DNA of 64,000 bases from the NCBI GenBank assembly GCA_902780505.1, contig CACZFN010000006.1, positions 101,557-165,556 on the forward strand. The letters run 5' to 3'. Shown here piece by piece: positions 1-64,000 of the stretch (positions are counted from its first letter, which is position 1; each line of letters opens with the position of its first letter). The notes beneath the pieces are model-generated. The model made no database searches. It was not told where the DNA came from and was given only the letters and a program-made list of their open reading frames with translations. The position numbers and the translations under genes were made by a program. The DNA comes from an uncultured Ruminococcus sp. GTDB lineage: Bacteria; Bacillota; Clostridia; Oscillospirales; Ruminococcaceae.

Positions 1-828
1 ATATATGCGCTTTCCTGCTATTATAATGCATTTGGTGACAGGTTCGCACTTGACCTTGCATATAAGCTTTTTACGGATATTGAGGAAAACACCCTTGATG
101 AATACGGCTACCGTGAAGCGTTTTCAAGGGACTGGCAGCTTATAGACAATGAAGCCTTGAGCGAGAACGGCCTGAAAGCTGATAAGACCATGAATACCGT
201 TTTGCACCTGATAGAGGCTTATACAGAGCTTTTAAAAGCTGACCGCAGTGAAAGGGTAGAGGAACGCCTGCGCTTTTTGCTTTCGCAGATGTCGGATATA
301 ATTTATGACGCCGATACAGACGCGCTGAGGGTGTTCTTTGATGAAAAATTCGGGCTTGTCGGCGATATACATTCCTTTGGCCATGATATCGAAGCTACAT
401 GGCTTACAGACCGCGCCTGCAAGGTGATAGGTGACGCTGCACTTATAGAAAAGTTCAGGCAGATAAATGTCAGGATCGCAAGGAATATACAGAAGCTTGC
501 TATAGATACCGACGGCGCTATGAAAAACGAACGTGAAAATGACAAGATAGACGCTACCCGTGTATGGTGGGTACAGGCTGAAGCTGTAGTGGGATTTATA
601 AATGCTTACCAGAACAGCAACGACGAAGCATTTCTCAAAACCGCTAAGGGCGTTTGGGATTATATCAGGGATAATGTTGTTGATAAGCGTGAGGGCGGCG
701 AGTGGTTTTCGGAACTTGAAGCAGACGGAACACCGCGCGAGTATAAAGAGCAGGTCGGCCCCTGGAAGTGCCCGTACCATAACGGCAGAATGTGCTTAGA
801 GGTAATAGCAAGGGGCGTTGAACTGTAA
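1..828 (+). CDS. Cellobiose 2-epimerase, 5' end missing
   Basis: The frame is open from base 1, so the gene begins outside the window and about 275 C-terminal residues are visible. It belongs to the N-acylglucosamine/cellobiose 2-epimerase (AGE) family, an alpha/alpha-barrel that converts cellobiose to glucosyl-mannose in the cytoplasm. Family signatures seen are KTMNTVLHLIEAYTELL, SFGHDIEATWL (a catalytic-type His), WWVQAEAV, GEWFSELEADG and GPWKCPYHNGRMCLEV. The closest match by memory is Ruminococcus-type cellobiose epimerase. The next gene starts on the base after the stop, so they are co-transcribed. Location beside two GH5 enzymes fits cellulose or mannan breakdown. The distinction from a GlcNAc epimerase rests on motif recall. 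Confidence 0.88.
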   Translation: MYALSCYYNAFGDRFALDLAYKLFTDIEENTLDEYGYREAFSRDWQLIDNEALSENGLKADKTMNTVLHLIEAYTELLKADRSERVEERLRFLLSQMSDIIYDADTDALRVFFDEKFGLVGDIHSFGHDIEATWLTDRACKVIGDAALIEKFRQINVRIARNIQKLAIDTDGAMKNERENDKIDATRVWWVQAEAVVGFINAYQNSNDEAFLKTAKGVWDYIRDNVVDKREGGEWFSELEADGTPREYKEQVGPWKCPYHNGRMCLEVIARGVEL

Positions 829-1524
829 ATGTACAAGTATGAAACACATATGCATACCGCCGAAACAAGCGCCTGCGCTTCCGCAGCGGGTGAGCAGCAG
901 GCGAGGCGATATAAGGAACTCGGCTATGACGGGATCATCATAACAGACCACTTCTTTAACGGCAACTGCCACGAAAGCATTAAAAACTGCAAGGACTGGT
1001 ATAAAAAAGTTGATATGTTCATGTCGGGCTATGAAGCTGCAAAGGCGGAGGGCGACAGGATAGGGCTTAAAGTGTTCTTCGGGCTTGAATACTGCTACTG
1101 CGGCGCAGATCTTCTCACCTATGGCGTGGACAGGGAGTGGCTTTATGCACACCCCGAGGTGATGTCACTGAGCGTTTTTGACTATGCCGGTCTGGTACAT
1201 GATTCGGGCGGTGTGCTCGTTCATGCGCACCCGTTCCGGGAAGCCGGGTACTTAAACGAGATAAGGCTTGTCCCGCATTATGTGGACGGTGTTGAAAGCT
1301 ATAACTGCGGCAATGCAAGCGAGGTCTATAACGAAAGGGCAAAATGGTATGCCGAAAGCTTTGGCTTTGTGCAGACAGGCGGTACTGATAACCATCACCT
1401 CAGTGCAGAGCGTTTAAGCGGGATATACACACAAACGCCGCTTGAAAGCATTGATGATTATGTTCAGGCGATAAAGACAAATAATATAGCGGGGATAATC
1501 TACCCCGAAAAACTAAAAAACTGA
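829..1524 (+). CDS. PHP-domain metal-dependent phosphoesterase
   Basis: A 231-residue PHP-domain protein. N-terminal ETHMHTAE supplies the first metal-binding HxH, followed by DGIIITDHF, then VHAHPFRE and TGGTDNHH near the C-terminus. These are the His/Asp clusters of the trinuclear metal site in histidinol-phosphatase-like PHP proteins. The length fits a single-domain cytoplasmic phosphoesterase. It follows the epimerase with no gap, with AAGGGGCG inside the upstream gene as a possible ribosome site. The substrate cannot be told from sequence; polyphosphatase, nucleotidase or sugar-phosphate roles are all possible in this superfamily. Confidence 0.8.
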   Translation: MYKYETHMHTAETSACASAAGEQQARRYKELGYDGIIITDHFFNGNCHESIKNCKDWYKKVDMFMSGYEAAKAEGDRIGLKVFFGLEYCYCGADLLTYGVDREWLYAHPEVMSLSVFDYAGLVHDSGGVLVHAHPFREAGYLNEIRLVPHYVDGVESYNCGNASEVYNERAKWYAESFGFVQTGGTDNHHLSAERLSGIYTQTPLESIDDYVQAIKTNNIAGIIYPEKLKN

Positions 1525-1539
1525 AAGGAATGACAGCAA

Positions 1540-2775
1540 ATGACATTTAAGAAAACTTTTGCATTAGTGACCGCCCTTGTGATAGGTGCGGGAATAATGA
1601 CAGCCTGCGGAGATTCGGCATCATCGGACAGTGCGGGTGACAGTGCTTCAAAAACTGAAAGCGCGGATCAGAATAACGGAGGCGACAGCAGCGCTGATGA
1701 AGCGGCACCTAAGGACGATACTATCCACGATATGCGTGATATAACTGCGTGGGATATGGTAAAGGAAATGAAAACCGGCTGGAACCTCGGCAACACCCTT
1801 GATGCGACGGGCGGTGACGGTCTGGGCGCAGAAACATCATGGGGAAACCCTGAAACCACCAAACTTATGATAGATGCAGTCAAGGACGCAGGCTTTAATG
1901 TGTTAAGGGTGCCTGTTTCGTGGGGAACACATATGTCTGATGATTATACAGTCGACAGCGCATGGATGAACAGGGTAAGGGAAGTGGTCGACTACGGTAT
2001 TGATAACGGTATGTATGTTATACTCAACACCCACCACGAGGAATGGTATTTCCCGAACAACGAGAATAAAGAGCAGGATATGGAACAGCTCAAAGCGCTC
2101 TGGTCACAGATAGCTGAGGAGTTCAAGGGCTATGATGAGCACCTTATCTTTGAGGGACTGAACGAACCCCGTCTGCGCGGAACAGGCAAGGAATGGACAG
2201 GCGGCGACCAGGAATCAAGGGACGTTGTAAATGAATACGAGCAGGTGTTCTATGATACAGTACGTGCATCAGGCGGCAATAACGATAAGCGCTGCCTTAT
2301 GATAACCCCATATGCTGCTTCAAGCGATCCTAACTGTATGAAAGCGCTTAAACTGCCGGATGAAAATGATGACCACCTTATAATCTCGGTACACGCTTAT
2401 CTGCCTTATTCCTTTGCACTTGATACAAAGGGCACAGATCAGTTTGACGCGGGCAGTGACGGTGGTGTTATTGACAGCTTCTTCTCAAATCTTGACAGCA
2501 TATTCCTTTCAAAGAATATTCCCGTTATAGTTGGCGAGTACGGCAGTGTAAACAAGGATTTCAATGTCGATGAACGTGTAGAATGTGTCAGCTACTACCT
2601 TAACAAGGCCGAGGAATACGGCGTGCCATGTGTTTGGTGGGATAATAATGCATTTGTTTCAAACGGCGAGAACTTCGGGCTTTTACAGCGTACTGATGTG
2701 CTGACTGATGACTTTTCAAATGTATGGGAGCCTCAGGAGGTCGTTGATGCGATAATGGCGGTCTATAATGATTAA
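1540..2775 (+). CDS. GH5 endoglucanase, surface lipoprotein
   Basis: A 411-residue lipoprotein with a signal peptide ending in the lipobox MTAC (Cys23), then a Ser/Asp/Glu-rich linker to about residue 65, then a GH5 TIM barrel. It hydrolyses beta-1,4-glucan or a related hemicellulose by retention. The opening motif GWNLGNTLDA, the acid/base Glu209 in LNEPR and the nucleophile Glu333 in GEYG are all present, so it should be active. The GWNLGNT/TTK style resembles subfamily GH5_4, but this was not tested. No dockerin or binding module is present, so it is membrane-anchored instead of cellulosomal. An AAAGGA site precedes the ATG; radC overlaps its stop by 8 bases. Confidence 0.9.
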   Translation: MTFKKTFALVTALVIGAGIMTACGDSASSDSAGDSASKTESADQNNGGDSSADEAAPKDDTIHDMRDITAWDMVKEMKTGWNLGNTLDATGGDGLGAETSWGNPETTKLMIDAVKDAGFNVLRVPVSWGTHMSDDYTVDSAWMNRVREVVDYGIDNGMYVILNTHHEEWYFPNNENKEQDMEQLKALWSQIAEEFKGYDEHLIFEGLNEPRLRGTGKEWTGGDQESRDVVNEYEQVFYDTVRASGGNNDKRCLMITPYAASSDPNCMKALKLPDENDDHLIISVHAYLPYSFALDTKGTDQFDAGSDGGVIDSFFSNLDSIFLSKNIPVIVGEYGSVNKDFNVDERVECVSYYLNKAEEYGVPCVWWDNNAFVSNGENFGLLQRTDVLTDDFSNVWEPQEVVDAIMAVYND

Positions 2776-3556
2776 GAATTTTGATAAGAACGCTCAGGAT
2801 ATCCTTGACCGCCTTACAAAGGAACTTGAAGACGATACGCCCCGAAAAGATGCCCAAAAGCGACGTAAAGACGGGGAGGTCAATCTTCATGACGGGCATA
2901 GAGAACGTTTAAGGGAACGTTTTGCCGAAAACCTTGACTTCAATGGCTTTTCCGAGCACGAGGTGCTTGAGCTGATGCTGTTTTATGCATTGCCGCGTGT
3001 CGATACAAACGAACTTTCACATACACTTGTCAATAATTTCGGCGGCTTGTTCGGGGTGCTAAACGCCCCGCTTACCGAGCTTAGTGCCGTAAGCGGGCTT
3101 GGCAGGAAAAGTGCGCTTTTTATCAAGCTTATCATGCGTATGTGCGTGGAGTATAATATATCACTTCAGCATGGCATAAACGTAAATAATTATGAAAAGC
3201 TCTGTTCTTATGTCAGGTATCAGTTTTCGTATGAAAAGGAAGAATGTGCAAAGCTTTTCTGCGTTGACAAGGGCGGCGACCTTTCAGTGCCGTTTGAGAT
3301 AGGCAGGGGGCTTGCGCATAAAACGCATATCGACCTTAGAAAAACAATGCTTGTAATAACAAATACAGGCGTGCAGTCGATAGTTGTGGCACATAACCAT
3401 ATCTCGGGGCTTCCCGAACCGTCTAAGGAGGATATCGTAATAACAAGGCGGCTTCGTCAGATGATAGAACCGATAGGCGTTACACTTCTTGACCACCTTG
3501 TCGTGACAGACAGCGGTATCGTATCAATGCGTGAACGCGGAATGATGGATATTTAG
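2768..3556 (+). CDS. radC: RadC/JAB-domain protein
   Basis: A 262-residue RadC-family protein. An N-terminal charged stretch leads into a helix-hairpin-helix-like region (LSAVSGLGRKSALFIKL), followed by the JAB/MPN domain with the metal site VVAHNHISGLPEPSKEDI, which holds the HxH...S..D pattern. RadC proteins are widespread; the original repair function is disputed, and some act as metal-dependent proteases. The start ATG lies within the end of the GH5 gene, an 8-base overlap, so translation is probably coupled. A strong hairpin terminator follows the stop. Confidence 0.9.
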   Translation: MIKNFDKNAQDILDRLTKELEDDTPRKDAQKRRKDGEVNLHDGHRERLRERFAENLDFNGFSEHEVLELMLFYALPRVDTNELSHTLVNNFGGLFGVLNAPLTELSAVSGLGRKSALFIKLIMRMCVEYNISLQHGINVNNYEKLCSYVRYQFSYEKEECAKLFCVDKGGDLSVPFEIGRGLAHKTHIDLRKTMLVITNTGVQSIVVAHNHISGLPEPSKEDIVITRRLRQMIEPIGVTLLDHLVVTDSGIVSMRERGMMDI

Positions 3557-3564
3557 TAAACATA

Positions 3565-3600
3565 AAGACTCTCTATATCTTTGGTATAGAGAGTCTTATT
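3565..3600. terminator. Bidirectional rho-independent terminator
   Basis: A perfect 13-bp stem (AAGACTCTCTATA, 3565-3577, with TATAGAGAGTCTT, 3585-3597) and a 7-base loop. It lies between radC (+) and glgX (-), which converge, and can serve both strands. Confidence 0.9.
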
Positions 3601-3629
3601 ATTTTTATGGTGTGCCGCAGGCTGCTGAG

Positions 3630-5699
3630 CTATTCAAGTACAAGCACCATAGCACTCCTCGGTGCAAGGGTAAATGTGTTGCCGCGCCTGTTAAGCATAG
3701 CATCAAGCAAGGCGCCCTTTTCGTATGGTACACCTGTGTAGAACCTTGCCTGCCAGCTATAACCCATAAGTTCGGGTGCTGTTACATCAACGGTTTCCCA
3801 GTAGGTATTGAACGCAAGGTATACTGCATCGTCACTGCCGTCCTTTTTCTTACCTGAATACATTATGCCGATAACGTGGTCACTGTCGCTGAGGGTGCCG
3901 TTCCATGCGGCGCCGTGGTGGTATGTTATGTTTTCAAAACCGAGCGATATGGGCTGAGTGTTCTTTCGTATTATCCTGTGCTTTTTACGAAGCGCCAGGA
4001 GGTCTTTTACATATTCAAATATCTCTCCGTACCTTTTGAGCCTTTCCCAGTCAAGCCATGAGGTTTCGTTATCCTGACAGTACGCATTGTTGTTGCCGGA
4101 CTGCGTTTTGCACATTTCGTCCCCCGCAGGGAACATGACCGCCCCGCGTGAAAGCATAAGTGCGGTAAATGCGTTTTTTATAAGGCGCAGGCGCAGGCCG
4201 TTTATTTCTTTATCGTCTGTTTCACCCTCTGCACCGCAGTTCCAGCTGTAATTATCATCAGAGCCGTCAGTGTTGTTCCAGCCGTTTTTCTCATTGTGCT
4301 TTTCGTTATAAGAATAAAGGTCATACAGCGTGAACCCGTCGTGGCAGGTCAGGAAGTTTACAGATGCATTGTACCCCCTTATACGCGGATCATAAATATC
4401 CTCACTGCCCGTTATGCGGTTTACTGCCGCCTGTGCCATGCCGCTGTCGCCCTTCAGGAACCTGCGAAGATCGTCCCGGAACCGCCCGTTCCATTCCGCC
4501 CACCTGTTCCATGACGGGAACGAACCCACCTGATAAAGCCCGCCTGCGTCCCAGGCTTCTGCTATAAGCTTTACACGGCTCAGTATCGGATCAAACGCAA
4601 GTGTTTTAAGAAGCGGCGGGTTCGGCATAGGTGAACCGTCCTCGTTCCTGCCGAGAATAGTTGCAAGGTCAAAGCGGAAGCCGTCCACCCGGTATTCAAC
4701 CACCCAGTATCTGAGGCAGTCTACAATAAACTGCTGAACTATCGGGTGGTTACAGTTCACGGTATTGCCGCAGCCTGAGAAATTATAGTAGTGTCCGTCC
4801 GGTGTGAGCATATAGTAAACACTGTTGTCAAGTCCCTTGAACGAGAATGCCGAGCCATGCTCGTCCCCCTCGGAGGTGTGGTTGAATACCACATCAAGAA
4901 ATACAAGTATCTTGTTTTCGTGAAGCGTTCGTATAAGCATTTTCAGCTCGTCGCCCTCGCGGTTATATTCAACTGCCGAAGCATAGCTTGTGTTCGGTGC
5001 AAAGAATGCCGTAGGACTGTAACCCCAGTAATTGAGCAGCTGCTGCCCGTCAACCACTCTTGCGCTTTCAAGCTCGTCAAATTCAAAAATCGGCATAAGC
5101 TCAACAGCGTTTATGCCGAGCTTTTTAAGGTAAGGTATCTTTTCTATTACCCCGGCAAATGTCCCCCGCGCCGCCACGCCAGAGGAACTGTCCATAGTAA
5201 ACCCGCGGACGTGCAGCTCGTAGATAACAAGGTCCTGAAATTTTATATCGGGCTGCCTGCAGTCGCCCCAGTCAAAAAGGTCAGCGTGTACCCTTGCGTG
5301 GTAACTGCCGTCACCCTTAGCCTTTTTGCCCCATACGCTCTGCCCTGTTACAGCTTTGGCGTATATGTCAAGAACGTTTCGGTTCTTGTCAAATATAAGC
5401 CCTTTTTCAGGTTCGTAAGGGCCGTCTAAACGGTAGCAGTATTCAAAATCGTAGATATCAAGCCCGAATATCATAATAGACCATGTATTGCCTATCCTGA
5501 AAGAATCGGGGATAGGTATAACTGCGTAGGGCTTTTGTTCAGTCCTTTTGAAAAGTGCCACCGAGCAGGCAGTCGCATTCTGCGAATGTACAGTAAAATT
5601 CACAGCGTTTTCGAGTGCCGTTGCACCGTTTAGTTCATAAAAGCCCGGGCGTACATCAAAGCCCTTGATCTTTCTTGTGGGGAGTAGGTTTTGTTTCAT
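3630..5699 (-). CDS. glgX: Glycogen debranching enzyme (GH13, GlgX/isoamylase type)
   Basis: A 689-residue cytoplasmic enzyme that hydrolyses alpha-1,6 branches of glycogen. Residues 1-120 look like a CBM48 N-terminal domain; the GH13 barrel follows with FLDVVFNHT, the nucleophile Asp in DGFRFDLATIL, the acid Glu in AEAWDAG and the third Asp in LTCHDGF. The GSFPSWNRWAEWNGRFRDD segment is typical of GlgX and isoamylases. The start is placed at ATG 5699, 7 bases after GCAGGTG; an in-frame GTG three codons upstream would leave no ribosome site. It overlaps the 3' end of the upstream gene by 44 bases. Confidence 0.92.
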   Translation of the reverse strand: MKQNLLPTRKIKGFDVRPGFYELNGATALENAVNFTVHSQNATACSVALFKRTEQKPYAVIPIPDSFRIGNTWSIMIFGLDIYDFEYCYRLDGPYEPEKGLIFDKNRNVLDIYAKAVTGQSVWGKKAKGDGSYHARVHADLFDWGDCRQPDIKFQDLVIYELHVRGFTMDSSSGVAARGTFAGVIEKIPYLKKLGINAVELMPIFEFDELESARVVDGQQLLNYWGYSPTAFFAPNTSYASAVEYNREGDELKMLIRTLHENKILVFLDVVFNHTSEGDEHGSAFSFKGLDNSVYYMLTPDGHYYNFSGCGNTVNCNHPIVQQFIVDCLRYWVVEYRVDGFRFDLATILGRNEDGSPMPNPPLLKTLAFDPILSRVKLIAEAWDAGGLYQVGSFPSWNRWAEWNGRFRDDLRRFLKGDSGMAQAAVNRITGSEDIYDPRIRGYNASVNFLTCHDGFTLYDLYSYNEKHNEKNGWNNTDGSDDNYSWNCGAEGETDDKEINGLRLRLIKNAFTALMLSRGAVMFPAGDEMCKTQSGNNNAYCQDNETSWLDWERLKRYGEIFEYVKDLLALRKKHRIIRKNTQPISLGFENITYHHGAAWNGTLSDSDHVIGIMYSGKKKDGSDDAVYLAFNTYWETVDVTAPELMGYSWQARFYTGVPYEKGALLDAMLNRRGNTFTLAPRSAMVLVLE

Positions 5700-6489
5700 A
5701 TTGATCACCTGCCGCTATCCTGTCGTTTATTTCAGCGTATCGTTTCAGCCGTTTTTCAAAAGCATCAAGCTTTGTCCTGCTGCGAGTTTTTATCAGTGCC
5801 AAAAAGTATTTGCGAAGATCCTCGACTACATATTTAACATCAAAGGCCGCAGTTATGGAAACGCTCAGTTCCCTTGCCTTTTTGCCGGTAAGCCCGAAAA
5901 GGTTTATTATAACGATAGAATCGTCGCCGCATATCCTGTAAAGGTCATCATAAAACCCCTGTGAGAAAACCGATGAATGTATCTTTTCAGCCACGAATAT
6001 ATCCACAAATACAAGGCTGTAGCTGTCGGGAGCCGCTTCCTTTACAAACATAAAAGCATCATCATTTATAAGCTCAAAACGTTCTTTCATTCTGTCACTG
6101 ATAAAATACTTATCTGCTATTTCAATAAGTGTTTTTGAATATTCCACACCTGTCACCCGGCAGCTTTTGTATCTGTTTATAAGAAACCTCGGCACAGTGC
6201 ACCCCGCACAGCCGAGCACGAGTGCCTTGTCTATCGGGGTAAGCTTAAAGAAGCAGTCAGCTATCCTCTGTGCGCAGGGGTAAAGCGGCTGAAAAACCTG
6301 CCTGTCACTTAAAAATACCGAGGAATAAAGATAACTGCCGCCGTTTTCAAATTCTATTCTTCTTATGTTGTTTTTGGGGCAAAACGGGTAGCGGTAGTCT
6401 GCGACTATATATTTTACACCGCTGCCTGTTTCATGGTCTTCAAAGCTTTCAAGCAGGTATCTGTTTTCTATCCCGTCAAGTATTCCCAT
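5656..6489 (-). CDS. Spermidine-synthase-fold methyltransferase-like protein
   Basis: A 277-residue protein with a Rossmann fold of the spermidine synthase/SAM-methyltransferase type. The glycine-rich nucleotide loop ALVLGCAGCTVPRFL (about residues 95-110) and the acidic end of strand 2 in VTGVEYSK are clear, as is the SLVFVDIF strand. The polyamine-synthase gatekeeper motif is not obvious, so calling it SpeE is unsafe. It overlaps glgX by 44 bases on the same strand, which suggests coupled expression. A GGGAG ribosome site lies 7-8 bases before the ATG. Confidence 0.7.
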   Translation of the reverse strand: MGILDGIENRYLLESFEDHETGSGVKYIVADYRYPFCPKNNIRRIEFENGGSYLYSSVFLSDRQVFQPLYPCAQRIADCFFKLTPIDKALVLGCAGCTVPRFLINRYKSCRVTGVEYSKTLIEIADKYFISDRMKERFELINDDAFMFVKEAAPDSYSLVFVDIFVAEKIHSSVFSQGFYDDLYRICGDDSIVIINLFGLTGKKARELSVSITAAFDVKYVVEDLRKYFLALIKTRSRTKLDAFEKRLKRYAEINDRIAAGDQYETKPTPHKKDQGL

Positions 6490-6503
6490 ATTGCTCCCTT
6501 ACT

Positions 6504-6530
6504 AAAAACGGGCGGTCAACCGTCGCCCGT
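6504..6530 (-). terminator. Terminator after the YegP-like gene
   Basis: On the minus strand a 7-bp GC stem (ACGGGCG with CGCCCGT) is followed by a T-run at 6504-6508. It separates the YegP-like gene from the spermidine-synthase-like gene. Confidence 0.75.
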
Positions 6531-6539
6531 AATTTTATC

Positions 6540-6920
6540 TTACTTGTCCTCCGGTTCAATCACAGGAGCTTCAACCACGTTTTTCTTTACGCTTTCAATA
6601 CCGTTCTTGCAGGCGGCCTTTGTTGTGTAGCCCTCACTTGTGGCTATCACCTGACCGTTTGTGGCTTTAAGCCTGAAACGTGTTTCGCCCTTTTTGTCGG
6701 TATATATCTCAAACTTCGGGCACTTCTGTGCTTCAAAGCCTTCAGCCGTCTGGTCTTCTATATTGGCAGCAGGTGCGTTTTTCGCTACACTTGCACAGCC
6801 GTTCTTAGCTGATGAAAGTGTTGTGAAAACCTCACCGCCTATAGCGATAACTTCACCGTTGCCTGCTTTAAGTGACCATGTAAAGCCTGTATTTGTCTTT
6901 TTAACAACGAATTTTCCCAT
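6540..6920 (-). CDS. YegP-like (DUF1508) tandem-repeat protein
   Basis: A 126-residue protein with two copies of the DUF1508 fold, about residues 1-50 and 65-115. Each repeat has the pattern K-F-x(3)...W/R-x-LKA-x-NG-x-VIA...T..A.C.NGI/CASV, seen as SLKAGNGEVIAIGGEVF and RLKATNGQVIATSEGY. DUF1508 proteins are small, soluble and of unknown function. It stands as its own unit between a consensus promoter and a terminator. An AGGCAGGT ribosome site precedes the ATG. Confidence 0.88.
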   Translation of the reverse strand: MGKFVVKKTNTGFTWSLKAGNGEVIAIGGEVFTTLSSAKNGCASVAKNAPAANIEDQTAEGFEAQKCPKFEIYTDKKGETRFRLKATNGQVIATSEGYTTKAACKNGIESVKKNVVEAPVIEPEDK

Positions 6921-6959
6921 TATAATGACCTGCCTTTCATTTTAAAAGTCTGTAAGTAC

Positions 6960-6988
6960 ATTATAATATACTTTATAAGATTTGTCAA
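6960..6988 (-). promoter_or_regulatory. Sigma-A promoter of the YegP-like gene
   Basis: Read on the minus strand: TTGACA (6983-6988), a 17-bp spacer, TATAAT (6960-6965). Both hexamers are perfect consensus, about 40 bases before the start codon. Confidence 0.88.
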
Positions 6989-7046
6989 TAATTTTTGCAC
7001 TTAGCAGAAAAATTTTATATGTGTTACCCAAACATCTGCCGGATCA

Positions 7047-8930
7047 TCACTGTACGGTTTCTGCACTTATACCTTTTTCTGCCATATATTCCCTTATAAG
7101 CCTTGTAAAATCTTCGCCGTACTTCTGGCATTTGGCTTCCCCGACACCTGAAACATTCAGAAATTCCTGCACGTTCTGCGGAAGCTTTGCGCACATATCC
7201 CGAAGTGAGGAATCGCTGAATATTATGTAAGCCGGCATTTTTTCTTCCTGAGCCTTCTGATTTCTGAGGCTTCTCAGCCGCCAGAAAAGTTCGGGGCGTG
7301 CAGATTTTTCGGCGCTGTTATTAGATGAAGCGGATTTTGCGCCTGACTTTTTATTGGCAGATGCACCTTTTCTGGGCACTTTCATGGTGACACTTATCCT
7401 GTCTATCAGTATACTGCGTGCTTTTTGTGTCAGCACAAGCGTGTGGAATTCGTCACGGCTCAGGTACCCCTCCCCTTCAAGGAATCGTATCACCTGCTTT
7501 ATGTATACAGCAGTCGAATCCTTCATTATCCCGTAGGTGGAAAGTGTATCAAGCTTAAAGGTGTTTATTTTCGGATCGTTTCCGCCTTTGAGTATAGAAG
7601 ATACCACGCCCTCGCCAAAAGAAAGCCGTCTTTCCGCAAGTCTGTAAACACAGGAAAGTATCTTCTGTGCATCAATGGTAATGTCCTTGTCAACAAAATC
7701 GCCCGTACAGTTTGAACACCCGCAGACACCGTCCCTGTTGCATAAGCGCGGCGATCTGTCCCCGAAGTAATCAAGCATGAATCCTCTGAGGCAGGATGTA
7801 GTTGTGCAGTACCTCGTCATCATCATAAGACGCTCTGTCTGCCCTTTTACTATAAGCTCGCGTTCGTTTTCATCAAGGGTGTCATTTTCGTCACTGTGTT
7901 CTATCAGGAACCTGTTCGTTCTGACGTCCTGTCCGCTGTAGAGTATTATACATTCCCCGTTTGAGCCGTCACGTCCGCATCTGCCTGCCTCCTGATAATA
8001 GCTTTCTATATCCTTTGGCATATTGTAGTGCACCACAAAGCTTACGTTTGATTTGTCGATACCCATCCCAAAAGCGTTTGTGGCCACCATTATCTTTTTT
8101 CTGTCATATATGAAATCGTCCTGGTTTATGCGCCTTTCTTCATCATCAAGGCCCGCGTGGTAGCGTGTCGCACTGAACCCCTTTTCGCAAAGCCTTGCGC
8201 ATACCTCCTCAACGCCCTTTCTTGCAAGGCAGTAAACTATCCCGCTTTTGTCCTCGTTTCTTTGAAGTATCTCGCACAGCGAGTGGAACTTATCATCAGG
8301 GTGCATAACGCCGAAGTAGAGGTTTTTTCTGTCAAACCCCGTTACTTCAAGATAAGGAGAGCGAAGTGACAGCATATTTATTATGTCTTCTCTTACCCTT
8401 TTTGTGGCTGTCGCGGTAAACGCCGAAACCACCGGCCTGCGTGGAAGTGATGATATGAATTCGGCTATCCTCAGATAAGACGGCCTGAAATCCTGCCCCC
8501 ATTGTGAAACACAGTGGGCTTCGTCTATCGTTACCATCGAGATATCCGAATTTTGTGCAAAGTGCAGGAATGCGGGTGTCAGCAGGCGTTCCGGCGCACA
8601 GTATATAAGCCTGAAAGCGCCGCGCCGGGCAAGTGAGAGCGCTTTTGTATACTGTTCGGGTGTGAGCGAACTGTTAAGATATGCCGCCCTGACACCACAG
8701 TGAATAAGGGCGTTGACCTGATCTTTCATAAGTGATATAAGCGGGGAAACGACTATAGTTATACCTTCAAACATAAGTGCAGGCACCTGGTAGCATATGC
8801 TTTTGCCCGCACCTGTCGGCATTATTCCCAGACTATCCTGACATGAAAGAATGGCATCTATTATGCCCTCCTGCCCGTCACGGAACTGTTTATGCCCGAA
8901 ATACTGCTCTAAAACCGAAAGCTTATCCAT
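7047..8930 (-). CDS. recQ: ATP-dependent DNA helicase RecQ
   Basis: A 627-residue 3'-5' DNA helicase for recombination and fork repair. Motif 0 FGHKQFRDGQ, Walker A MPTGAGKSICYQ, Walker B/motif II TIDEAHCVSQWG and motif VI QEAGRCGRDG are intact. The RecQ-specific zinc cysteines (about residues 365-400) and a C-terminal HRDC-like domain follow a Ser/Lys-rich linker. The ATG at 8930 is chosen because the family begins close to motif 0; ATG 8945 is an alternative. A longer frame reaching 9014 runs through the terminator of the upstream GH5 gene and is rejected. Ribosome site is weak (GGGATC). Confidence 0.93.
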   Translation of the reverse strand: MDKLSVLEQYFGHKQFRDGQEGIIDAILSCQDSLGIMPTGAGKSICYQVPALMFEGITIVVSPLISLMKDQVNALIHCGVRAAYLNSSLTPEQYTKALSLARRGAFRLIYCAPERLLTPAFLHFAQNSDISMVTIDEAHCVSQWGQDFRPSYLRIAEFISSLPRRPVVSAFTATATKRVREDIINMLSLRSPYLEVTGFDRKNLYFGVMHPDDKFHSLCEILQRNEDKSGIVYCLARKGVEEVCARLCEKGFSATRYHAGLDDEERRINQDDFIYDRKKIMVATNAFGMGIDKSNVSFVVHYNMPKDIESYYQEAGRCGRDGSNGECIILYSGQDVRTNRFLIEHSDENDTLDENERELIVKGQTERLMMMTRYCTTTSCLRGFMLDYFGDRSPRLCNRDGVCGCSNCTGDFVDKDITIDAQKILSCVYRLAERRLSFGEGVVSSILKGGNDPKINTFKLDTLSTYGIMKDSTAVYIKQVIRFLEGEGYLSRDEFHTLVLTQKARSILIDRISVTMKVPRKGASANKKSGAKSASSNNSAEKSARPELFWRLRSLRNQKAQEEKMPAYIIFSDSSLRDMCAKLPQNVQEFLNVSGVGEAKCQKYGEDFTRLIREYMAEKGISAETVQ

Positions 8931-8963
8931 TTTATCAGATCCCATTTCTACACAAAATATCCA

Positions 8964-9002
8964 TGCCGCCGACGCTGCGGGCTGACTGCCGTGTCGGCGG
9001 CA
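8964..9002 (-). terminator. Terminator of the GH5-dockerin gene
   Basis: A perfect 10-bp GC-rich stem, TGCCGCCGAC (8964-8973) with GTCGGCGGCA (8993-9002), 19-base loop. On the minus strand it lies 9 bases after the GH5-dockerin stop and is followed by a short AT/T-rich stretch. Confidence 0.7.
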
Positions 9003-9010
9003 TAGGTAAA

Positions 9011-10756
9011 TCATACAAGTGTGACATCCCAGTCTGCAAGGTATTGCTGAAGCCTTGTAAGGTCCGACATTTTTATGCCTCTGATGCCGTCAAGGTCTGC
9101 GTTCGATTCATCTATCGAAACGTCCCAGTCTGCAAGGTACTGCTGAAGTCTTGTAAGGTCTGCCATATTTATCTTGCCGTTTCTGTCTACATCGCCTGCA
9201 ATACGGTCGGTTATCTCAAATTCAGCGATAAGTTCACCGCCGTAAAGGCCTTTTCCGTAAACTGTTGCCGCAGCGGTGCCTTTGTCCTTGCAGTTTTTGT
9301 AAACTATCTCATAATCCCTGTTAAGGGTAAGCGTTGTTTTGTCAAGTGTTACTGTGACAGACGGCATTATATAGCTTCCTGTGTGGTAGTATGCCTTTTC
9401 AAGTCCCGATATTTCCGCATTTGCTATGTTTATAAGCTTTGGCAGGGTTTGTGTTTTTGTATCGCCGCATTTTGTGCAGGTGTAGGTGATCTCGCCCTCC
9501 TTTTCAAGTGTCGGGGCGCTTTTTACTTTGCCCTCGTCCCAGCTGTGAGAGCATTCCTGCGGGTAATACTTTGTAAGCGCCTTTAAAAATTCTGTGTCGG
9601 AAACACTGAGCTCGCTTCTTTTGATAAGCCCGAAGGTTTCGCCGTTGCTTGGCGGGTAAACGTTATTGTCCCATAAAACAGCAGGTATACCGCGCTCGCT
9701 TGAACGTTTGGTGTAGTATTCCGCCCATTTCACACGTTCATCAGAATTGTTCTTATCCATAGCGCCGAACTCGCCTATAACAGAGCTTATGCCCTTCTGT
9801 TCAAGCTTGTCAAGGCAGTCAAACAGGTAATCAAGCTGGCTGTACAGATCTGATGTGAAGCTGCTTGTTCCGTTTTTGTCAAGCGCAAAGCTGTACGGCG
9901 TATAAGCGTGAACTGACGCAACGGTCATATCGCTTTTATCGCTTGGAAGCACATAATACGGGTTTACAGCGCCGTCGATAGATGCGCAATAACCGGGGCA
10001 CATTATAAGCCTTGTCTTGTTATTGCCGCCCGAGGAACGTATGGTGTCAACGGCCTTCTGGTTAAGCTCGTTAATAACGCCTATTGCTTCTCTGACATCG
10101 CTTTCGGGATTGTTTGTATTGAACCCCCACTCGTTTGTATGCCCTATGAGCCGCGGTTCGTTGAGGGTTTCAAATATAAGGTGCTGGTCATAGTCCTTGT
10201 ATTCCTCACAAAGTTGTTCCCACACGCTTGAAACATAGTTAAGCGACTGCGTTTTATATGTGCTGTTCGGGTAGAAGAACTTGTTGTCTATCTGTGAAGC
10301 CATCTTCCGATCTATAAATTCCTGTGTATGTGGGGTGTTGTCGTGGTGAATGTTGATTATTACATACATACCCTCGTCAAGTGCCATATCAACGATAGTG
10401 TGAACCCGTGTCATCCACTGCTTAGATATGGTGTAGTCACTGCTGTGCATATGCTCGCCCCACGAAACGGGTATCCTTATCGTTGAAAAACCGCTTTCGT
10501 GAACAAATTTGATAAGTTCCTTTGTTGTTGTAGGGTTGTTCCATGCATTTTCGTAGTAAAGATCATCTTTGATCCATGCTGAACAGTTTGAACATTCAAA
10601 TGTATTGCCGAGATTCCAGCCGAGCCCCATTTTTTTGAGTATCTCAGCCTTTGTCAACGTTTCTGCTGCAACTGCGGGCGGTGTTGCGGCCGGTATCAGA
10701 GCTGCCGCCATTGCCGCCGCACAAAGGGCAGATGTAATTTTCTTAAATAATTTCAT
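9011..10756 (-). CDS. GH5 endoglucanase with type I dockerin
   Basis: A 581-residue secreted enzyme. In order: signal peptide (1-31, AAAMAAALIPAA...AVAAE), GH5 barrel (about 38-395) with GWNLGNTFE, acid/base Glu200 in LNEPR and nucleophile Glu329 in GEFG; a short HSWDEG...CTKCG Cys-pair module; an Ig-like module (about 445-515); and a type I dockerin at the C-terminus with two LTRLQQYLADWDV helices. The first calcium loop (DVDRNGKINMADL) is standard; the second (DLDGIRGIKMSDL) has Ile at a usual calcium-ligand position. The dockerin should plug the enzyme into a cellulosomal scaffoldin by cohesin binding. GGAGG precedes the ATG. Confidence 0.95.
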   Translation of the reverse strand: MKLFKKITSALCAAAMAAALIPAATPPAVAAETLTKAEILKKMGLGWNLGNTFECSNCSAWIKDDLYYENAWNNPTTTKELIKFVHESGFSTIRIPVSWGEHMHSSDYTISKQWMTRVHTIVDMALDEGMYVIINIHHDNTPHTQEFIDRKMASQIDNKFFYPNSTYKTQSLNYVSSVWEQLCEEYKDYDQHLIFETLNEPRLIGHTNEWGFNTNNPESDVREAIGVINELNQKAVDTIRSSGGNNKTRLIMCPGYCASIDGAVNPYYVLPSDKSDMTVASVHAYTPYSFALDKNGTSSFTSDLYSQLDYLFDCLDKLEQKGISSVIGEFGAMDKNNSDERVKWAEYYTKRSSERGIPAVLWDNNVYPPSNGETFGLIKRSELSVSDTEFLKALTKYYPQECSHSWDEGKVKSAPTLEKEGEITYTCTKCGDTKTQTLPKLINIANAEISGLEKAYYHTGSYIMPSVTVTLDKTTLTLNRDYEIVYKNCKDKGTAAATVYGKGLYGGELIAEFEITDRIAGDVDRNGKINMADLTRLQQYLADWDVSIDESNADLDGIRGIKMSDLTRLQQYLADWDVTLV

Positions 10757-10797
10757 ATGTTCCTCCTTTTTGATAGCTTGCTATTACATACTATTAT

Positions 10798-10826
10798 ATC
10801 ATACCATAAATCGGGCTTAATTTCAA
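10798..10826 (-). promoter_or_regulatory. Sigma-A promoter of the GH5-dockerin gene
   Basis: Minus strand: TTGAAA (10821-10826), 17-bp spacer, TATGAT (10798-10803). An inverted repeat ATAGC-TT-GCTAT (10773-10784) lies between the -10 and the ribosome site and could be an operator or leader hairpin. Confidence 0.65.
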
Positions 10827-10884
10827 TCAGTAATATTGCATAAAATAAGCCGTTTCTTTTTTACACTCAAAATAATAAATATTA

Positions 10885-10913
10885 TGGACTTTGTCTTAAA
10901 AATGTTGTATAAT
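10885..10913 (+). promoter_or_regulatory. Sigma-A promoter of the deoxysugar cluster
   Basis: TGGACT (10885-10890), 17-bp spacer, TATAAT (10908-10913). The -10 is consensus and the -35 matches 4 of 6. It sits 37 bases before the aldolase start. Confidence 0.65.
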
Positions 10914-10949
10914 ATTTTTATACAATTCGGTATTGGAAGGAGTATTTTT

Positions 10950-11639
10950 ATGTACGAAGATATCAAAGAACAAATGGTGGATATCTGCCATAAGATGTGG
11001 CTCAAGGGCTGGGTTGCGGCAAATGACGGCAATATAACCGTTAAGGTAGGCGAGGGGAAATACCTTGCTACCCAGACAGGAATGTCAAAGGCTTTTATCA
11101 CTGCAAAGAACATAGGGCTTATTGATGATGACTTTAATATCTTAGAAGCCGAGGAGGGTTTCAGACCGTCAAGCGAGGTCAAGATGCATTTAAGATGCTA
11201 CCATGACAGGCCTGATGTCGGGGCAGTCGTACACGCTCACCCGCCGACGGCAACAGGCTTTGCCTGCGCGCAGATACCGCTTGATGATTACTGTATGATA
11301 GAAACGGTCATTGTGGTAGGCTCTATCCCGCTTACTCCATACGGCACACCCTCCACCTACGAAGTGCCGGAAGCCATTGCACCGTATTTGCAGGAACACG
11401 ATGTGATGCTTTTGGAAAACCACGGTGCACTTACAGTCGGCGCTGACCTTATTACGGCTTATTACAGAATGGAAACGCTTGAATTGCAGGCGCAGATATC
11501 CTTAAACGCAAGGCTTTTGGGCGGCGTCAAGGACATCGACCGTGAGAATATCGACAAGCTTATCGCTATGCGCCCCGCCTACGGCGTTACGGGCAGGCAC
11601 CCGGGGTACAAGAAGTATAAGAATAAGTATACCGAGTGA
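10950..11639 (+). CDS. fucA: Class II aldolase, L-fuculose-1-phosphate aldolase type
   Basis: A 229-residue zinc aldolase of the FucA/AraD family, expected to split L-fuculose-1-P (or L-rhamnulose-1-P) into dihydroxyacetone phosphate and lactaldehyde. The substrate loop AANDGNITVKV, zinc ligands in VVHAHPPTATGFA and LENHGAL, and VGSIPLTPYGTPS are seen. The start is ATG 10950 with AAGGAG upstream; an upstream in-frame extension would read through the promoter. A kinase and L-fucose isomerase lie downstream on the same strand, which supports the aldolase call over ribulose-5-P 4-epimerase. Confidence 0.8.
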   Translation: MYEDIKEQMVDICHKMWLKGWVAANDGNITVKVGEGKYLATQTGMSKAFITAKNIGLIDDDFNILEAEEGFRPSSEVKMHLRCYHDRPDVGAVVHAHPPTATGFACAQIPLDDYCMIETVIVVGSIPLTPYGTPSTYEVPEAIAPYLQEHDVMLLENHGALTVGADLITAYYRMETLELQAQISLNARLLGGVKDIDRENIDKLIAMRPAYGVTGRHPGYKKYKNKYTE

Positions 11640-11693
11640 CAGCGGGTTTTGTTCTGAAATAAGAAAGAATAAATAATAAAGAACAACTGAGGT

Positions 11694-11717
11694 GTCCGCC
11701 TTTGGCGGACGGTTTTT
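11694..11717 (+). terminator. Internal terminator between aldolase and kinase
   Basis: GTCCGCC (11694-11700), loop TTT, GGCGGAC (11704-11710), then GGTTTTTAAA. A compact 7-bp GC hairpin plus T-run, directly before the kinase ribosome site. It should lower kinase and isomerase expression relative to the aldolase unless read through. Confidence 0.75.
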
Positions 11718-11735
11718 AAAGTGGAGGGAAAGGCT

Positions 11736-13211
11736 ATGTCAAAACGTGTTTTGGCGTTTGATCTCGGTGCATCGGGCGGCAGGGCTGTTATTGTCGGATA
11801 TGACGGGGCGGCTTTCACCTTTGACGAGGTCCACCGCTTTTCAAATGATCCCGTGATGCTGGGCGGTACGTTTTACTGGGACGTACTGAGGCTTTTCTTT
11901 GAGATAAAGCAGGGGCTTGTAAAGGCTAAGCTCTCAGGCGGGTTTGACAGTATCGCCATTAATACATGGGGTGTTGATTTCGGGCTTATTGATGAAAACG
12001 GCGGGCTTGTTATGAACCCTGTGCACTACCGCGATACACGCACACGGGGTATGCTAAAAGAAAGCGAAAAGTATATTTCAAATAACGAGCTTTACCTTAA
12101 AACGGGCAATCAGCTTATGGAGATAAACACGGCATTTCAGCTTTTGTCACTTAAAAAGAACAGGCCTGAGCTTCTTGCACGTGCAAAGCGGCTTTTGTTT
12201 ATGCCCGATCTGCTTGCATATTTCCTGACGGGTGAACAGGTCTCGGAATACTCTATCGCTTCCACCTCACAGCTGTTTGACCAGGTAAACGGCGGGTGGA
12301 ATTATGAAGTCATAGATAAACTCGGCTTTGACAGGGGGCTGTTTGCACCGGTCGTTAAAAGCGGGACTGTGACAGGAAAGCTTTCCCGTGAAATCTGTGA
12401 AGAACTCGGGCTGCCTGAAATACCCGTGATAGCAGCCTGCGGGCATGACACACAGGACGCAGCCGCAGCTGTACCGACTGATAAAAAGGACTTTGCTTTT
12501 CTTTCCTGCGGTACGTGGTCACTGCTCGGGACGGAGCTTTCCTCGCCGCTTATAAACCGCACTACAATGGAGTATAACTTTACAAACGAGGGCGGCTTCG
12601 GCGGTACTGCGACATTGCTCAATAATATAATAGGCCTGTGGCTTATACAGGAAAGCAGGCGTCAGTGGCAGCGTGAGGGCAAGGATTACTCCTTTGCCGA
12701 TATGGAAAAAATGGCGCTTGAAAGCAAGCCGCTTTTGTGCTTTATTGATCCCGATCATCCGGATTTTTCGACGGCGGGTGATCTTCCTGAGCGCATAAGG
12801 GAGTATTGCAGGAATACCGCACAGCCTGTTCCCGAAACTGACGGGGCGGTGGTGAGGTGCATTTATGAAAGCCTGGCGCTCAAATATGCATGGACGTTAA
12901 AGCGGATAGAAAAATGCACAGGAAAAAAATATGATACCCTTTATATAGTTGGCGGCGGTACTAAAGACGGGCTGCTTTGTCAGACGGCGGCTGACTGTGC
13001 GGGGGTGGAGGTATCTGCGGGGCCGATAGAGGCAACCGTTCTCGGCAATGCGGCTATACAGCTGATGACTCTCGGAGAGATAGCTTCTGTTTCACAGGCA
13101 AGGAATATCATAAGCAAGACGGAGCCTATAAAGCATTACTCCCCGCATAACGAGCAGACAAAGCTGTTTGAAGCCGCAATGCCACGGTTTGAAACACTTT
13201 TGCGGGGGTGA
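11736..13211 (+). CDS. FGGY sugar kinase, rhamnulokinase family
   Basis: A 491-residue FGGY-family kinase closest to RhaB: AFDLGASGGRAVIV (phosphate loop), AINTWGVDFGLID, HYRDTRTRGM, AACGHDTQDAAAAVP, SCGTWSLLGTEL and the C-terminal ATP site YIVGGGTKDGLLCQTAAD. It phosphorylates a ketose such as L-rhamnulose or L-fuculose. As it lies beside a fucose isomerase and a FucA-like aldolase and no rhamnose isomerase is present, it may serve as the fuculokinase; that is inference. GTG 11721 is part of the ribosome site GGAGGG, so ATG 11736 is the start. Confidence 0.85.
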   Translation: MSKRVLAFDLGASGGRAVIVGYDGAAFTFDEVHRFSNDPVMLGGTFYWDVLRLFFEIKQGLVKAKLSGGFDSIAINTWGVDFGLIDENGGLVMNPVHYRDTRTRGMLKESEKYISNNELYLKTGNQLMEINTAFQLLSLKKNRPELLARAKRLLFMPDLLAYFLTGEQVSEYSIASTSQLFDQVNGGWNYEVIDKLGFDRGLFAPVVKSGTVTGKLSREICEELGLPEIPVIAACGHDTQDAAAAVPTDKKDFAFLSCGTWSLLGTELSSPLINRTTMEYNFTNEGGFGGTATLLNNIIGLWLIQESRRQWQREGKDYSFADMEKMALESKPLLCFIDPDHPDFSTAGDLPERIREYCRNTAQPVPETDGAVVRCIYESLALKYAWTLKRIEKCTGKKYDTLYIVGGGTKDGLLCQTAADCAGVEVSAGPIEATVLGNAAIQLMTLGEIASVSQARNIISKTEPIKHYSPHNEQTKLFEAAMPRFETLLRG

Positions 13212-13216
13212 TGATA

Positions 13217-14056
13217 ATGCAGGCAGAGGGTAAGAATATCCCGCTTGGCGTTACTGTCGGCAACGACGGGCTTATGGCGGCAATTGAAAACCCGCTTGGC
13301 AAAAAGGTGATAATAAACGGTTTTGATACCGATACCCCAAAGGGCGGAAAGGAGCTTACAGAGCGTCAGGTAAACTTCCGCGCAGGGCTGTTTGTCATAG
13401 TGTTTGTCGGGGCAATAATCGCGGCAATTGTGTTTTCACAGACAGAGCCGCTTCTGTGCTTGGTATGTGTGGGGGCGATATTCTTTATAATCGGTATGCT
13501 GGCCGTGATACAGGGCGGCGGGATAAGGCTTGATAACCTGCCCGCATTTATCGTACCGTCAGTCGGTGCGCTTATGATAATTATACCCCTTATGATGCTT
13601 TATCACCGCGACCACCCCGAAAGCCTTGAAATAACAAGGGACGGCGTTATTACACTTATACTTTGGTGCTTTGCGGCAGTCGGTGTATTCTTGCTTATAA
13701 TACCGATAATAAGGCACTTATCAATGATGTCAAGGTGTTCAAAGACAGTGACGGCAAAGTGCATTTTCAGGGAATCCCGCCCGACAAGCCACAGGGACGC
13801 AAGGGGCATAACAAGGCATACCGATATATTTTCACCCGTATGGCAGTACGAGCTTGGTGAGGTTATATTCGTAACAAGGGAAGCCGTGTTTTCGGGCAAT
13901 GATATCCCCGCTGTAGGGGAAAGCCGTGAGATAAGATATGACGCAGATGAACCAAGCTGTATATACAGACCTGTGCTTAGAAATAATTTCATAGAAATGG
14001 CAATAGGTGCGGCATTTATTGCGGCAGGCTTACTGGCACTGTATTTCAAGAGGTGA
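13217..14056 (+). CDS. Integral membrane protein, DUF3592-like
   Basis: A 279-residue membrane protein with about four to five hydrophobic segments: a pair near residues 55-105, one or two near 115-165 and one at the extreme C-terminus (AIGAAFIAAGLLALYF). Between the last two is a soluble loop with PVWQYELGE and EIRYDADEPSCIYRP, a pattern of DUF3592-type proteins of unknown function. GGGGG just before the upstream stop places the start at ATG 13217 instead of the overlapping GTG 13208. It sits between the kinase and fucI, yet shows no transporter signature. Confidence 0.6.
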   Translation: MQAEGKNIPLGVTVGNDGLMAAIENPLGKKVIINGFDTDTPKGGKELTERQVNFRAGLFVIVFVGAIIAAIVFSQTEPLLCLVCVGAIFFIIGMLAVIQGGGIRLDNLPAFIVPSVGALMIIIPLMMLYHRDHPESLEITRDGVITLILWCFAAVGVFLLIIPIIRHLSMMSRCSKTVTAKCIFRESRPTSHRDARGITRHTDIFSPVWQYELGEVIFVTREAVFSGNDIPAVGESREIRYDADEPSCIYRPVLRNNFIEMAIGAAFIAAGLLALYFKR

Positions 14057-14060
14057 TGCT

Positions 14061-14297
14061 ATGGGCAAGGTGATAAAAGCTTTACTGATAGAGCTTGTGA
14101 TCACAGCATTGCTTTTTGGATCAGGGCTTGTACTTGATATGACACTTCAAAAGCCTTCCCCCGGTATTAACGGGCACCCCGCCTCTGCACTTGCCTTTAT
14201 CCTGCCGATTGGCGGCGCGGCGGTAATGGCGCTTATTGATATTATCCTTATTATAAGAGGGATAAAAAGGGCATTTAAGAATAATGATAAAAATTAA
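14061..14297 (+). CDS. Small two-helix membrane protein
   Basis: A 78-residue protein with two predicted membrane helices (LLIELVITALLFGSGLVL and ALAFILPIGGAAVMALIDII) joined by a short polar loop and ending in a basic tail. AGAGGTGAT lies 3-5 bases from the preceding stop and fixes the ATG at 14061; the frame stays open upstream but overlaps the previous gene. No family is recognised. Its placement directly after another membrane protein suggests the two are made together. Confidence 0.6.
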   Translation: MGKVIKALLIELVITALLFGSGLVLDMTLQKPSPGINGHPASALAFILPIGGAAVMALIDIILIIRGIKRAFKNNDKN

Positions 14298-14328
14298 TTG
14301 AGAGCAAAGATAACGCAGGAGGAGAATA

Positions 14329-14362
14329 CTCTTGCCTCTTACCTCTTATCTCTTGCCTCTAA
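14329..14362. repeat. CTTGCCTCT-rich intergenic repeat
   Basis: A tract of near-direct repeats of CTCTTGCCTCTTA/ACCTCTTATCTCTTGCCTCTAAG. Its reverse complement (CTTAGAGGCAAGAGATAAGAG...) shares the AGAGGCAAGA unit with the inverted repeat at 63755-63859. Confidence 0.6.
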
Positions 14363-14378
14363 GAAAGGAAGATGTAAA

Positions 14379-16181
14379 TTGGCAAAGAGCAGACTTATCG
14401 GCGATTACCCTGTTATAGGTATCCGCCCGACTATCGACGGAAGGAGAGGGTACTTAAACGTTCGCGGCTCACTTGAGGAACAGACTATGGGTATGGCACA
14501 GGCAGCAAAGAAGCTGTTTGAGGAAAACCTTAAATATTCAAACGGCGAGCCCGTAAAGGTTGTGATCGCTGACACCACCATAGGCCGTGTTGCGGAAGCG
14601 GCGGCTTGTGCGGAAAAATTCAAAAAAGCAGGCGTTGACATCACCCTTACAGTAACGCCCTGCTGGTGCTATGGCTCGGAAACTATGGATATGGACACAC
14701 GCACTATTAAGGCAGTATGGGGCTTTAACGGAACAGAGCGTCCCGGTGCGGTATACCTTGCATCTGTGCTTGCGACACACGCGCAGAAGGGACTGCCCGC
14801 TTTCGGTATTTACGGGCGTGATGTGCAGGAGGCTGATGACAAGGAAATACCCGCTGATGTAAAGGAAAAACTCCTGCGTTTCGGCAGGGCTGCTGTTGCG
14901 GCGGCAACTATGCGCGGAAAGTCTTATTTACAGATAGGTTCTATCACTATGGGCATAGGCGGCTCTATCATAAGCCCTGAATTTATTGAAGAATACCTCG
15001 GTATGCGTGTAGAGAGCGTTGACGAGGTAGAGATAATAAGACGAATGACCGAGGGCATCTACGACAAGGAAGAATACGAGAAAGCCCTTGCATGGACTAA
15101 GGCAAAGTGTATCGAGGGCTTTGACAAAAACCCCGAGGAGGTACAGAAGTCCCGCGAAGTCAAGGACGAGCAGTGGGAATTTGTCGTAAAGATGATGTGC
15201 ATAATAAAAGACCTTATGAACGGCAATGACAAGCTTTCCGCAGGCTGTGAGGAGGAAGCTGTAGGCCATAATGCTATCGCCGCGGGCTTCCAGGGGCAGA
15301 GGCAGTGGACAGATTTCTACCCGAACTGTGATTTCCCCGAAGCTATGCTCAACACCACCTTTGACTGGAACGGTGCGCGCGAGCCTTATATTCTTGCAAC
15401 AGAAAATGACGTTTTGAACGGTCTTGGGATGCTGTTCTTAAAGCTGCTTACAAACCGCGCACAGATATTTGCAGATGTTCGTACATACTGGTCACCCGAA
15501 GCTGTAAAGAGGGCAACAGGCTATGATATCGAAGGCAAGGCGGCAGAAGCAGGCGGATTTATACACCTTATAAACTCGGGCGCGGCCTGCCTTGATGCAA
15601 ACGGCGGTGCAAAGGATGAAGCAGGCAACAGTGTAATGAAGCCGTGGTATGACATCACCGACAAGGACATTGACGCAATAATGGGCAAGACCACATGGAA
15701 CCCCGCAGACCTCGGGTATTTCAGGGGCGGCGGCTACTCGTCACGCTTTGTTACAGACTGTGAAATGCCTGCTACAATGATAAGGCTCAATCTTGTAAAG
15801 GGACTTGGACCTATGCTTCAGATATGCGAGGGCTATACAGTCAAACTTCCCGACGAAGTAAACGACAAGCTGTGGAAAAGGACAGACTACACATGGCCAT
15901 GCACATGGTTTGCACCGAGGACCGACGGAAAAGAGGGCAGCCCGTTCAGGACAGCTTATGATGTTATGAACAACTGGGGCGCAAACCACGGGGCTATAAG
16001 CTACGGCCACGTCGGTGCTGACCTTATTACACTTGCATCTATTCTGAGGATACCTGTTGCAATGCATAACGTTGCTGAGGGCGATATCTTCCGTCCCGCT
16101 GCATGGAATGCTTTCGGTATGGATAAGGAGGGTGCAGACTTCCGCGCCTGCGCAAATTACGGACCTATGTATAAAGGATAA
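14379..16181 (+). CDS. fucI: L-fucose isomerase
   Basis: A 600-residue cytoplasmic isomerase converting L-fucose to L-fuculose (the family also accepts D-arabinose). N-terminal [27 protein letters not shown], the metal-site Glu in [11 protein letters not shown], Asp in FADVRTYW, and the C-terminal [13 protein letters not shown] with a metal-site His match the FucI family and its usual length. The start is TTG 14379 with AAAGGAAG upstream; family alignment needs only a few residues before IGIRP, which rules out the longer frame from 14298 across the repeat tract. A terminator follows. Confidence 0.93.
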
Positions 16182-16191
16182 GAATAAACAA

Positions 16192-16225
16192 AGCCTGAGA
16201 ACGATAAAAGTTCTCAGGCTCTTAT
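16192..16225. terminator. Terminator after fucI
   Basis: Perfect 11-bp stem AGCCTGAGAAC (16192-16202) with GTTCTCAGGCT (16210-16220), 7-base loop, then CTTATTAT. Convergent with ldh, so it may act for both. Confidence 0.9.
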
Positions 16226-16247
16226 TATACGTGTCAATAAATGATTT

Positions 16248-17201
16248 TCATATCCCTAAGCTGTCAAATGCATCACCAAGCACCTTTGCAGAGTTTATGA
16301 ACTTCTGCTTTTCATCATCAGTCAGTTCAAGCTCAACTATCTCCTTGACGCCGTTTCTGCCGATAATGCTCGGAACGCCGATAAACACGCCCTTTGTGCC
16401 ATATTCGCCCGAAAGCTTTGCGGATACTGTGAGCACGCTGTTTTCATCACCGAGAATAGCCTTGACTATTCTTGTAAGGGCAATGCCTATGCCGTAGTAA
16501 GTTGCACTCTTGGCTTCTATTATCTTATATGCGGCAGTACGCACCTCCTCCTCGATACGTGCCATTCCTTCGTAGGTGTAGCCGTTTTTTTCGTCATCAA
16601 GGATAGTCTGTACGCGCTTTGTGGCAAGCATTACCTGTGAAAGCGGGACAAACTCTGAATCGCCATGCTCACCGATAACATAGGCGTGGATATTCTTGGG
16701 ATCAACGGTAAAGTAATCGCCGAGCAGGTAGCGAAGCCTTGCGGTATCAAGACTTGTGCCTGTACCTATTACCTTTGAAGCGCCGAAACGTGAAAGCTCG
16801 TATGTCACCCTTGTCATAATATCAACAGGGTTTGTGGCAACAACGAAGATACCGTCAAAGCCTGATTTTACAACAGGTGTGATAATAGAACGGAATACTT
16901 CTGTATTTCTCTTTAAAAGGTCAAGGCGTGTTTCGCCTTCCTTCTGTGCAACGCCTGCTGCAATAACGACGATATCAGCGTCCTTACAGTCGCCGTATTC
17001 ACCACAGTAGATCTTCATGTTGGATTTAGCGAATGCAAGTCCGTGGTTTAAGTCCATAGCTTCGCCTATAGCCCTTTTCTTATTAACATCTATCAGCACA
17101 AGCTCATTGCAGATACCGCCCTGATTAACGAGCGAATAAGCAAAGCTCATCCCAACCATACCTGTGCCGATAAGCACAACTTTTCTTTTGTCGGTATTCA
17201 T
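16248..17201 (-). CDS. ldh: L-lactate dehydrogenase
   Basis: A 317-residue NAD-dependent dehydrogenase that reduces pyruvate to L-lactate. The NAD loop VVLIGTGMVGMS, catalytic His in YVIGEHGDSEF, and the substrate loop AGVAQKEGETRLDLLKRN are present; the Gln before the KEGETR loop marks lactate instead of malate specificity. Length is normal for the family. The gene is transcribed alone from a consensus promoter 33 bases upstream and converges on fucI. Fermentative lactate formation is consistent with a strict anaerobe. Confidence 0.94.
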   Translation of the reverse strand: MNTDKRKVVLIGTGMVGMSFAYSLVNQGGICNELVLIDVNKKRAIGEAMDLNHGLAFAKSNMKIYCGEYGDCKDADIVVIAAGVAQKEGETRLDLLKRNTEVFRSIITPVVKSGFDGIFVVATNPVDIMTRVTYELSRFGASKVIGTGTSLDTARLRYLLGDYFTVDPKNIHAYVIGEHGDSEFVPLSQVMLATKRVQTILDDEKNGYTYEGMARIEEEVRTAAYKIIEAKSATYYGIGIALTRIVKAILGDENSVLTVSAKLSGEYGTKGVFIGVPSIIGRNGVKEIVELELTDDEKQKFINSAKVLGDAFDSLGI

Positions 17202-17233
17202 ACTTTTCTGCCTCTTTTCGGTTTGATAAATAG

Positions 17234-17262
17234 ATTATAACAAAAATACGCCCCGAAGTCAA
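17234..17262 (-). promoter_or_regulatory. Sigma-A promoter of ldh
   Basis: Minus strand: TTGACT (17257-17262), 17-bp spacer, TATAAT (17234-17239). Confidence 0.85.
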
Positions 17263-17289
17263 GGGGCTGAGGGTGTACAACACACTTGT

Positions 17290-17317
17290 GCCCGAGAGAA
17301 TATATATCCCCTCGGGC
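17290..17317. other. GC hairpin between the DtxR-family gene and ldh
   Basis: GCCCGAG (17290-17296) with CTCGGGC (17311-17317), 14-base AT-rich loop. It lacks a T-run on either strand. It could protect the 3' end of the metal-operon mRNA or be a weak terminator. Confidence 0.45.
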
Positions 17318-17339
17318 AGTGATGTATTATGGAAGAAAT

Positions 17340-17774
17340 TTACTCTTTGTTTTCATCTGATATCCTGCTTACTTCAGAAAGCCCATGAACAGTTATAAGG
17401 TGTTCTTTGAGCTTTTCAAAGCTTTCCTTAGATATAACGTGTTCTATTTTGCAGGCGTCCTCGGCGGCGGTGGCGCTGTCAACGCCAATGTTTTCAAGCC
17501 ATATGGAAAGCACGCGGTGCTTTTCGTATGTACTGCCTGCTATTTCCATTCCCGCAGGTGTCAGTTTGATAAAGCCGTTATCGTCTATAGTGATATAGCC
17601 GCCGTTTTTAAGTATCTTCATAGCGTTTGAAACGCTGGGTTTGGTCACGCCAAGCTCCCTTGAAACATCGATACTCCTGACATCGCCGTACTGCTTGTTT
17701 GAAAGCATAAGTATCGCTTCAAGGTAATCCTCTCCCGAAGCGTGTACGCCGCCCTTTTTATCGCTGCTGTTCAT
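17340..17774 (-). CDS. DtxR/MntR-family metal-dependent repressor
   Basis: A 144-residue regulator: N-terminal winged helix (GEDYLEAILMLSN; VRSIDVSRELGVTKPSVSNAMK) and a metal-binding dimerisation domain (ENIGVDSATAAEDACKIEHVIS). No C-terminal SH3 domain, so it is MntR-sized. The Asp in GEDYLEAI is MntR-like, while the Cys in DACKIEH matches the iron-type DtxR/IdeR ligand. Start is ATG 17774, 4 bases after the flavodoxin stop; a longer frame would overlap flavodoxin. It is the last gene of a three-gene operon whose promoter carries two DtxR-like operators, so it probably represses itself in iron (or manganese) sufficiency. Confidence 0.85.
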   Translation of the reverse strand: MNSSDKKGGVHASGEDYLEAILMLSNKQYGDVRSIDVSRELGVTKPSVSNAMKILKNGGYITIDDNGFIKLTPAGMEIAGSTYEKHRVLSIWLENIGVDSATAAEDACKIEHVISKESFEKLKEHLITVHGLSEVSRISDENKE

Positions 17775-17778
17775 AGAG

Positions 17779-18180
17779 TTATGCCAGGAGAGCGCCGAGC
17801 TTACGGCAGTTTTCAAGCGCTTCGTCATCGGGGGCTTCATTTGCCGTAACGCCGTCGGAAACAAGTTCTGCACCTGCTGCCTTTACACGTTCTTCCCAGT
17901 TGCGCATCCATTCACCGTCGCCCCAGCCGTAGGAACCGAAAAGCCCTACTTTCTTGCCCGAAAGCTTGCTCTCTATATTTGTGAAGAAAGGCTCGAATTC
18001 GTCCTCCTCAAGTACCTCTGCCCCCATTGCAGGGCAGCCGAATGCAAATGCATCATATTCATCAGCATTGCCCGAAAAATCGGAAACCGTTACAGCGCTT
18101 ACATTTGCGCCCTCTGCTACTGCGTTTGCCATAGCCTCGGTATTGCCTGTGCCACTCCAATAAATTACTGCTGTTTTCAT
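17779..18180 (-). CDS. Flavodoxin
   Basis: A 133-residue FMN protein: phosphate loop YWSGTGNTEAMANAVAEG at the N-terminus, aromatic-rich isoalloxazine loops (FGCPAMGAEVLEE and SYGWGDGEWM). It carries electrons at low potential and commonly replaces ferredoxin when iron is scarce. AGGAGG followed by TCTTTTTT sets ATG 18180 as the start. It lies between a DUF3793 gene and a DtxR-family gene, consistent with induction by metal limitation. Confidence 0.93.
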   Translation of the reverse strand: MKTAVIYWSGTGNTEAMANAVAEGANVSAVTVSDFSGNADEYDAFAFGCPAMGAEVLEEDEFEPFFTNIESKLSGKKVGLFGSYGWGDGEWMRNWEERVKAAGAELVSDGVTANEAPDDEALENCRKLGALLA

Positions 18181-18196
18181 AAAAAAGACCTCCTGT

Positions 18197-18766
18197 TTAT
18201 ATTCCAAGCGCCTGATAGATATCAAGGCCCCTGTTTAGTTTACTGCATAAATATTCCCTGCATCGCTCAAAGCTTCTGAATGTTTTTTCGGCGCTTTCGG
18301 TATCCGAATAGACCTTCCAGCAGCCGCACAGCTTGAAGTTCTCACCGCCGTTTTCAATAAAGCCGAGCACATCATCAACAGGGTATCCGAGAAATAAGCC
18401 TATCTCGTGCGGGAATCCCCCGCCGTTTTTTATACGCTCACTAAGCCTGTCAAGGCAGGCGTCTGTATCAAGTGCAGGGCTGTACCCATAGCCTGAAAGC
18501 AAAGCACGGACACGTTTGTTTTCAAGCTGTGCCCGAAGAAGTCCCCTCTGAAAGACCATTATCAGCACACGCCTGCCGCAGCTGCACATAAGCCGCATTT
18601 CAAGCCCGCGGCACGCTGCTTTTGAGTTGAAAATATCCGCATTGCCGCGCACATCAAACTCCTCGCTGTCAAGTGAGAGCAGGCACGCGCATTTTATCCC
18701 GCAAAGGGCGGGGGCGGAGTTAAAGGCTATCTTTTTTTCAAATAAGCGTTGTTCGGTAAGGGACAT
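18197..18766 (-). CDS. DUF3793 protein
   Basis: A 189-residue cysteine-containing soluble protein. HEIGLFLGYPVDDVLGFIEN, CGCWKVYSDTESAEKTF and RCREYL are the family hallmarks of DUF3793, which in Clostridia is often found next to flavodoxin and ferrous-iron transport genes. Function is unknown; conserved cysteines (PALCGIKCACL, CSCGRRV) could bind a metal or heme. First gene of the operon; the operators and promoter lie 60-145 bases upstream. An AAGGAGAAAACC ribosome site precedes the ATG. Confidence 0.8.
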   Translation of the reverse strand: MSLTEQRLFEKKIAFNSAPALCGIKCACLLSLDSEEFDVRGNADIFNSKAACRGLEMRLMCSCGRRVLIMVFQRGLLRAQLENKRVRALLSGYGYSPALDTDACLDRLSERIKNGGGFPHEIGLFLGYPVDDVLGFIENGGENFKLCGCWKVYSDTESAEKTFRSFERCREYLCSKLNRGLDIYQALGI

Positions 18767-18824
18767 ATCCGGTTTTCTCCTTATATAATATGATATATTA
18801 TACCCGAAATTGACGATATTGTAA

Positions 18825-18840
18825 GTTAGATATAGCTAAC
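18825..18840. promoter_or_regulatory. DtxR-family operator 1
   Basis: GTTAGATATAGCTAAC, an inverted repeat of GTTAG-N6-CTAAC (14 of 16 positions pair). It resembles DtxR/IdeR boxes and lies in the early transcribed leader of the DUF3793 operon. Confidence 0.75.
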
Positions 18841-18858
18841 CTTGCATCAAAATAAAAA

Positions 18859-18874
18859 GTTAGTATTAGCTAAC
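18859..18874. promoter_or_regulatory. DtxR-family operator 2
   Basis: GTTAGTATTAGCTAAC, with the same GTTAG-N6-CTAAC arms as operator 1, centred 34 bp away. It begins 8 bp downstream of the -10 hexamer, covering the expected transcription start. Confidence 0.75.
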
Positions 18875-18881
18875 CGTATAT

Positions 18882-18910
18882 ATTATAGCAGACTGTTACT
18901 TTTTTGTCAA
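18882..18910 (-). promoter_or_regulatory. Sigma-A promoter of the DUF3793-flavodoxin-regulator operon
   Basis: Minus strand: TTGACA (18905-18910), 17-bp spacer, TATAAT (18882-18887); both hexamers perfect. A promoter this strong needs a repressor, which the two operators just downstream supply. Confidence 0.9.
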
Positions 18911-18992
18911 GGGGTTTTTGAAATTTATTAAAATAATTTTCTTAACAAATTGTAACTTATTTAAGATACCGCATTAAGTGGTTTTTCCTTGC

Positions 18993-19021
18993 TTGACTTT
19001 AGCTTGCTAAAATGGTATAAT
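18993..19021 (+). promoter_or_regulatory. Sigma-A promoter of the EAL gene
   Basis: TTGACT (18993-18998), 17-bp spacer, TATAAT (19016-19021), 48 bases before the GTG start. Diverges from the metal-regulated promoter about 80 bp away; the 303-base intergenic region holds nothing else visible. Confidence 0.85.
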
Positions 19022-19069
19022 TAAACTGTATTACTATGCGTGGGAGATTTATGATAAGGGGGTGAGCCT

Positions 19070-21022
19070 GTGGTAAATGCAGGATCAGAGATAGTGAAGC
19101 TTGTCTATTTTGATTACTGTGCGTGTATCGTGCTTCTGATGATATTTGTGTCGACTGTGCTTCGTAAGATGACAAAGGGCAGGCTCAACCGATATTTTTT
19201 GGAGCTTGTGATAACTGCGCTTATAGCGTCGGCCGTGGATATCTCGGCGGTGACACACGATAATGCGCTGTTGGATAATACTTCACTCAGGTCATTTGAA
19301 CACTGTGTGTATCTTCTGTTTCATTCAATGACAACGCCGGTATTCGCTGTTTATGTCACCGAGCTTACAGGTACAAAACATCTTATCCGACGAAATAAGC
19401 TGATGATGATCGTGTCAAGCCTGCCTTATATCGTGCTTATTGGGGCTTTTCTTCTGAACCCTGTACTTAAAAAGATGTTTTACATTGACGGCGGCGGGCG
19501 CTATGTCAGGGGCGAATGGTTCATACTGATGTATATATCCACAGCCTTTTATGTAGCTTTTGCAATGTATCTGATTATCAAGTACCGAAAGAGTATCGCC
19601 TTCGGCAGGTGGCTTTCGCTTATCGTGCTTATAGTGTTTATGCTTGCGGCGGTGGCGGTGCAGTATTTTAAACCCCAGTACCCTGTAGAGATGTTTTCAA
19701 ATGCCGTCGGGCTTTTGTTTATATCCGTAATGGTGCAAAGGCCGGAGGAGATAATAGACGTAGAATCCGAAGCTAAGAGCCGCAATGCCTTTAATGCTGA
19801 TGTACAGCGTGCTTTTGATAACGGCAGGCGCTTTTGTATGATATCGGTAAAGCTTCTTAATGCCCATTCATTCGGTGATATACTGAGCTATGACGAAAGC
19901 CTGACACTTTTAAAGGAAACAAGGAGCAGGATAGCAAAGGAAACCGTCAGGTATGAAATGTTTACCGAGATATACTACCTTAGAAACGGTGTTTTTGTGC
20001 TTTTGCTCGACAATAAATATCTGGAAGATATCGGCGATCTGGCAAAGGAGATCTACAGCGCAACGAGTGAGCCGATAACCGTAAAGGATATGCAGATAAA
20101 CCTTGTAAGCGCCGTCTGCATAATAAACTGCCCCGAGGATATAGCGTCACTTGCGGATTTTTCGGCGTTTATTTCACATTCCGTCGGGCATGAAACGGCG
20201 GGTGTCAGCAGGGCTTATGATATTCTTAATTCGGATAACTATGATATGATAGTTGATATGGATGGTATTATCGGACGGGCCCTGACCGACGGCGGGCTGG
20301 AGGTATACTACCAGCCGATATATTCGACAGAGGAAAACCGCTTCAATTCAGCCGAGGCGCTTTTAAGACTGAAAGATCCCAAGTACGGCTTTGTGCCGCC
20401 TGATATGTTCATACCCGTTGCCGAGCAAAACGGCGCTATACATAAGATCGGTATGTTCGTGCTTGAAAGCGTATGCCGCTTTATAGCAAGTGAGGAATTT
20501 GAAAAACTCGGGATAGACTATATAGAAGTAAACCTTTCGGTCGTTCAGTGTATGAATGCCACACTTGCAGATGACATAATGGGCGTTATGAAAAAATACG
20601 GCGTAGGGTTTGATAAGATAAACTTAGAGATAACCGAATCATTTGCGGCATACTATCAGAACACAATGGCGGCAAATATCTCGCAGCTGCTCGAAGCGGG
20701 GATAACCTTCTCGCTTGACGATTTCGGTACGGGGTATTCAAATATGCAGAGCATAGCGTCACTTCCGCTTGTCATCACAAAGCTTGACAAGACATTTGTG
20801 GATATGAATACCGAAAAGGAAACCGTTGTGGTCGAGCGTTCTATCGATATGATAAAGGCACTTAAAATGAAGATAGTCGTTGAGGGCGTTGAAACAAAGG
20901 AGATGCTAAAGCGCTTTTCAGACCTCGGGTGCGAGTATATACAGGGGTACTATTTTTCAAAGCCGCTGCCAAGAGAGCAGTTTGAGAGCTTTGTTCTGGA
21001 TTTTAACAACGGGGAGTATTAA
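19070..21022 (+). CDS. Membrane c-di-GMP phosphodiesterase (7TM - degenerate GGDEF - EAL)
   Basis: A 650-residue protein. The first 225 residues hold about seven hydrophobic helices; then comes a GGDEF-like fold without the GGDEF signature (about 235-375), so it is not a cyclase; then a full EAL domain (about 395-645) with SAEALLRL (EAL), EVNLS, NLEITES, LDDFGTGYS, KLDKTF, VVEGVET and YIQGYYFSKP. All catalytic elements are present, so it should hydrolyse c-di-GMP. Start is GTG with GGGGGTGA upstream and a consensus promoter. It resembles membrane sensors that lower c-di-GMP and favour motility. Confidence 0.92.
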   Translation: MVNAGSEIVKLVYFDYCACIVLLMIFVSTVLRKMTKGRLNRYFLELVITALIASAVDISAVTHDNALLDNTSLRSFEHCVYLLFHSMTTPVFAVYVTELTGTKHLIRRNKLMMIVSSLPYIVLIGAFLLNPVLKKMFYIDGGGRYVRGEWFILMYISTAFYVAFAMYLIIKYRKSIAFGRWLSLIVLIVFMLAAVAVQYFKPQYPVEMFSNAVGLLFISVMVQRPEEIIDVESEAKSRNAFNADVQRAFDNGRRFCMISVKLLNAHSFGDILSYDESLTLLKETRSRIAKETVRYEMFTEIYYLRNGVFVLLLDNKYLEDIGDLAKEIYSATSEPITVKDMQINLVSAVCIINCPEDIASLADFSAFISHSVGHETAGVSRAYDILNSDNYDMIVDMDGIIGRALTDGGLEVYYQPIYSTEENRFNSAEALLRLKDPKYGFVPPDMFIPVAEQNGAIHKIGMFVLESVCRFIASEEFEKLGIDYIEVNLSVVQCMNATLADDIMGVMKKYGVGFDKINLEITESFAAYYQNTMAANISQLLEAGITFSLDDFGTGYSNMQSIASLPLVITKLDKTFVDMNTEKETVVVERSIDMIKALKMKIVVEGVETKEMLKRFSDLGCEYIQGYYFSKPLPREQFESFVLDFNNGEY

Positions 21023-21043
21023 GCCCCGTAAGGAGGAATATAA

Positions 21044-21463
21044 ATGATAAGTGACGTGACGCTGCTTGCCGGATCGCAGATGCAGAATGTCTACACACCG
21101 CTGCCGTTTGCGGCACATCTGGTATTTTGCATAATTGCCACTGCCGTTTACTGCACGCAGTATTACAGGAAGAATGCACCGCATTATCTGCTGCTCGCAC
21201 TTGCGGTGGACGGGACGTTTCTGACGCAGATAAGTACGGATTCTATCTTTATCATGATGCTTGGTATGGTAGAACTTGCTTTCCTTATCGCGGCGGGCGT
21301 GTTCGCGTATAAGTATTCAAAGGAGCAGAAAGCAAAGGAAGCGGCGGAAAAAACAGAAGAAAAAGCCGACGGCACCCCCGATAAGGAGGAAGAAGGGGAG
21401 GACACCCCCGAAGCACCGAAAGAGGAGAAAAAGGATATAGTAAACGACGCCTTTGATGACTGA
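21044..21463 (+). CDS. Small membrane protein with acidic/lysine-rich tail
   Basis: A 139-residue protein with three hydrophobic segments in the first 90 residues (FAAHLVFCIIATAVYC, HYLLLALAVDGTFL, IFIMMLGMVELAFLIAAGVF) and a long charged cytoplasmic tail of Lys/Glu/Pro (EQKAKEAAEKTEEKADG...). No family is recognised. GGAGG precedes the ATG 21 bases after the EAL stop, so it is probably co-transcribed and may be a partner of that membrane enzyme; that is inference only. Confidence 0.65.
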   Translation: MISDVTLLAGSQMQNVYTPLPFAAHLVFCIIATAVYCTQYYRKNAPHYLLLALAVDGTFLTQISTDSIFIMMLGMVELAFLIAAGVFAYKYSKEQKAKEAAEKTEEKADGTPDKEEEGEDTPEAPKEEKKDIVNDAFDD

Positions 21464-21471
21464 GGTTTGAA

Positions 21472-22422
21472 ATGAAGATATGTATTTTAGATGCCGAAAC
21501 GGTAACAAGAAATGACGTTTTGCTTGATAGTATAACGGAACTTGGTCAGGCAAGGGTGTTCGGGTTTACGAAAAACGAGGACGTTGCAGACACCATAGGT
21601 GATGCCGATGCCGTGATATGCAATAAATGCCTTATCACGGAAGAAGTCTTTGAAAAGTGTAAAAACTTAAAATACGTCGGGCTTTTTGCCACGGGGTACA
21701 ACAACGTTGATGTAAAAGCAGCGTCTGCTCACGGGGCAGTCGTCTGCAATGTGCCGAGCTATTCTACGGCAGCGGTGGCACAGCATACATTTGCGTTTAT
21801 ACTGGAATATTATTCTAAAATATCCGAATATATAAAAATGACTGCTGACGGCGGGTGGATAAATTACAAGCTGTTTTCAAACTTCTGCATACCAACGGCA
21901 GAGGTTGAGGGACAGACGCTTGGGATAATAGGCTACGGCAGCATAGGCAGGCGCGTAGCAGGCATAGCAAGGGCGTTTGGCATGAAGGTCATCACATACA
22001 CACGTTCACCTGAAAAGGTCGATGACGGGACTGAATGTGTCGGGCTTGAAACGCTTTTGAGAGAAGCTGATGTAGTGTCACTCCACTGTCCGCTTACCGA
22101 AGAAAACCAAAAAATGATAGATGCGGGCGCACTTGGCCTTATGAAGCCGACGGCGCTGCTTGTGAACACTGCAAGGGGCGGGCTTGTGGACGAGGCTGCA
22201 CTGAGTACGGCACTGAAAGAAAAAACTATAGCCGCGGCCTGTATTGATGCGCTGACTTCAGAGCCTATGCAGGAGGACTGCCCGCTTTACGGGCTTGATA
22301 ACTGCTTTATCACGCCGCACGTAGCGTGGGCACCAAAAGAAACGAGAGAGCGCCTTATAGAGCGTGTCGCCCAAAACCTGAAAGCTTGGCGTGACGGTTC
22401 ACCTGTAAATGTGGCAAACTAA
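21472..22422 (+). CDS. D-2-hydroxyacid dehydrogenase (glycerate dehydrogenase-like)
   Basis: A 316-residue NAD-dependent dehydrogenase. The NAD site IIGYGSIGRRVA, catalytic Arg in NTARGGLVDE, Glu in the DALTSEP region and His in ITPHVAWA are all in order. The closest match by pattern is glycerate/hydroxypyruvate reductase. It begins 9 bases after the small membrane protein and may be in the same transcript. Exact substrate cannot be fixed by sequence alone. Confidence 0.85.
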   Translation: MKICILDAETVTRNDVLLDSITELGQARVFGFTKNEDVADTIGDADAVICNKCLITEEVFEKCKNLKYVGLFATGYNNVDVKAASAHGAVVCNVPSYSTAAVAQHTFAFILEYYSKISEYIKMTADGGWINYKLFSNFCIPTAEVEGQTLGIIGYGSIGRRVAGIARAFGMKVITYTRSPEKVDDGTECVGLETLLREADVVSLHCPLTEENQKMIDAGALGLMKPTALLVNTARGGLVDEAALSTALKEKTIAAACIDALTSEPMQEDCPLYGLDNCFITPHVAWAPKETRERLIERVAQNLKAWRDGSPVNVAN

Positions 22423-22466
22423 AAAAACAGTTATCCACCTGACACAAGGGGCTGTGGCAAGTCAGA

Positions 22467-22501
22467 TTTAACGCAGCAGCTCTGTTTGCTGTTAAAAAAG
22501 T
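22467..22501 (+). repeat. Imperfect hairpin with short dispersed repeat
   Basis: TTTAAC...GTTAAA form an imperfect stem. The segment CTGTTTGCTGTTAAAAAAGT (22482-22501) recurs, with one extra G, at 33633-33653. It lacks a T-run on the + strand, so it is not an obvious terminator. Confidence 0.4.
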
Positions 22502-22550
22502 GGTTAGGTATTGACTAAACAAAATAGACTGATAAAGGCAGGGAGGTTTT

Positions 22551-23069
22551 ATGTCCGAATACTGGGATATGTATGACAGGCAGTTAAGGCCGCTTGGTAA
22601 AACAATACTGAGAAATGACAATATGAAAATGCCAAAGGGTGAGTTTCATATCGTTGTCAATATTCTTTCGGTAAACCGCGAGGGGCAGATACTTATAACA
22701 AAACGCCACCCCGATAAGCCCTATGGAAATATGTGGGAGATATCGGGCGGCTCTGTACTTGCGGGGGAAAGCCCGACAGACGGCGCAGTAAGAGAACTTT
22801 ACGAGGAAACAGGCCTGAAAGCAGATGTCAGCGCCCTTAGATATATGGGGCAGATAATCAGGGAACGATCGGGCTGTATCCATAACTTCTACCTGTTTGA
22901 GGGGGATTTTACCGATAAGGATATCACCTTGCAGGCGGGCGAAACGGTGGACTATAAACTGACGTCTGCCGGTGAGATAGAGCGTATGTCACAAAACGGG
23001 GAGTTTCTTGATTTTGCATATAACAGAATGCGTGCAGTCTACGGGGATATATTCTTTTATCACAGATAG
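22551..23069 (+). CDS. Nudix hydrolase
   Basis: A 172-residue Nudix protein. The Nudix box is GGSVLAGESPTDGAVRELYE followed by ETG, with every metal-binding Glu in place; upstream LITKRHPDKPYGNMWEI resembles the IPP isomerase/Nudix group. It cleaves a nucleoside diphosphate-linked compound, identity unknown. GGGAGG precedes ATG 22551. proB starts 25 bases downstream, so this gene probably leads the proBA operon, an unusual companion for proline synthesis. Confidence 0.85.
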   Translation: MSEYWDMYDRQLRPLGKTILRNDNMKMPKGEFHIVVNILSVNREGQILITKRHPDKPYGNMWEISGGSVLAGESPTDGAVRELYEETGLKADVSALRYMGQIIRERSGCIHNFYLFEGDFTDKDITLQAGETVDYKLTSAGEIERMSQNGEFLDFAYNRMRAVYGDIFFYHR

Positions 23070-23094
23070 ACTATATAAGGAGAGAGAACAGAAA

Positions 23095-23889
23095 ATGTCA
23101 TACTTAAAGGAAAAGAAGCGTGTTGTAATAAAGCTTGGAACATCAACGCTGACACACAGGACCGGCAGACTGAATATAAGGCGGGTAGAAAACCTTGTCA
23201 GGAATATCGCCGATCTTCAGAATGCAGGGCACGAGATAATACTTGTATCAAGCGGTGCGGTCGGGCTCGGCGTGGCAAAACTCGGCCTTATGGAAAAGCC
23301 TAAGGATACCCCTTCAAAGCAGGCGTGTGCGGCGGTAGGTCAGTGTGAGCTTATGTACCTTTATGACAAGCTTTTTTCGGAATACAGCCTGAATGTGGCA
23401 CAGATGCTCCTTACCAAATACATACTGCTTGAGGGCAGGAAGGCAAATGTTCAGAATGCACTTGAAAGAATAATACAGCATGGTGTGATACCTGTTATAA
23501 ATGAAAATGATACTGTTGCCATTGATGAACTCGAACTTGAAGTGGGGGAAAATGATTCACTTGCGGCAACTGTTGCGGCACTTGCAAATGCGGATCTGCT
23601 TATAATCCTTACGGATATCGACGGCCTTTATGACGGCGATCCGAGAAATGATCCAAACGCTAAGCTTATCCCCGTTGTTGAGGAGATAACCGACGATATA
23701 AGGGAGCTTGCGGGCGGTTCAGGTACAAGACTCGGCACAGGCGGAATGATAACAAAGCTCAATGCCGCACAGATAGCAAATGATAATGGCATAGATATGA
23801 TAATCATAAACGGAAAGAACCCCGACAACCTGTACTGGCTTTTTGAAAACGGAGAAATGGGAACGCTGTTCAGGGCTAAGAGATCATAA
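23095..23889 (+). CDS. proB: Glutamate 5-kinase
   Basis: A 264-residue amino-acid kinase that phosphorylates L-glutamate at the first step of proline synthesis. VVIKLGTSTLT, EIILVSSGAVGLG, VIPVINENDTVA and SGTRLGTGGMITKL are the family motifs. It lacks the C-terminal PUA domain of E. coli ProB, as many Gram-positive enzymes do. AAGGAGAGA places the start at ATG 23095; an upstream extension would overlap the Nudix gene. proA follows after 29 bases. Confidence 0.95.
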   Translation: MSYLKEKKRVVIKLGTSTLTHRTGRLNIRRVENLVRNIADLQNAGHEIILVSSGAVGLGVAKLGLMEKPKDTPSKQACAAVGQCELMYLYDKLFSEYSLNVAQMLLTKYILLEGRKANVQNALERIIQHGVIPVINENDTVAIDELELEVGENDSLAATVAALANADLLIILTDIDGLYDGDPRNDPNAKLIPVVEEITDDIRELAGGSGTRLGTGGMITKLNAAQIANDNGIDMIIINGKNPDNLYWLFENGEMGTLFRAKRS

Positions 23890-23918
23890 ACCAAATCATC
23901 TGAAAGGGAGTAATCAGG

Positions 23919-25172
23919 ATGTTAAACTACATAGAACAGTTAGGCTATAATGCTTCACAGTGTAAGATGACACTTGCAAATGCGACTACTGAGGAGAAGA
24001 ATGCGGCACTTATGGAAATGTCACACGTTCTTCGCAGGTATAAAAAGGAGATAATAGCGCAAAACGAGATAGACCTTGACAACGGCAGGCACCGCGGGCT
24101 TTCACAGGCATTGCTTGACAGGCTCATGCTCAACGAAAAGCGCATCGATGCCATGGCAGATGCCTGCGAGCACCTTTGTGTTCTTGAAGATCCTGTCGGG
24201 GCAGTGGACGGCGGGCATCTCTCGCCTAAGGGTATGCGTATTCTGAAAACGAGGGTGCCGCTCGGCGTCATCGGGATAATCTTTGAATCCCGCCCGAATG
24301 TTACAGTTGATGCGGGGGCGCTTTGTCTTAAATCGGGCAACTGCTGTATATTAAGGGGCGGCAAGGAGGCTATAAATACCAATATAACACTCTGTGCGCT
24401 TATGCGTAAGGCGCTCAAAGCCGCAGGGCTTCCCGAAGACTGCATACAGCTTGTGGAAAATACCGAACGTGAAATGGCCGTGCTTATGATGAAGTGCAAC
24501 GAATATATCGACGTACTTATCCCGCGCGGCAGTGCAAGGCTTATACAGGCAGTTGTAAAACAGGCGACTGTTCCTGTAATAGAAACAGGTGCGGGCAACT
24601 GCCACGTTTATGTTGACAGCACAGCAGAGATCGGTATGGCAGTGAATATTGTTGACAACGGCAAGACACAGCGGCCGAGCGTTTGCAATGCGATAGAGAC
24701 CGTACTTGTTCACAGGGATATAGCAGAGGATTTTCTTCCCAGGATGAAGGCGCAACTTGACAAGCATAATGTTGAGCTGAGGGGCGACGAGATAACAAAA
24801 ATGATACTTGGTGACTGCGTTATCCCCGCAACTGAGGACGACTATGCCGCAGAGTTCGGCGATTACATACTTGCAGTAAAGGTAGTGGACAGCTTGGGTG
24901 AAGCCATAGAGCACATCAGCAGGTATTCTACGGGACATTCCGAGTGCATAGTTACCGAGAGCCTTTTTGCAGCAGACGAGTTTCAGAAACGCATTGATGC
25001 TGCGGCAGTATATGTAAACTGCTCAACAAGGTTTACAGACGGCGAGGAGTTCGGTCTTGGGGCAGAGATAGGTATTTCCACCCAGAAACTCCATACCCGT
25101 GGCCCTATGGGGTTAAAGGAACTTACAACAGTCAAGTACCTTATAAACGGCAGCGGTCAGATAAGGGAATGA
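23919..25172 (+). CDS. proA: Glutamate-5-semialdehyde dehydrogenase
   Basis: A 417-residue NADPH-dependent reductase of glutamyl-5-phosphate, the second step of proline synthesis. GVIGIIFESRPNVTVDAGAL, CCILRGGKEA, VIETGAGNCHVYVD (near the active site), the catalytic Cys in the KTQRPSVCNAIET stretch, and LGAEIGISTQKLHTRGPMGL all match ProA. Full length. AAAGGGAG precedes the ATG. A long terminator hairpin follows. No proC is in the window. Confidence 0.96.
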   Translation: MLNYIEQLGYNASQCKMTLANATTEEKNAALMEMSHVLRRYKKEIIAQNEIDLDNGRHRGLSQALLDRLMLNEKRIDAMADACEHLCVLEDPVGAVDGGHLSPKGMRILKTRVPLGVIGIIFESRPNVTVDAGALCLKSGNCCILRGGKEAINTNITLCALMRKALKAAGLPEDCIQLVENTEREMAVLMMKCNEYIDVLIPRGSARLIQAVVKQATVPVIETGAGNCHVYVDSTAEIGMAVNIVDNGKTQRPSVCNAIETVLVHRDIAEDFLPRMKAQLDKHNVELRGDEITKMILGDCVIPATEDDYAAEFGDYILAVKVVDSLGEAIEHISRYSTGHSECIVTESLFAADEFQKRIDAAAVYVNCSTRFTDGEEFGLGAEIGISTQKLHTRGPMGLKELTTVKYLINGSGQIRE

Positions 25173-25188
25173 ATGCAGTGAATAACAT

Positions 25189-25227
25189 AAAAAGACACTT
25201 TTGCCCAATGAGCAGAAGTGTCTTTTT
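25189..25227. terminator. Bidirectional terminator between proA and the Nudix gene
   Basis: AAAAAGACACTT (25189-25200) with AAGTGTCTTTTT (25216-25227); the stem extends inward with TGC/GCA. A-run and T-run flank it, so it works on both strands. Confidence 0.9.
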
Positions 25228-25229
25228 GA

Positions 25230-25649
25230 TTACTTAGGACATATATCAAAGTGCAGTTTCATTATTTCGAGCATATGCCCGATATTCCCCTCGCCTGCAA
25301 AGCGTTCCATATCGAAAAAATCCTCACGCATCGGCACCCAGAGCAGTTTGTTTTCGTCACCGCTGACCTCCGTTTCCTTTTCAAGTGTGCCCGCATAGAC
25401 TTCCACATAGCAGTTGTCAAGCGGGTAATCAAATGTAAGAAAGCGTGTGAGCGTGATGTCCTGCCGCGTGAGTCCCGTTTCTTCGCAAAGCTCTCTGTAT
25501 GCGGCTTCAAGGTGGTCTTCGCCGTCTTCTATCTTTCCGCCGACGAGGTTTAGTTTGCCCTTATAAGGCTCTTTAAGGCGCCTGCACATAAGCCAGTCGC
25601 GTTTGTTGTTATGTACTACAGCTATACAGTTATAGCCCTGTGTTGTCAT
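25230..25649 (-). CDS. Nudix hydrolase, MutT-like
   Basis: A 139-residue Nudix protein. The box is GGKIEDGEDHLEAAYRELCE followed by ETG, with all metal ligands; CRRLKEPYKGKLNLVGGK resembles clostridial 8-oxo-dGTP diphosphatases. The most likely role is nucleotide-pool sanitation, but substrate is unproven. AGGAGG lies upstream of the ATG. It is the last gene of the exporter/glycosyltransferase cluster before the terminator. Confidence 0.85.
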   Translation of the reverse strand: MTTQGYNCIAVVHNNKRDWLMCRRLKEPYKGKLNLVGGKIEDGEDHLEAAYRELCEETGLTRQDITLTRFLTFDYPLDNCYVEVYAGTLEKETEVSGDENKLLWVPMREDFFDMERFAGEGNIGHMLEIMKLHFDICPK

Positions 25650-25693
25650 TGTGATCCTCCTTATAGCGTGCCCCGGTATGGGCGGCTGCCGGC

Positions 25694-26527
25694 TTAATCT
25701 CTTAAAAGCTTTTTGTAGAAGACCTCAGTAAGCTTGGGCGGCATAACAAAGATAAACAGCTGCCCCAGACAGGGTATCAGAAAATCAGTAAAGTGTGAAA
25801 ACCCCTTTCGCCAGATCCTGTAGCGGACACTGATGAAAGCTTTGGTATTTGCCAGATTGCGCCTGCGCCTGTAGTTTTCTTTAGTAACCCTGTAGTTTAC
25901 CAAAGACTGCGGTATATTCCTGCCTACAGCCCCCGCAGAAAGCATATTCACAACGAACTCGTAATCCTCACATCTTTTTATATTGCTGTAGCCGCCGATA
26001 CGCTGTGCCATATGCTTTTTGTAGCATAGTGTCTGGTTGTTAAATGGGTTGCGGCGTCTTGCGTATTTGTGAATGTCACGGTTTTTAGCCGGCGTTTTTT
26101 TAATGGCTATCTCTCTGCCCGTGTCGCTGTCAAATTCGGTGATATAAGCGCCCACCATATCGACTTCGGGGTGGTTTGCAAAAACCCTCATAGAAAGTTC
26201 GCACCTGTCAGCCCTTGCAATATCATCGGAATCCATTTTTACAATGTATTCGTGCCGGCAGGCTTTAAGCCCCTTGTTTGCACACATTCCTACGCCGCAT
26301 TTTTCTGATCTTACCACACGTATATATTTTTCATTCTTCATATATTTTTCTATGACAGCATCAAGTTCGGGCGTCAGTTCACCGTCGGTGACTATCACAA
26401 AATCATCTGTCGGGTAGGTCTGCGCTAAAATGCTTTCTATGCTTTTTGCAAAGAATTCCGCATTTTCTCCCGCGTATACAGACATAAGCACGCTGTATGC
26501 GGGAAGTTCGTTGTTCTGTTTTGCCAA
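25694..26527 (-). CDS. Glycosyltransferase family 2
   Basis: A 277-residue GT2 enzyme, cytoplasmic face of the membrane. N-terminal SVLMSVYAGENAEFF, SILAQTYPTDDFVIVTDG, the metal/nucleotide motif VKMDSDDIA and the late CEDYEFVVNML (base motif ED) are present. A hydrophobic stretch near the C-terminus (FLIPCLGQLFIFVMPP) may attach it to the membrane. It lies 18 bases after the polysaccharide ABC ATPase, so it probably adds a sugar to the exported glycan. Confidence 0.85.
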   Translation of the reverse strand: MAKQNNELPAYSVLMSVYAGENAEFFAKSIESILAQTYPTDDFVIVTDGELTPELDAVIEKYMKNEKYIRVVRSEKCGVGMCANKGLKACRHEYIVKMDSDDIARADRCELSMRVFANHPEVDMVGAYITEFDSDTGREIAIKKTPAKNRDIHKYARRRNPFNNQTLCYKKHMAQRIGGYSNIKRCEDYEFVVNMLSAGAVGRNIPQSLVNYRVTKENYRRRRNLANTKAFISVRYRIWRKGFSHFTDFLIPCLGQLFIFVMPPKLTEVFYKKLLRD

Positions 26528-26545
26528 GCTTATGCCTTCTTTCCT

Positions 26546-27379
26546 TTACTGCTTAGCCGCTTTCCTTGCAGCTATCTCTTTTGCTTTTTTGTCGAGTTCC
26601 TGCTGCTTTTTCTTTTTCTGTGCCTTTTCCTTTGCTTTGCGGGCTTCGATCGTTGTCAGGTATTCGTCCGCGATCGGGCCTATCTCGCCGGACATCACCA
26701 CTTCGCCCTTGTTCAGCCACAGTGCATGGTCACACATATCCTTGCAGGTTTCCATATTATGCGATACAAACAGAAGTGTCGTACCGTCAGCAAGCATCTC
26801 GTTCATTTTGTTCATGCACTTTTTCCTGAAAAGTACGTCCCCTACTGAGAGCACCTCGTCAACTATCAGGATATCAGGCTTTACCATAGTTGCAACGGAA
26901 AAACCGAGCCTTGATTTCATACCTGATGAAAAGTTCTTGACAGGTGTGTCCAGAAAATCCTCAAGTTCTGAAAACTCCACTATCTCGTCAAATTTCGACT
27001 GCACGAATTTCTTTGAGTATCCGAGTATACAGCCGTTTAAATATATGTTTTCCCTTGCTGTTAGTTTCGGATCAATGCCTGCGCCGAGTTCTATCAGTGA
27101 AGCCACTGTGCCGTTTACCTTTACACTGCCCTTGTACGGCTTTAGTATCCTGCTTATTACTTTTAAAAGCGTGCTCTTGCCGCTTCCGTTAGTACCTATT
27201 ATCGCCCACGCTTCACAGGGGCGTATTTTAAGGTCAACGTCTTTAAGTGCCAAAAACTCCTTGAACATTAGTTCGTGCCTGACTAACTTTACAAAGTATT
27301 CTTTTAAGTTGTCTATGTTTTCCGACGCTTTATTGAAGCGCACCGTGACCTTGTCAACATCTACGATATATTCGTTCAT
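26546..27379 (-). CDS. ABC-2 polysaccharide exporter ATP-binding protein
   Basis: A 277-residue ATPase of the TagH/Wzt (RfbE) group. Walker A GTNGSGKSTLLK, signature NFSSGMKSRLGFSVA, Walker B PDILIVDEVLSVGD and the H-loop FVSHN are complete. It ends with a Lys/Glu-rich coiled tail, without the carbohydrate-binding C-terminal domain of O-antigen Wzt. It pairs with the permease upstream; together they export a lipid-linked glycan such as teichoic acid or capsule. ATG has a GGGAAG site. Confidence 0.9.
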   Translation of the reverse strand: MNEYIVDVDKVTVRFNKASENIDNLKEYFVKLVRHELMFKEFLALKDVDLKIRPCEAWAIIGTNGSGKSTLLKVISRILKPYKGSVKVNGTVASLIELGAGIDPKLTARENIYLNGCILGYSKKFVQSKFDEIVEFSELEDFLDTPVKNFSSGMKSRLGFSVATMVKPDILIVDEVLSVGDVLFRKKCMNKMNEMLADGTTLLFVSHNMETCKDMCDHALWLNKGEVVMSGEIGPIADEYLTTIEARKAKEKAQKKKKQQELDKKAKEIAARKAAKQ

Positions 27380-27390
27380 ATTTCTTCCCT

Positions 27391-28287
27391 TTAGATATAA
27401 AGTATAAACTTGTCCTGTGTCTTGCGGAATACCGCAACGCCTATAAAGAACATCAGAAATGCATACCCGAAGCCGAGAATAAAGTCCTTCGGTGCCATTA
27501 CCTGCCAGAACGGCACATCACTTATAACAGGACTCCATACAAACGCGCGGAACTGTTTTATATAAATGTATGCAGGGTTGCAATAGTCGATAAATTTTGC
27601 AAGAATGTAAGCCGTCTGTGTTTCGCCGAGCTTTTTCTGTTTTGCGGCCCTGTCATAGAAAAGACCGATATTGTAGAATATCGCCGACATATAAAGCCAC
27701 ATTGTCAGTATTGCATTGTAGATGTATTTTATATCCCTGAAAAATACATCAAGCGCCGCTAAAAAGAACCCGAGCCCCATTGAGAAAATGTAGGCTTCTA
27801 TTATTACTATCACAATGCCAATGTTCTTCCATGAAAACAGGAACACGCCGTCAATAAGCGAAAGTGCTGCCATAAGCACGACCATTGCCCCTAAGCTGAA
27901 TACAAAATCCACCATTGAAGCGGTTATCTTCGACATAGGGAACATAAACTTCGATACATATGTCTTTTTTAACAGTGAAGCGTTGCCCGTGATAGCGTCC
28001 ATTGATTTAGTGGTGGCAGTCTTGATGAATTCAAACACAGTTCTGCCGCACATAAGGTAAACGGGGAAGTATTCGGTCTTTTTATTAAAAAGCAGCGTGA
28101 ATACGATAGACATTATTATCATTATAAGCAAAGGGTTTAGTATACTCCACACATACCCTAAAAAGCTTCTTCTGTATTTGAGCTTTATGTCCCTTGCCAC
28201 AAGCTGATACAGCAGGTCTTTATAATTTAGCAGTTCTAAGAAAGATCCCTCTTTGAACCTGAATTTCTTTTCTTCCAATTCATTCAT
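27391..28287 (-). CDS. ABC-2 polysaccharide exporter permease
   Basis: A 298-residue TagG/RfbA-type permease with six membrane helices (for example LLIMIIMSIVFTLLF, VFSLGAMVVLMAALSLI, GFGYAFLMFFIGVAVF). The N-terminal FLELLNYKDLLYQLVARDIKLKYRRS and FFRDIKYIYNAIL are typical of this family. The start is uncertain: ATG 28287 directly follows AAAGGA, and an in-frame TTG at 28302 is possible. It is first in a four-gene unit (permease, ATPase, GT2, Nudix). Confidence 0.87.
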   Translation of the reverse strand: MNELEEKKFRFKEGSFLELLNYKDLLYQLVARDIKLKYRRSFLGYVWSILNPLLIMIIMSIVFTLLFNKKTEYFPVYLMCGRTVFEFIKTATTKSMDAITGNASLLKKTYVSKFMFPMSKITASMVDFVFSLGAMVVLMAALSLIDGVFLFSWKNIGIVIVIIEAYIFSMGLGFFLAALDVFFRDIKYIYNAILTMWLYMSAIFYNIGLFYDRAAKQKKLGETQTAYILAKFIDYCNPAYIYIKQFRAFVWSPVISDVPFWQVMAPKDFILGFGYAFLMFFIGVAVFRKTQDKFILYI

Positions 28288-28327
28288 TCCTTTAAAAATC
28301 AAAAGTGTATGTTTGCATATTCACTTA

Positions 28328-28356
28328 ATTTTATCACGATTAAAAACCCCTGTCAA
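28328..28356 (-). promoter_or_regulatory. Sigma-A promoter of the polysaccharide exporter cluster
   Basis: Minus strand: TTGACA (28351-28356), 17-bp spacer, TAAAAT (28328-28333), about 40 bases before the permease start. Confidence 0.82.
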
Positions 28357-28431
28357 GTCAAATGCTGAAATAATCAACGCTTTGACCGAAAACTGCACCT
28401 GCAACCGTGTTTTATCAAGCATATTACACAT

Positions 28432-28463
28432 AAAAAAGCCGCTGCTTCGTATAAACAGCGGCT
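28432..28463 (-). terminator. Terminator after the FakA-C-like gene
   Basis: Minus strand stem AGCCGCTG/CAGCGGCT (28456-28463 with 28437-28444), 11-base loop, followed by six T residues. Confidence 0.9.
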
Positions 28464-28471
28464 GTTGACCT

Positions 28472-28723
28472 TTATCCGTGTAACCCTCTTGACTGTCTGT
28501 CCATGTCCTCGACTATGATATCGTATATCTCACCTAAGGACGCACAGTATTCAAGTATCTTCCACGGCTCGTTTGTGTGGAAGTGCAGTTTTGTCACATC
28601 ATCATCTGTAACAACAAGCAGGCTGTCCCCCACAAAATTGTCCGTGATATAATCAAACAGATCGTCCTCGTCAATACCTTCAGCCTGTAAAAGCAGCTGC
28701 GTGTCGTAGCGGAATTCTATCAT
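28472..28723 (-). CDS. Orphan FakA/YloV C-terminal-like domain protein
   Basis: An 83-residue protein that matches only the C-terminal segment of the FakA/YloV (DAK2-fusion fatty-acid kinase) family: RYDTQLLLQAEG, FVGDSLLVVTDDDVTKLHFH, TNEPWKILEYCASLGEIYDI and VEDMDRQ. The kinase (DegV-binding and DAK2) parts are absent. Start is ATG 28723 with AGGGTGA upstream, 10 bases after the stop of the sensor-GGDEF gene; the longer frame overlaps that gene. The stand-alone domain could bind FakB-type lipid carriers or act as a sensor; this is inference. Confidence 0.65.
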   Translation of the reverse strand: MIEFRYDTQLLLQAEGIDEDDLFDYITDNFVGDSLLVVTDDDVTKLHFHTNEPWKILEYCASLGEIYDIIVEDMDRQSRGLHG

Positions 28724-28733
28724 ATTTTTCACC

Positions 28734-30650
28734 CTAATCCTTTCTGACAGTCTTGCGTTTGAGCTTTTCGTCGTACATATTCTTATCAGCAAGCTTTGTT
28801 ATCTCGTCGATGTCATAGCCTTCCTGCGGTATAAGTGCATACCCGCACGAACAGCCGACCTTGTACGGCTTGTTGCTTATGGCGTTGTATTCGGTAAGGT
28901 TCCTGTAAACGTCCTTTATCGTAGCTTTCAGCTCACGCTCGTCTTTAAATGAAGACGCTATCAGAAATTCGTCGCCGCCTGTCCTTACGCAGATACTCCC
29001 CACAGGGAAGCACCTTATTATCGCCGAAGAACTTCTTACAATGGCATTGTCGCCCTCCTCGTGGCCGTATATGTCGTTTATCTTCTTCAGCCCGTCAACG
29101 TCAGCGCATATTATTGCGGCAAGCCTGCCTTTCTTCAGTGCTTCTTCGATGTACGGCACTTCGTATTTGTTTAGCCCGCGCCTGTTGAAAAGCCCCGTCA
29201 GCGGATCTCTCAGGTAAAGCTTCTGAAGCTCGCCTATCGCTTCGGTAAGTTCATTGTTCATATAAAAGCTTCCCGCATTGTTCTGAATAGCGACGAGCCA
29301 CGCCGAGAACATATCGCCCTCGATATAATTATCGGGCGGAACTATGGCAAGGTACCCGAGAAAGTTGCGCTTAAAGTATATAGGCGCTATAACATAGTGT
29401 ACAGGTCCGTCCTCGTCGTCAAGCCCTCCGGGGATAAGCTCACTTGTGTAAAACTCCGTCCCCACAGGCACATCATGTCCCTTGCTGAGCATTGATACCA
29501 TTTTTTCGGGGACCGTCCAGGGGTTGCTGTCGTCTTTGTCTATATCAATCAGATCCTGCTTGTGCTCTATATCAAAGTTTATGCATACAAACATCTTTTC
29601 AAACCCGAAAATATCCGCACCCTCGCGAAGCGGCTCGTAAAGTTCCTCCGAGCTTGTGATGTTTGCAAATTCCGAGTTCATATATAAAATGTACCTGTTG
29701 AACTGCTTGAAGCGGTTGAGTTTTGCATAACGTTCCTCGTAGGTTTCGTCCTTTCTTGGCGTTACGGGAACACACCCGCATGATTCCCGCCTGACAAGTA
29801 CGCTTTCAACAAAGGTCTCGTATTCGGTATCCTCGCCCTTCATCATTCTTGCAAGCTTTTCAACTGCCGCCAGACCTGCCTCGTATATCGCGCGCCTTGC
29901 AGTGGTAAGCGTCGGCGTGCAAAGTGTGCTGTCGATCGTTGCATCAAAGCCCGTTACCACAACATCTTCGGGTATGCGGAAGCCGTGTTCTTTCAGCGTG
30001 TCCATGCAGAATATCGCCATAGTGTCATTTGCACAGGCGATAGCCTGCGGGAGTTTCCCCCGCTTTATGATATTTTCTGTACATTCGATTGACTTGCGCC
30101 AGAATTCTCCGTAATGTATCCTGCTTTCGTCTATCGGTATCCCATTTTCTGTCAGTACCTTTTTGTATGCCGCGAGCCTCTGGTCAGACTGCGGGTTGTT
30201 TTTAAAGCCGTTAATAAAATCTATCTCCGTAAACCCGTGGTCTTCCACCAAGTGCCTTATAACGTCTTCCATAGCGTTCTCGTTTGAAAGGGTTATCTTT
30301 TCGCATACTTCATAGGAGGGATCGTCTATATCCACCATAGGTACGCCGCGTTTTTTAGCTTCATTGGCAATATTAAAAAGCATACTGCTGCTCAGCATTG
30401 AATCACCGAAAACGAGTATGCCGTCTATCATATCAAAATTTATAAGCTTTATTACCTGCATTTCGCCGTTTACTATATCTTCGGGGATAACAAGGTCAAG
30501 ATTAAGCTCGGGCTTGCGCATTGAGTTAAAGAAAGTTATAAGGTTAAAGCCAAGCTCTCTGCACTTTTCACGGGCGCCGTGGATTATCATTATTTCATTT
30601 TGTTCGTCATATCCTGTAACGCATACTGCGATAGTTTTTCGTTTTCCCAT
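28734..30650 (-). CDS. Cytoplasmic LacI-type sugar sensor fused to GGDEF diguanylate cyclase
   Basis: A 638-residue protein. Residues 1-290 form a LacI/periplasmic-binding-protein-1 fold (KTIAVCVTGYDEQNEIMIIHG; ACANDTMAIFCMDTLKEHGF; PEDVVVTGFDATIDST) but lack both the N-terminal HTH and a signal peptide. A linking region (about 300-465) resembles a GAF-like sensor. The C-terminal GGDEF domain (about 475-635) starts with RDPLTGLFNRRGL and has RTGGDEFLI, so it should make c-di-GMP. No membrane segment is present. This would couple a cytoplasmic sugar or nucleoside signal to c-di-GMP. First gene of a two-gene unit with its own promoter. Confidence 0.88.
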   Translation of the reverse strand: MGKRKTIAVCVTGYDEQNEIMIIHGAREKCRELGFNLITFFNSMRKPELNLDLVIPEDIVNGEMQVIKLINFDMIDGILVFGDSMLSSSMLFNIANEAKKRGVPMVDIDDPSYEVCEKITLSNENAMEDVIRHLVEDHGFTEIDFINGFKNNPQSDQRLAAYKKVLTENGIPIDESRIHYGEFWRKSIECTENIIKRGKLPQAIACANDTMAIFCMDTLKEHGFRIPEDVVVTGFDATIDSTLCTPTLTTARRAIYEAGLAAVEKLARMMKGEDTEYETFVESVLVRRESCGCVPVTPRKDETYEERYAKLNRFKQFNRYILYMNSEFANITSSEELYEPLREGADIFGFEKMFVCINFDIEHKQDLIDIDKDDSNPWTVPEKMVSMLSKGHDVPVGTEFYTSELIPGGLDDEDGPVHYVIAPIYFKRNFLGYLAIVPPDNYIEGDMFSAWLVAIQNNAGSFYMNNELTEAIGELQKLYLRDPLTGLFNRRGLNKYEVPYIEEALKKGRLAAIICADVDGLKKINDIYGHEEGDNAIVRSSSAIIRCFPVGSICVRTGGDEFLIASSFKDERELKATIKDVYRNLTEYNAISNKPYKVGCSCGYALIPQEGYDIDEITKLADKNMYDEKLKRKTVRKD

Positions 30651-30686
30651 TCAAAGCACCTCGCTACTTTTCATAAATACATAATA

Positions 30687-30715
30687 AGTATATCATATAT
30701 TTTCATTATTTTCAA
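30687..30715 (-). promoter_or_regulatory. Sigma-A promoter of the sensor-GGDEF gene
   Basis: Minus strand: TTGAAA (30710-30715), 17-bp spacer, TATACT (30687-30692), 37 bases upstream of the ATG. Confidence 0.75.
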
Positions 30716-30761
30716 TCCCCGATTTAAGAAAATTTATGAAAATTAACTAAAATATTGACAT

Positions 30762-30790
30762 AAAAAGCAGGCCTGCACATTAGCGCAGGC
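30762..30790 (-). terminator. Terminator after the CotH-like gene
   Basis: Minus strand GCCTGC (30790-30785), 8-base loop, GCAGGC (30776-30771), then CTGC and a T-run (30766-30762). Confidence 0.65.
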
Positions 30791-30842
30791 GCAATATAGA
30801 AGTTTTATATCGCTGCTGCGCTTATGCATACCTGCCGCTTTA

Positions 30843-32396
30843 TTATTCAGTCATAAACTGTTCGTCCATCCATTTAAGCCTTTTTTCTATCCATTCAAAA
30901 AGCTTGTATGCGTTGTCAACGCCCCATTCGCTGTCACGGTTAAGGTCATCACGGTATTTTTCAAGGTAAGCTTTTTCGTCCTTTATGCACCCTTCAATTG
31001 CGCCGTCTTTCTGTAAAGCCGTCCACTTGGCACTTACCTTTGCCCTGAACCAGTCCTGCTTTATAAGTACGATAAACCACGGGTTTGACCTGTCGCCGTA
31101 CTGGTTTACAAAGCTCTTTGCCGAAAACCCGCCTGCCCAGTAGCGCTTGGTGCTGTCATTGTATGCCCAGTTGAAATCCCACGGGGAGGTAAATGTCAGT
31201 TTGTCATACTGTGCACCCTCAGCAAAATCGGTACACATAAAGAAGCTTCCTTCGCCGCAGTCGTAATCGTGAACTATCTCGTAAAGCAGGTACATATCCA
31301 CTACCGAGTCGATATTCATAACATTTTCCACCGTTTCCTCAGCAGATGTGAAGTCGGCCTTCACAAGATCGTAATTCTCATCAAACTTGAAGTATTCACC
31401 TTTTTCACAGGCTTGGTAAACTATCTCAAAAACACCGTTTAGGTATTTTTCTATAAACTCGACCTGCTCTTTTGTGTAAACGTCGTTCTTGACAGAGTAT
31501 TCCGCGGGTACAAAAGCCCTTGTTTCGCCGTTTGCGTCCTCGACCTCATATTCGCCGTAGTCAACGTTTATGTATATATTATCTTCTTCGCTCGTTGCAT
31601 AGTTGTCAAGCTCTAAATAGAACCCGAAATCCGTCCCCGTGTAGTTTTCCTCAGGCTCGGAGATATTCACCCTGTTCTTGCCCACCTGACACTGCTCGCA
31701 AAGCAGATAAGTGCCCTTGTACTGTCCGTTTACATAAGTATATACAAGCTGTGCATCAGAACAGAATGTGCCGTCTTTCATTATCGCCCGCCCGAAGCGC
31801 AGGGCAATGTCGTTTCTTATAAGATCCCAGTCAGCTTTGAGCAGCACCCAGCTTTTGTTTTCATTCCCGCCGTGAAGCCCTAACATATTGGTCTTTTTGT
31901 CAAACTTTATCCTGTATGGCACCTGGTTTTTGCGTATCTGTGCCACGTCGCCGTAAAAAGCGCTCGAGTTGCCCCTTACCTTTATCCCCGCAGATGCTTC
32001 CGAAAGCCTGTATTTGTCCTCACAGTTTATCACATCAACAAGGCAGGGGGTATATTCCTGCGTGGATACTATCTCGTCCTCATCCTTTGTGGTAACGCTT
32101 ATTATCGGGATGCAGTATTTATCTTCAAGCTCCTTTTCACGCTTTTCCACAGCCGCCTTGTCTGCGCCCGCCGTTTCAAAGGTGAGCGGCTGTTCATTTA
32201 TGACCTGTTTTGGCTTTTGTTTGAGCATTTCAAATTCAGGCTCTTTTTCTTCCTCGCTGCTGCTTTCCTGCACAGCGGAGGAATTATCGGCTGTACTTTC
32301 CTGCACGCTTTGCGCCGAACTGTCACTGCCTGCACACCCGCCGAGTGTTATGCAAAGCGCAAGTAAAAGCGATACTATTCTTGTCTTTTCCTTCAT
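30843..32396 (-). CDS. CotH-like surface lipoprotein
   Basis: A 517-residue lipoprotein: signal peptide with lipobox LGGCAG (Cys near 21), Ser/Glu-rich linker to about 60, then a CotH kinase-like domain (IKVRGNSSA, VPYRIKFDKKTNMLGL, KSWVLLKADWDLIRNDIA, GTYLLCEQ, TFTSPWDFNWAY). CotH proteins share a kinase fold; family members phosphorylate spore-coat proteins, and in ruminococci CotH is found with cellulosomal systems. Here it is membrane-anchored outside the cell. The aldo/keto reductase upstream ends 16 bases before it, so they share a transcript. Confidence 0.87.
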   Translation of the reverse strand: MKEKTRIVSLLLALCITLGGCAGSDSSAQSVQESTADNSSAVQESSSEEEKEPEFEMLKQKPKQVINEQPLTFETAGADKAAVEKREKELEDKYCIPIISVTTKDEDEIVSTQEYTPCLVDVINCEDKYRLSEASAGIKVRGNSSAFYGDVAQIRKNQVPYRIKFDKKTNMLGLHGGNENKSWVLLKADWDLIRNDIALRFGRAIMKDGTFCSDAQLVYTYVNGQYKGTYLLCEQCQVGKNRVNISEPEENYTGTDFGFYLELDNYATSEEDNIYINVDYGEYEVEDANGETRAFVPAEYSVKNDVYTKEQVEFIEKYLNGVFEIVYQACEKGEYFKFDENYDLVKADFTSAEETVENVMNIDSVVDMYLLYEIVHDYDCGEGSFFMCTDFAEGAQYDKLTFTSPWDFNWAYNDSTKRYWAGGFSAKSFVNQYGDRSNPWFIVLIKQDWFRAKVSAKWTALQKDGAIEGCIKDEKAYLEKYRDDLNRDSEWGVDNAYKLFEWIEKRLKWMDEQFMTE

Positions 32397-32412
32397 TATG
32401 CTTCCTCCGAAT

Positions 32413-33408
32413 TCATGCTTTAAGTATCTTTTCTATTTCTTCAAGCTCTCCGCTTGTAAATTCACCCGCTTCAAGCGCACCTGCGTTGTTTATTATCTGT
32501 TCCTTCCTGCTTGCCCCGCATAAAACAGTCGCCACCGCCTTGTTGCTCAGAAGCCATGCAATAGCAAGCTGTGAAAGCGAAAGTCCTTTGCCGGCTGCGA
32601 TATCATTGAGCGCCCTGAGCCTTGCAAGCATCTTGTCGTCAAGCTGCGAAGCTATCCATGTGTTGCCCTTGCCTATCCTTGAATCCTGCGGTATGCCCTT
32701 TAAATACCTGTCGGTAAGGAAGCCCTGATACAGCGGCGAGAACACTGCAAGTCCTATGCCGTTTTGGATACAGAACTTATCAAGCCCGTCGTCCTCCACC
32801 CAGCGGTTGAGCATTGAATACGAAGGCTGGTTTACGATAAACGGCGTTTTAAGCTCTTTGAAAATATCGAGTATCGCGGAAGTCTGTTCCTTATTATAGT
32901 TTGATATGCCGACATAAAGTGCCTTGCCCTGCCTTACCACTTGGTCAAGAGCGAGTGCTGTTTCTTCAAGCGGGGTGTTCGGATCAAATATGTGGTGGTA
33001 GTAAATATCGACATATTCAAGCCCCATTCTTTTAAGGCTCTGGTCAAGCGATGCGATAAGGTACTTCCGGCAGCCGTTCCTGTCGCCGTAAACGCCGTCC
33101 CACATCTCGTACCCTGCTTTGGTAGAGATGCATAGTTCATCTCTGTATGCCCTTAACCCCCTGTCAAGTATCTTTCCGAAGTTTTCCTCCGCCGATCCGT
33201 TATAAGGGTGCCCGTAGTTATTCGCAAGGTCAAAATGGGTAATGCCGAGGTCAAACGCAGTGCGGCACATTTCCTCTGCTTTTATAAAGTCAGAACCAAA
33301 TCCGAAATTCTGCCAAAGTCCAAGCGATATCGCACTTACCCTCAGCCCGCTTTTCCCGAAGTGATTGTACTTCATTTTTTCATATCGTTTTTCGTTTGCA
33401 GTATACAT
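32413..33408 (-). CDS. Aldo/keto reductase (YghZ-type)
   Basis: A 331-residue NADPH-dependent reductase. YNHFGKSGLRVSAISLGLW, catalytic Tyr in ANNYGHPYNGSAEENFG, Lys in ISTKAGYEMWDG and His in DIYYHHIFDPNTP are as in the YghZ/L-glyceraldehyde-3-P reductase group. Full length. AAGGAGATATAATT before the ATG. The substrate is not certain; reduction of toxic aldehydes is the family role. Its promoter is not clear in the AT-rich upstream region. Confidence 0.88.
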   Translation of the reverse strand: MYTANEKRYEKMKYNHFGKSGLRVSAISLGLWQNFGFGSDFIKAEEMCRTAFDLGITHFDLANNYGHPYNGSAEENFGKILDRGLRAYRDELCISTKAGYEMWDGVYGDRNGCRKYLIASLDQSLKRMGLEYVDIYYHHIFDPNTPLEETALALDQVVRQGKALYVGISNYNKEQTSAILDIFKELKTPFIVNQPSYSMLNRWVEDDGLDKFCIQNGIGLAVFSPLYQGFLTDRYLKGIPQDSRIGKGNTWIASQLDDKMLARLRALNDIAAGKGLSLSQLAIAWLLSNKAVATVLCGASRKEQIINNAGALEAGEFTSGELEEIEKILKA

Positions 33409-33520
33409 AATTATATCTCCTTCCGGTCGATCCAGCCGATAATGCTACTATTTAATGATACTCTAATAATAGCTAAAAATAAATAACAAATTATAACTTT
33501 TATTTAACATTTTCTATAAA

Positions 33521-33617
33521 CCCCTCCGCCCGCCTGCGGCGGCCACCTCCCATGAATCGAAGATTCTAAGTTCAGGGGAGGCAAGTCCCTCCGACCGCCT
33601 GCGGCGGCTGCCTTCCC
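33521..33617. repeat. Tandem CCCTCCGNCCGCCTGCGGCGGC repeat element
   Basis: Two copies of a GC-rich unit: 33521-33551 and 33586-33617, each with CCGCCTGCGGCGGC as a short hairpin followed by a CCTCCC/CCTTCCC edge. Between them CCTCCC pairs with GGGGAGG. The pattern resembles the REP/MITE-like intergenic elements common in gut Bacillota. Confidence 0.65.
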
Positions 33618-33644
33618 TTCTTTCGCCTGCGGCTGTTTGGCTGT

Positions 33645-33678
33645 TAAAAAAGTCCGAAAGCGGAATTGCTTTCGGACT
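33645..33678 (-). terminator. Terminator of the HD-GYP gene
   Basis: Perfect 11-bp stem AGTCCGAAAGC (33651-33661) with GCTTTCGGACT (33668-33678), 6-base loop; on the minus strand it is followed by TTTTTT. It starts 9 bases after the stop. Confidence 0.92.
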
Positions 33679-33686
33679 TTTATCTT

Positions 33687-34763
33687 TTATATGGCACCCT
33701 CGGTGGTTTCTATCTTGATGTTCAGGGATTTTTCAAGGTATGCCCTTGATCTCGGCTCACTCTGGTTGAACGCTTCTATTACCTTCGGCGGGAACACGCC
33801 GCACTTGCCCTCACGTATCATTGCGACCGCCTGGTCATACGGTATCGCCGATTTGTAAACTCTCTCCGCTATAAGCGCATTATAAACGTCCACAAGTGAG
33901 TATATCTGCGCCGCAACTGGTATCTGCTCACCTTCCAGCCTGTCAGGGTAGCCCTTGCCGTCCCAGCGCTCGTGGTGGTACTTGGCTATCTCAAAGGCGT
34001 ATTTGAAAAACTTGTGCGAATTGTCAAGCCCGAACCGTGTCAGCAGCTCTACGCCCTTTACCGTGTGCTGTTTCATGGTAAGGAACTCGTCGTCCGTCAG
34101 CTTGCCCGCTTTGAAAAGTATCGCGGGCGGTATAAGTGCTTTGCCCACATCATGCAGCGCTGCCGCATCGGAAATATAGTCGATATCCTCTTTGGTAAGC
34201 CCGTATTCCGGGAACATATCTGCAAAGCTCTCTGTAAGTATCCTTGTAAGGTCTTTGCTTCGTATTATGTGGTCAGCTGATTCAAACTGTATAAGCGTAA
34301 AGCAGTTTGAAAGCACGTTGATAAGCATCTTGGTGCGTTTTTCAAGTTCCTCGCTGTCTGCACTGCTGCCTTTGTCGACACCGGCATAAAGCGAGGTAAG
34401 GGCGTTCATTTTTGTTCTGAGGTAGGTCGGATCGTAAGGCATCTCTATTATTTCGCTGTACCCCTGCTCGTAGACCGCTGATGCGTGGTCTTCACAGACC
34501 TCTCTCGGGAGCATCGCGATAAGCGGGACATTGTCAGAATACTTCTTTGTAGTGAAATCTTCCCCGTAAACCCGCATTTCGTTTGAAAATTCGCTGTCAC
34601 AGCATATCACTGCCGACATACGCCCGATTAGTGCCGAGGTCTTGCTTACAGCTTCCATATAACTGCTGAGGGTTATTATGTTGTATTCCTTGCCAAGTGC
34701 CTGTTTGAGCACAAACTGGTTCATCTTGTTGTTGCCTATATACAGTATGCTTTTTTCGACCAT
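33687..34763 (-). CDS. REC-like / HD-GYP c-di-GMP phosphodiesterase
   Basis: A 358-residue soluble protein. Residues 1-125 resemble a response-regulator receiver (SILYIGNNKMNQFVLKQAL; AVICCDSE), but the usual Lys-Pro is MP in IIEMPYDP, so phosphorylation is doubtful. Residues about 150-345 form an HD-GYP domain: AALHDVGKALIP (HD), YHHERWDGKGYPD (HHE and GYP), AQIYSLVDVYNAL. The active-site set is complete, so it should degrade c-di-GMP. It diverges from the flagellar locus, separated by 326 bases that hold both promoters. Confidence 0.9.
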   Translation of the reverse strand: MVEKSILYIGNNKMNQFVLKQALGKEYNIITLSSYMEAVSKTSALIGRMSAVICCDSEFSNEMRVYGEDFTTKKYSDNVPLIAMLPREVCEDHASAVYEQGYSEIIEMPYDPTYLRTKMNALTSLYAGVDKGSSADSEELEKRTKMLINVLSNCFTLIQFESADHIIRSKDLTRILTESFADMFPEYGLTKEDIDYISDAAALHDVGKALIPPAILFKAGKLTDDEFLTMKQHTVKGVELLTRFGLDNSHKFFKYAFEIAKYHHERWDGKGYPDRLEGEQIPVAAQIYSLVDVYNALIAERVYKSAIPYDQAVAMIREGKCGVFPPKVIEAFNQSEPRSRAYLEKSLNIKIETTEGAI

Positions 34764-34800
34764 TTCCTCACCGCCCTTTCAAGAGATAATACCCGACATT

Positions 34801-34829
34801 ATTATACATCACAAACGCCCTTTTGTCAA
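34801..34829 (-). promoter_or_regulatory. Sigma-A promoter of the HD-GYP gene
   Basis: Minus strand: TTGACA (34824-34829), 17-bp spacer, TATAAT (34801-34806); both hexamers perfect. Confidence 0.88.
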
Positions 34830-34974
34830 CGCTAAATCCCTATTTTTGGACAATTTGCAATTATGCAAAGTATCTTTTTCGGCATATTGACCAAAATGAA
34901 ATTTTTACCTTTGTCTAAACCGCCGAAAAGTTGCCTTTCATTTGTGATAAATTGAATAAATTTTGAGAACGTGC

Positions 34975-35003
34975 TTGATTTTTGTACAGTTATGTAGTAT
35001 AAT
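34975..35003 (+). promoter_or_regulatory. Sigma-A promoter of the flagellar operon
   Basis: TTGATT (34975-34980), 17-bp spacer, TATAAT (34998-35003), leaving a leader of about 80 bases before flgB. No sigma-D-type TAAA...GCCGATA element was seen in this interval, so the early operon appears sigma-A driven. Confidence 0.82.
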
Positions 35004-35089
35004 TAAGTTGGTATATTATAAAATGATATAATTGTCGGCATACGATTAAATCAAAAGAATTAACAAAATGTTTTCGGGAGGAAAAGCCT

Positions 35090-35458
35090 ATGCTGTTTGA
35101 TTCAATTGACTTCAAGGCTATGGAATCGAGCCTTAATATGTTAAACGTTAAGCAACAGGTCATAACAAACAATTTAGCCAATATCGACACCCCGCATTAT
35201 AAAACGCAGGAGGTGCAGTTCCGTGACCTGCTTGACCGCGAATACGAAAGCGCCAGGCGCGGCGGCGATTATGCATTTGAAACATCCGTAATACAGACTG
35301 AGGATACATATTTCAATACAGACGGCAATAATGTCGACACGGATAAGGAATCGCTCGAACTGTATTCAGCATACTTACAGCAGTCATATATTATAGAAAA
35401 GATGAATATGACGATAAGCAATTACCAGTATGTAATGACGAACGCAAGCTTCAGATAA
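35090..35458 (+). CDS. flgB: Flagellar basal-body rod protein FlgB
   Basis: A 122-residue proximal rod protein exported through the flagellar gate. MESSLNMLNVKQQVITNNLANIDTP is the N-terminal rod-family signature (NNLANxxTP), and the C-terminal helix ends in MNMTISNYQYVMTNASFR. Normal length. GGGAGGAAAAGCCT precedes the ATG. First gene of the locus, followed by flgC after 14 bases. Confidence 0.94.
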   Translation: MLFDSIDFKAMESSLNMLNVKQQVITNNLANIDTPHYKTQEVQFRDLLDREYESARRGGDYAFETSVIQTEDTYFNTDGNNVDTDKESLELYSAYLQQSYIIEKMNMTISNYQYVMTNASFR

Positions 35459-35472
35459 GGGGGCAGCAGAAA

Positions 35473-35898
35473 ATGGCATTTTTGAATTCTCTCAATATAA
35501 CAGGCTCGGCGCTTACGGCTGAGCGATATAAAACAGACGTTATCCTGCAAAACATTGCAAACCAGAACGTCGCCGCTTCCTCGCCCGAGGAAGCTTATCA
35601 GAGAAAGCAGGTGGTTTTCCGCGCGCGGCCTATGACCTTTGATGAACGTGTCATGCAGGTGTACGGCGGCGGTGTAAGGGTGACTGAAACTGTCGAACTC
35701 GGCGAGGACGTAAACCCTGTGTATGATCCCGATAACCCGCTTGCTGATGATGACGGCTACATATATATGCCTAATGTCAATAATGCCGAGGAGCAGATAG
35801 ACCTCCTTGAAGCCACCCGCGCATATGAAGCAAACCTTACAGCGCTTTCCGTTGTAAAGGCAATGGCGGCAAAGGGGCTTGAGATAGGCAAGGGCTAA
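35473..35898 (+). CDS. flgC: Flagellar basal-body rod protein FlgC
   Basis: A 141-residue rod protein. SALTAERYKTDVILQNIANQNV replaces the usual NNIANxxT with QNIANQNV, and the C-terminal ATRAYEANLTALSVVKAMAAKGLEIGKG is the classic FlgC end. YMPNVNNAEEQIDLLEATR is also diagnostic. GGGGGCAG before the ATG. It forms the rod with FlgB, FlgG-type proteins and FliE. Confidence 0.94.
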   Translation: MAFLNSLNITGSALTAERYKTDVILQNIANQNVAASSPEEAYQRKQVVFRARPMTFDERVMQVYGGGVRVTETVELGEDVNPVYDPDNPLADDDGYIYMPNVNNAEEQIDLLEATRAYEANLTALSVVKAMAAKGLEIGKG

Positions 35899-35942
35899 GC
35901 GGCATATTTGTAAACAGATAAGTTGTTGATAAGGAGAAAACT

Positions 35943-36257
35943 ATGGCAGTATCTTTGATAACACCGCTTGAACCGCTGAAGGCTATGGAACCTGTTGCTC
36001 AAAGGGGTACAAGGCATTTAAAGACCGACAGCTCGGGGCAGAGCTTTGAGCAGCGCCTTGAAAGCGCTATAAATAATGTAAGAGAGCTTGAGGAGGCTTC
36101 AAATAAGGCTTCCTATGACCTTGCAGTCGGCAATACGGACGATCTCAATTCCGTTATGCTTGCCGCTACAAAGGCACAGATAGCTATTCAGATGACAACG
36201 CAGATAACCACCCGCGCGGTCAATACCTACCGTGAGATCATGCAGATGAATATCTGA
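35943..36257 (+). CDS. fliE: Flagellar hook-basal body protein FliE
   Basis: A 104-residue protein linking the MS ring to the rod. The C-terminal block DLNSVMLAATKAQIAIQMTTQ and AVNTYREIMQMNI is the FliE signature. The N-terminus is variable, as in the family. AAGGAGAAAACT precedes the ATG. It lies between flgC and fliF, the conserved order in Bacillota. Confidence 0.93.
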   Translation: MAVSLITPLEPLKAMEPVAQRGTRHLKTDSSGQSFEQRLESAINNVRELEEASNKASYDLAVGNTDDLNSVMLAATKAQIAIQMTTQITTRAVNTYREIMQMNI

Positions 36258-36290
36258 CGCTTGAAATTTTAACGAATTGGATATGCTTGT

Positions 36291-37922
36291 ATGAACGAAA
36301 GATTTAAGGCGATAAGAACAAAAATAGCCGAATGGTGGAAAGGCCTTTCAAAGGCAGTACAGCGGCTTATACTGATAAGCGGCGTTTTGATAGTCGGCGC
36401 GGCAGTGGGGCTTACTATATTCCTGAATACCCGAAACAGCGGCTATGTGGTGCTTTTCCCCGATATAAACACCGAGGAAACGGCTGAGATATACCAGTAT
36501 CTTCAGGGCGAAAATGTTGATGCGATAATCAATACCGAGGGTAAGATAATGGTAAAGGAGGAGGAGTGGGACACACTCGTCTATCAGCTTGCGGCACAGG
36601 GCTACCCGCAGTCGGCCCCGTCCTACTCGACATATATAGATAACCTGAGTATGACTATGACCGACAGTGAAAAGAAAAAGCTTATCATAATGGAACTTCA
36701 GGACAGGCTCCAGACTACGATAAACCGTATCGACGGCGTAAAAAGCTCTGTAGTTACCATTTCATACCCCGAAACATCAAACTATGCGTGGCAGACGACG
36801 ACGGACAAGGCGAAGGCCAGCGTAACACTTACACTCAAGACCAATACCCAGTTCACATCGGGAAATGTCCAGGCAATAAAGAACCTTGTGGCGTATTCCG
36901 CACAGCAGATGTCCCCTGATGATGTCACCGTTATTGATACAAGAACGGGCAAGGAACTTGGAAGTACAGGCAGTTCGGGCGATGAATATGAACTCAATTC
37001 CCGCGAAAACTACGAAAGGATAGTAAGGCAGACGCTTGAAGAACGTGTTGTTGAGATCCTTTCAAACCCCTATGGTGTCGGAAATGTCGCGGCGGCGGCA
37101 AATGTCAAGGTGAACTATGACAAGATAACCGAGGAGATGAAAAAGTATTTCGAGGAAGAAGGCAATATCGTTGACTGGGAAAAGATCACCTATACCGGTG
37201 ACCGTGACGGCGATAACGCCCCCGGCGGCGTGACGGGTGAGGAGGATAATACTGATGTTCCCACCTATCCGAACGAGGACGATGAGGCTATAAGAAATGA
37301 TCCCGATTACTATGAGCATGAAGTCGATAACGCTGTAAGCTATGTCCTTACACAGACTGAAAAGGCTCAGGGGCTTATAGAGGATTCTTCGATATCCATA
37401 ACCGTGAAGACCAAAAACCCTATCACCGATGCCGAAAGGGACAGGGTGATAGAACTTGTAAAGAATGCTACCGCTATATATGACCTCAATAAGATAACAG
37501 TCTTTGACTGGCGCGGCGTTTCGGAAAAGGATGACGATACCACAGAGGATGTCAGCGTGCCGCTTACCAAGAACAGCTTGTTCTGGGTGCTTGTGATACT
37601 CGGAGCGATACTGCTGCTTGCTATTATTATAATACTTATAGTGACGGCAAGGAGTAAGAAGAAGATCAAGGAGCTTGATAAGAAGAATAAGCAGAAGGTC
37701 AACGAGCTTGAAGAAGAACTTGAAGATACAAGACGGCGTTCACTTATCGAGCAGGCTAATGAAAATAATAAGCAGAGAAAGGAAACAGCCGAGGAAGTCA
37801 AGAAGTTCGCGGTCACTAACCCTGAGCTTACGGCGGCTATTATCCGTTCTATGATAAATGAACAGGAGATGAACGAGGCCGCAGCAGAGAATGAAGAAGA
37901 CCTCGGAGGAGATGAAACCTGA
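36291..37922 (+). CDS. fliF: Flagellar MS-ring protein FliF
   Basis: A 543-residue inner-membrane ring protein, base of the rotor and housing of the export gate. Two membrane helices flank a periplasmic region: about 24-44 (LILISGVLIVGAAVGLTIFL) and about 425-447 (FWVLVILGAILLLAIIIILIV). Ring-building motifs GYVVLFPDINTEE, LAAQGYP and ARVTL-like KASVTLTLK follow the YscJ/FliF pattern. The C-terminal cytoplasmic tail binds FliG. The ribosome site is weak. fliG starts on the last base of the stop codon. Confidence 0.94.
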   Translation: MNERFKAIRTKIAEWWKGLSKAVQRLILISGVLIVGAAVGLTIFLNTRNSGYVVLFPDINTEETAEIYQYLQGENVDAIINTEGKIMVKEEEWDTLVYQLAAQGYPQSAPSYSTYIDNLSMTMTDSEKKKLIIMELQDRLQTTINRIDGVKSSVVTISYPETSNYAWQTTTDKAKASVTLTLKTNTQFTSGNVQAIKNLVAYSAQQMSPDDVTVIDTRTGKELGSTGSSGDEYELNSRENYERIVRQTLEERVVEILSNPYGVGNVAAAANVKVNYDKITEEMKKYFEEEGNIVDWEKITYTGDRDGDNAPGGVTGEEDNTDVPTYPNEDDEAIRNDPDYYEHEVDNAVSYVLTQTEKAQGLIEDSSISITVKTKNPITDAERDRVIELVKNATAIYDLNKITVFDWRGVSEKDDDTTEDVSVPLTKNSLFWVLVILGAILLLAIIIILIVTARSKKKIKELDKKNKQKVNELEEELEDTRRRSLIEQANENNKQRKETAEEVKKFAVTNPELTAAIIRSMINEQEMNEAAAENEEDLGGDET

Positions 37923-39049
37923 TGGCACCAAAAAAGCGTGAGCCCTCCAGAAGACGGGCTGAACAGAAAAGTGAGGAAGCCCTTGCCGAAGGGATAGCTG
38001 AAGCTGCCGGTGAGGAAAAGCCTAAAATCAAACTCAGTTCCGTTGCCAATATGAACAGCCGTACAAAAGCGGCGGCTGTGCTTATAGCACTCGGAACAAG
38101 CCCCGCTTCCGAGGTGGTAAAGTATCTGCACGAGGGCGAGGTGGAAACGCTTTCCGCGGAAATAGCGCAGATAAAGAGCCTTACCGCTGAGGAAAAGGAA
38201 GATATAATAAACGAATTCTACGAAATGTGTATCGCCCAGAAGGCTATTACCGAGGGCGGCGAGGATTACGCCAAAAGCGTGCTCGATAAGGCTTTCGGTG
38301 AGAAAAAGGCGGAGGAACTTATATTCCGCGCTACAAATAAAATGGACAGCGCACCCTTTGCTTTTATAAACGAAGTCGATAACCGTAACCTGCTTATGGT
38401 GCTTCAGCACGAGCACCCGCAGACGATCGCTGTGGTGCTTTCCCACGCAAGCAGCGATAAGGCATCAAAGATAATAGCCGAGCTTCCGCGCGATCAGCAG
38501 GTGGAAATTATTGAAAGGATATCGGGTATGGATAAGGGCAACCCCGATATTATAGGGATAGTTGAGCGTATGCTCAGAAAGAAGCTTGCGGGAACATTCA
38601 GCGTGTCCTCCGCAGCGCCTGAGCATGGCGGCGTTCAGTATATCGCAGATATCATGAACAGAATAGACAAGAATTCCCAGAAGGCCGTTTTCGAGAGTAT
38701 GGAGGTCACAAACCCGGAACTCGTTGGCAAGATAAAGAAGCTTATGTTCGTGTTCGGCGATATCGTGAACTTAAACGATATGGAGATACAGGCGTTTATA
38801 AGGGAAGCCGATACAAAGGATCTGACGGTTTCCTTAAAGGCGGCAAGCGCCGAAGTGCAGGAACGTATCTTCAACAATATGTCATCAAGACAGAAGGAAA
38901 TGATACAGTCGGATATGCAGTATCTTCATAACCTGCGTATGCGTGATGTCGAAGCTGCACAGCAGCGTATCATAGATGTTATCCGCGGGCTTGAAGAAAG
39001 CGGCGATATCGTGCTCTTCAAGGGCGGAGATGACGAGATAATAGCTTAA
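37922..39049 (+). CDS. fliG: Flagellar motor switch protein FliG with N-terminal extension
   Basis: A 375-residue rotor protein that transmits torque from MotA. The standard start (SRTKAAAVLIALG) comes only after a charged extension of about 45 residues rich in Lys, Arg, Glu and Ala, which is unusual. The middle domain has EHPQTIAVVLSHA (EHPQ motif) and the C-terminal torque domain holds MFVFGDIVNLNDMEIQAFI with charged helices. Translation is coupled to fliF by a one-base ATGA overlap. Confidence 0.94.
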   Translation: MAPKKREPSRRRAEQKSEEALAEGIAEAAGEEKPKIKLSSVANMNSRTKAAAVLIALGTSPASEVVKYLHEGEVETLSAEIAQIKSLTAEEKEDIINEFYEMCIAQKAITEGGEDYAKSVLDKAFGEKKAEELIFRATNKMDSAPFAFINEVDNRNLLMVLQHEHPQTIAVVLSHASSDKASKIIAELPRDQQVEIIERISGMDKGNPDIIGIVERMLRKKLAGTFSVSSAAPEHGGVQYIADIMNRIDKNSQKAVFESMEVTNPELVGKIKKLMFVFGDIVNLNDMEIQAFIREADTKDLTVSLKAASAEVQERIFNNMSSRQKEMIQSDMQYLHNLRMRDVEAAQQRIIDVIRGLEESGDIVLFKGGDDEIIA

Positions 39050-39069
39050 AATAAAGAGGTGTTTTGGTC

Positions 39070-39924
39070 TTGCTTAATATCATAAGCCCTGAAAATGTCA
39101 GAGAAAACAGCAAGGCTGTGGAGATACCTGATGCCGTAATCGTCAAAAAGCCCCGTACAAGGGCAGACGAGGTGAGTATCGAAAAGGCGAATATTGATTC
39201 CTCGCAATTTGATGAAGCCACTAAAAAGGCACTGAAGGAATACTTTGAGGATTATAAGATAAGCCTTTTGAAGCACGCAAAGGAAGAATCCGCAAGGATA
39301 GAGGAAGAATGCAAGGGACGCCTTGATGCGGCAATAAGAGAAGCACGGGAAACTGTGGAAAAGGCAAACGCTCAGGCACAGCAGATACTTGATGAAGCTG
39401 CGGCTGAGGGCGAGCGTATAAAAGAACAGGCGAAAATTGACGGCTTTGAAGAAGGCAAGCGTATAAAAGCGCAGGAAACAGACGAGCTCTTTGAGCAGAT
39501 GAAGGAACAGATAGAGGAGATAAAGAAGACACAGCAGCAGGCATTGTATGAATTTGCAGAACAGCTCAAGTTCTTCGCTGTTGATGTGGCGGAGGATGTT
39601 GTAAAACGTAAGGTCGAAAGTGATGACCTTTACCTCGAAAACCTCGTAAAACGTGCACTGCTCGGTTTTAAGGACGCTGATTATATAAGCGTTACCATGA
39701 GCGAGAACCTCTCGATGCTTGCAAAAAAGCTGAAGACTGACAGGCATTCCTCAGGGCTTGATAATGCTGAGTTCAAGACAAACCTCCCTGACGGCGGAAG
39801 TATTATCCTTGAAGTCAAGGAACAGGTGATAGATGCATCACTCCCCGTTCAGTTTGAAAATATAAGAAATTACCTTAAAGTGATGGATGAAAATGACGAT
39901 AATGACGAAGGAACACTCCTTTGA
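39070..39924 (+). CDS. fliH: Flagellar export ATPase regulator FliH
   Basis: A 284-residue protein with a long charged coiled coil (about residues 55-165, ARIEEECKGRLDAAIREARE, EAAAEGERIKEQAKIDGFEEGKR) and a V-ATPase E-like C-terminal domain (FFAVDVAEDVVKRKVESD). It tethers FliI to the switch and limits its ATPase. TTG 39070 is preferred since AGAGGTG lies 9 bases upstream; TTG 39064 is too close. It overlaps fliI by up to 38 bases. Confidence 0.85.
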   Translation: MLNIISPENVRENSKAVEIPDAVIVKKPRTRADEVSIEKANIDSSQFDEATKKALKEYFEDYKISLLKHAKEESARIEEECKGRLDAAIREARETVEKANAQAQQILDEAAAEGERIKEQAKIDGFEEGKRIKAQETDELFEQMKEQIEEIKKTQQQALYEFAEQLKFFAVDVAEDVVKRKVESDDLYLENLVKRALLGFKDADYISVTMSENLSMLAKKLKTDRHSSGLDNAEFKTNLPDGGSIILEVKEQVIDASLPVQFENIRNYLKVMDENDDNDEGTLL

Positions 39925-41227
39925 AAAGCTTGTGGAGCTTCGGCGTGAGATGCGCCATATGAACTTCTATACAAGACTCGGAAAAGTCGAACAGATAGTC
40001 GGTATGATAATAGAAGTTTCGGGGCTGCTTGCAAGTATAGGCGATGTGTGCGAGATACGTATCCCCGGCAAGCCTTCGGTTTTAAGCGAGGTCGTGGGGT
40101 TTCATGACAGTATCACACAGATAATGCCATATGACGAAACTGACGGTATCGGCTATGGCAATACGGTATATAACACGGGCAGAAAACTGCGTGTGCGTAT
40201 GAGCGATGCGCTTATCGGCAGAACGGTAGATGCCCTCGGACGACCTATCGACGGGCTCGGCGATATCGTGGGCGGCACAATGCTCCCGATAAGCGGCAAG
40301 GCTTCAAATCCTATGCACCGCCCTGAGATCAGTGAGCCGATAACACTCGGCGTAAAGGCGATAGACGGTATGATAACCCTCGGTAAGGGGCAGAGGATCG
40401 GTATATTTGCCGGATCGGGTGTCGGTAAGTCCACACTTATGGGCATGATAGCAAGAAATGTCACCGCTGATGTGAACGTCCTCGCCCTTGTGGGTGAGCG
40501 TGGCAGGGAACTTATGGAATTCCTTAAAAAGGATCTTGGCCCCGAAGGACTGAAACGCTCTGTCGTTGTGGTGGCAACGTCTGATAATTCGGCGATGCTA
40601 AGAAATAAATGCGCTATGACAGCTACGGCTATAGCAGAGTATTTTAAAAATCAGGGCAAGGATGTCCTGCTTATGATGGATTCGCTTACACGTTTTTGTA
40701 TGGCACAGCGTGAGATCGGCCTTTCAACGGGCGAACCCCCTGTGGCAAGGGGCTACCCGCCGTCGATATATGCTTCCCTCCCGAAGCTGCTCGAACGCTG
40801 CGGGAACTTTGAAAACGGCTCTATCACAGGGATATATACCGTTCTTGTAGAGGGTGACGATACCAACGAACCTGTCGCCGATACTGTAAGAGGTATCATA
40901 GACGGCCATATAATGCTTTCGCGTAAGATCGCCATGACAAACCACTACCCCGCAATAGATGTGCTTGCAAGCCTTTCAAGGCTTATGTCCTCTATAGCTA
41001 CCCCCGAGCAGAAGCAGTACGCGGGGCAGATAAGGAATATGATGAGCATATATAACGATAATACGGATCTTATCTCGATAGGTGCCTATAAGTCCGGCTC
41101 AAACCCCGCACTGGATACGGCGATCAAGAAGATAGATGCAATAAACGGCTTCCTCACGCAGAAGGTCGACGAAAAGTTCACTTTTGAACAGACGGTGAGT
41201 GAAATGAAGCGTATAGTTACAAGTTAG
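39887..41227 (+). CDS. fliI: Flagellum-specific ATPase FliI
   Basis: A 446-residue AAA ATPase of the F1-beta type that unfolds export substrates. Walker A IFAGSGVGKSTLMGM, Walker B VLLMMDSLTRFCMAQREIGL and the GEPPVARGYPPSI stretch are typical. Start could be ATG 39887, 39893 or 39902, all in one frame inside the end of fliH; none has a clearly better ribosome site. Full length either way. Confidence 0.95.
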   Translation: MKMTIMTKEHSFEKLVELRREMRHMNFYTRLGKVEQIVGMIIEVSGLLASIGDVCEIRIPGKPSVLSEVVGFHDSITQIMPYDETDGIGYGNTVYNTGRKLRVRMSDALIGRTVDALGRPIDGLGDIVGGTMLPISGKASNPMHRPEISEPITLGVKAIDGMITLGKGQRIGIFAGSGVGKSTLMGMIARNVTADVNVLALVGERGRELMEFLKKDLGPEGLKRSVVVVATSDNSAMLRNKCAMTATAIAEYFKNQGKDVLLMMDSLTRFCMAQREIGLSTGEPPVARGYPPSIYASLPKLLERCGNFENGSITGIYTVLVEGDDTNEPVADTVRGIIDGHIMLSRKIAMTNHYPAIDVLASLSRLMSSIATPEQKQYAGQIRNMMSIYNDNTDLISIGAYKSGSNPALDTAIKKIDAINGFLTQKVDEKFTFEQTVSEMKRIVTS

Positions 41228-41240
41228 GCAAGTGATGTAA

Positions 41241-41696
41241 ATGAAAAAATTTGAATTCAAGCTCGGCAGGATAAGGGATTATAAGAATATCCTGCTTGAC
41301 AGGGAAAAAAATGTCCTTGTAGGGCTTATGATGGAGAAAAACGGTATTCTTGACCGCATTGAAGCCCTTGAGGAGGAATTTGAAAAGGTGAATAACGAAA
41401 TGCACGAGGAAATGCGCTCGGGGCTGAATGTCACCAAGATACGTCTGTTTGAAGCACAGAAAAACGGTATGCGCGAAGAACAGCGGCTGCTCGGTGACAG
41501 GCTTGAATTCCTGCAGGTGTCTATAGACAGACAGCAGGAACGGGTAAGCTCCCTGAAGCAGGACGTTTCGGGCTATGATAACTTAGAAGCTAAAAAGCGT
41601 GAGGAGTATAACAAGGAACTTGCCAAGGAACAGGATCTTGTGATATCCGAATTTGTTTCCCAGAAATATACGAGGGAACATAAAAGAATAAGCTGA
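41241..41696 (+). CDS. fliJ: Flagellar protein FliJ
   Basis: A 151-residue, almost wholly alpha-helical charged protein (FEFKLGRIRDYKNILLDREK at the N-terminus; two long coiled coils). The F-x-F-x-L-x-x-[LI]-x-x-[YL] start and position right after fliI identify FliJ, the stalk-like component of the export ATPase and chaperone escort. Only short sequence motifs are conserved, so the call relies on context and coil pattern. Confidence 0.85.
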   Translation: MKKFEFKLGRIRDYKNILLDREKNVLVGLMMEKNGILDRIEALEEEFEKVNNEMHEEMRSGLNVTKIRLFEAQKNGMREEQRLLGDRLEFLQVSIDRQQERVSSLKQDVSGYDNLEAKKREEYNKELAKEQDLVISEFVSQKYTREHKRIS

Positions 41697-41748
41697 TATC
41701 ACGCGCAAAAGCGTTTGATATAAAATTTAAAGTAAAGGAGGGAAGTGA

Positions 41749-42993
41749 ATGGACAAAGGCTTTGACTTGAATGTTGTTACCACAGGTGATGCGGGCAAGG
41801 TGAACCACGCAAAACCAAAGTCGCGTGTTAAGGATAAAAACGTTCAGAACGTCGATTTCCTTGATATCGTAAACAGGCTTTCCGCCAAAAAGACGGAAAA
41901 GGCGCAAAATACCCCTAAGGCACAGAAAACACAAAAGGCACAGACGGACAGCTTGCAGCAGACAGACGAGCTTTCCGATACGCTCGGTGAGATACTTGAT
42001 GAATACGGCGCTGAAAACCTGAATGCTGATATTCTTATGGAACTTATGTCAATGTATACGTCTGAGGGCTCTGTAACAAACCTTTTGCAGTCCGATGATC
42101 CTATGGCGGCAGTGCAGAGCAGCCTTTATTCGGCCGTGCTCGATAATACCGATCTGCTTTCGGCAGGCGGTGAGATGATCGACGAGATAGCAGACGGTTC
42201 GTTTGATGACCTTACGGGACTGCTTAGTTCGTCAAAAACACTTGACAGGCTGCTTGAAGTGCTTTCGGGCGTTGATGATTCACAGTCGCTTGAGCAGGCA
42301 CTGAAGACTATCGCGGGTATCACTGTCACAAGTGAGATAAACGAAGTCGACAGAACTGTCAATGCTCTCAGCGAAGGGCTTAACCTTTCAAAGGCAGTCG
42401 AACAGGCAAAGGCGGAAATAAGCGGAAATGCAGATGCCGCAGATGCCGCAGGCGAAACGGCGGCACAGGCTATGGGCTTTGTGGATTATTCCTCGGGTAT
42501 AACACCGAATGAAGTGATGACTGAGGGCACACCGGAAGAAAATGCAGTGTTTAACCAGACGCTTGACGTTTTATCACGCGCACTTACAGAGGAACGTGAG
42601 CTTTATACCGCAAGGCTGCACCCCGAAGGACTTGGCGAGATAATAGTCAGAATGGAAAAATCAAGCGCAGGTATAGTGTTTGATATCCTCACTACAAACG
42701 AGCGTACAGCGGCAATGATAAACCAGCGGCTTATGCAGCTTCAGCAGGGTATGACAGAATATGAAGCCAGGATAAACCCCGCAGTGGTGACATCATCAAA
42801 CAACGCCGAAAGCGCATCAGGCTTCAGCTTTGATGACTTTGCAGGCAGTATGGCAGGATCTTCACAGCAGCAGGACGCTTACAGCGGCAACCGCAACAGG
42901 GCAGGGAATGTCTACAGCGATTCGGCTGAAGATGAGCAGGAAGCAAGAACAACAGGCTACCGTAATACGGATCTGTTGAACAAAACTATTTAA
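41749..42993 (+). CDS. fliK: Flagellar hook-length control protein FliK
   Basis: A 414-residue secreted ruler protein. The N-terminal two-thirds is low-complexity and acidic (LSDTLGEILDEYGAENLNAD) as in FliK; the C-terminal substrate-switch domain holds LHPEGLGEIIVRMEKSSAGI and TNERTAAMINQRLMQLQQGM. AAGGAGGGAAGTGA precedes the ATG. A second FliK-like protein lies at 58888-60345. Confidence 0.85.
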   Translation: MDKGFDLNVVTTGDAGKVNHAKPKSRVKDKNVQNVDFLDIVNRLSAKKTEKAQNTPKAQKTQKAQTDSLQQTDELSDTLGEILDEYGAENLNADILMELMSMYTSEGSVTNLLQSDDPMAAVQSSLYSAVLDNTDLLSAGGEMIDEIADGSFDDLTGLLSSSKTLDRLLEVLSGVDDSQSLEQALKTIAGITVTSEINEVDRTVNALSEGLNLSKAVEQAKAEISGNADAADAAGETAAQAMGFVDYSSGITPNEVMTEGTPEENAVFNQTLDVLSRALTEERELYTARLHPEGLGEIIVRMEKSSAGIVFDILTTNERTAAMINQRLMQLQQGMTEYEARINPAVVTSSNNAESASGFSFDDFAGSMAGSSQQQDAYSGNRNRAGNVYSDSAEDEQEARTTGYRNTDLLNKTI

Positions 42994-43008
42994 AAAGGAG
43001 GAAAAACT

Positions 43009-43509
43009 ATGGACGGCATCAACACCAATCAGCGTAATTATACCGATCTTCTGAACGGAACATCAAAGACAAAGAGCACCGAAAAATCCTATAATAATGT
43101 CAAGTTCTCAAACGAGGATCAGTCGGACGTTAATGTTCAGGACTTTTTGAACCTTATGGTGACACAGCTTACAAATCAGGACTTTATGAACCCCGTTGAC
43201 GATACCCAGTATCTTTCACAGCTTGCACAGTTCTCGTCAATGTCTGCAATGCAGGATCTTGCACAGTTTTCTAAGCAGAGCTTTGTCATGTCCTACCTCG
43301 GCAAGGAAGTTACCGCATCTGTTTATAATGTCGGCGGCGAAGTTGAAACAACTACCGGTAAGGTGACATCAGTTTCACTTGTCAATGACGATTATAAGCT
43401 TACTGTAAACGGTAAGGAGTTTTCTATCAGCGATATCAAGAGCGTTTCCGATTCAAAGCCCGAAGAAACAGCGGCAGAGGAAGAAGTCCAGGAGATAATC
43501 CCAGACTGA
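43009..43509 (+). CDS. flgD: Flagellar hook capping protein FlgD
   Basis: A 166-residue hook-assembly scaffold. DVNVQDFLNLMVTQLTNQDF followed by MNPVDDTQYLSQLAQFS and SAMQDL is the FlgD signature. It ends soon after a small beta domain (VTASVYNVGGEVETTTGK), lacking the larger FlgD Tudor/Fn3 region, as is usual in Bacillota. AAAGGAGGAAAAACT precedes the ATG. Confidence 0.93.
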   Translation: MDGINTNQRNYTDLLNGTSKTKSTEKSYNNVKFSNEDQSDVNVQDFLNLMVTQLTNQDFMNPVDDTQYLSQLAQFSSMSAMQDLAQFSKQSFVMSYLGKEVTASVYNVGGEVETTTGKVTSVSLVNDDYKLTVNGKEFSISDIKSVSDSKPEETAAEEEVQEIIPD

Positions 43510-43560
43510 TAAAAACGCCGGTGCATACAGATAAACATAAAGGAAAGGAGTCTTTAGAAT

Positions 43561-43944
43561 ATGGATATCAATATGCTTAGGCTCACCGCCCCTATAACCA
43601 CGGGTATTCCGCAGACAAGCACCGCAAGTGTCAATGACAGTCTTTATACGGCAAATTTCGATCAGGTGCTCAAAGCGCAGCTTCAGACAAGCGGGCTCAA
43701 TTTCTCAAAGCACGCAGTGAACCGTGTCGTTGAACGTAATATAAACGTTTCCGATACCAATATGGAAAGGCTCAATGCAGGCGTTGAGATAGCGCGTGAA
43801 AAGGGGCTTGACGATACACTTATACTTGTCGATAAATCGGCGTATATCGTAAGCGTCAAGAATAATACGGTCATAACGACGGTTTCTAATGAAGAACTTG
43901 TCGGCAATTGTTTTACAAATATCGAAGGAACGGTAATAGTTTAA
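43561..43944 (+). CDS. Flagellar operon protein, TIGR02530 family
   Basis: A 127-residue protein with the TIGR02530 pattern: LNFSKHAVNRVVERNINVSD, REKGLDDTLILVDKSAYIVS followed by VKNNTVITTVS, and a C-terminal FTNIEGTVIV. Such genes lie between flgD and flgE in many Bacillota and their exact role is poorly known. AAAGGAAAGGAG lies upstream. It was found here in the conserved place. Confidence 0.85.
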   Translation: MDINMLRLTAPITTGIPQTSTASVNDSLYTANFDQVLKAQLQTSGLNFSKHAVNRVVERNINVSDTNMERLNAGVEIAREKGLDDTLILVDKSAYIVSVKNNTVITTVSNEELVGNCFTNIEGTVIV

Positions 43945-43969
43945 GACCGGACCGATTTCGGAGGTCTTC

Positions 43970-43996
43970 GGGGGGCTGAACGACAGAAGCCCCTCC
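43970..43996 (+). other. GC hairpin upstream of flgE
   Basis: GGGGGGCT (43970-43977) pairs with AGCCCCTCC (43988-43996), 10-base loop, between the TIGR02530 gene and flgE, with no T-run. It may block exonuclease or mark an mRNA processing site. Confidence 0.5.
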
Positions 43997-44032
43997 CTTG
44001 CCGTTTGAAAAATAATAACGGAGGATAATATT

Positions 44033-45610
44033 ATGATAAGAAGCTTATATTCAGGCGTTGCAGGTATGACAACCCAGCAGACTAAAATGGACGTTATAGG
44101 TAATAATATCTCAAACGTATCTACATACGGATTTAAGGCAAGCCGTGTTACTTTCAGGGACGTTTACTATCAGACTTCCCGCGCGGTGACAGAAGCTACA
44201 GCATCAAAGGGCGGTACAAATGCCGTTCAGATAGGCTATGGCTCAAAGATAGGCTCGACAGACGTAAACCAGTCAACATCTGTAATGGCAACGACCGGTC
44301 TGGCACTTGATGCCGCTATAACGGGCGACGGCTATTTTCAGGTAATGGACGGTGACGGCAATATCTTCTATACAAAAGCAGGTATGCTTGACGTAGATGC
44401 CGAGGGCAACCTTGTTGATATCAACGGCAACTTCGTTCTCGGTGTATCAAGCAATAATATGAATCAGGGCGCATCTTCGCAGAGGATAAGGATATCACTC
44501 CCTTACGAAAGCCCTAACGTTTCTTCTGCAAGTGATGTTATAAACGGCATCAATATCAAGGTAAGCTCTACCGCTGAGAACCAGAGCGGCAATGTGTCAT
44601 TTAACTTCGCATCAAGCTCTAACCTGCCTATCGGTCAGAAGGCTGAAGCTGTGGTTTCTTCAAACGCTATCACAGTAACACTTAACTCAAACGAAACCTT
44701 TGACAGCATCACAGACCTCGAAAATGCTATGAACGACGCGATAATGGCGGCAAACGGCGGTGTAATGCACCCCGCAGGCAGCTTCAGGGTGGATATAGAT
44801 TCCCTTGCGGCATTTGATACGCCGCTTACAGGTGAGCAGATAGTAAATACTAACTTCGGCGTTGCGTCGGGTACTGTCAACCTCCCCAAAGATCTTTCAA
44901 GGGCGTTCTCTGTAAAGAGCGTCGGCGATGCCTTCAGCTATTCGGAGCCTATGGATTTTAATATAACTGTAGACGAGGATGCAGGCACCTGCACTATCAC
45001 GGCAGGCGGCGGCAAATACAGCGCTACTATCAATAAGTCGCAGATGGAAACTACAGGCTCGGTGGTACTTAAAAGCGATACTGATGACGATAACTTCGTC
45101 CTTACTTTCCCGAACTGGAATAATATGAAGTCCTATGCGGGAACGTATACCGCAGAGGATGCATCAGTACCATCTGCACCCGCTAAAAACCTCGGCCTCG
45201 GAGCAACAAGCTTCGCACTCGGCGGCGGTACGGAGGGCGGCGCACAGACCTTTGCCGACCTTACAGGTGTTGCTATCGGCTATAACGGCGTTATATACGG
45301 TACTCACCCGACACTCGGCACCCTCGAACTCGGCAGAATAGACCTTGCAACATTTGATAACCCCGCAGGCCTTTCTCAGGTGGGCTCTACATACTTCCAG
45401 AAGACTGTAAACTCAGGCGAGCCCCACCTCTGTATAGCAGGTGAGGACGGTTCTGGACCTATCGCAGGCGGTACGCTTGAAACTTCAAACGTTGACCTTT
45501 CTCAGGAATTTTCGGATATGATAGTTACACAGAGGGGCTTCCAGGCCTGCTCGCGCCTTATCACCGTTTCCGATACAATGCTTGAGGAGCTTATAAATCT
45601 AAAGAGATAA
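44033..45610 (+). CDS. flgE: Flagellar hook protein FlgE
   Basis: A 525-residue hook subunit. N-terminal MIRSLYSGVAGMTTQQTKMD and GNNISNVSTYGFKASRV, and C-terminal SNVDLSQEFSDMIVTQRGFQ with ACSRLITVSDTMLEELINLKR are universal FlgE ends. The middle (about 150-420) is a variable surface domain rich in Thr/Ser/Gly. Strong ribosome site (ACGGAGGATAATATT). It is bounded on each side by a GC hairpin, fitting the high amount of hook protein needed. Confidence 0.95.
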   Translation: MIRSLYSGVAGMTTQQTKMDVIGNNISNVSTYGFKASRVTFRDVYYQTSRAVTEATASKGGTNAVQIGYGSKIGSTDVNQSTSVMATTGLALDAAITGDGYFQVMDGDGNIFYTKAGMLDVDAEGNLVDINGNFVLGVSSNNMNQGASSQRIRISLPYESPNVSSASDVINGINIKVSSTAENQSGNVSFNFASSSNLPIGQKAEAVVSSNAITVTLNSNETFDSITDLENAMNDAIMAANGGVMHPAGSFRVDIDSLAAFDTPLTGEQIVNTNFGVASGTVNLPKDLSRAFSVKSVGDAFSYSEPMDFNITVDEDAGTCTITAGGGKYSATINKSQMETTGSVVLKSDTDDDNFVLTFPNWNNMKSYAGTYTAEDASVPSAPAKNLGLGATSFALGGGTEGGAQTFADLTGVAIGYNGVIYGTHPTLGTLELGRIDLATFDNPAGLSQVGSTYFQKTVNSGEPHLCIAGEDGSGPIAGGTLETSNVDLSQEFSDMIVTQRGFQACSRLITVSDTMLEELINLKR

Positions 45611-45626
45611 TTGTTAAGCGCTGATC

Positions 45627-45649
45627 CCCGAGGGGCAGTCCCCCTCGGG
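45627..45649 (+). other. GC hairpin downstream of flgE
   Basis: Perfect 9-bp stem CCCGAGGGG/CCCCTCGGG, 5-base loop, no T-run. A probable mRNA 3'-end stabiliser or processing boundary for flgE. Confidence 0.55.
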
Positions 45650-45676
45650 CAGGCGTGATTTTGGAGGGGATGTAAA

Positions 45677-45889
45677 ATGATCGTTCTGACAAGGCATAAT
45701 GATACCCGCTTCGCACTGAATGATGACCTTATAGAAACCATTGAGGAATGCCCCGATACCACAATTAAGCTTACAAACGGCAAAATATATATAGTTGCCG
45801 AAACACTTGCCGAAGTGCTCGATAAGATAATCGAGGTCAGACAGAAATCTGTCAGCAATGTGTATTTCGGCGCCGAAATAAAGCGGTAA
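45677..45889 (+). CDS. flbD: Flagellar protein FlbD
   Basis: A 70-residue protein: MIVLTRHNDTRFALNDDLIETIEE and KLTNGKIYIVAETLAEVLDKI are the FlbD pattern. Found between flgE and motA in many Bacillota flagellar operons; its job is not well established. GGAGGGGATGTAAA precedes the ATG. Confidence 0.92.
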   Translation: MIVLTRHNDTRFALNDDLIETIEECPDTTIKLTNGKIYIVAETLAEVLDKIIEVRQKSVSNVYFGAEIKR

Positions 45890-45893
45890 TTAT

Positions 45894-45960
45894 ACGGCGA
45901 AGGGAATCGCCGTTTAAACGAAAGGGGGGTTGGTCCCTTTCATAAAAAACTGAAAGGGGC
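45894..45960 (+). promoter_or_regulatory. Structured motA leader with competing hairpins
   Basis: Hairpin 1: ACGGCGA/TCGCCGT (45894-45913). Then three segments: A GAAAGGG (45920-45926), B CCCTTTC (45935-45941) and C GAAAGGG (45952-45958). B can pair with A or with C; C is the only ribosome site before motA (ATG 45972). A:B leaves it free, B:C hides it. Confidence 0.5.
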
Positions 45961-45971
45961 TTTATTATAGT

Positions 45972-46811
45972 ATGGATATATCGTCTATCATAGGCTGGGT
46001 GATCGGTATGGGGCTGATAGTATTCTCTATCATGCTCGGCACTGATCCCGAAACGGGTGGATATGTTATTAATGCAGGTGCTATAAAATCGTTTATAGAT
46101 ATACCGTCTGTTGCGATAGTTGTGGGCGGTACTTTCTGCGCTCTGTTCGTATCCTACCCTATGACGTTCTTCAAGAAGATCCCTAAGCATCTGGCAATGA
46201 TGTTCAAGGATAAAAACAAAAACCCGCAGGAAATAATAGACCAGATAATAGACTTCGCAAAGGAAGCGCGTATAAACGGCGTTCTTGCCCTTGAAGAAAA
46301 GGTAAAGGGCATTGACGATAAGTTTATGAAAAACGCCCTTATGATGGTCTGCGACTCGGTCGATCCGCAAAAAGTGCAGGAAATGATGGATAACGAACTT
46401 GATTATATGGAGGAGCGCCACTCGCAGTGCCAGGGCTTCTACCTCAAAGGTTCTGACTATGCGCCGTCATTCGGTATGATCGGTACACTTATCGGTCTTA
46501 TCAACCTCCTCGGCAACCTGTCAGACTCGGACGCTCTCGCAGGTAATATGGCGGTCGCGCTTATCACTACATTCTACGGTTCGTTCCTTTCGAGCTTTAT
46601 CTTCAAGCCTATAGCCAATAAGCTTAAAATCAGGCATGAATCGGAAATGCTCTGTAAGACTATAATAGTAGTAGGCGTTCAGGGCATACTTGCGGGCGAT
46701 AACCCGAACTTTATACAGGATAAGCTTGTAAAACTCCTTCCCGCTAATCAGAAGGCTAAGAAGGGCGGCAAGGGCGAAGCAGGCAAATTCAACGACGACG
46801 GGCGTATCTGA
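45972..46811 (+). CDS. motA: Flagellar motor stator protein MotA
   Basis: A 279-residue stator protein with four membrane helices, starting with SSIIGWVIGMGLIVFSIMLG. ARINGVLALEE, DYAPSFGMIGTLIGLINLL and the MAVALITTFYGSFLSSFIFKP helix are the MotA family blocks. It forms the ion channel with MotB and drives FliG. The ribosome site GAAAGGGGC is 12 bases from the ATG and lies in the switchable leader. Confidence 0.95.
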   Translation: MDISSIIGWVIGMGLIVFSIMLGTDPETGGYVINAGAIKSFIDIPSVAIVVGGTFCALFVSYPMTFFKKIPKHLAMMFKDKNKNPQEIIDQIIDFAKEARINGVLALEEKVKGIDDKFMKNALMMVCDSVDPQKVQEMMDNELDYMEERHSQCQGFYLKGSDYAPSFGMIGTLIGLINLLGNLSDSDALAGNMAVALITTFYGSFLSSFIFKPIANKLKIRHESEMLCKTIIVVGVQGILAGDNPNFIQDKLVKLLPANQKAKKGGKGEAGKFNDDGRI

Positions 46812-46860
46812 TAACATAACAGATCATGTGTGCTGTACACTATAGAAAGGAAGTGAGCAC

Positions 46861-47715
46861 TTGGCGAGAAAAAAAGGCGGCGGTGAAGAAAGCGGCGGAA
46901 GCTGGATGGATACCTACGGCGATATGGTAACACTGCTTCTTACATTCTTTATCGTGCTCTATTCAATGTCCTCTATCGAAGAATCGAAGTGGGCAGAGAT
47001 CGTTAAGGCGTTTAATAAAAACGGTAAGACAAAGGTCGACCAGATAGTGCTCGTAGTAGACGGCGACGGCGATAAGCCCGCCCAGAATACAGGCGAGGAC
47101 GAACCCGATGGACAGGGACTTACCGAATTCGACGAGTTCTATACTGCACTTGTCGAATACCTTGAAGACCAGGAGGCCTCTGCCGCCGAAGTCGCTGAAC
47201 AGGGCGAGGATGACGGCGATACTTCAAACGGTACAAATAAAGAAAATATTTACCTTAAATTTCAGGATATGATAGCCTTTGAACCCGATACGGCAGTCCT
47301 GCGTGAGTCATCTTACGAGTTCCTTGACTTCTTCGGCAGAAAGCTTGCGGAAATACAGGATAAGATCGCCGTTATCATAATAAAAGGCCATACAGCTGAG
47401 TATGACAGCTCTGAGGTAGATTCGCGTATCCTATCGTCAGAGCGTGCAAGTACGATAGCAAACTATCTTGAAACAAATTATAACCTTGAACCAAAAAAGC
47501 TTTTCCCGCTTGGGCTTGCAAACCTCTACCCCGTTTCCGATAACGGTACAGAGGAGGGCAGAATGAAAAACAGGCGTGTCGAAATTTCTATTATAGGTGT
47601 TAATTCGCCGCTTATAAAGAATGACCTGTTAAAGAGCCTTATCGGTATGGATTATGACTACGATAAGATCCTTGAAAGCAGTGCCGTCGCAGAAGCTGTC
47701 GGCGGGGACGAGTAA
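46861..47715 (+). CDS. motB: Flagellar motor stator protein MotB
   Basis: A 284-residue stator. One membrane helix with the ion-binding Asp (WMDTYGDMVTLLLTFFIVLYSMS), a charged linker, and a C-terminal OmpA-like peptidoglycan-binding domain (IIIKGHTAEYDSSEVDSRIL, RMKNRRVEISI). TTG start with GAAAGGAAGTGAG upstream; no suitable ATG exists near it. Anchors MotA to the cell wall. Confidence 0.93.
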   Translation: MARKKGGGEESGGSWMDTYGDMVTLLLTFFIVLYSMSSIEESKWAEIVKAFNKNGKTKVDQIVLVVDGDGDKPAQNTGEDEPDGQGLTEFDEFYTALVEYLEDQEASAAEVAEQGEDDGDTSNGTNKENIYLKFQDMIAFEPDTAVLRESSYEFLDFFGRKLAEIQDKIAVIIIKGHTAEYDSSEVDSRILSSERASTIANYLETNYNLEPKKLFPLGLANLYPVSDNGTEEGRMKNRRVEISIIGVNSPLIKNDLLKSLIGMDYDYDKILESSAVAEAVGGDE

Positions 47716-47750
47716 AATAATATGTGTATGAATGAAGGGACAGCGTTTTA

Positions 47751-48716
47751 ATGAATAATACCGAAGTGACCGAGCAAAAGCAAAATGCCGATCTTACGGC
47801 TAAAAAAGCAGTGCTTTATGACTTCCGTGTACCCAAGAAGTTTACAAAGGAGGACGTAAAGGCACTAAACCGTATAACCGATGCCTTTGCAAAGCATTTA
47901 AGCTCGGGGCTTACAACAATGACAAGGGAAAACTGCTCTGTCTATAATCCGAGGATAGAGGAAATAAGGACCACTACCTATCTTGAAAGCCTGCCTAAGT
48001 ATACAATGATAGGCCTGCTCGGTTTTACGGTCATCGACAGCGACTTCCGTGATCCGCGGGTGATGTTCCATATACCGCCTGCACTGAGTTTCCTGCTTAT
48101 TGATATATTGCTGGGCGGGGCGGGTAAAGAGGTCACGCTTGAAAGACAGCATACCGATATCGAAGTGGCTATCATGAAAAACCTTATAACCCGCTTCTGC
48201 GATATGCTGAAGGAAGCGTGGAGTTCGCTTGTGACAACACAGATCACCTATGAAAAAAGCGAAACCAACCCGAAGCTTATCGATGTAAGAAGCGAAAGTG
48301 ATGTAAGGCTCGTCATGAGTTTTGATGTGTCGGTGAAAAACAGCGTTTCTGCTATAAGTATTGCCTATTCGGCACAGTTCCTTGAAGACCTTATGGAAAA
48401 ACTCCACGGTCAGAAAACGGATAACCAGAACTTTGAACCAGTTGATGCACAGCGTGATGCAAGAAGGCGTGAACAGATAGTTGAAACACTTAGCGAATCA
48501 AGTATAGAGCTTCGTGCGGTATTTGCCGAGCTTACTCTTGATATGCAGGAGGTCATGAGCCTTAAAGTAGGCGACATAATCCCCCTTGATAAAAAACTTA
48601 CAGACGATATTACGATAGTCGTAGATGATGTGCCGTGGTTTAAGGCAAAGCTCGGGCAGACAAATATAAAAAAGGCTGTAAAGATCACCGAGAGTATTTA
48701 TGAAAGTAACGAGTGA
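47751..48716 (+). CDS. fliM: Flagellar motor switch protein FliM, no CheY-binding motif
   Basis: A 321-residue C-ring protein. The middle domain (VLYDFRVPKKFTKEDVKALN; LIDILLGGAGKEV) and the C-terminal SpoA domain (VFAELTLDMQEVMSLKVGDIIPLDK) are typical. However the N-terminal LSQxEIDALL segment, which binds phospho-CheY in most FliM proteins, is missing; only about 24 unrelated residues precede YDF. No in-frame extension restores it. It overlaps or abuts fliY closely. Confidence 0.92.
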   Translation: MNNTEVTEQKQNADLTAKKAVLYDFRVPKKFTKEDVKALNRITDAFAKHLSSGLTTMTRENCSVYNPRIEEIRTTTYLESLPKYTMIGLLGFTVIDSDFRDPRVMFHIPPALSFLLIDILLGGAGKEVTLERQHTDIEVAIMKNLITRFCDMLKEAWSSLVTTQITYEKSETNPKLIDVRSESDVRLVMSFDVSVKNSVSAISIAYSAQFLEDLMEKLHGQKTDNQNFEPVDAQRDARRREQIVETLSESSIELRAVFAELTLDMQEVMSLKVGDIIPLDKKLTDDITIVVDDVPWFKAKLGQTNIKKAVKITESIYESNE

Positions 48717-48730
48717 GGAGAAATATAAAA

Positions 48731-49768
48731 ATGAGTCTTGACAGATCAAATTTCGATAAAATATCAGATGTGCTTGCTGATTCGGTCGGAGGGGCGCTAG
48801 ATGCGCTCTCACCGATACTTGGCGCGGATATCACCGCCCAGACACAGAGCGCACAGATACACACTATCAAGGATACCGACTATTCGGCCGTTTCTCCTGC
48901 TTTGTATTTCAATATAGTCTTTGTGGGCGATATCAGCGGTAAGGCAGTTGCGGTTTTCCGTGAGATAGACCTTGCTGTAATACTTAAACTCCTTATGAAT
49001 TCCGACAGCGACGAGATAGAATTCGATGAAATGGGACTTGGGATGATAAAGGAGATAATGTCGCAGGTGTCAAATAAGCTTGCATCAAAGCTTGGTGAGT
49101 TCTTCGCAGTTGATGCTTCTGCATCTATCTCGGCACTTATGGAGTTTTCGGGTAATGATGCCGTTGCAGGTATCTTCGGCGGAAAGGAACTTAGCGAATG
49201 TGCAAGCGTTAATGTCAAGTATGAAGTCGGTACTATCCTCAAGGGCAGGGCAATGTTCAGCTTTGATGAAATGCTTGTAAACAACCTCTCAAAATACTAT
49301 GAGATCGTAAATGATGAAAATACCCAGCAACAGCTTACAGCAGCCGCAAACGGTCAGTCTACAGCTGCAATGCCGAGAAAAAGGCAGCAGCAGCCTGCGG
49401 CACCTTCCGTCAATAACGGTCAGCGGGCAAATGTTAATTCCCCTGCACTTAATATATCACCCTCCTCTTTCCCGAGGTTCGATGTGGCTGATGATGACGG
49501 CGTAGGAATGCCTGGTAATATGGATCTTCTTATGGAAGTGCCTATGAATGTATGTATCGAAATAGGCAAGACAAAAAAGAAGATGAAGGAGATCATGAAC
49601 TTCTCTCAGGGTACTATAATACCTATAGATAAACAGGCGGGCGCACCTGTTGATATAACAGTCAACGGCCAGCTTATCGCAAGGGGAGATGTTATAGTCA
49701 TCGACGATAACTTCGGCGTAAGGATAACGGAACTTGTAAATTCCAAAAATAACGGCATAGGCAGCTGA
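48731..49768 (+). CDS. fliY: Flagellar motor switch protein FliY (CheC-like/FliN fusion)
   Basis: A 345-residue protein. Residues about 35-195 resemble a CheC/FliY phosphatase-like domain (LGMIKEIMSQVSNKLASKL) though the usual ExxN pairing reads EIMS, so activity is doubtful. A Gln/Pro/Asn-rich linker (about 205-260) leads to a C-terminal FliN/SpoA domain (LMEVPMNVCIEIGKTKKKM, GTIIPIDKQAGAPVDITVNG). No N-terminal CheY-binding motif. Start is ATG 48731 after GTGAGGAG, not the upstream in-frame codon at 48713. Confidence 0.88.
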   Translation: MSLDRSNFDKISDVLADSVGGALDALSPILGADITAQTQSAQIHTIKDTDYSAVSPALYFNIVFVGDISGKAVAVFREIDLAVILKLLMNSDSDEIEFDEMGLGMIKEIMSQVSNKLASKLGEFFAVDASASISALMEFSGNDAVAGIFGGKELSECASVNVKYEVGTILKGRAMFSFDEMLVNNLSKYYEIVNDENTQQQLTAAANGQSTAAMPRKRQQQPAAPSVNNGQRANVNSPALNISPSSFPRFDVADDDGVGMPGNMDLLMEVPMNVCIEIGKTKKKMKEIMNFSQGTIIPIDKQAGAPVDITVNGQLIARGDVIVIDDNFGVRITELVNSKNNGIGS

Positions 49769-49782
49769 ACGGAGGAAAAAGC

Positions 49783-50220
49783 TTGGAAATAGTAAAAAGT
49801 GTCTTTTCTCTGCTTTTCGGGCTGGTGCTGTTTGTGGGTATACTCTACCTTGCGTATTTCTCAACTAAGCTTATAGGTAAGCGCTATTCCTTAAACGGCA
49901 GAAAGGGCAGGAACTTAAAACTCCACGAAACATTACCTGTCGGGCGGGATATGAATATCGCGATAACACAGGCCGGTGAGCGCTTCTTCCTTATCGGCAT
50001 TACTGAGGACAGGATAAGTCTTATAAGCGAGCTTTCCCGCAGTGACCTTGACCTGTCTGAAGAACTATCCGAAAGCAGCGCTGTTCCAAAGGGCAGCAGC
50101 ATAAGCTTTGCTGATGCGCTTAAATATAATATAAATAAAAAACTCGGCAGGGATGTTGATATAAACGACTATACAACCCCCGCAGAACCCGATAAAACGG
50201 AGGATGCTGCCGATGATTAG
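49783..50220 (+). CDS. fliO: Flagellar export protein FliO/FliZ
   Basis: A 145-residue protein with an N-terminal membrane helix (LFGLVLFVGILYLAYFSTKLIG) and a small beta domain (LKLHETLPVGRDMNIAITQ, RFFLIGITEDRISLISEL). It helps the FliP ring assemble. TTG start 49783, CGGAGGAAAAAGC upstream. Its end overlaps fliP by 8 bases. FliO is poorly conserved; the call relies on fold pattern and order. Confidence 0.87.
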   Translation: MEIVKSVFSLLFGLVLFVGILYLAYFSTKLIGKRYSLNGRKGRNLKLHETLPVGRDMNIAITQAGERFFLIGITEDRISLISELSRSDLDLSEELSESSAVPKGSSISFADALKYNINKKLGRDVDINDYTTPAEPDKTEDAADD

Positions 50221-51007
50221 AACAAGATCACTTAAAAAAGCTGTCATCAGACTTCTGATCGGGCTGCTCGGGATAATAATGTGTCTGAGCCTTTGCGTTA
50301 TGCGCGCAAAAGCTGCAACTGTAGATGTCACCCTCGATACGGGCGAGGCAGACGGTTCTTCAAGCGCACTTGACCTGCTGTTTTTGCTGGCAATGCTTGC
50401 TCTTATCCCGTCACTGCTGCTTGTGATGACATCCTTTACCAGGATCATAATATCGCTTTCTTTTCTCAGGTCTGCGATAGGCACTCAGTCATCACCGCCT
50501 AATCAGGTGCTTATAGGGCTTGCATTGTTCCTTACTATTTTTATTATGATGCCGACGTTTACCCAGATAAAGGAAAACGCCTATGATCTCTACGTCAGCG
50601 GCGAACTCGGTGAGCGTGATGCAATAACTGCGGCAGGTGTGCCGCTGAAGGAATTTATGCTCAAACAGGTATATAATGACGACCTTGATATGTTCATATC
50701 CCTTGCAGAGGACAGGGATATCGCTGAAATAGACCATGCGGCGATCTCTGAAGACCTTACAGAACTTCCCCTTGTAGTTGTTATACCTTCATTTATCACA
50801 AGCGAGATAAAAAGGGCGTTCCTTATAGGCTTCCTGCTCTATATACCGTTTCTGATAATTGATATTATCGTGTCGTCGACACTTATGTCAATGGGTATGG
50901 TAATGCTGCCGCCTGCGACGATAGCTCTGCCGTTCAAGCTTATGCTGTTTGTACTTGTTGACGGGTGGAGTCTTCTTATCCAAAGCCTGATCGTGGGCTT
51001 CCATTAG
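50213..51007 (+). CDS. fliP: Flagellar export gate protein FliP
   Basis: A 264-residue gate component with a signal-like N-terminus (LLIGLLGIIMCLSLCVMRAKA), then helices with LALIPSLLLVMTSFTRIIIS and FIDIIVSSTL-type FLIIDIIVSSTLMSMGMVML, typical of FliP. ATG 50213 has GGAGG 9 bases upstream; ATG 50204 lies within that site. It forms the core pore with FliQ and FliR. Confidence 0.94.
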   Translation: MIRTRSLKKAVIRLLIGLLGIIMCLSLCVMRAKAATVDVTLDTGEADGSSSALDLLFLLAMLALIPSLLLVMTSFTRIIISLSFLRSAIGTQSSPPNQVLIGLALFLTIFIMMPTFTQIKENAYDLYVSGELGERDAITAAGVPLKEFMLKQVYNDDLDMFISLAEDRDIAEIDHAAISEDLTELPLVVVIPSFITSEIKRAFLIGFLLYIPFLIIDIIVSSTLMSMGMVMLPPATIALPFKLMLFVLVDGWSLLIQSLIVGFH

Positions 51008-51039
51008 CAAAAAAGTTTATTGAGGGAGGGTTAATCCGC

Positions 51040-51303
51040 TTGACTTCGGGCGATCTGCTTACAATATTTTCACAGGCGTTCACCGTCGTTCTGAAGATCG
51101 CGGGGCCGCTTCTGATAGCATCAATCGTTATAGGCCTGATAGTCGCCATTTTTCAGGCGGCAACACAGATCCACGAACAGACACTTACCTTTGTGCCTAA
51201 GCTTATAATAATAGCACTTATCCTGCTTGTCGCAGGTACGTGGATGATGACACTTATGGACGATTTCTTCAAAATGATCTTCGACAGGATAGCAAACCTG
51301 TAG
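51040..51303 (+). CDS. fliQ: Flagellar export gate protein FliQ
   Basis: An 87-residue two-helix protein. LTIFSQAFTVVLKIAGPLL, GLIVAIFQAATQIHEQTLTF and VPKLIIIALILLVAGTWMM match FliQ. Start is TTG 51040 with GAGGGAGGG upstream; the longer frame from 50965 overlaps fliP and has no ribosome site. Usual FliQ length (about 89). Confidence 0.93.
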   Translation: MTSGDLLTIFSQAFTVVLKIAGPLLIASIVIGLIVAIFQAATQIHEQTLTFVPKLIIIALILLVAGTWMMTLMDDFFKMIFDRIANL

Positions 51304-51313
51304 GCGGTGTAGT

Positions 51314-52093
51314 ATGGCATCACTTGGTATAAATATAGAGGATCTTCATATATACATTTTTGTATTCATACGCCTTGCTGCAATAATACTTTTCAACCCC
51401 GTGTTTTCAAGGGCGAGAATGCCCGGCGGCGTTAAAACAGGCCTTATAATGTGCCTGACTATAATAATCACCCCGCTTGTCCCGTTTTATAGCTATGACG
51501 GCTCGGTGCTCGGCTTTATGCTAAGCGTTATGGGGGAATTCTTTATAGGCTTCCTGCTGGGGTTCGTGTTCAATGTGTATTATTATATGCTTATGTTTGC
51601 GGCCGATATAATGGATACCCAGCTCGGCTTTTCAATGGCAAAGACTATGGATCCTCTGACAAATATACAGTCAGCAACAATGGGCAACCTTTTTAATATA
51701 ATGTTTATGCTCTACTTCTTTGCGACAAACTGCCACCTGATACTTATAAATATGGCAGTCAATACCTTTGATGTGGTCGGCGCGGGGGCGGTCGGTATAA
51801 GCTATGAAGGCGGCTGTAAGTTCGCGGTAGCACTGTTTTCATCGGTGTTTCTTCTTGCAATAAGGCTCGCACTTCCGTTTGTGGCAGCGGAATTCGTTCT
51901 TGAGGTGTCACTCGGGCTGCTTATGAAGCTTATCCCGCAGATACACGTCTTTGTTATACAGATGCAGGGTAAGATACTTGTCGGGCTGGCACTGCTTATA
52001 GCAATGCTTATCCCCGTTACGAATTATGTTACACAGTATATAGAAAAAATGTTTGCTTCAGCAAATGATGCTCTGCTGACACTTGTTACCTGA
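51314..52093 (+). CDS. fliR: Flagellar export gate protein FliR
   Basis: A 259-residue membrane protein with six or so helices: FIRLAAIILFNPVFS, GEFFIGFLLGFVFNVYYYMLMFA, QLGFSMAKTMDPLTN and GLLMKLIPQIHVFVIQMQGKI are FliR hallmarks. It follows fliQ after 10 bases and precedes flhB, the usual order. Confidence 0.94.
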   Translation: MASLGINIEDLHIYIFVFIRLAAIILFNPVFSRARMPGGVKTGLIMCLTIIITPLVPFYSYDGSVLGFMLSVMGEFFIGFLLGFVFNVYYYMLMFAADIMDTQLGFSMAKTMDPLTNIQSATMGNLFNIMFMLYFFATNCHLILINMAVNTFDVVGAGAVGISYEGGCKFAVALFSSVFLLAIRLALPFVAAEFVLEVSLGLLMKLIPQIHVFVIQMQGKILVGLALLIAMLIPVTNYVTQYIEKMFASANDALLTLVT

Positions 52094-52148
52094 AAACAAG
52101 TGCCGGGGGCGACCTGAAAAGCCGGAAACGAAAGTGTGGTGGTGAGCA

Positions 52149-53240
52149 TTGGCAGCGTCGGCAGGTGACAAGACCGAAGAAGCGACTCCCAAAAAGCGGG
52201 AGGACGAGCGAAAGGAAGGTAATATATTCCAGAGCAAGGAAATAGTTATCCTTGTGACAATGCTTGCAACGTTTTTTGGGTTCAAGCTGCTCTACCCGAC
52301 TATAATGTCGTCAGCACAGCAGTTTATGTCAAAAGCATTCGTCCTTGCAGGTGAACAGGAAACGTTCGATGTCTATTCTTCAAGGGAGATATTCATATCC
52401 TCCTGTATATGTGTAATAATCTGCTGCGGGCCGCTGCTTGCAATAGCAATGGGCGCTGCGATACTTGCAACTATCGCACAGACAAAAGGGCTTTTCAATA
52501 TGAAATCCCTGCGCCCCAAGTTTTCGCGTATGAACCCGCTTAACGGCATCAAGAACCTGTTTTCACTAAAAGGTATCATCGAACTGTTAAAATCTATAGT
52601 AAAGATAGTGATCCTTTTCTATGTGATCTATACTTTTATAAAAGATAATATAATGGTTTTTCCGAAAATGATGTATATGTCCATTCCCGAAGCTGCGGAA
52701 AAAACAGGCTCAATGCTCTTTTCACTCTTTGAAACTGTAGCAATAGCTTTCGCGTTCCTTGCAGGGTTTGACTTCTTCTATCAGAGATGGGAATATAATA
52801 AAAACCTTCGTATGACCAAGCAGGAAGTCAAGGAGGAGTATAAGAATACCGAAGGTGATCCGCAGATCAAGAGCCAGCGTAAACAGCGCCAGCAGCAAAT
52901 GGCAAGGCAGCGTATGATGCAGGCAGTGCCTTCGGCAGATGTAGTAATAAGAAACCCTGAACACGTGGCAGTAGCACTTAAATATGACAGGGAAAAGAAC
53001 AGAGCACCTGTAGTTGTGGCAAAAGGTCTTGATGAACTCGCACTGAGGATAGTTAAGGTCGCAGAGGAAAACGGCGTAAAGTGTATAGAAAATAAACTCC
53101 TCGCCCGTGCCCTCTATGCACAGACAGAGCTGCTTGATGAAATACCTACAGAATTCTATCAGGCACTTGCTGAGATAATGGCGGTGATCTACAAGGAAAA
53201 GGGAATAACGCCCGACGGAAAGCCGGTAAAGAAAGTATAA
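52149..53240 (+). CDS. flhB: Flagellar export switch protein FlhB (NPEH variant)
   Basis: A 363-residue gate protein. KTEEATPKKREDERKEGN at the N-terminus, four membrane helices, and the cytoplasmic tail with DVVIRNPEHVAVALKYDREK. The self-cleavage motif is NPEH in place of NPTH; the Asn-Pro bond and His remain. The tail controls the change from hook to filament export. TTG start with GGTGGTGAG upstream. A second FlhB-tail-like protein is at 60332. Confidence 0.94.
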   Translation: MAASAGDKTEEATPKKREDERKEGNIFQSKEIVILVTMLATFFGFKLLYPTIMSSAQQFMSKAFVLAGEQETFDVYSSREIFISSCICVIICCGPLLAIAMGAAILATIAQTKGLFNMKSLRPKFSRMNPLNGIKNLFSLKGIIELLKSIVKIVILFYVIYTFIKDNIMVFPKMMYMSIPEAAEKTGSMLFSLFETVAIAFAFLAGFDFFYQRWEYNKNLRMTKQEVKEEYKNTEGDPQIKSQRKQRQQQMARQRMMQAVPSADVVIRNPEHVAVALKYDREKNRAPVVVAKGLDELALRIVKVAEENGVKCIENKLLARALYAQTELLDEIPTEFYQALAEIMAVIYKEKGITPDGKPVKKV

Positions 53241-53266
53241 CGATTTTTCAAAGGAGACAAAAATAA

Positions 53267-53875
53267 ATGAAAAAAAGAATGATAATAGCAGCGTGTGCGG
53301 CGTGTGTCTGCATAGCATTTGCTGCGGGAATGATCGTCGATAGGCAGCGTGAGAAGAGGGCTATGGAAGAAGAGTATGACGGGGAAGATGATGAATACGT
53401 TGAGGTGATACCCGGGGTAAAAGAGGGAAATTACTACCTTGACGGAGACAGCACTTTGTCGCCCTACTATATCGAGCTTAAAGCAGATGAGGGCGGAAAC
53501 AGCGCAGGAAAGGCCTATCTTCATGGAGATACAGAGCAATTTATTGCCGACTGGAATTTAAAATATGCCCCCGACAAAACGCAGGAGGAAAGCTCCGGAG
53601 AGACAAATGCCCCTCAAAGGGGCGAGCCCGAGGAAGATAAAGCAGATGAGCTTACCTACTCTGAGCTCAAGGAAAAGCTCGGCGGAGAGCTTGAGTACTG
53701 GGTGGCTGTTATATATGAGAATGACGAAATGAAAGAAGAAAATATGGAGTGTTATTTTCATATAGGTACCATTCCGCCGGAGGGCTCCATAATACGCGAG
53801 ACAGACGTAACATGGAATTACATATCAGAGACTGAGTTTTCAAGATACGGCAAGACATTTAAGCTTGCGCAGTAA
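53267..53875 (+). CDS. Exported protein of unknown function between flhB and flhA
   Basis: A 202-residue protein with one N-terminal hydrophobic helix (MIIAACAACVCIAFAAGMIV), then a charged, mostly acidic exterior domain of about 175 residues (EYDGEDDEYVEVIPGVKEGNYY; ELKEKLGGELEYWVAVIYE; EGSIIRETDVTWNYISE). Probably anchored outside the membrane. AAAGGAGA precedes ATG 53267. It lies between flhB and flhA, where most Bacillota operons have no such gene. No family is recognised; codon usage looks like its neighbours. Confidence 0.7.
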   Translation: MKKRMIIAACAACVCIAFAAGMIVDRQREKRAMEEEYDGEDDEYVEVIPGVKEGNYYLDGDSTLSPYYIELKADEGGNSAGKAYLHGDTEQFIADWNLKYAPDKTQEESSGETNAPQRGEPEEDKADELTYSELKEKLGGELEYWVAVIYENDEMKEENMECYFHIGTIPPEGSIIRETDVTWNYISETEFSRYGKTFKLAQ

Positions 53876-53917
53876 ACAGATATAGAACAAAAGCAAAGGC
53901 AAAAGGAGCATTTGAGA

Positions 53918-55996
53918 TTGGGAAGACTTAAAAAATTATTATCAAATACCGTAGCGGTATTCATGGTCTTGATAGTTTTTCTTATCATCATACCGCTGCC
54001 GACGTTTATACTTGATTTTATGTTCGTGGTGCAGCTCGGGCTGTCACTCGTCATACTGCTTACTACCCTTTATATCAGGGAAACTCTCGAATTTTCCGTT
54101 TTCCCGACAATACTCCTTGTTACTACTCTGTTAAGGCTCGGCCTTAATATTTCCTCTACCCGTTCTATCCTCACAAATCAGGGCTATGCGGGTGAAATGG
54201 TCAAGGCCTTCGGTGATTTCGTTATCAAGGGGCAGGTAGTCGTCGGGCTTATCATATTCCTTATAATCGTTTTGGTAAACTTCCTCGTTATCACTAAGGG
54301 CTCTGAACGTGTTGCTGAAGTTTCCGCGCGTTTTACCCTTGATGCTATGCCCGGTAAGCAGATGGCTATAGATGCCGACCTGAGTTCCGGCCTTATAGAT
54401 GAAAAGGAAGCCAGACGCCGCCGTGAGAATATCCAGCGTGAAGCTGATTTCTTCGGCTCTATGGACGGTGCCTCGAAGTTTGTAAAGGGCGACTCTATAA
54501 TGTCTATAGTCGTTACTTTTATAAACCTTATCGGCGGTATCATAATAGGCTTTATCTCGGGTGTGGGCGATTTTTCAACTATCGCATCAATCTATTCCAC
54601 AGCGACAGTCGGCGACGGCCTTATGTCGCAGATCCCCGCACTTCTTGTGTCTGTCGCATCAGGTATGATGGTAACAAGAAGCGCATCTGAAAATAATATA
54701 AACAGCGATATCTCAAAACAGTTCCTCTCACAGCCCCGTGTTCTTATGATAGCGGGTATAACCCTTGAATGTCTTATCATAATCGGCTTCCCGTTCGTGC
54801 AGACAACTATCATGGCGGCAATTCTTTTCGGCGGCGGATTTATGCTGCAAAGACAGGAACGCCAGAGCGCTCAGGTCATGGAGGCCGAAGCAGCTGAGGC
54901 TGCCGAACAGAAGGAGGAAATACAGTCAGAAGCAAGCTTCTACCGTAATATTGATAACCTCTACGGGCTGCTTAATGTCGAACAGGTAAAGATAGAATTC
55001 GGCTATTCGCTTATCCCGCTTGTTGATGAATCAAGCGGCGGCAGCTTCCTTGACAGGGTGGTAATGTTCAGAAAACAGTTCGCCCTTGAAATGGGCTTTA
55101 TAATCCCGCCTGTTCAGCTTAAAGACAGCGGTATCTTAAACCCTAACCAGTATGTTATCTATATAAAGGGCGAACAGGTGTCGGGCGGTGATGTGCTCGT
55201 TGACCACTACCTGGGCCTTGCCCCGAGTGAGGAAGAAGATATAATCGACGGTATAGAAACTGTCGAGCCTGCCTTCGGTATCAAGGCAAAGTGGATATCG
55301 GAAGATAAAAAAGTCAAGGCGGAACTTATGGGATATACCCTTATTGATCCGACATCTGTTATAATAACCCACCTGTCAGAGATAATAAAAGCCCACGCGC
55401 ACGAGCTTTTAAACAGACAGGAAGTAAATAATATGCTCGAAAACCTGGCAAAGACCAATGAAACCCTTGTGCGTGAGATAGTCCCCGCAATAGTCCCTGT
55501 AAGCGATCTGCAAAAGGTGCTTTGTAAACTCCTTGAAGAAAAGGTGCCTATCAGGGATCTTGAAACCATTCTTGAAACACTTGCCGATTACGCCCCGAGG
55601 ATAAAGGATATAGATATGCTTACCGAATATGTAAGACAGGCACTCAAGCGTACAATATCCCATAAGTTCTCCGAGGCAGGTCAGATAAAGGTGATAACCC
55701 TCGACGCTTCGATAGAAAACGCAATAATGGGATCTATCAAGAAGATGGATTCAGGCTCGTATCTTGCACTTGACCAGGTGACGATACAAAAGATAATCGT
55801 TGCTACAACAAAGGAACTTGATAATATCAAGGACGTTGTCAGCGAACTTGTTATAGTAACATCACCTGTTGTGAGAATATATTTCAAAAAGCTTATCGAC
55901 CAGTTCTATCAGAATGTAAACGTCCTGTCGTTTAACGAGATAGACAATAACGTTCAGCTTCAGGCGCTCGGCCATATTACTATTGAGGGGCAGTAA
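53918..55996 (+). CDS. flhA: Flagellar export gate protein FlhA
   Basis: A 692-residue gate protein with eight membrane helices (AVFMVLIVFLIIIPLP onward) and a large cytoplasmic ring domain that docks chaperone-substrate complexes. ARFTLDAMPGKQMAIDADL followed by SSGLIDEKEARRRR is the FHIPEP signature. Full length. AAAAGGAGCA before TTG 53918; TTG 53912 is in frame but too close to the ribosome site. Confidence 0.94.
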   Translation: MGRLKKLLSNTVAVFMVLIVFLIIIPLPTFILDFMFVVQLGLSLVILLTTLYIRETLEFSVFPTILLVTTLLRLGLNISSTRSILTNQGYAGEMVKAFGDFVIKGQVVVGLIIFLIIVLVNFLVITKGSERVAEVSARFTLDAMPGKQMAIDADLSSGLIDEKEARRRRENIQREADFFGSMDGASKFVKGDSIMSIVVTFINLIGGIIIGFISGVGDFSTIASIYSTATVGDGLMSQIPALLVSVASGMMVTRSASENNINSDISKQFLSQPRVLMIAGITLECLIIIGFPFVQTTIMAAILFGGGFMLQRQERQSAQVMEAEAAEAAEQKEEIQSEASFYRNIDNLYGLLNVEQVKIEFGYSLIPLVDESSGGSFLDRVVMFRKQFALEMGFIIPPVQLKDSGILNPNQYVIYIKGEQVSGGDVLVDHYLGLAPSEEEDIIDGIETVEPAFGIKAKWISEDKKVKAELMGYTLIDPTSVIITHLSEIIKAHAHELLNRQEVNNMLENLAKTNETLVREIVPAIVPVSDLQKVLCKLLEEKVPIRDLETILETLADYAPRIKDIDMLTEYVRQALKRTISHKFSEAGQIKVITLDASIENAIMGSIKKMDSGSYLALDQVTIQKIIVATTKELDNIKDVVSELVIVTSPVVRIYFKKLIDQFYQNVNVLSFNEIDNNVQLQALGHITIEGQ

Positions 55997-56028
55997 ACTT
56001 ATACCCGTAAAAGAAAGGAGGGAATAAT

Positions 56029-56805
56029 GTGAACTTTCATAAAACTAAGGATACATATACCGAAGAACAGTTCCTTGCAAAGCTTCGTGAATACCGTAAA
56101 ACCGGCAGTAACGCCCTTAGAAACGATATCGTTATGAATTTTGCATATATCCCTCAGACGGCCGCTGTGCAGCTGCGCGGCCTTGCAAGCGGCTATGCAC
56201 AGGTGGACGATATGGTAAACCAGGGCATAATCACCCTTATGGATTGTATAGACCACTTTGATGAAGAAAAGGGGATAAGCTTTGAATACTACGCCTTTAT
56301 GCGCGTAAGGGGCGCAATAATCGACCTTGTCAGAAAACAGGACTGGGTGCCAAGACGTGTAAGGGAACAGGATAAGAAGATCAATCAGGCAAGAAATGAA
56401 CTTTCAAATATCCTTATGCGTGAACCGAGCGCAAATGAACTTGCCGATTATATGGGCGTCAGCGCTGAAAAGCTTTCCTCTATGGAGGCGGAAGTCAATT
56501 CAAGTGCAGTGCTCAGCTTTGAGGAACTTATACAGAATATGTCACAGATGGGTACCTCCCTTGAAGCGGAAGGACTCAGCCCTGAAAAGCAGATACTAAG
56601 TGATGAACTTAAAACTACCCTCGCTAAGGCTATAGATGAACTCGGCGAGCGTGAACGCCTTGTGATATCACTTTATTACTACGAAAACCTTACCTTCGCC
56701 GATATAGCAGAGGTGCTCGAAGTATCGGTCCAGCGGGCTTCGCAGATAAATGCAAGGGCGGTAGGCAAGCTTAAAAGTGCAATGGAAAAATATCTTTACG
56801 GCTGA
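56029..56805 (+). CDS. sigD: RNA polymerase sigma factor SigD/FliA
   Basis: A 258-residue sigma-28 factor. Region 2 has GLASGYAQVDDMVNQGIITLM and FEYYAFMRVRGAIIDLVRKQDWVPRRVR; region 3 NELADYMGVSAEKL; region 4 LGERERLVISLYYYENLTFADI with QRASQINARAVGKL. It directs late flagellar genes. GTG start after AAAGGAGGGAATAAT. It follows flhA directly; flhF and flhG, which usually lie here, are absent. Confidence 0.95.
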   Translation: MNFHKTKDTYTEEQFLAKLREYRKTGSNALRNDIVMNFAYIPQTAAVQLRGLASGYAQVDDMVNQGIITLMDCIDHFDEEKGISFEYYAFMRVRGAIIDLVRKQDWVPRRVREQDKKINQARNELSNILMREPSANELADYMGVSAEKLSSMEAEVNSSAVLSFEELIQNMSQMGTSLEAEGLSPEKQILSDELKTTLAKAIDELGERERLVISLYYYENLTFADIAEVLEVSVQRASQINARAVGKLKSAMEKYLYG

Positions 56806-56825
56806 TATAAAGAAAGGAAAAATGT

Positions 56826-57569
56826 ATGTTAAGAGGATACTACAGCGCGGCATCGGGAATGCTTGTGTCGCAGAGAAACCTGAATGTAATAGGACAGAAT
56901 ATAGTAAATTCCCAGACAGCAGGCTACAGGGCTCAGAGAGTCGTTCAGTCTACCTTTGACCAGGAACTTGTTACAAGATATGAAAACGGTGTCTATAACC
57001 GGATAGGTGACGCTTCTCAGACAAACCTTGTGGAAACTGTTGATACCATAGTAAACGAAGCATCAGTCTATGAAACGGAAAACCCGTATGATATGGCTAT
57101 CCTTTCTGATGGCTACTTCAATATAGCAGGTGCTGAGGGAAGGACTTTTATGACAAGAAACGGGAGCTTTTCCCTTGACGAGGAAGGCTACCTCCAGCTT
57201 GAAGGTGTAGGCAGGGTACAGGGTGAAAACGGCGATATATATGTCGGCGGCAATAATTTCAATATGGATCAGCTTGGCAATATATATGATATAAACGGCC
57301 AGTTTTCGGGCAGGCTTCTTATTACAAGACCTGCCGAGGGTTCACAGATACTTAAAATGAATAACGGCCTGTTCCTGACGGATAACGTAGAGCCTGTTGA
57401 AAACGCCGAAGTCATGAATTTCGGCTACGAGCGCTCAAATGTCGATATGAATGATGAGTATACAAGGCTTATGGAAGCTCAGGCGGCATTCAAGGCGTGC
57501 TCGACGGCACTTTCTACTATAAACCAGCTCAATATGAAATCCGCTTCGCAGATAGGGGCTATCTCTTAA
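56826..57569 (+). CDS. flgG: Flagellar basal-body rod protein, FlgG/FlgF family (FlhO-like)
   Basis: A 247-residue distal rod protein. MLRGYYSAASGMLVSQRNLN and GQNIVNSQTAGYRAQRV (family NNIAN...T.GY) open it; NFGYERSNVDMNDEYTRLME and ACSTALSTINQLNMKSASQI close it. It resembles B. subtilis FlhO more than FlgE. Ends in TAATG, sharing a base with the lipoprotein gene. Confidence 0.88.
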   Translation: MLRGYYSAASGMLVSQRNLNVIGQNIVNSQTAGYRAQRVVQSTFDQELVTRYENGVYNRIGDASQTNLVETVDTIVNEASVYETENPYDMAILSDGYFNIAGAEGRTFMTRNGSFSLDEEGYLQLEGVGRVQGENGDIYVGGNNFNMDQLGNIYDINGQFSGRLLITRPAEGSQILKMNNGLFLTDNVEPVENAEVMNFGYERSNVDMNDEYTRLMEAQAAFKACSTALSTINQLNMKSASQIGAIS

Positions 57570-58036
57570 TGATAAGGGCAATTATAACAGCGGCGGCAGC
57601 TGCGGTGATGCTTACCGCCTGCGGTGAGACAGACATCAGCACGGATAAAGATACCGCATCGGCAAGTACACCGACAACAACAACTGTAAAAGCAGAGAAA
57701 GAGCGTGCCTTGTTCATAATGGGCGAGAGCCGCGACGGTGACGTGATACTTGATGATACGAGCGTTGCTTCGGCGGAATTTGTAAGCTATAAGAATGAAG
57801 TGGGTGACGGCCCTTTTTACGGGGTGCTTATAACGCTTGATGATAAAGGCAGGGAAAGATTTGCCGGGGTGACAAGGAATAATATCGGCAAGAAAATATC
57901 CCTTTGGATAGGTGAGGAATGTGTCTTTTCACCGACTGTGGCTAATGAGATAACAGACGGCAAGGTCATGATAAACGAACTTTCCTATGAAAAAGCATAT
58001 GAAACAGCGAATATTCTGAACAGAGGAGGAAATTGA
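57569..58036 (+). CDS. Lipoprotein with SecD P1-head-like domain
   Basis: A 155-residue lipoprotein: signal peptide and lipobox MLTACG, Thr-rich linker to about 45, then an exterior domain with EVVLDD-type DVILDDTSVASAEFV, YGVLITLDDKGRERFAGVTR, NNIGKKISLWIGEECVFSP and TDGKVMINELSYEKAYETAN. This order matches the P1 periplasmic head of SecD (beta strand, KFA..T..N.GK, P.V...I.GG). Start shares one base with the upstream stop. It sits between two flgG-type genes, so a role in rod or hook export outside the membrane is possible but untested. Confidence 0.75.
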   Translation: MIRAIITAAAAAVMLTACGETDISTDKDTASASTPTTTTVKAEKERALFIMGESRDGDVILDDTSVASAEFVSYKNEVGDGPFYGVLITLDDKGRERFAGVTRNNIGKKISLWIGEECVFSPTVANEITDGKVMINELSYEKAYETANILNRGGN

Positions 58037-58786
58037 ATGAACATAGCATTTTATGTGGGCAGAAGCGGCATAATCGCCCACTCAAACAGCCTTAATATAT
58101 CGGCACAGAATGTGACAAATATAAGCTCATACGGCTATAAGGCCACAACTACGGATTTCCGTGAGCTTATCTATAACCAGATGGATCAGAATATAAATAA
58201 AGAACTTGACGAGCAGCATAAGATACTTAACGGTCACGGTGTCAAGGTGCAGTCAGATCCGCTTCAGTTTTCACAGGGGCAGTTCCAGATGACCGAGTAT
58301 GACCTCGATTTTGCCCTTGCAAGCGATAACTGCCTTTTCGCAGTTGACAGGCGCGGAACTGTACAGTATACAAGAAACGGCGCATTTGATGCCAGTGTCG
58401 AGGGGGATAATATCTATCTCGTTTCCTCTGACGGCGCTTATGTGCTCGATAACCAGAACCAGCGTATAGTTATCCCGACTGATGAACAGGGTAAGCTCGA
58501 TATCACCGCCCTTAAAGACAGGATAGGCGTGTTCTATTTTGAAAACCCCTATGCCCTTTTCCGCTATGACGGGCAGAGCTTCGCACCTACCGCCGAAAGC
58601 GGTCAGCCCCGTGTGGCACAGGACGGCGAGTATGACCTCCTCCAGGGCGCTATCGAGCGTTCAAACGTGAACCTTGCAAAGGAAATGTCTGATATAATCG
58701 TCACCCAGAAGGCGTATGCATTTTCCGCTAAGGTGGTGCAGACTGCCGACGAAGTCGAGGATATCGTCAATAACCTAAGACAGTAG
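58037..58786 (+). CDS. flgG: Flagellar basal-body rod protein, second FlgG family member
   Basis: A 249-residue distal rod protein. FYVGRSGIIAHSNSLNISAQ then NVTNISSYGYKATTTDFREL, DLDFALASDNCLFAVDRRGT, and at the end AIERSNVNLAKEMSDIIVTQ with KAYAFSAKVVQTADEVEDIV, a typical FlgG C-terminus. GAGGAGG before ATG, directly after the lipoprotein stop. It differs from the first in the loops and would stack at a different rod level. Confidence 0.88.
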   Translation: MNIAFYVGRSGIIAHSNSLNISAQNVTNISSYGYKATTTDFRELIYNQMDQNINKELDEQHKILNGHGVKVQSDPLQFSQGQFQMTEYDLDFALASDNCLFAVDRRGTVQYTRNGAFDASVEGDNIYLVSSDGAYVLDNQNQRIVIPTDEQGKLDITALKDRIGVFYFENPYALFRYDGQSFAPTAESGQPRVAQDGEYDLLQGAIERSNVNLAKEMSDIIVTQKAYAFSAKVVQTADEVEDIVNNLRQ

Positions 58787-58791
58787 TTTTT

Positions 58792-58818
58792 AAAGCCGTA
58801 AGGCAAACGCCGCTTTTT
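58792..58818 (+). terminator. Weak terminator or attenuator after the second flgG gene
   Basis: AAAGC/GCTTT with inner GGC/GCC and a T5 run (58814-58818). An asymmetric internal loop makes it weak; it could reduce expression of the genes downstream. Confidence 0.4.
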
Positions 58819-58887
58819 GTCAGGGAAGATATGAAGCGACAGGTATTTACATCTATCATCTGACAGCACAAGGAAGTGAGAAAAGAA

Positions 58888-60345
58888 ATGGCTGATGTAA
58901 CAAGGGCGGCAACCCCTATAAATAACCGCAATATCATAACCCCTTCAAGGGAAAACAGAAATACAAACGAGATCCCCTTTGATTTTCAGGATACAAGTAA
59001 GGTAAAGCAGGCTACCCCTAACAGTGAAATGCAGTCGCAGGCAAATGTCCTGCGGCAGGACGGCTCAATGACAGGCTTCTATGAAGTCCTGCACGATCAG
59101 GAGGTAACATCAGCATTTCTTACAAATATCTTTCTTTTGAAGGAGATAGTTGATATCCTCCCCGCTAATAATGAAACACAGACACAGGAAATGCATGAAC
59201 TCCTTTCAAACCTGACGCTTTCTCCCGACGAGATATCGGGTGAGATGATGCGGCAGGAGGATATGTCTACAATGTTCAAGGGCGGCATATTCGATATGCT
59301 TCGCAATATGATACAGAAAAATATCGCCGAAAGCGGCGGCGATACCCAACAGGTGCGTGATTTTCAGGCAACAGTCGGCAATCTCCTGAAAGCACTCAAT
59401 AATTCCGCTTCAAAGGGCAATGTGTTTTCCTCTGTTATGAATAATCTAAGCTTTATCAGGAAACTTGTGGACGCTTCCCCCAAACTTTCAACAGGACTTG
59501 ATGCTTTGCTTGAAAAGTTCAGCCTTTTTAATTCGCAGACGCAGAACCTGCAAAATACTACAGGCTTTGATGCACAGTTCGCTGCCCTTAAAAGTGAAAC
59601 ACTCGACTTTTTTACACAGCTTGAAAAAAGTATCCTCTATAATGACGAAATAGCAAAATCAGTTTCTATGGCGACTTATAACCTTTCGAGGATAGCCCTT
59701 TCGGATGAAGGTATAACCGATAGCTTTTCACGCCTTCTGGGACTTATGGATAATGAGGAGGAAAAGGAAAACCTTACAAACCTCCTTCTGGGCTTCCTTG
59801 AACAGAATGACCATGTAAGCCAGTCAAAAACTATGAATGCTCTTACCGAGATACTCAGAAAACAGTCGGAAAACCCCGATCTTAAAATGCTCGGCTCCGA
59901 CAGTATGAATAAGATAATCCAAAGCCTTCTTTCCTCCCCCTGTAACTTTACACCGCTGCTGCACTATGTGATACCTGTGCAGTATGAAGACCTTTCCTCC
60001 TCCGCTGAAATGTGGATAAACCCCGATGGCGAGAACGACCTCCCCGGCGGCAGCGGAAGCGGCAGGAAGCTTACCCATATGCTGTTCGTTTTTGAAATAG
60101 CGGATATCGGTAAGTTTGAAACGGAAATGTGGGTTGAGGATAAGAATATAACCCTGAGTATCCTCTGCCCCGAACAGTATGCGGATTTCTATAAGGATAA
60201 AATAAAAAGTATCAGAGAAGATCTCAGCTTTTCTGATTATAAGTTCAAGGAGATAGGTGTTGATAAGCTTAAAGAGCCGCGTTCGCTTATCGAGGTGTTC
60301 AAGTCACTTCCTGAAAGGAGGACGGGTATAAATGTTGCAATCTAA
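58888..60345 (+). CDS. FliK-like (YlqG-type) flagellar protein
   Basis: A 485-residue soluble protein, mostly helical with Asn/Gln/Ser-rich stretches. The C-terminal region LTHMLFVFEIADIGKFETEM and KNITLSILCPEQYADFYKDK followed by IKSIREDLSFSDYKFKEIGV resembles the FliK C-terminal fold, as in the YlqG-type proteins that precede YlqH in Bacillota. ATG 58888 with AAGGAAGTGAG upstream. The next gene is an FlhB-tail homologue, the expected pair. Its substrate-switch role is inferred. Confidence 0.7.
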   Translation: MADVTRAATPINNRNIITPSRENRNTNEIPFDFQDTSKVKQATPNSEMQSQANVLRQDGSMTGFYEVLHDQEVTSAFLTNIFLLKEIVDILPANNETQTQEMHELLSNLTLSPDEISGEMMRQEDMSTMFKGGIFDMLRNMIQKNIAESGGDTQQVRDFQATVGNLLKALNNSASKGNVFSSVMNNLSFIRKLVDASPKLSTGLDALLEKFSLFNSQTQNLQNTTGFDAQFAALKSETLDFFTQLEKSILYNDEIAKSVSMATYNLSRIALSDEGITDSFSRLLGLMDNEEEKENLTNLLLGFLEQNDHVSQSKTMNALTEILRKQSENPDLKMLGSDSMNKIIQSLLSSPCNFTPLLHYVIPVQYEDLSSSAEMWINPDGENDLPGGSGSGRKLTHMLFVFEIADIGKFETEMWVEDKNITLSILCPEQYADFYKDKIKSIREDLSFSDYKFKEIGVDKLKEPRSLIEVFKSLPERRTGINVAI

Positions 60346-60628
60346 TAAAAATCGTGCAGTTGCACTTAAATATGATACCGAGCACGAAAGCGCCCCCGTC
60401 GTTGTGGCTTCGGGCTGCGGCGAGGTGGCAAAAAGAATAATTGATGTGGCTGAAAAAAACGGTATTCCTGTTTACAGGGACGATTCTGTTGCATCACTTA
60501 TGTGTATGCTCGAAGTCGGCAGTTCAATACCGCCCGAACTTTACGAGGTGGTGGCAGGCGTGTATGTTTCGCTTCTGCGTTCATCTAAGGAACTAAGGGA
60601 TAAAATGTTGAAAGGTACAAATGTATGA
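60332..60628 (+). CDS. FlhB C-terminal domain homologue (YlqH-type)
   Basis: A 98-residue protein equal to the cytoplasmic tail of FlhB after the cleavage site: RAVALKYDTEHESAPVVVAS, GCGEVAKRIIDVAEKNGIPV and ELYEVVAGVYVSLL. The NPTH motif itself is absent. YlqH-type proteins can stand in for the cleaved FlhB tail. GAAAGGAGG before the ATG; overlaps the upstream gene by 14 bases. Confidence 0.9.
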   Translation: MLQSNKNRAVALKYDTEHESAPVVVASGCGEVAKRIIDVAEKNGIPVYRDDSVASLMCMLEVGSSIPPELYEVVAGVYVSLLRSSKELRDKMLKGTNV

Positions 60629-61269
60629 ACCCAATTGATGAAAGATATATCGGCAATACCTGTGAGCTGAGAAGCTTTTCAAACGAACTTATCGGCATAG
60701 GTGTTATAAAAGAAGTCGGCGAGGACTATATAACAATAGGTACAGCAAGGGATTCCGAACTGAAGCTTTTCAATACCTTCCAGAAGATAAAGCTCAATAT
60801 CTTTAATTCAAAGGTGGGCTTTACGGTGATAATCTGTGAAGTGCTCGCTTCAACAAGGAAAATGCTCAGGGTGGTATCGCCGATAAAAATAGTAGACCAC
60901 GAAAGACGTCAGGGCTTCCGTGTGTCTGTTGATATCAATGCACATATCTCTGTAAGCCGTGAAAAACTTGAACGCGGTGAGTCGGAAGACCTTCAGGTGG
61001 TGTGGATAAAGGATATGTCTATCTGCGGGCTGAGGATACATTCCGATAAAAAGTATATCCTGGGACAGGTGGTATGGCTCACCTTTGACCTTGATGAACG
61101 TACAAAGCTTACAGTGAAAGCCCAGTTTGTGCGTAATACAACAGTCGAGAACGATGAGAATATCCAGGAATACGGCATAAAACTCCTCTTTGATAGGGAA
61201 GAGGACAGCGATAAGCTTTGTTCCTACCTTTTCAAAGCACAGCGAGAGCAGAGCCAGAAGATAAGATAG
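60625..61269 (+). CDS. PilZ-domain c-di-GMP receptor, YcgR/YpfA-like flagellar brake
   Basis: A 214-residue protein: an N-terminal YcgR-like barrel (about 1-95) and a C-terminal PilZ domain with DHERRQGFRVSV (RxxxR) and KDMSICGLRI (DxSxxG), the c-di-GMP-binding residues. It should slow or stop the motor at high c-di-GMP, by analogy to B. subtilis YpfA/MotI. It overlaps the end of the YlqH-type gene by 4 bases and closes the flagellar operon. Confidence 0.9.
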   Translation: MNPIDERYIGNTCELRSFSNELIGIGVIKEVGEDYITIGTARDSELKLFNTFQKIKLNIFNSKVGFTVIICEVLASTRKMLRVVSPIKIVDHERRQGFRVSVDINAHISVSREKLERGESEDLQVVWIKDMSICGLRIHSDKKYILGQVVWLTFDLDERTKLTVKAQFVRNTTVENDENIQEYGIKLLFDREEDSDKLCSYLFKAQREQSQKIR

Positions 61270-61276
61270 CGCACCA

Positions 61277-61305
61277 TTGACAAAACAGGCGTTTTATAGT
61301 ATAAT
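61277..61305 (+). promoter_or_regulatory. Sigma-A promoter after the flagellar operon
   Basis: TTGACA (61277-61282), 17-bp spacer, TATAAT (61300-61305); perfect consensus, 47 bases before the next start. It begins 8 bases after the PilZ stop. Confidence 0.88.
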
Positions 61306-61351
61306 ATAAGTTGGGCAAAAATATCAAAACTAAAGGGAGGTGAAGCGTAAC

Positions 61352-61849
61352 ATGAAAAGAAGACTGATAATAAGCTTTTGTGCGGCAGTGTTTCTGTTCG
61401 GTATAATCGGTATACTTAACCGTACCCCGAATGTTGATGTCGGAATAGTTACGCTTGCCTCAGGTGCGAATGAAACAGAACTAAAAGGCTATGAAATAGC
61501 TTCGCTCAGAAACGGTAAGGCTAAGGCCGCCGATGAAACGCCCGATATAAAGACACTTGCAAGTGATGTGACAGCTGTCGCGCAGACGGTAATGAAAAAT
61601 AACGGCAGCAGCGCTGTGCGGGTAAATACAAATATGTCAGTCGCCTTTACGGGCAAGTATGTTGATGATGTGAATTATACCGTTTTTACAACAGAAGGTG
61701 AACAGATATCAGAACCCGCCGCCGCCCTGTCGCTTCCCACAAAAGACCTTGATGCCTGCATAGTGCGTATAGATGTCAAATGGGGAAGGACCAAGAACTA
61801 TAAGGAATATTACTATTTCTTCAGGGTGGATTTCAATAAAGAAGCTTGA
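61352..61849 (+). CDS. Membrane-anchored exported protein of unknown function
   Basis: A 165-residue protein with one N-terminal helix (LIISFCAAVFLFGIIGIL) then an exported domain of about 140 residues (NVDVGIVTLASGANETELKG; SDVTAVAQTVMKNNGSSAVR; DACIVRIDVKWGRTKNYKEY). No family is recognised. ATG 61352 is chosen as GGGAGGTGA lies 8 bases upstream and covers the in-frame GTG 61340. It has its own strong promoter and terminator, so it is expressed apart from the flagellar genes. Confidence 0.65.
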   Translation: MKRRLIISFCAAVFLFGIIGILNRTPNVDVGIVTLASGANETELKGYEIASLRNGKAKAADETPDIKTLASDVTAVAQTVMKNNGSSAVRVNTNMSVAFTGKYVDDVNYTVFTTEGEQISEPAAALSLPTKDLDACIVRIDVKWGRTKNYKEYYYFFRVDFNKEA

Positions 61850-61884
61850 ATATATCGCTGCCTTATGCGGCGATATATTTTTTC
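61849..61884 (+). terminator. Terminator after the exported protein gene
   Basis: 10-bp stem AATATATCGC (61849-61858) with GCGATATATT (61870-61879), 11-base loop, then T-run. It begins at the stop codon. Confidence 0.92.
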
Positions 61885-61933
61885 ACCGTTATAGGTTTTG
61901 AAAAGTAATTTTGCATATGTAAGGAGAAATAAC

Positions 61934-63274
61934 TTGAATACGACGATCCCCGCTTATGCACTTGATGTGCTTATATCACTTGAATCCGCAGGCTTTGAAG
62001 CTTACCCCGTGGGCGGCTGTGTGCGGGATATGCTTCTTGGGAAAGCCCCTCACGATTTTGATGTGTGTACAAACGCTTCCCCCGAACAGACGATAAGTGC
62101 GCTTTCGGGATTTACTACTATACCTACAGGGCTTAAACATGGTACAGTCACCGTTTTGTCACAGGGCGAGCCTGTCGAGGTCACTACCTTCCGCACAGAC
62201 GGCGAGTATCACGACCACCGCCGCCCCGAACAGGTCAGGTTTGTTTCTTCCCTTAAAGAGGATCTTTCAAGGCGTGATTTCACCGTGAACGCACTCTGCC
62301 TTGATAAAAACGGCAATGTCATAGATATGTTTGACGGAATAACAGACCTTGACTCGGGAATAATAAGATGCGTGGGCGATCCCGCCCTCCGCTTTGAGGA
62401 GGACGCTCTGCGTGTGCTTCGTGCACTCAGATTTTCAAGCGTGCTTGATTTTGATATCGAACCCGCTACCGCCGAGGCTGTCCATAAGAAAGCGCCTTTG
62501 CTAAGATTCGTTTCGGCTGAACGTGTGTTTTCTGAACTGAAAAAACTTCTCACCGGTAAGCGTGCAGGGGATATATTACTGGAATACCGTGATGTTTTTG
62601 CACTTTTTATCCCTGAGCTTTCGGAATGTTTTGATGTACCTCAGAATAACCCCCACCATATGTATGATGTCTATACACATATCTGTAAAAGTGTCGATAA
62701 TATAAAGCCTGATGAAATACTCCGCCTTGCAATGCTTTTCCATGATATAGGCAAGCCCCGCTGCAGGACGACTGATATAAACGGTATAGACCATTTTAAA
62801 ACACACCCCGCAGTCGGTGCAAAAATGGCGGCTGATATCCTTTCACGCCTAAGAGCCGATAATGATACCCGTGAACTTGTATGTGAGTATATTGCCGAAC
62901 ATGACAACAGACTGTCAGAAAGCCGCCGGAGTGTCGCGCGCTTTATATCAAAGCACAGCTATGATTTTTTTGATAATTACCTGCTTATCAGGCGTGCAGA
63001 TACCCTCGCCCAGTCGGATTATTTCAGAAAGGAAAAACTTTATGACCTTGAAGTCTTAAAGTCGATAAGAGATGATCTGCTAAAGCAGGAAGCCTGCCTC
63101 AAACTTTCCGACCTCGCCGCAGACGGAAACGATATGCTCGCACTCGGGCTTAGCGGCAGGCAGATAGGCATAGCACTGCACTCAGCCCTTCTGGCTGTGA
63201 TCGACGGAACGCTTTTAAATAAAAAAGAGGAGATCATTGATTTTGCAAAACAATACCTTACACAAGAGAAATAA
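61934..63274 (+). CDS. cca: CCA tRNA nucleotidyltransferase
   Basis: A 446-residue class II enzyme that adds or repairs the CCA end of tRNAs. PVGGCVRDMLLGKAPHDFDV has the GG-VRD and DxD catalytic motif; SRRDFTVNALCLD and ALRVLRALRFSSVLDF follow; a C-terminal HD domain has LFHDIGKPRC. TTG start with AAGGAG upstream, since the frame before it has no ribosome site. It overlaps the VanZ-like gene by 38 bases. Confidence 0.93.
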   Translation: MNTTIPAYALDVLISLESAGFEAYPVGGCVRDMLLGKAPHDFDVCTNASPEQTISALSGFTTIPTGLKHGTVTVLSQGEPVEVTTFRTDGEYHDHRRPEQVRFVSSLKEDLSRRDFTVNALCLDKNGNVIDMFDGITDLDSGIIRCVGDPALRFEEDALRVLRALRFSSVLDFDIEPATAEAVHKKAPLLRFVSAERVFSELKKLLTGKRAGDILLEYRDVFALFIPELSECFDVPQNNPHHMYDVYTHICKSVDNIKPDEILRLAMLFHDIGKPRCRTTDINGIDHFKTHPAVGAKMAADILSRLRADNDTRELVCEYIAEHDNRLSESRRSVARFISKHSYDFFDNYLLIRRADTLAQSDYFRKEKLYDLEVLKSIRDDLLKQEACLKLSDLAADGNDMLALGLSGRQIGIALHSALLAVIDGTLLNKKEEIIDFAKQYLTQEK

Positions 63275-63743
63275 GACACTTGCTGTGATATTTGCAGTTT
63301 TAAGCATTCTGTGGGCGGCTTTGATATTTATGCTTTCCGCCGAAAACGGCGACGATTCCGCTGATCTTAGCGGCGGCGTGGTCAGGGCGGTCATAGATAG
63401 CCTTTCCCTTGAAAAAGAACCCACATGGCTTGAGCATTTTATAAGAAAGCTTGCCCATTTTTCCGAGTATTTCATTCTCGGCACTTTTGTACTTCTTGCA
63501 TTCGTTTTCGGGCTGTCTGCAAAGCAAAAAAACGGTGCAAAGGGTATATTTGCAAGCGTGCCTATCTGTATGTTCTACGCATCAACGGATGAATTTCATC
63601 AGGGCTTTGTGTCGGGAAGAAGCCCTCAGGTCACAGATGTCTGTATAGATACCCTCGGCGCTTTGCTCGCAGGCGGTGTCATTATTCTGTGTATCCTCCT
63701 CTTTGGCAGGAAAAACACTGCCCCCAGTGTGATCAATAAATGA
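63237..63743 (+). CDS. VanZ-like membrane protein
   Basis: A 168-residue protein with four membrane helices (LAVIFAVLSILWAALIFML at the start; GALLAGGVIILCILLF at the end). KLAHFSEYFILGTFVLL and STDEFHQGFVSGRSPQVTDV plus DTLGALLAG are the VanZ family signature. Function in the cell is not settled; in some species it affects glycopeptide susceptibility. Start is TTG 63237 after GAGGAG, inside the end of cca; TTG 63243 is a second option. Confidence 0.88.
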   Translation: MILQNNTLHKRNKTLAVIFAVLSILWAALIFMLSAENGDDSADLSGGVVRAVIDSLSLEKEPTWLEHFIRKLAHFSEYFILGTFVLLAFVFGLSAKQKNGAKGIFASVPICMFYASTDEFHQGFVSGRSPQVTDVCIDTLGALLAGGVIILCILLFGRKNTAPSVINK

Positions 63744-63754
63744 TCTCCACTTAC

Positions 63755-63859
63755 AGATTCAAGAAATCAGAAGCAAGAGGCAAGAATAATGTGTCCGCAA
63801 AGTTAAATCTACCGTAGGTACACCTTGTCTTGCTTCTTGCCTCTGATAATCTTGCATCT
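63755..63859. repeat. Long inverted repeat (MITE-like or large hairpin)
   Basis: Arms of about 32 bases: 63755-63785 (AGATTCAAGAAATCAGAAGC and AAGAGGCAAGA) and 63828-63859 (TCTTGCTTCTTGCCTCTGAT then AATCTTGCATCT). Twenty inner bases pair at 18 positions. The loop is about 42 bases. It shares AGAGGCAAGA units with the tract at 14329-14362. The remaining bases to 64000 show no gene, only an AT-rich region with possible TATAAT near 63957. Confidence 0.65.
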
Positions 63860-64000
63860 AAGGAAATCAATTTTTGATTTTCGTGGCGTACAACCTCTTA
63901 ATGTTATGTTACAATAGATCATAGACACCAAAAATAGAAAAACAACTCTCAATATGATATAATGTTAAGTGCTATCAAAAACAAAAATATCACGAAAAGA

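Follow-up and report, generated by a model that had tools for sequence, protein, structure and literature searches.

Organization of the locus

The window, a 64,000-nucleotide stretch of DNA from an uncultured Ruminococcus sp., carries a flagellar gene cluster at about positions 35090–61269, which was recognized by eye from its open reading frames, with family models identifying the two rod genes only. Between these two rod genes lies a gene for a lipoprotein of 155 residues (Table 1). Its ATG shares one base with the stop codon of the flgF-type gene (TAATG), and its TGA directly adjoins the ATG of the flgG-type gene—the tight coupling on both sides that the initial annotation had described is thus seen in the sequence itself. 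The near-last codons, AGA GGA GGA, can moreover be read as a putative ribosome-binding site of the flgG-type gene. That annotation had called both flanking genes flgG-type. For the downstream gene, the best single-gene model is indeed FlgG, but for the upstream gene it is FlgF, and as neither reaches any FlgF or FlgG equivalog cut-off, the common label is loose.

The N-terminus of the product, MIRAIITAAAAAVMLTACGE, bears the proposed lipobox, which by inspection is found as LTAC at residues 15–18 and which would put the protein on the outer face. An S/T-rich linker follows up to about residue 45, and the C-terminus falls at about the C-terminal limit of a SecD head.

Table 1 Features of the lipoprotein gene and its flanks (positions of the window)
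Feature	Position	Strand	Basis
flgF-type rod gene, upstream	56826..57569	+	Family models
Head-only SecD-type lipoprotein gene, 155 aa	57569..58036 (including stop)	+	Open reading frame; PF22599 above cut-off; hhalign 98.4%
First copy of a short direct repeat (ATGATAA, at the start codon); corresponds to TGATAA at the relic junction	57569..57575	+	Sequence
Signal peptide with lipobox LTAC, Cys18	57569..57622	+	Translation; motif by inspection, lipidation predicted
SecD P1-head domain, residues 45–155	57701..58033	+	Profile matches, alignment, hhalign
Second ATGATAA, in frame (Met134-Ile-Asn); matching repeat	57968..57974	+	Sequence
AGAGGAGGA, near-last lipoprotein codons; putative ribosome-binding site of the flgG-type gene	58022..58030	+	Inferred from position
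flgG-type rod gene, downstream	58037..58786	+	Family models

A foreign composition of the gene was considered and rejected: its GC content of 46.4% is inside the range of the neighbor genes, and its GC3 of 44.9%, the lowest among seven genes compared (others 46.7–56.0), is yet close to theirs. Consensus scans gave three promoter-like sites versus 3.6 expected and five terminator-like sites versus 1.8 expected, two of the latter in the terminal part of flgF on the + strand.

Two further proteins of the cluster deserve mention. At 53267–53875 (+), between flhB-type and flhA-type genes, a protein of 202 residues with an N-terminal hydrophobic stretch is encoded; it belongs to no Pfam family and has no tblastn match in the loci of 15 relatives, 12 of which bear both flanking genes, making it a second insert of the operon seen only in this genome. 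The 489-residue protein at 58876–60345 (+), on the other side, is matched in 13 of the 15 relatives' flagellar loci—the two remaining ones, L045 and L053, being those whose fetched stretches end early—and is an unnamed conserved member of the cluster with no Pfam family over cut-off.

Relation to the SecD P1 head

The proposed likeness to the first exterior head of SecD holds over the whole domain. The Pfam family SecDF_P1_head (PF22599) matches residues 81–153 with an E-value of 9.2e-10 and 38.9 bits (cut-off 27), and hhalign against nine SecD heads, the window's own excluded, aligns residues 52–153 with a probability of 98.4% and an E-value of 6.5e-15. The genome's own SecDF is 34% identical over residues 47–153 (E 3.5e-13), and the SecDF of T. 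thermophilus (3aqo) matches with an E-value of 2.8e-5. Two single-sequence AlphaFold runs reached mean pLDDT values of only 34.1 and 42.7, too poor for use, and hence the head fold is predicted from sequence homology. A 30-row alignment including the window has 18 nearly invariant head columns, of which the window head, as read by eye, keeps 11 and lacks seven; a stretch near the end, ITDGK...SYE.A, is common to the window head and the SecDF of the genus.

Compared with the P1 head of SecD and SecDF (PF22599; T. thermophilus SecDF 3aqo, 3aqp), the likeness thus covers about residues 45–153, but the lipoprotein lacks the P1 base, the transmembrane domains, and the SecF part, and instead has a signal peptide with a lipobox. 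Accordingly, TIGR01129 (secD) is matched only in part, with residues 43–153 corresponding to model positions 109–224 of 397 and a score of 33.2 bits versus the cut-off of 244.4 for a full-length SecD, and PF02355, the membrane part SecD_SecF_C, has no Pfam match in the lipoprotein. A complete SecDF is encoded elsewhere in the genome by a frame of 787 residues with the head and both halves of the membrane part, and the three PF02355 matches of the genome are all on contigs other than that of the lipoprotein. This rejects a split or displaced SecD and makes the lipoprotein an extra, free head; the genome has three more matches, weaker ones with E 0.002 to 2.4, which fall on the N-terminal portion of the query and were not counted as heads. 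A free head with a predicted lipid anchor is a variant of a known domain, and no description of free SecD heads was found in the open-licence papers searched. In the excerpt of PMC9508474 considered here, the SecD P1 head is reported to be critical for translocation and is proposed to sit over the SecYEG exit.

The flgF–flgG junction in relatives

A search with the flgF-type protein returned 15 loci, of which 14 were used (L035–L048); L049 from Gemmataceae, with 30% identity, was left out as too distant. The fifteenth locus, L053, comes from the genus genome G005, and L035, L036, L037, and L038 are apparently contigs of the genus genomes G003, G002, G001, and G006. The seventh genus genome, G004, which is 58% complete, did not yield a match at E 1e-40.

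None of the 15 relatives' loci has an intact lipoprotein gene at the junction, and a single one has a relic of it. Within the genus, the locus was found in six genomes; one carries the gene intact, and a second one retains a relic left by an in-frame deletion. The initial annotation suggested checking whether the gene keeps its place between flg genes in relatives; it does not, and in this respect it is not a conserved component of the flagellar operon. In 11 of the 15 loci, flgF and flgG are separated by only about 12–25 bp. Elsewhere the gap is occupied differently: in L037 by a Fic-family gene (PF02661, 45.9 bits), and in L047 (5739–5877) and L048 (5739–5878) by 139–140 bp of non-coding, hairpin-rich DNA. 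By eye, the latter has end repeats (GGAAAC...GTTTCC) and resembles a miniature mobile element. The same part of the operon bears unrelated inserts in genus mates (L037:2479–3093, L036:2273–3681, L038:6526–7182)—the Fic gene in the gap of L037, a family-2 glycosyltransferase after flgG in L036, and a gene of about 220 residues and unknown kind after flgG in L036, L037, and L038.

The relic, a 65-bp segment in the gap of one genus mate (L035:5745–5809), is identical to the last 65 bases of the window gene at 54 positions; the best value in 1000 first-order Markov shuffles of the window gene was 36. It forms an open frame of 22 codons, whose GTG start overlaps the flgF stop and whose stop abuts flgG, and it ends with the same stop and a matching tail. 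Most likely, the gene was hence once present in the L035 lineage, where the head was lost and the coupling ends were kept. The relic junction is on TGATAA. In the window gene, ATGATAA stands at the start codon and again in frame 22 codons before the stop, and it is the part 3' of this second copy that corresponds to the relic; such a pair is what a deletion between short repeats would use. In a tree of flgF plus flgG DNA, the window branches off at the genus base with weak support (81/86), so that a gain of the gene in the genus ancestor is not certain.

Free SecD heads in other genomes

Free heads are not limited to this locus. Two overlapping samples were searched, one of 297 genomes of the family and one of 395 genomes of the order, and as only genomes with multiple matches were inspected, the counts of free heads are lower bounds. 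In the family sample, PF22599 matches occur in at least 225 genomes and occur more than once in at least nine, including the window's; each of these nine encodes one or more free heads in frames shorter than 300 residues, which makes at least 10 genes with that of the window. In the order sample, at least 203 genomes have matches and at least 10 have two or more. Seven of these had not already been seen, and three of the seven have a short free head, adding at least three genes. In every case a SecD-length frame lies no more than about 1.2 kb away on the contig, and one of the three heads is below the Pfam cut-off (21.3 bits). The other four genomes have a second long frame of 753–1042 residues instead.

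Of the 12 free heads that remain when the window's is set aside, seven fit a loose lipobox pattern, four more have a suitable cysteine by eye, and one (L109) has none. None of the 12 lies beside a flagellar-cluster homologue in the about 3 to 10 kb fetched around each (tblastn, E 1e-3; queries were the 31 others of the 32 window frames tried, two of them just past the cluster, and fast-evolving flagellar genes could escape such a search). Among the loci examined, a free head is hence found beside flagellar genes in this genus only, a pattern that the initial annotation had named as speaking against its proposal. Four of the 12 are adjacent to secD (G247, G338, G371, and G374), and one free SecD-head lipoprotein of the same family (L108:4342–4926) lies between two type II/IV secretion (T2SSE) ATPase genes. 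Of the same build is a head-only lipoprotein of 161 residues from another genus of the family (L106/L096, genome G306), located downstream of a glmU-type gene. It shares with the window's protein the lipobox-like cysteine, a short linker leading to a single head with a similar end point, and the overlap with the preceding gene, but it is 32% identical and belongs to a housekeeping locus, where no gene of the flagellar cluster has a homologue within the 10 kb fetched. Larger free heads (L104, L105, L107, L110–L112, L123, L125, and L129) likewise combine a lipobox-like cysteine with one SecD head; they differ by their length of 245–276 residues, an extra N-terminal region, which by eye is P1-base-like in some, and their other loci.

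Origin of the head

A tree of 89 heads, built on 122 columns, leaves 45 of its 86 inner branches open, but places the window head in a supported set of 12 rows (96) together with the SecDF of its own genus; three SecD proteins from related genera are also in this set, as are two further free heads. In a tree of 81 heads, the window pairs with the glmU-linked L096 at a support of 91, below the starred level. Its branch is long, with 2.69 changes per column versus 0.27 for the head of its own SecDF. In the 89-head tree, some free heads pair with the SecD of their own genome (L117–L123, 97; L092–L099, 96), and this points to repeated release. Descent of all free heads from one origin was nevertheless not rejected (p-AU 0.053; 81 of the 89 rows, the eight omitted including four free heads), and neither was one clade of the window, L096, and L097 (p-AU 0.722). 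The tree constrained to this clade is 21.85 log units better than that of the free search, so the quick trees are not optimal. With few columns, a long branch, and a quick search that missed a better tree, duplication and transfer are not resolved from each other.

Cargo of a mobile element was also considered and rejected: viral contigs confirmed 0 of 14 candidate stretches for the window protein and 0 of 50 for SecD heads. The one plasmid match is annotated as secDF. A phage collection gave five matches, and in the three records examined the head is within a SecD-length frame of 731–813 residues, so these are probably host DNA.

Possible roles of the lipoprotein

According to the initial annotation, the protein would have been recruited from the Sec system to help, on the outer face, with exporting or folding rod or hook subunits. 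Such a helper would fit the gene's place in the operon, translationally coupled to both neighbors, as well as the SecD head and the lipobox, and the head amid secretion ATPase genes in L108 shows that a surface machine is neighbor to a free head at least once more. However, rod and hook subunits exit via the flagellar type III exporter and are not known to use Sec. In addition, with no intact copy in any of the 15 relatives' loci, one relic, and 12 of 12 free heads elsewhere lacking a flagellar-cluster homologue in the stretch fetched, a conserved flagellar helper is rejected on gene order, and we regard the helper role as very unlikely. The relatives, as judged from their genes, keep the flagellar genes without the lipoprotein, which makes a flagellar role possible but not needed; as the coupled position is retained in this genome, it could be a species-specific one.

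Alternatively, the lipoprotein might modulate the cell's own SecDF or act as its decoy. Produced whenever the flagellar operon is expressed, the free head would compete with that of SecD at the exit of SecYEG or supplement it there. The whole-head similarity to this SecDF and the shared stretch near the end are in line with such competition, as is the importance for translocation reported in the excerpt of PMC9508474. The protein, on the other hand, has neither base nor membrane part, its branch is about ten times that of the head of this SecDF, and an intact copy is absent from the relatives examined, which renders a modulator unlikely. More doubtful still appears a decaying, functionless insert, kept only for the ends that carry the coupling and the ribosome site. 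The L035 relic retains just these ends, the window head has a long branch, and other unrelated inserts are found in the same gap; yet the frame of 155 codons is intact, signal peptide and lipobox are kept, and so are 11 of the 18 head columns that hardly vary.

We consider it probable, with moderate confidence, that the head-only SecD-derived lipoprotein is a lineage-specific passenger of the flagellar operon that would bind near the Sec exit. The close relatives examined lack the gene or have its ends only, which looks like such a passenger and not like a flagellar part. The SecD-head homology, the complete SecDF alongside, the intact gene with its relic, and the otherwise occupied gap all accord with this reading. 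A copy of a SecD head might have acquired a lipoprotein signal within this bacterial family, and the gene might have entered the flgF–flgG gap in or near the genus ancestor. It would then have become translationally coupled, with the TAATG start, the TGA directly followed by the ATG of flgG, and last codons doubling as the ribosome-binding site of flgG. In one species, deletion of the head would have left start and tail, perhaps for feeding translation into flgG. What the operon keeps appears to be the translational coupling into flgG and not the head. The lipoprotein itself would most likely be tethered on the outer membrane face and, close to the Sec exit, bind exported chains that are emerging or unfolded; a free head without base and membrane part would be unable to pull, but could hold on to chains as they emerge, or interfere with SecDF. 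Against a passenger stands the intact frame with its signal peptide and lipobox, which, along with the conserved head columns, likely reflects some constraint. The best reading of the sequence would be a fast-evolving, SecD-derived lipoprotein riding in the operon.

Wider meaning

A flagellar discovery is not supported by these data. On a more general level, the SecD head might have been repeatedly freed in this order as a surface lipoprotein with a motor-free activity of its own, set by machines that need help with exported chains. The neighbors can be cited for such a repeated release—flagellar rod genes here, type II/IV secretion ATPases once, and secD in four cases—but we think this generalization rather improbable. 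Free SecD heads would, in any case, make it possible to ask directly if exported chains are bound by the moving head of the Sec motor in isolation. The locus itself is a natural example of a gene that was set into a conserved operon, became coupled, and was deleted in a relative with its coupling ends surviving.
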